Shown piece after piece: positions 1 through 9,921 of a stretch of 9,921 nucleotides of DNA (positions within the stretch are counted from its first letter, which is position 1; every line of letters begins with the position of its first letter). The translations under genes were made by a program, and so were the position numbers. Source of the DNA: a bacterium (GTDB lineage: Bacteria > Tectomicrobia > Entotheonellia > Entotheonellales > Entotheonellaceae); the NCBI GenBank assembly GCA_027294925.1, contig JAPULM010000345.1, positions 1 to 9,921 on the forward strand, read 5' to 3'. The notes below the pieces were generated by a model that was not told the origin of the DNA, did not search any database, and saw only the letters and a list, made by a program, of their open reading frames with translations.

Positions 1-181
1 TGTCAGGGAGTTCAGAGATGAGTACCACGTCATATTCCCCAAAGGCATAATAGTAGCTGATCAGCCTGCCTCCGTTGGCTTCGATCAGCGTTCGCATCTG
101 CTCAGCGCGGTTTTGCGGATTCTGAATTTGAGCTGCCCATGCTTCACTGGTGAAAGATGCTTGATGCATATACAAAGCCAT
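1..181 (-). CDS. GYD-domain protein (3' end beyond window)
   Basis: The first 60 codons of a minus-strand gene whose 3' end lies outside the window. The start ATG (179-181) follows a good ribosome binding site (GAAGGAGA, about 4-5 nt away). The protein opens MALYMHQASFTSEAWAAQI, continues with an NPQNR segment and a GGRLISYYYAFGEYDVVLI segment, and has the Gly-Glu-Tyr-Asp core that names the GYD family. These are small soluble ferredoxin-fold proteins (dimeric alpha/beta barrel type), usually about 95-105 residues and of unknown biochemical role. It lies 92 bp downstream of another small minus-strand protein, so the two may be co-transcribed, although a perfect palindrome in the gap could act as a separate control site. 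The family call is a confident recollection from the sequence; the function is unknown. Confidence 0.8.
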   Translation of the reverse strand, partial: MALYMHQASFTSEAWAAQIQNPQNRAEQMRTLIEANGGRLISYYYAFGEYDVVLISELPD

Positions 182-198
182 GATCGTCTCCTTCTTCT

Positions 199-218
199 TG
201 TGAGCATGCATGCTCACA
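199..218. promoter_or_regulatory. Perfect 20-bp palindrome upstream of the GYD gene
   Basis: The sequence TGTGAGCATGCATGCTCACA is its own reverse complement over 20 bases with no spacer. It sits a few bases upstream of the ribosome binding site of the GYD-domain gene and downstream of the neighbouring minus-strand gene. Its length and position suit a dimeric-repressor operator. As RNA it would be a hairpin without a proper loop and with no T-run after it, so a terminator is less likely. Confidence 0.45.
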
Positions 219-273
219 GCGTAATCAACTTGCTGATAGTCTGATTAAGCCCTCCCAGCCCGGCAGCCCTGGC

Positions 274-618
274 TTACCCGCTACTACTGAGTGCTTGGAT
301 CAACTCTGGCGTGACTTCACGGAGAAACGTCTGGGTTGATGTACTCAAATCGATGGCACCGTAGAATCTCCCCAGGCGTTGGCGAAGTTCGGGATCAACC
401 AATAAGTTCTCGTAGACGCCAGCGTTGTCCATGTCAAGCACAATACGTAGGTCCGAACGGAGGGCTCCAGCACCCGAATAGTACTTCACGGCGTGTACGC
501 CACTGGCTCGCTGAATCAGGGGCAGGAATTCCTCGGTCAAAAACCGCCAGTAATCAATCACTTCCCCATCGCTCAGCGAATCTTTCAGATTAAATCGTCT
601 GACGTATGTAGTTGCCAT
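274..618 (-). CDS. Small hypothetical protein, 114 aa
   Basis: The start chosen is the ATG at 616-618 because AAGGAG lies 7 nt upstream; the open frame runs further upstream to about 672, but without a better start. The product begins MATTYVRRFNLKDSLSD and ends at a TAA. It has no signal peptide or membrane segment. Alternating strands and helices (TYVRRFNL; an EVIDYWRFLTEEFLPLIQ helix; VHAVKYYSG; LRIVLDMDN) suggest a small ferredoxin-like dimeric alpha/beta barrel, the same broad fold class as the GYD protein downstream. I do not recognise a named family. The two genes probably form a short minus-strand operon. Confidence 0.6.
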   Translation of the reverse strand: MATTYVRRFNLKDSLSDGEVIDYWRFLTEEFLPLIQRASGVHAVKYYSGAGALRSDLRIVLDMDNAGVYENLLVDPELRQRLGRFYGAIDLSTSTQTFLREVTPELIQALSSSG

Positions 619-809
619 GATGATGCTCCTTTCGGATTGGGGTTCAAGAATCTCACCAACAAAAAAAGACACACCAGACTCTTCCTCCTCCAGGAAGATC
701 GTCCAAATGCGCCTTCCACTCGTGGTTCAAGAAGTCAGTCTGTCAGGGTCGACTCAGCATTGTGCGGTCAGGATGGGCCTAGTCGCTGGTGCATTTTCTG
801 GTTGGCGAT

Positions 810-837
810 ACGATACGCTCGTTGGAACCCGTGTCAA
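810..837 (-). promoter_or_regulatory. Candidate sigma70-type promoter for the minus-strand pair
   Basis: On the minus strand a perfect TTGACA (+ coordinates 832-837) is followed after 16 bp by TATCGT (810-815), with the reading direction toward the gene starting at 618. It would give a leader of about 190 nt. The -35 element is convincing and the -10 element weak, so this is a suggestion only. Confidence 0.3.
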
Positions 838-872
838 GAGGAAAAACGTGAGGCTGTATACTCCATGTCTTT

Positions 873-1055
873 TTATTCCGTATACCGAATCCCATTCTCC
901 TCACACCACGCTATCGCGATCTCTCGCCGTGCGTCGTCACGATACCGATACCAATCCTCAGCAATCCCGTATGCGTGAATGCTGTCTTTGAAATAACGGA
1001 ACGCGCCTCGACCACGTATGGCATTACACAAAGCATGAAGCGTTGGTATCTGCAC
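873..1055 (-). pseudogene. UPF0158-family fragment (C-terminal part only)
   Basis: This minus-strand frame of about 60 codons ends at a TAA (873-875) and contains the recognisable C-terminal signature of UPF0158 proteins: AIRGRGAFRYFKDSIHAYGI, then DWYRYRDDARREIAIAWCEE and NGI. Family members are usually about 140-160 residues with an N-terminal part carrying acidic and hydrophobic segments. Here the frame is closed upstream by a TAG just beyond the HGIDIAVQIP segment, and no good start or ribosome binding site is seen, only a GTG. I therefore read it as a decayed remnant. The family has no established function. Confidence 0.55.
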
Positions 1056-1263
1056 GGCTATGTCGATGCCATGCTTGCTCTATGCGGGTGAGAACGATCT
1101 ATCGTATGACACAAAGGCTCGTGAGTGCGCTCAGTACCTCCCTAATGCTACCTTTTTCTCCCTTCCAGGATCTCGACCACGGCGCAGCGTTTAGAGAATC
1201 TGATCTGGTACTTACCGCATATCACGAAGTTTTTGCAAGGAATCAGTTGAATCTGAGCACGTG

Positions 1264-1809
1264 ATGATAGTCCAACGCATCCACATCCTCGGAGCCTCTG
1301 GCTCAGGCACCACGACTTTAGGACAAGCCCTATCTGAGCATCTCCAGTGTCCCTACTTCGAGACAGATACTTACTTCTGGCTTCCTACCGATCCACCGTT
1401 TATCGAAAAACGAGAACGACAAGCACGTCAACAACTCCTGATGGACGACCTGACAGAACATGAGGGTTGTGTTGTATCAGGATCACTCTGCAGATGGGGT
1501 GACGTTGCTATCCCCCTATTTGAGTTAGTCGTCTTTCTATGGATTCCATCTGAGATACGGCTAGAACGTCTATGCCAGCGGGAACACGAGAGGTATGGTG
1601 ATCGGATTATGCCTGGGGGCGATATGTACGAGAAATCTCAGGAATTTCTGGATTGGGCAGTATCGTATGATACAGGAGGCTTAGACATGCGGAGCAGGCA
1701 ACGGCATGAACAGTGGCTCAGCAGTCTTCCGTGTCCGATTATTCTCATTGAAGGGGAATATGCTATCGAGGAGCAACTCGCTGTGCTGATGGCTGAGATA
1801 CAGCAGTAA
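1264..1809 (+). CDS. P-loop NTPase, adenylate/nucleoside-kinase-like
   Basis: A 181-residue soluble protein. A glycine-rich P-loop, GASGSGTTTLG, is at about residues 10-20, followed by a predicted nucleotide-kinase core: a YFETDTYFWLPTDPPF segment, a VVSGSLCRWGD segment, a hydrophobic strand LFELVVFLWIP, and an arginine-rich lid (RLERLCQREHERYGDR). This layout matches a group of small kinase-like AAA ATPases often annotated as adenylate-kinase or topology-modulation-like proteins. The usual Walker A lysine (GxxxxGKS/T) is replaced by Thr. I recall GxSGSGTTT in close relatives, so this may be a family trait and not damage. The substrate is unknown. The start is either the GTG at 1261 or the ATG at 1264; both have only a weak ribosome binding site, and ATG is preferred. 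No partner gene is adjacent. Confidence 0.75.
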   Translation: MIVQRIHILGASGSGTTTLGQALSEHLQCPYFETDTYFWLPTDPPFIEKRERQARQQLLMDDLTEHEGCVVSGSLCRWGDVAIPLFELVVFLWIPSEIRLERLCQREHERYGDRIMPGGDMYEKSQEFLDWAVSYDTGGLDMRSRQRHEQWLSSLPCPIILIEGEYAIEEQLAVLMAEIQQ

Positions 1810-2195
1810 TCGGATGGAAGCCGGAACTGTCCAGCAGTCGTTGGGCAAACCTATTGATTTTTGCACGAGATTGCCATGCTGTACACGGGTTTTGAGACAC
1901 ACGTTTCATCACTCAATTGGTACCCTTCGCTGCATCTGGTGTTCTACCATCGACTGTTACAGATTTGTGGGTCATTAGACCGAACCTGGAACCTGGGAGC
2001 CGGAATCGTCCAGGAGTTGCTGTTGGGCTCATCGCTAGGGCGTGTGGTGTAATAGACGGGTTTTCAAAGCCTGTCATCAGAATCGTGAGCCGATGGCTGA
2101 ACGACATTCCAGGACAACGAATCTTGTAATCAATGATGGTGGTTTTGAGATGAAAATCAGTGCTTCTACACCAAGGAAGGCGGATTGGTACTCAC
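1810..2195. other. Gene-free stretch after the kinase
   Basis: Only short, mutually overlapping open frames without ribosome binding sites or recognisable protein sequence are present. Two segments (about 1817-1846 and 1996-2028) resemble each other around GAGCCGGAA and GTCCAG followed by GTTGGGC, and each is followed some 30-40 bp later by ACGGGTTTT, so an imperfect direct duplication of about 80 bp is possible. I see no tRNA, CRISPR or transposase remnant here. Confidence 0.4.
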
Positions 2196-2226
2196 AAAAA
2201 AATAGGGAGGCATTGTCCCCCTATTT
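2196..2226 (-). terminator. Rho-independent terminator (minus strand)
   Basis: An 8-bp stem (AAATAGGG at 2200-2207 with CCCTATTT at 2219-2226) continues as GG/CC across a one-base bulge, with loop CATTGT. The seven A residues at 2196-2202 become a T-run on the minus strand. It would stop antisense transcription entering from the metal operon side. No minus-strand gene ending here is visible, so it may be a relic. Confidence 0.45.
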
Positions 2227-2313
2227 GTCCCCTATCCTGTCTGAGGCAGGGTCAACTGAATCCGTTGTTATAGGTTTCTATTCTGGTTGAAATCATCGGG
2301 GGCTCTTTTTTTC

Positions 2314-2345
2314 TTGACCCTCTACCTAGGTTCAAGGTTTATAAT
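2314..2345 (+). promoter_or_regulatory. MerR-family-type promoter with spacer dyad
   Basis: A -35 element TTGACC (2314-2319) and a perfect TATAAT -10 (2340-2345) are separated by an over-long spacer of 20 bp. The spacer region carries a 22-bp dyad (2317-2338) with outer arms ACC/GGT and core ACCTAGGT; 8 of 11 base pairs are symmetric. An over-long spacer with a dyad inside it is the hallmark of promoters activated by MerR-family metal sensors (MerR, ZntR, CueR), which untwist the DNA on metal binding. It is the only strong promoter before the six-gene metal operon and lies about 110 bp upstream of its first start codon. No merR-like gene is in this window, so the regulator would have to be encoded elsewhere. 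Confidence 0.65.
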
Positions 2346-2455
2346 ATAGGCAGTATTTTTTCTGTGACAAAGTGTCAAATTTTATGCAACTTCTATGCAA
2401 CCATAGAGGGCAAAAAAGAAGGTTTTCCACAGCCATATTGAGAAAGGGTTATCGT

Positions 2456-2713
2456 ATGGATGAACATAACTCCTTGAAAAATGTAGTAGTTTACTCATCA
2501 TCTTTGTGAAGCTCGTGCCACCACGTGAAAGAGTTTCTTTCCGATCATGGAGTTGTGTTTACGGATCATAATGTTGCGGAAGACCTTGAGGCCCGCAAAA
2601 CGCTGCTTGCCACCACGGGGCAGCAGGCAACGCCTGTCATCGTGGTAGGTGATGAGGTGATCGAGGGATTTGACCGCGGACGCCTGCAACGCGTCTTGAA
2701 TCTCACCACATAA
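2456..2713 (+). CDS. Glutaredoxin-like protein with in-frame UGA (UxxC), putative selenoprotein
   Basis: An 85-residue glutaredoxin/NrdH-type protein if the TGA at 2507-2509 is read through. The ATG at 2456 follows AAGGG at normal spacing. The first 17 codons give MDEHNSLKNVVVYSSSL, the typical beta1 strand; TGA is codon 18, then Ser-Ser-Cys21-His-His-Val-Lys-Glu-Phe-Leu. The TGA therefore replaces the first, nucleophilic cysteine of the CxxC motif. The rest is intact and typical: TPVIVVGDEVIEGFD with cis-Pro60, then RGRLQRVL and TAA. With UGA as a stop the product would be a useless 17-residue peptide. A hairpin (2527-2541) with loop AGUUU places G 23 nt after the UGA, as in bacterial SECIS elements. 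It is the first gene of the metal operon, 12 bp before the zinc-ribbon gene, and likely acts in thiol/selenol exchange or Hg handling in the cytoplasm. The alternative is a Cys-to-stop mutation. Confidence 0.8.
2527..2541 (+). promoter_or_regulatory. Candidate bacterial SECIS hairpin (glutaredoxin)
   Basis: A 5-bp stem GAAAG/CUUUC encloses the loop AGUUU, with G2533 in the second loop position. 23 nt separate the UGA (2507-2509) from this G, inside the range known for SelB-recognised bacterial SECIS elements (roughly 16-37 nt, G in the first or second loop position). A second possible small stem (CGUG/CACG) lies closer to the UGA. Confidence 0.5.
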
Positions 2714-2725
2714 GGAGTCGCCTTG

Positions 2726-3010
2726 ATGCAAACGGTGTGTCCGGGTTGCAGCGAGGAACGGATTTTCGGCACTGACGTACACGTTGGCGATATCGTGTCC
2801 TGTGATTGGTGTTCGGGCGCCTTGTTTCGCCTGCTACAAAATAATGGCGCGTATAGCTTACGTGAACTCCCACAGGCGTCCTGTCCGCTATGTGGCGCCA
2901 TGCTCCAGTTGCCGGATGATATACAGGCTGGCGCCAGTGCTGATCACTGCGGCCAGACGTTCGTGGTGACATTTGCCTATGGCGCTTATGCGTTGGAACA
3001 AAACAGCTAA
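2726..3010 (+). CDS. Small double zinc-ribbon protein
   Basis: A 94-residue soluble protein with a strong ribosome binding site (AAGGAG, 8 nt before ATG 2726). It has two zinc-ribbon-like halves. The first carries Cys5-x2-Cys8 and Cys26-x2-Cys29 (CPGC and CDWC). The second carries Cys53-x2-Cys56 (CPLC), then His74-Cys75 within ADHCG, and closes with QTFVVTFAYGAYALE. LPDDIQAG before the second pair is reminiscent of LysW-type zinc ribbons. No catalytic motif is seen. It lies between two selenoprotein candidates in the metal operon (12 and 18 bp gaps), so a role as a thiol-rich metal-binding or redox partner is plausible but inferred. All cysteines here use normal TGC/TGT codons and the stop is TAA. 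Confidence 0.75.
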   Translation: MQTVCPGCSEERIFGTDVHVGDIVSCDWCSGALFRLLQNNGAYSLRELPQASCPLCGAMLQLPDDIQAGASADHCGQTFVVTFAYGAYALEQNS

Positions 3011-3028
3011 CAATGAGAAGGTAGGACA

Positions 3029-3397
3029 ATGAGGCGAATGACCGGTCAACAGGTATTCAGAATCAGCGTCCTCCTGCTAATAGTGTGCCTTGCCATGAGT
3101 TGTAGCAACGCTGATTCCAGGTCTGGCGATACAACGGATCAATCGGGAACGATGGGCGCGCAAGCAGGAGAACATCTGCAGCGGATCACCTTGCGCATTA
3201 CGGGACTCTCGTGAGCGTCGTGAACGCGCATTGTGCGAATAGTCTTGGAAAGACTAGATGGTATACAGAGTGCAGAGGTGGATGCCCGTAAAGCGCAAGC
3301 TGTTGTTACCTACGACGCCGAGAAGGCGACGGTGGAGCAGATGATCGAGGCCGTGGGGCGCTCGGGCTTTGGCGCCGAGGAGATGGTGACGCAATGA
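3029..3397 (+). CDS. MerP/HMA-domain exported protein with two in-frame UGAs (UxxU), putative selenoprotein
   Basis: 122 residues if TGAs at 3212-3214 and 3221-3223 are read through. The start ATG follows AAGGTAGG. Residues 10-24 are a hydrophobic signal segment (FRISVLLLIVCLAMS) ending at Cys25, a plausible but non-ideal lipobox, then a Ser/Gly/Thr linker. From residue 52 it is an HMA domain: ITLRITGLS-U62-A-S-U65-TRIVRIVLERLDGIQSAEV, then VVTYDAEKAT and MIEAVGRSGFGA. The canonical motif is GMTCxxC, so both metal-ligand cysteines are TGA while everything around them is intact. This is the domain of MerP, the periplasmic Hg(II) carrier. A 6-bp hairpin (3240-3256, loop UGGAA) lies 23 nt after the second UGA. 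The stop TGA overlaps the merE start (ATGA), indicating translational coupling. The alternative is two independent nonsense mutations, which is unlikely. Confidence 0.85.
3240..3256 (+). promoter_or_regulatory. Candidate bacterial SECIS hairpin (HMA protein)
   Basis: A perfect 6-bp stem UAGUCU/AGACUA encloses the loop UGGAA, with G3247 in the second loop position. 23 nt separate the second UGA from this G and 32 nt separate the first, so one element could serve both. A smaller 4-bp stem (CGCA/UGCG, 3227-3237) lies nearer the codons. Confidence 0.6.
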
Positions 3398-3648
3398 GGT
3401 GGAAACGCTACCTGAGTGTCGGATTGGCCGTGCTCACCTGTCCCTGCCATCTGCCGCTCCTGCTGGGTGTGCTGGCGGGCACGGCACTTGGGGGATGGCT
3501 CAGCCGTTATACGTGGTTGGTGTTTCCAGCCATGCTGGGTGTCTTTGTCCTGTCGCTCTGGTATAGCGTCCGGGCATTCAACCGCCGCGGCGTATCGCCA
3601 AGCACGACGGCAGCCGGTCGAGCGGCAAACGGGTCAGAAGTCATCTGA
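3394..3648 (+). CDS. merE: MerE-like mercury transport membrane protein
   Basis: An 84-residue membrane protein close in size to MerE (about 78 residues). The signature LAVLTCPCHLPLLLGVLAGT is at residues 11-30 with the Cys16-Pro-Cys18 pair that defines MerE, followed by a second membrane segment WLVFPAMLGVFVLSLWYSV (41-59) and a basic tail AFNRRG. MerE moves Hg(II) and methylmercury across the inner membrane. Its cysteines use ordinary codons. The start overlaps the end of the HMA-protein gene by 4 nt (ATGA), and a GAGGAG ribosome binding site lies about 11 nt upstream. The stop is TGA; the frame beyond it closes after six codons, so read-through is not indicated. Confidence 0.85.
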   Translation: MRWKRYLSVGLAVLTCPCHLPLLLGVLAGTALGGWLSRYTWLVFPAMLGVFVLSLWYSVRAFNRRGVSPSTTAAGRAANGSEVI

Positions 3649-3682
3649 GGCGGCGTCAGGTGCCGGTAGAGGGGAAATTGTT

Positions 3683-4195
3683 TTGATCAGCAACGAGACG
3701 TTGCACCGGCCTGGCATACTGGGCCGAGGGGTGCGATTGGCAATGGGAATTGCTCTGCTTGTGCTGGGCATTGAAACGCTGCTTGCCCCCACCGATTGGA
3801 TCAGTGCAAGCGCACCACGCACACCTGCTATGTGGCTTGGCGCCGCGATCTGCTTCCATTTGTTGTGGGGCGTGCCCGATAAAGGGTTTCAGCGTGCATG
3901 GGGCCGCTGGCCGCAACTGATCACCATATGCTTAGCAATCCTAGCTATTGCCTACAACCTGGTACGCACCGGAAGCTGGTGGGGACAGCCTCTCGGTGCT
4001 CTCGTATTCGTGCTTATCGTTTATGTTACTGCGCACCTTGGGCTTTCCTTCGTTGTGGCGAGCTTTCTCGCCCACCCTGGGTGAGAAATGGGCGTGATCC
4101 CCCACGTCGTGGGGAAACTTACCGGCCGCCAGGCAGCCGTCCAGCCTTGACATATGGGATTAACCCGCTTGGATGAGTGGGAACAGCGCAGATAA
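3683..4195 (+). CDS. Small multi-spanning membrane protein with two in-frame UGAs, putative selenoprotein
   Basis: 170 residues if TGAs at 4082-4084 (codon 134) and 4148-4150 (codon 156) are read through. The start is a TTG with GAGGGG upstream; an internal ATG at 3743 (residue 21) is an alternative. About four membrane segments are seen (roughly 15-34, 49-63, 77-94, 103-130), ending YVTAHLGLSFVVASFLAHPG, then U134-EMGVIPHVVGKLTGRQ, AAVQP-U156-HMG, and LTRLDEWEQRR before TAA. I recall similar proteins with Gly-Cys-Glu-Met at the first site and a C-terminal Cys-Pro...LDxWE tail, which would make both TGAs cysteine positions; this is from memory. The tail is open apart from the TGAs, and the TAA ends 25 bp before the next ATG. 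SECIS-like hairpins follow both TGAs. Otherwise the protein is 133 residues and still mostly intact. The role is presumably metal transport or its membrane partner. Confidence 0.65.
4100..4114 (+). promoter_or_regulatory. Candidate bacterial SECIS hairpin (membrane protein, first UGA)
   Basis: A GC-rich 6-bp stem CCCCAC/GUGGGG encloses the tight loop GUC, with G4106 in the first loop position. 21 nt separate the UGA (4082-4084) from this G. It has no U-run after it (GAAACUU follows), so it is not a convincing terminator. Confidence 0.5.
4164..4181 (+). promoter_or_regulatory. Candidate bacterial SECIS hairpin (membrane protein, second UGA)
   Basis: A 6-bp stem CCCGCU/AGUGGG (one G-U pair) encloses the loop UGGAUG, with G4171 in the second position, 20 nt after the UGA at 4148-4150. 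The loop starts UGG, as does the loop of the HMA-protein hairpin. Confidence 0.45.
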
Positions 4196-4220
4196 AAATG
4201 AGCCGAGGGAAAGAGGTGCG

Positions 4221-4577
4221 ATGGCAAGACAAATCGTTGGCACGCTCGGGTCGATTTTTGCAGCACTATGTTGTATCGGTACGCCAGCGTTGCTGGCATT
4301 GTTGGCAAGTATCGGCGCAGGGTTTCTCATTCGCGACGTGATTCTAGTGCCCTTACTGGTGGTGTTTTTGGCTATCCATGTTTGGGGTATCCAACGATCG
4401 CTGCGCAGGCATGGGAACGAAATGCCCCGTATTGTCGCTATCGTATGCAGCGTGGTGATTATTGTCGCCGTATGGTTTTCGCCATCTCTAGTGCTTCTGG
4501 GGCTAGCTGGCCTGATCGCCGTATCCGGGTGGGATATCTACTCGTGTAGGACGGCTGTTGAGCAGAAACAAGCGTGA
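4221..4577 (+). CDS. MerC/MerT-like mercuric transport membrane protein
   Basis: 118 residues from ATG 4221, chosen because AGAGGTGCG lies directly upstream; the frame is open further upstream but that part overlaps the previous gene. The first membrane helix, VGTLGSIFAALCCIGTPALL, carries the vicinal Cys17-Cys18 pair typical of MerT/MerC-type Hg(II) importers. It is followed by helices at about 37-55, 70-86 and 88-105, and a short tail with Cys109. The double-Cys helix and four-helix layout are closest to MerC-like proteins. Mercuric ions would be taken from the periplasmic carrier (here the HMA protein) and passed to cytosolic thiols. Cysteines use normal codons; the stop is TGA. It is the last gene of the operon, and no merA or merB is found before the convergent thiolase-like gene. 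Confidence 0.7.
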   Translation: MARQIVGTLGSIFAALCCIGTPALLALLASIGAGFLIRDVILVPLLVVFLAIHVWGIQRSLRRHGNEMPRIVAIVCSVVIIVAVWFSPSLVLLGLAGLIAVSGWDIYSCRTAVEQKQA

Positions 4578-4647
4578 GATGATAAAAACCTGAGCGTGCC
4601 TGGGCAATTGGCGGCAGCGCAGGGTGGGGGAGGGTTGACAATGTCGG

Positions 4648-5832
4648 TTAATAAGGCTCATTGACGAAGATGAAGGTGGTCCCTTGTACGATGGGCGCGC
4701 TGGCACCAACAAAGGATACATTGGCATCTTTGACCTGCCGTTCACCGGCACGGCCAGTGACTTGCATCGCCCCTTCAATGATTTGCCAGAGGCCATGGAT
4801 ACGGCCGGCGCTCAGACTACCGCCAAACGTGTTGAGGGGCAGCTCGCCATCCAGCTCGATGCGTCCGTCCTGAATGAAATCCAGCGCTTCGCCCTCCTGG
4901 CAGAAACCGTAGGACTCCAGGCCGTAGATAACTGAGGCGGAGAAGCCATCGTAGATCTGCGCCACATCCACATCTTTGGGGGTGAAGCCTGAGCGTTCCC
5001 AGGTCAGGCGAGATGAACTGCTGCCGGCTTCCATGTAGTTGCTCAGGCTACCGATGCGTCCAGCCACTTCAAAGGCGAGGCGCTGACCGTAGCCGGCAAT
5101 ATAGGCAGGGGGCGGTTTCAAATCGCGGGCGCGATCGGCTGTGGTCAGCACAATCGCAACAGCTCCCTGCACCGGGATATCGCAGTCGAAGAGGCAAAAT
5201 GGATAAGCGATCATTCTGGCGTTTAAATAATCTTCTCGCGTCAAGGGCGTTTGGTAAAAGTAGGCTCTAGGGTTTTTGTTGGCGTGTTTACGTTGGGTAA
5301 CCGCAAGGGTCGCCATCTTGTCGCGATTCTGATTGTGCTGTTCTAGCCAGCGGGTGTAGGCGACCGCCATGCCCTGTCCCGGGCCGCCAAAGCCGTACGG
5401 GGCGGTGAACTGCGCCGGTCCTTGGGCGTAGGCGCCGGGCAGATTTTGGTAGGTCCCAGTGGGATTGTGCATGGCACGCCAGACCACTGCATAGTTGCAA
5501 ACTCCGGCCAGTAGCGCGTTGACCGCCTGCTGCACGGCGCCGCCAATATTTACCGTGTCTACCTGGACGTGCCAGCTCAGGTTTGGCAGTTTCAGCATCG
5601 CCATCATGCAGTTGACCGACACGACTGAGATGCCGTCCACAATGGCGTGACCCGTGGCCGGTAACGCCGGGTAGGTCGCCAGTCCATCAATATTTGACAT
5701 CTCTAGGCCGGCATCTTCTACAGCCGCTCTGGCTGCCTGCAGCGCATGCGCCGCGAGGGGGACCTGGGCCGAACGGGTGATGTCGGAAAATCCCACCCCG
5801 CTGATGGCAACTTTACATCTGTTCTCCCACAT
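4648..5832 (-). CDS. Thiolase-like protein (non-decarboxylating type, catalytic Cys not evident)
   Basis: 394 residues from the ATG at 5830-5832 (MWENRCKVAISGVGFSD), which has AGGAG 9 nt upstream. The frame extends further upstream only through a palindromic repeat, which I exclude. The fold is recognisable: N-terminal GVGFSDITRSAQVPLAAHA, central NIGGAVQQAVNALLAG, DVAQIYDGFSASVIYGLESYGFC (285-311, Tyr294), and NTFGGSLSAGRIHG (334-347). The usual nucleophile segment has no catalytic Cys, the His-Glu-Ala-Phe motif is replaced by Tyr-Asp-Gly-Phe, and the C-terminal CxGxG is FVGAS. This is the lipid-transfer/SCP2-like subgroup that pairs with DUF35 proteins. The characterised Ltp2-DUF35 members are retro-aldolases in steroid side-chain degradation, not thiolases. 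It is probably co-transcribed with the DUF35 gene upstream (gap 87 bp). The substrate is unknown. Confidence 0.8.
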   Translation of the reverse strand: MWENRCKVAISGVGFSDITRSAQVPLAAHALQAARAAVEDAGLEMSNIDGLATYPALPATGHAIVDGISVVSVNCMMAMLKLPNLSWHVQVDTVNIGGAVQQAVNALLAGVCNYAVVWRAMHNPTGTYQNLPGAYAQGPAQFTAPYGFGGPGQGMAVAYTRWLEQHNQNRDKMATLAVTQRKHANKNPRAYFYQTPLTREDYLNARMIAYPFCLFDCDIPVQGAVAIVLTTADRARDLKPPPAYIAGYGQRLAFEVAGRIGSLSNYMEAGSSSSRLTWERSGFTPKDVDVAQIYDGFSASVIYGLESYGFCQEGEALDFIQDGRIELDGELPLNTFGGSLSAGRIHGLWQIIEGAMQVTGRAGERQVKDANVSFVGASAPIVQGTTFIFVNEPY

Positions 5833-5867
5833 CAAACATGTCTCCTGCGGAAATACCTTCTTCTGAT

Positions 5868-5889
5868 GGGACAGATTTAAATCTGTCCC
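5868..5889. repeat. Perfect 22-bp palindrome between the DUF35 and thiolase-like genes
   Basis: The half-site GGGACAGATTT is followed directly by its reverse complement AAATCTGTCCC, and the symmetry nearly continues as AT...AT around one extra C. I recall this sequence type (GGGGACAGATTT with its mirror) as a dispersed intergenic repeat in many bacterial genomes, often near mobile-element genes. It could alternatively be an operator or an RNA hairpin separating the two genes. It creates a spurious N-terminal extension of the thiolase-like frame. Confidence 0.7.
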
Positions 5890-5919
5890 CATTAAAACGC
5901 ATCATTGCGGTGCGCAGCA

Positions 5920-6375
5920 CTAAGTCTCGTTTTGCGCTAGCCGGAACTGCGGCAGCGTGATGTCATCGTTCAGTTTTTCGAAAACAACCTCGACACGACG
6001 CCCCACCTTCGCCGCAGTATAGGGCGCATCAAGTAAATTGCCAGCCAAAAGCGCCCCTTTTGCCTCGTCTAGTTCCACCATGATGCTGGCATAAGGGATA
6101 GCCGGCGCAAAGCGCTTGTCACCCCCGTGGTACATAATGCTGTAGGCGTAAATGGCACCTTTGCCTTCAACCGGTTCAAAGGTGAGGTCGATTGACATAC
6201 AATTCACACAGGTGGCATACGGGGGGTGTTGGAAGTGTCCGCAGGACCGGCAGTGCTGCAGCGCCAGCACACCCTGCTTGGCTGCGTCCCAGAAGGGTTG
6301 TGTCCATTCATCCGGCACAGGAATTGGCCGTGTTACCTTGCTCCAGTCGCTTATCGTCATGTGTGTTTCCCTCAT
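5920..6375 (-). CDS. DUF35 Zn-ribbon/OB-fold protein, acyl-CoA-binding partner
   Basis: 151 residues. An N-terminal helix (PDEWTQPFWDAAKQGVLALQ) leads into a rubredoxin-like zinc ribbon with Cys42-x2-Cys45 and Cys56-x2-Cys59 (HCRSCGHFQHPPYATCVNC), followed by the OB fold (GKGAIYAYSIMYHGG, PYASIMVELDEAKGALLAGNLL, VGRRVEVVFEKLND). This is the standard DUF35 layout and length. DUF35 proteins form complexes with thiolase-fold partners and help bind the acyl-CoA substrate. The thiolase-like gene immediately downstream is the obvious partner. The start is ATG 6375 (AGGAG upstream) or ATG 6360 (GAGGG upstream, MTISDWSK); the first and its ribosome binding site lie in a repeat-like segment, so the shorter form is a real possibility. 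The stop is TAG. Confidence 0.85.
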   Translation of the reverse strand: MRETHMTISDWSKVTRPIPVPDEWTQPFWDAAKQGVLALQHCRSCGHFQHPPYATCVNCMSIDLTFEPVEGKGAIYAYSIMYHGGDKRFAPAIPYASIMVELDEAKGALLAGNLLDAPYTAAKVGRRVEVVFEKLNDDITLPQFRLAQNET

Positions 6376-6405
6376 CCCTACCTTCTCCTATCAGGGGAGA
6401 AAGGG
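6369..6405. repeat. REP-like palindromic segment at the start of the DUF35 gene
   Basis: CCCTCATCCCTACC followed by TTCTCC-(7 nt)-GGAGAA and AGGG resembles the common dispersed bacterial repeat beginning CCCTCACCC and containing a CTCTCCC/GGGAGAG hairpin. It overlaps the upstream start codon and the ribosome binding site of the DUF35 gene. The identification rests on resemblance only. Confidence 0.35.
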
Positions 6406-6485
6406 TACTAAAAACATGCCAAAGTAGATGTCCAGGTACTTAAGTACAACCCCACACAAAAGAGGGGTACAAGTTAATCACACCA

Positions 6486-6777
6486 TCTATTCTGTCGGTG
6501 CCGATTCCGTTGCGCTACGGGATGTCTGCATCGTGAGACCTAACGCCACAGGTGCATACCATCGTCCGTGCCACCGTTTTGCTACGTCAACCAAGCGGTC
6601 AGACGTGGTGTCAAGCGGCAGAACGTGCAGCCGGGAGCGGTCTCGTTTATACAACGATTCGGCAGTAGCCTCAATGTGAATTTACATTTTCATGTCGTCT
6701 TTCTTGAAGGCGTCTACCTCGATCGTAGCGCAGCGGGCCTCAAGCCCCGCTTTGTCAAAGCCGAACCGCACAGCTAG
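6486..6777 (+). pseudogene. IS91-family transposase remnant
   Basis: A decayed internal piece of an IS91-type (Y2/HUH rolling-circle) transposase. The first frame reads SILSVPIPLRYGMSAS, a TGA (6534-6536), then DLTPQVHTIVRATVL. After a one-base shift near 6585 it continues YVNQAVRRGVKRQNVQPGAV, SFIQRFGSSLNVNLHFHVVF and LEGVYLDRSAAGLKPRFVKA, ending at TAG (6775-6777). The QRFGSSLNxNxHFHxxxLxGVY block, with its His-x-His metal-binding motif, is characteristic. The N-terminal zinc ribbon and the C-terminal part with the catalytic tyrosines are missing. The TGA here is in no cysteine position and is accompanied by a frameshift, so it is ordinary decay. Confidence 0.7.
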
Positions 6778-7023
6778 GCGCTGAACCATGCCCTGTCCGG
6801 CATTCCGCCGGACAGGGTGCGTCTCCACCTGTGCTGGGACAACTATGAGGGACTGCACCACGCGCCTCGTACGCTTTGCTGGCGTGGTGGGTCGTGAGCA
6901 CGTCATAGCCGGAATTGTGGATTTGCCACCTTCACGTCGATGTCCCTGGTTGAGCCTGCCATCGTCTGGGCGAAGCTGCAAACGCTGCTTGAGGGCGCAC
7001 GTCTGGCCTCCCAACAACTCTAG
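6778..7023 (+). pseudogene. MetE-like (cobalamin-independent methionine synthase-type) remnant
   Basis: Directly after the transposase remnant, the frame from 6778 reads ALNHALSGIPPDRVRLHLCW and DNYEGLHHA, like the conserved VRLHxCWGNYEGPHHHD segment of MetE-like/UROD-superfamily methyltransferases. The following family segment of roughly 80 residues is deleted. Another frame then gives RLVRFAGVVGREHVIAG, and after a small deletion removing the expected Thr-Asp a third frame gives CGFATFTSMSLVEPAIVWAK and LQTLLEGARLASQQL, ending at TAG (7021-7023). That matches the family C-terminus (VIAGTDCGF...WAKL). The gene is clearly dead, with at least two frame changes and an internal deletion. Confidence 0.65.
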
Positions 7024-7058
7024 TAAGCATGAGGCATAGAGGCCTCTTTTTTACCAGG

Positions 7059-8054
7059 CTATGCAGACGCCATCGCCCACTGCGATGGTGCTTCCGCCAT
7101 GTGGCGTTCAGCTGCCAACAGCTCGCGTTCGAGCAGGCGCACCACGGCCCTCATTCCGTTTAGACCGTGGTGTTCCTCAACCGCCGGAGAGTAGTTGGTG
7201 GTCCCATTAATGTCATAGGTAATCTTGTTCCCATGCCGATCTTCAATAAACTCGATGCCGGCGAGATCAATGCCATTCGCCTGCATAAAGGTAATGTATT
7301 GATCGATAATAGGGTCGTGGAATCCCTCTCGGAGAGCAAAGAGGTTCTGACGGTCAAACACCCCGTTTGCCGGACTGTTGGTCGTGGGGCAAAAGGCATC
7401 ACCGGTTTCGCAGCGTTCGGCTGGACAGAGTTGGAAGCCCTGGCTAGTGTCGGAGCGGATGGCGTATAAAAGTTCACCATCTACAATCTCCACACGGGTG
7501 ATATATGGCTCAGGTGCCTCGATATATTCCTGCAGCAGGGTGATATGATCAACCGGTTTTTCAAACTCCGGTGAGTCGACATAGGCATTGAAGGCATTGA
7601 GCGAACGAAACAGCTGCACGCCAAGTCCCTTCCCACCCCGGTTGTGCTTGGTAATGAAGGGCAGGGGCATCTGCAGGGCCGCCGTTTTGAGAGCCTCCGA
7701 CCCACCTGAAACGGCGATCGTATGAGGGGTGAGCAAACCCGCTCTACGGAGGGCGGTGTATTGCTGGACTTTGCTCATTTCCAGGGCCAAAGCTCGACTT
7801 CCATTGATCACACGCCGGTCATAACTTTCGAGCCACGTGAGCAGTTCTCGCATATAATCCACACTCTCACGATGGCCACGCGTATGTGACGAGGGACTCA
7901 TCCGGTTCAAGAACACCCCATCCGGTGGTTCTTGACTCAAGTCGATCGCCCCGGTGTGAACAAACCATGCGTCGTAAGGCAGGGCAGCAAGGTCCAACTC
8001 GCGTCGCAGGGGTGGCAGCCAATCTTGATTTTCATACAACAGGTAGATTTTCAT
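7059..8054 (-). CDS. ATP-grasp ligase, RimK-like
   Basis: 331 residues from ATG 8052-8054 (MKIYLLYENQDWLPPLRREL), preceded by AAAGGTGATGAA; the longer open frame upstream runs through a terminator hairpin and is rejected. The N-terminal domain contains NRMSPSSHTRGH (50-61) and NGSRALALEMSKVQQY (84-99). The ATP-grasp domain follows: PFITKHNRGGKGLGVQLF (132-149, nucleotide-binding lysine and glycine-rich loop), LLQEYIEAPEPYITRVEIVDG (173-193), and the metal-binding end GIDLAGIEFIED (261-272) with DINGTTNYSP (281-290). These enzymes form an acyl-phosphate and ligate it to an amine, as in RimK or LysX. The substrate is unknown, and no carrier protein of LysW type is adjacent. The next gene upstream on the same strand is a polysaccharide deacetylase, separated by a strong terminator. 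The stop is TAG. Confidence 0.8.
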   Translation of the reverse strand: MKIYLLYENQDWLPPLRRELDLAALPYDAWFVHTGAIDLSQEPPDGVFLNRMSPSSHTRGHRESVDYMRELLTWLESYDRRVINGSRALALEMSKVQQYTALRRAGLLTPHTIAVSGGSEALKTAALQMPLPFITKHNRGGKGLGVQLFRSLNAFNAYVDSPEFEKPVDHITLLQEYIEAPEPYITRVEIVDGELLYAIRSDTSQGFQLCPAERCETGDAFCPTTNSPANGVFDRQNLFALREGFHDPIIDQYITFMQANGIDLAGIEFIEDRHGNKITYDINGTTNYSPAVEEHHGLNGMRAVVRLLERELLAAERHMAEAPSQWAMASA

Positions 8055-8121
8055 TTCATCACCTTTTACCATAATTTCCGCTCTGGACAGGGGCTGGTGC
8101 TTAAAAAATTTATGGGTAACT

Positions 8122-8157
8122 AAAAAAGCCCACGACCTCGGTAAGGTCGTGGGCTTT
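8122..8157 (-). terminator. Strong rho-independent terminator
   Basis: A perfect 14-bp stem, AAAGCCCACGACCT (8125-8138) with its complement at 8144-8157, encloses the five-base loop CGGTA; on the minus strand it is followed by six T. It lies about 70 bp upstream of the ATP-grasp start codon and about 430 bp downstream of the deacetylase stop. It could end the deacetylase transcript, end a small RNA from the promoter near 8386, or attenuate the ATP-grasp gene. Confidence 0.8.
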
Positions 8158-8584
8158 ACGAACTGGCACATGGGTGCGATGCATAACGACTAACTCATCC
8201 ACTTCCTCCCGAGCTATAGGCAAAACACTCCACACAACAGCACGTACCACCGGTCTGATGGGTACGAAGTGAAGTGGTTCCTTGGATGACTGTCGCGTTA
8301 AGGTTCATCGCTTCACGGGTTGAGAAAATCTGTTATTCGCAAGTGTAATCAAACCTACCTTATCATAGTATCTTCAATCCTGTCAACTCCCCCCTCGACC
8401 GGCGTTCCCCTGCCGTTCTTACCCTCGAAGACTTGTTGGTCTCGGTCGAAACCGTCGCCATAACCAGGGTTTGACACGTGCGCCGACTCGATGCGTTGCT
8501 CCTATTCTCACAGGAAAGCCACTCCTACCTCAGCTTCGATACCACCGTCTAGGTCTTGCTCTCTCCTTTCAGGCCCCACCACCG
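8158..8584 (-). other. Gene-free region with promoter-like and structured sequence
   Basis: No protein gene with a start codon and ribosome binding site is seen on either strand. On the minus strand a perfect TTGACA (+ 8381-8386) is followed 16-18 bp later by GATAAG/TAAGGT (8357-8364), a plausible promoter. The transcript of about 230 nt would end at the terminator at 8122. It has several self-complementary pieces, including CGUACC/GGUACG about 12 nt apart and CCACUUC/GAAGUGG enclosing them. The stretch from 8390 to 8584 shows nothing recognisable. Confidence 0.35.
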
Positions 8585-9502
8585 CTAGTGGGCGAGCGTT
8601 GGCGTGGCAGCGCCGAGCTCAGGAATCGGCCCCTCATAGTATGGCAGACGGTCGATGCGTGGCGTCCATGTGCCGTCCGCCATGACCTGCTGCACGTGTG
8701 TGGTGATGTCCTCGAGGGTGGCGAACCAGACCTGGCCCTTGTCGTGCATATATTCGATGAGTTTGGCAATTGCCAGACACCGGGCTAAGCGCCCGCTCAA
8801 GAACGGATGCCAGACAGCGATCCACATCCCACCATATTCCCACATGGCATCAAATTCAGCCCGGTAGACGTCCATCCCCTGTTCAGGCGACTTGGGCTGC
8901 ATCATATAGGACATATCTCTCGACGACATGAAATGTGGCCAATCATCCAGGGCGTAGTGCGTTGGCAACTCGACCAACTGGCCCTTGTCGGTCTCCAAGA
9001 TATACGGAATGTCGTCGCCCATCAGCGACGCATCGTAGGTAAAACCTTCTTGAATGAGAAACTCGAGGCTGTGGCGAGAGAACCGGTAACTGGGCGCGCG
9101 GAATCCGCGTGGCCGATCACCGGTCATGCGCTCGATGACGTCGCTGGCGCGCCTGAGCCAGGCGAGTTCTTCGTCGGGCTCACACCCATTCGGATGCTCA
9201 TGCAGGTAGCCGTGATGCGCGACCTCATGCCCGCCTTTCAGGATGGTCTCGACCGCGGCTGGATACCGCTCCATGGACCAACCAGGCAGGAAGAAGGTCT
9301 GCCGCATGCCGAAGCGCGCGTATAGGTCGACAATGCGCGGCACGGCGACTTCAGGACCGTAGCGCAGCATCGAGATGGCGGCCACCCGCGTATCGGCAGA
9401 CGTATGGTGCGCAAGATGTAAACTGCTGTCAGCGTCCATGTCAAACGTGAAGGCGACGGCGCATCGTGCCCCGTGCGGCCAGGGAATCGGATTTTGAATC
9501 AT
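8585..9502 (-). CDS. Polysaccharide deacetylase-family hydrolase (HpPgdA/PuuE-like)
   Basis: 305 residues, NodB-type carbohydrate esterase 4 fold, without a signal peptide. The ATG (9500-9502) follows GAGGGAG at about 7 nt. Motifs in order: TFDMDAD (19-25, catalytic/metal Asp), HEVAHHGYLHEHP (92-104, metal His97 and His101), RAPSYRFS (135-142), and MWIAVWHPFLSGR (226-238, His232 near the active site). The cytoplasmic, DMDAD-containing layout matches the HpPgdA/PuuE allantoinase-like subgroup more than classical secreted chitin or peptidoglycan deacetylases, so the substrate may be a peptidoglycan precursor, a small amide or a cyclic imide. No purine-catabolism genes are adjacent. The stop is TAG. 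Confidence 0.85.
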   Translation of the reverse strand: MIQNPIPWPHGARCAVAFTFDMDADSSLHLAHHTSADTRVAAISMLRYGPEVAVPRIVDLYARFGMRQTFFLPGWSMERYPAAVETILKGGHEVAHHGYLHEHPNGCEPDEELAWLRRASDVIERMTGDRPRGFRAPSYRFSRHSLEFLIQEGFTYDASLMGDDIPYILETDKGQLVELPTHYALDDWPHFMSSRDMSYMMQPKSPEQGMDVYRAEFDAMWEYGGMWIAVWHPFLSGRLARCLAIAKLIEYMHDKGQVWFATLEDITTHVQQVMADGTWTPRIDRLPYYEGPIPELGAATPTLAH

Positions 9503-9921
9503 GTCGGCACTCCCTCTTCGTTACGCCAGGATTCCTGTTGTCTTGTTTTCGGACATAACGGGGGGCAATTCTATCACAACAGCTAGCGGACTTGGATAGA
9601 AATCTCAATCAATAATACACTAATAACGTCTCTATGCGGATCGCAAAATATCCTATGGACGTCCTTCTTTTAATGAGTTGTGGTAGGTGCGGCTCGATAG
9701 GATGGAAGGAGTTTGTTGGACGTTCGATTTGGCGAGGGACTTCCCAAAGAAAGGGCTACGGTGAAGGTGGCGAACCTCGGCATATCCCCTACACCCAAGC
9801 AAGCGCTTAGCGGCTCGCTTGCTCAGCTAGAGGTCCATGCCAAGGTACCTTGGCAGACACGCGCTGCCATCAGCGGCGGGTCGGCTGAGAGTTTGAGATG
9901 ACGCAGAATCCTACCGATGAC
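9503..9921. other. Gene-poor right end with a perfect palindrome
   Basis: Bases 9503-9700 hold the leader of the deacetylase gene. A plus-strand open frame of 62 codons (9713-9901, TTG start after AAGGAG) encodes no sequence I recognise and is not called. Within it TGCCAAGGTACCTTGGCA (9838-9855) is a perfect 18-bp palindrome, and about 40 bp before it GCAAGCG...CGCTTGC can form a 7-bp stem. No tRNA or transposase end is apparent. Confidence 0.3.

Follow-up and report, generated by a model that had tools for sequence, protein, structure and literature searches.

Gene organization

The window (the whole stretch of DNA that was analyzed, 9,921 nucleotides) contained a cluster of six closely spaced genes on the same strand (2456-4577; Table 1), directly observed in the order Grx, ZnR, HMA, MerE, Mem and MerC-like. 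An earlier, sequence-only reading had claimed six tightly packed genes behind a MerR-type promoter, and this claim was upheld: all six genes ran in one direction, and the spacing of the upstream TTGACC and TATAAT elements fits a MerR-type promoter. No merR, no merT and, as also claimed before, no merA (mercuric reductase) was found among the ORFs of the window.

Table 1. Positions of genes, TGA codons predicted to encode selenocysteine (Sec), and other features in the window.
Feature	Position	Strand	Remarks
MerR-type promoter-like site	2314..2345	+	TTGACC, 20-bp spacer, TATAAT
UxxC glutaredoxin (Grx; UXX-star/YruB type), predicted selenoprotein	2456..2713	+	Pfam Glutaredoxin 6.4e-15
TGA, predicted Sec18 of Grx	2507..2509	+	TGA in 34/34 relatives aligned there
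SECIS-like hairpin after Grx TGA	2524..2543	+	Loop GTT; weak, -4.7 kcal/mol
Double zinc-ribbon protein (ZnR; LysW-like ribbon)	2726..3010	+	PF21344 1.3e-7; every Cys codon normal here
HMA lipoprotein with UxxU, MerP-like, predicted double selenoprotein	3029..3397	+	PF00403 8e-13
TGA, predicted Sec62 of HMA	3212..3214	+	Alignment of relatives
TGA, predicted Sec65 of HMA	3221..3223	+	Alignment of relatives
SECIS-like hairpin, common to both HMA TGAs	3226..3273	+	Loop GGA
MerE-like mercury transporter	3394..3648	+	CPC motif in normal codons; PF05052 1.1e-13, above gathering score
Mem, predicted double selenoprotein	3683..4195	+	TTG start; four long hydrophobic helices and Sec-containing tail
TGA, predicted Sec134 of Mem	4082..4084	+	Cys in 10/10 full-length homologues
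SECIS-like hairpin after Mem TGA 134	4100..4114	+	Loop GTC
TGA, predicted Sec156 of Mem	4148..4150	+	Cys in 10/10 full-length homologues
SECIS-like hairpin after Mem TGA 156	4164..4181	+	Loop GGAT
MerC-like mercury importer	4221..4577	+	CC motif in normal codons; PF03203 6.7e-13, above gathering score

The Pfam Glutaredoxin and HMA matches ran across the TGA positions, and the HMA match (PF00403) was above its gathering score. Scores against NCBIfam were below the curated cut-offs for all six genes. Grx scored 73.3 bits with TIGR02196 and 49.3 bits with NF041212 (cut-off 66), and HMA scored 72.6 bits with NF041115 (cut-off 95) and 51.4 bits with the MerP model (cut-off 92.55). MerE scored 66.1 bits with NF010310 (cut-off 80), and the MerC-like protein was below cut-off with both the MerC and the MerF models. 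The solved structures closest to HMA were copper ATPases. A signal with an AMSC lipobox was read from the HMA sequence. Mem, whose membrane location is predicted from a reading of its sequence, matched no Pfam or NCBIfam family.

Predicted selenocysteine codons

Internal TGA was confined to Grx, HMA and Mem among the 12 window genes checked, in which there was no internal TAA or TAG, and no frameshift was found in the genes of the cluster; the earlier claim that in-frame TGAs occur only in cluster genes and come with no other stops thus held. Within the same operon, HMA, MerE and the MerC-like gene terminated with TGA, so TGA is not an amino-acid codon everywhere. The metal-binding cysteines of MerE, the MerC-like protein and ZnR were all encoded by TGT or TGC, as the sequence-only reading had stated. 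All five internal TGAs matched Cys positions of relatives, with Grx and HMA judged by family and Mem by homologues, and the earlier placement of the TGAs at cysteine positions can accordingly be extended to Mem.

In-frame TGA was present in all of the best-scoring 72 rows of relatives, one of which also had TAA. Of the 22 aligned HMA copies, 21 came from loci picked with the UxxU model, so that the TGA count for HMA was not independent. ZnR position 29 was TGA in 12/23 and Cys in 11/23 aligned relatives, and position 8 was TGA in 4/22 and Cys in 18/22 (one off-register match, locus L103, left out of the ZnR counts); this exchange of Cys and Sec occurred at sites outside the selection criteria.

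Among 44 Mem homologues, 29, including the window's own copy, stopped just before the first TGA site (protein sequences only). These 29 shorter sequences ended in PG, and their genes were likely cut short at TGA by gene callers. The full-length homologues shared the same tail with Cys at both TGA positions (10/10). In relative locus L115 a Cys form of Mem followed merT and merP, with a MerR-family gene alongside. Both Mem TGA sites are now well supported as predicted Sec sites.

SECIS-like hairpins were sought with a home-made scan. A hairpin was found downstream of 5/5 predicted Sec TGAs and of 116/340 other TGAs in the window, against a high baseline, codon shuffles of the five passing at 51%. 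Cys codons of Grx (31/34) and HMA (6/6) scored level with the TGAs because they are near them, and a weak hairpin also followed 2/3 genuine TGA stops of the operon.

The position of the TGAs at Cys sites of relatives makes selenium-containing proteins likely, and the five TGAs likely encode Sec in Grx, HMA and Mem. The window's host would presumably decode Sec. In Methylomirabilota, tRNA-Sec was found in 79/95 genomes, and SelB was above its cut-off in 5/6 genomes of a chosen subset.

Conservation in other genomes

The sequence-only reading would have been undermined by a cluster unique to one assembly with sequencing errors or by a host lacking SelB or tRNA-Sec. Within the related genomes covered, neither was borne out: at least 13 further, independent genomes share the core of the cluster, in a phylum mostly equipped with tRNA-Sec. 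Grx, ZnR, MerT and HMA occurred together in 14/20 fetched UxxU-HMA loci, from Methylomirabilota, and MerT adjoined HMA in 18/20. Mem matched none of 95 Methylomirabilota genomes, an empty result that alone proves no absence; hence the window is the one place where all six genes were observed together.

In 11/40 relative loci, a divergent MerR-family gene was located upstream of Grx at a distance of no more than about 1.05 kb, and a cut copy was present in L045. With the two MerR proteins of relative loci that were tested, the TIGR02051 MerR model was best (below cut-off), the CueR model scored almost equally, and the CadR and ZntR models were close. In L115 the CueR model was best for the regulator and the MerP model was best for HMA. 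Locus L058 had MerF above its cut-off and an ArsR protein scoring 50.6 bits with the TsoR model (below the cut-off of 115). A MerA/glutathione-reductase-like gene was found in 3/40 relative loci.

Discussion

The locus is rather probably a mer-type transport cluster with five likely Sec, which would capture and import Hg(II) by selenols and thiols. The company of the genes supports Hg(II) as the putative substrate; the identity of the metal and the order of its transfer are suggested by family and motif.

Judged by family and motif, a MerR-type regulator encoded elsewhere would activate the promoter-like site upon entry of Hg(II). Outside the inner membrane, Hg(II) would be bound by the UxxU pair of the HMA lipoprotein, as it is by the CxxC of MerP. 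From there it would move on to the paired Cys of MerE and of the MerC-like importer, and Mem would assist or serve as a further acceptor through its two tail Sec. Inside the cell, UxxC Grx and ZnR would accept Hg(II) or release Hg-blocked thiols. The endpoint of Hg(II) may be a reductase encoded elsewhere or bound Hg-Se species.

A dedicated selenol path is a bolder and rather unlikely version, in which Hg would pass from the UxxU lipoprotein to double-Sec Mem and on to UxxC Grx and ZnR, ending Se-bound without reduction by MerA; selenium supply would then set Hg tolerance in whole uncultured bacterial lineages.

Sec could instead serve redox repair of disulfides or metal-blocked thiols in the mer proteins, with plain Cys proteins carrying the metal. 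UxxC glutaredoxins are, as a family, redox proteins, and the window's MerE and MerC-like importer retain Cys. Such a role is unlikely, however, as the UxxU of HMA replaces the metal-binding CxxC itself, zinc-ribbon Cys positions also carry TGA in relatives, and MerT is the usual neighbor of HMA.

It is quite unlikely that the operon handles, in place of inorganic Hg(II), an organometal or a different soft metal or metalloid, be it Cu(I), Ag(I), Cd(II) or Pb(II). Against it stand the MerE and MerC families in the window, the adjacency of MerT to HMA, MerF above cut-off in L058, and MerP as the best model for the HMA of L115. The near tie of the MerR proteins with CueR, which was the best model in L115, keeps Cu(I) or another soft metal under consideration, as do the close scores of CadR and ZntR, the carriage of copper by HMA domains, and the copper ATPases among the solved relatives of HMA.

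It is very improbable that the TGAs are true stops or errors in decayed or mis-assembled genes. The window is a single record and predicted Mem homologues terminate at the same place, but the Grx TGA is the same in all aligned relatives, the longer Mem homologues all keep the tail with Cys at both sites, the genes have no TAA, TAG or frameshift, and the family matches continue in frame beyond the TGAs. Host-wide reassignment of TGA to another amino acid, as in codes 4 or 25, would accommodate three genes with internal TGA and can be practically dismissed, with three genes of the same operon ending in TGA, the other nine genes checked lacking internal TGA, and the five internal TGAs sitting on Cys positions.

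Transport and capture of Hg(II) by a partly Sec-based mer-type cluster would have consequences beyond this locus. The antagonism between selenium and mercury is familiar chiefly from animals, as a toxic side reaction. With a conserved operon that puts Sec where metal ligands sit, evolution would have turned Se-Hg chemistry to use, and several catalogued, unexplained selenoprotein families would gain a function. Such an operon would also add a predicted double-Sec membrane family, Mem, named in neither Pfam nor NCBIfam.

The suggestion that the system was possibly undescribed was borne out in part. Curated NCBIfam families exist for the UxxU metal-binding protein (NF041115) and for UXX-star glutaredoxins, and both appear in passages of a 2026 review (PMC13188914), so these components were already catalogued. 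The literature searched contained no account of the whole operon, of Mem with its two Sec or of a Sec zinc ribbon. A tally from 2008 already included a Sec MerP (PMC2398784, in excerpt). According to the review, resistance to metals or metalloids, Hg being named, is where the majority of Sec transporter-type proteins are implicated, and one Methylomirabilota genome is reported to have a large selenoproteome (PMC13188914), for part of which the operon offers a possible reason.

Comparison with known systems

The window shares MerE, a MerC-like protein, a MerP-like HMA and a MerR-type promoter-like site with the classical mer operon (merR-merT-merP-merC/E/F-merA), and the Cys form of Mem in L115 occupies a mer-type setting, behind both merT and merP and with a MerR-family gene alongside. 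It differs from the classical operon in adding the UxxU of HMA, a UxxC Grx, a zinc ribbon and a double-Sec Mem, and in being without merA, merT and merR.

Like the UxxU metal-binding (seleno)protein of NF041115, the window HMA has an HMA domain with two in-frame TGAs in UxxU, whereas its score is below the cut-off of that model and it is a lipoprotein within a mer-type operon. The window Grx resembles UXX-star/YruB glutaredoxins (NF041212, NF041114, NF041211, TIGR02196) in being small, glutaredoxin-like and having its predicted Sec at the first redox position, but it is below every curated cut-off and opens a mer-type operon. NF045683, which NCBI names a MerT/CopZ fusion-like heavy metal transport selenoprotein, combines by that name MerT and HMA parts with Sec; it is, however, a single fused protein, whereas the window has no MerT and its HMA scored 37.7 bits (cut-off 375).

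SAO- and Tso-named NCBIfam models had no match at E 0.1 among the window proteins scanned. SAO and Tso are multi-selenoprotein operons (Haft and Gwadz 2023; Haft and Tolstoy 2025; both as cited in passages of the review PMC13188914), and the cluster resembles them in having several predicted selenoprotein genes per operon and a suggested link to metals or organometals (PMC13188914, same passages).

In-frame TGA codons of the operon

The six genes of the operon encode a UxxC glutaredoxin (Grx), a double zinc-ribbon protein (ZnR), a MerP-like UxxU lipoprotein (HMA), MerE, a membrane protein (Mem) and a MerC-like protein, in this order and all in the same direction. Internal TGA occurred only in Grx, HMA and Mem, with none in the other nine of 12 window genes checked, and internal TAA or TAG in none of the 12; the claim of the sequence-only reading that in-frame TGA was confined to three operon genes, without other internal stops, was borne out. 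Because TGA also terminated HMA, MerE and MerC of the same operon, its reading is context-dependent.

Pfam models for Glutaredoxin, LysW-like zinc ribbon, HMA, MerE and MerC were all matched above gathering scores, and all six operon genes scored below the NCBIfam curated cut-offs. The HMA protein is predicted to be located outside the inner membrane because its N-terminus carries a signal and an AMSC lipobox, as read from the sequence. The gene merA was absent from the window, and an Rfam search of the window found no family.

Coordinates and in-frame TGA codons of features in the window and in genomes of relatives (L and number, retrieved locus; G014, genome in the Grx search)
Feature	Location	Strand	In-frame TGA	Remark
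Operon	window 2456-4577	+		
Grx	window		codon 18	UxxC
HMA	window		codons 62 and 65	UxxU
Mem	window		codons 134 and 156	
Thiolase/lipid-transfer-type protein	window 4648-5835			
RimK-like ATP-grasp protein	window 7059-8171			19.9 bits, slightly below Pfam cut-off of 21
Polysaccharide-deacetylase-like gene	window 8585-9502			after RimK-like gene
Tandem glutaredoxin matches	G014 contig C43, 497-715 and 799-1026		in each	
Grx-ZnR-MerT-HMA order	L044-L047, L050-L052, L054, L056-L060			L056 cut inside Grx
Second UxxU HMA protein	L056:2541-2738	opposite		
Second UxxU HMA protein	L057:8189-8470	opposite		adjoins long ORF resembling metal P-type ATPase (by eye)
FAD/NAD reductase	L058:6347-7696			GTCALRGCDPKK motif; immediately after UxxU HMA

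The thiolase-type protein of the window was 83-90% identical to genes in 12 of 95 Methylomirabilota genomes, and a deacetylase near it reached at most 39% identity in the same 12 genomes. Horizontal transfer is possible.

TGA and cysteine codons in relatives

Grx matches (E 0.001) were present in 79 of the 95 Methylomirabilota genomes; the 72 top-scoring matches all had an in-frame TGA, and one of them also a TAA. Forty loci were retrieved, 20 around UxxU-HMA matches and 20 around the best Grx matches. In these, 34/34 aligned Grx copies matched the window in having TGA at its position and carried Cys at the second redox site, one further match not extending to the TGA position. Both HMA TGAs were conserved in 20/22 aligned copies, with TGC or TGT at one site in the other two, a count that is not independent because 21 of the 22 sit in loci picked by the UxxU model. 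The ZnR of the window has Cys at sites that are TGA in some relatives: of the 23 relatives aligned at position 29, 12 carried TGA and 11 Cys, and at position 8 the 22 aligned ones split into 4 with TGA and 18 with Cys (one off-register match left out of the ZnR counts). These two positions, which played no part in the choice of loci, show apparent Cys/Sec exchange.

Mem matched no Pfam or NCBIfam family above cut-off, and its Cys homologues matched no family at all (three scanned against Pfam, two against NCBIfam). Homologues numbered 16 in a first search and 44, the window's own copy included, in an alignment search. As protein sequences, 29/44 terminated exactly in PG, right before the window's first TGA, 10/44 ran on as PGCEM with a second Cys farther downstream, and 5/44 had neither ending. 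Both Cys of the longer homologues aligned on the window's two TGAs, and locus L115 held an additional Cys-form Mem with the same two Cys. No Mem match was reported in the 95 Methylomirabilota genomes, an empty result that alone proves nothing. The predicted structure of Mem had four long helices, putatively membrane helices by their sequence, then one helix starting at Sec134 and a final one following Sec156, with lower confidence in the tail.

SECIS-like hairpins and decoding machinery

Our own SECIS-like scan, built on the general rule for bacterial SECIS hairpins, required a stem of at least 5 pairs, a loop 14-37 bases after TGA and a G as one of the first two loop bases. It was passed by 5/5 window TGAs of interest, versus 116/340 other window TGAs (both strands) and 51% of codon-shuffled versions of these five; at ≤ -8 kcal/mol the values were 4/5, 37/340 and 13%, respectively. 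Points against the hairpins are that one was common to both HMA TGAs of the window, that the one of Grx was weak, and that a weak hairpin was also found at 2/3 true TGA stops of the operon. In relatives, hairpins exceeded codon shuffles for Grx (34/34 vs. 81/170), HMA (40/43 vs. 140/215) and ZnR (15/16 vs. 53/80). The best control was ZnR, with hairpins at 15/16 TGA vs. 83/151 Cys codons (Fisher p = 0.002). A further point against is that Cys codons scored as high as TGAs in Grx (31/34) and HMA (6/6), being only a few bases away from TGA.

A tRNA-Sec above cut-off was found in 79/95 genomes of Methylomirabilota, the relatives' phylum and not that of the window's host, and SelB above cut-off in 5/6 chosen genomes of that phylum, the match in the sixth being partial and at the end of a contig.

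Gene neighbourhoods

MerT adjoined HMA in 18/20 UxxU-HMA loci, and 13/20 had the order Grx-ZnR-MerT-HMA, several with MerF/E/C in between; L048 had the four genes together in a different order. The search for clusters of TGA-glutaredoxin and TGA-HMA that the sequence-only reading had suggested thus recovered a recurring core with MerT (14 loci with all four genes, in 13 genomes). Grx and ZnR were not found in 6/20 UxxU-HMA loci (L042, L043, L049, L053, L055, L061), and ZnR followed Grx in 9/20 loci around the best Grx matches. In 11/40 loci, Grx was preceded within about 1.05 kb by a divergent MerR-family gene; L045 had a cut copy of such a gene, and some copies had an ArsR gene in its place. 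For two MerR proteins tested, the best model was the mercury MerR, under cut-off and near the CueR score. A MerA/glutathione-reductase-like gene was present in 3/40 loci, and MerF exceeded its cut-off in L058.

The reductase of L058 matched glutathione reductase and MerA models below both cut-offs, and could be a partner of glutaredoxin. Second UxxU HMA proteins occurred in L056 and L057; UxxU pairs are therefore not restricted to the mer-type operon.

The Cys-form Mem had three matches (E 0.001), one strong and two weak, in 369 genomes of the class of the genome holding L003, which we take to be Aquisalimonas, a gammaproteobacterium. In the strong match (L115), it followed MerT-like and MerP-like genes, both below NCBIfam cut-offs, and the divergent MerR-family gene beside them was nearer CueR than MerR. 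Given these neighbours, the Cys form also keeps mer-type company in the one case read.

Proposed mechanism and relation to known systems

Selenols have a higher affinity for Hg(II) than thiols do, and the classical MerP, MerT and MerC mercury system is the basis of the analogy. By that analogy, the UxxU lipoprotein would capture Hg(II) outside, as MerP does, MerE and the MerC-like protein would carry it inward, to be accepted by the UxxC glutaredoxin and the zinc ribbon, whose other possible role is to restore Hg-blocked thiols; Mem may bind metal at the membrane face. The mercury may finish as Hg(0) or in a selenium-bound form.

The system had been called possibly undescribed. This may stand for the operon and for Mem: among the matches listed from the open-access literature, subscription papers being mostly outside its scope, there was no selenocysteine mer operon and nothing on Mem or a comparable Sec zinc ribbon, and none of the sought terms was present in PMC5029168. 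It did not stand for the UxxU and UXX-star families, which are catalogued. A review (PMC13188914) lists UXX-star families and NF041115, the latter as a metal-binding protein (putative mercuric reductase), mentions the SAO and Tso operons, gives 63 predicted selenoproteins in a Methylomirabilota genome, and implicates most Sec transporter-type proteins in metal/metalloid resistance, naming Hg and leaving roles open. Of two other papers, one tallies a MerP selenoprotein (PMC2398784) and one lists similar selenoprotein entries (PMC9312934). NCBIfam already has a family for UxxU metal-binding proteins (NF041115) and one for a MerT/CopZ fusion selenoprotein, besides several for UXX-star proteins.
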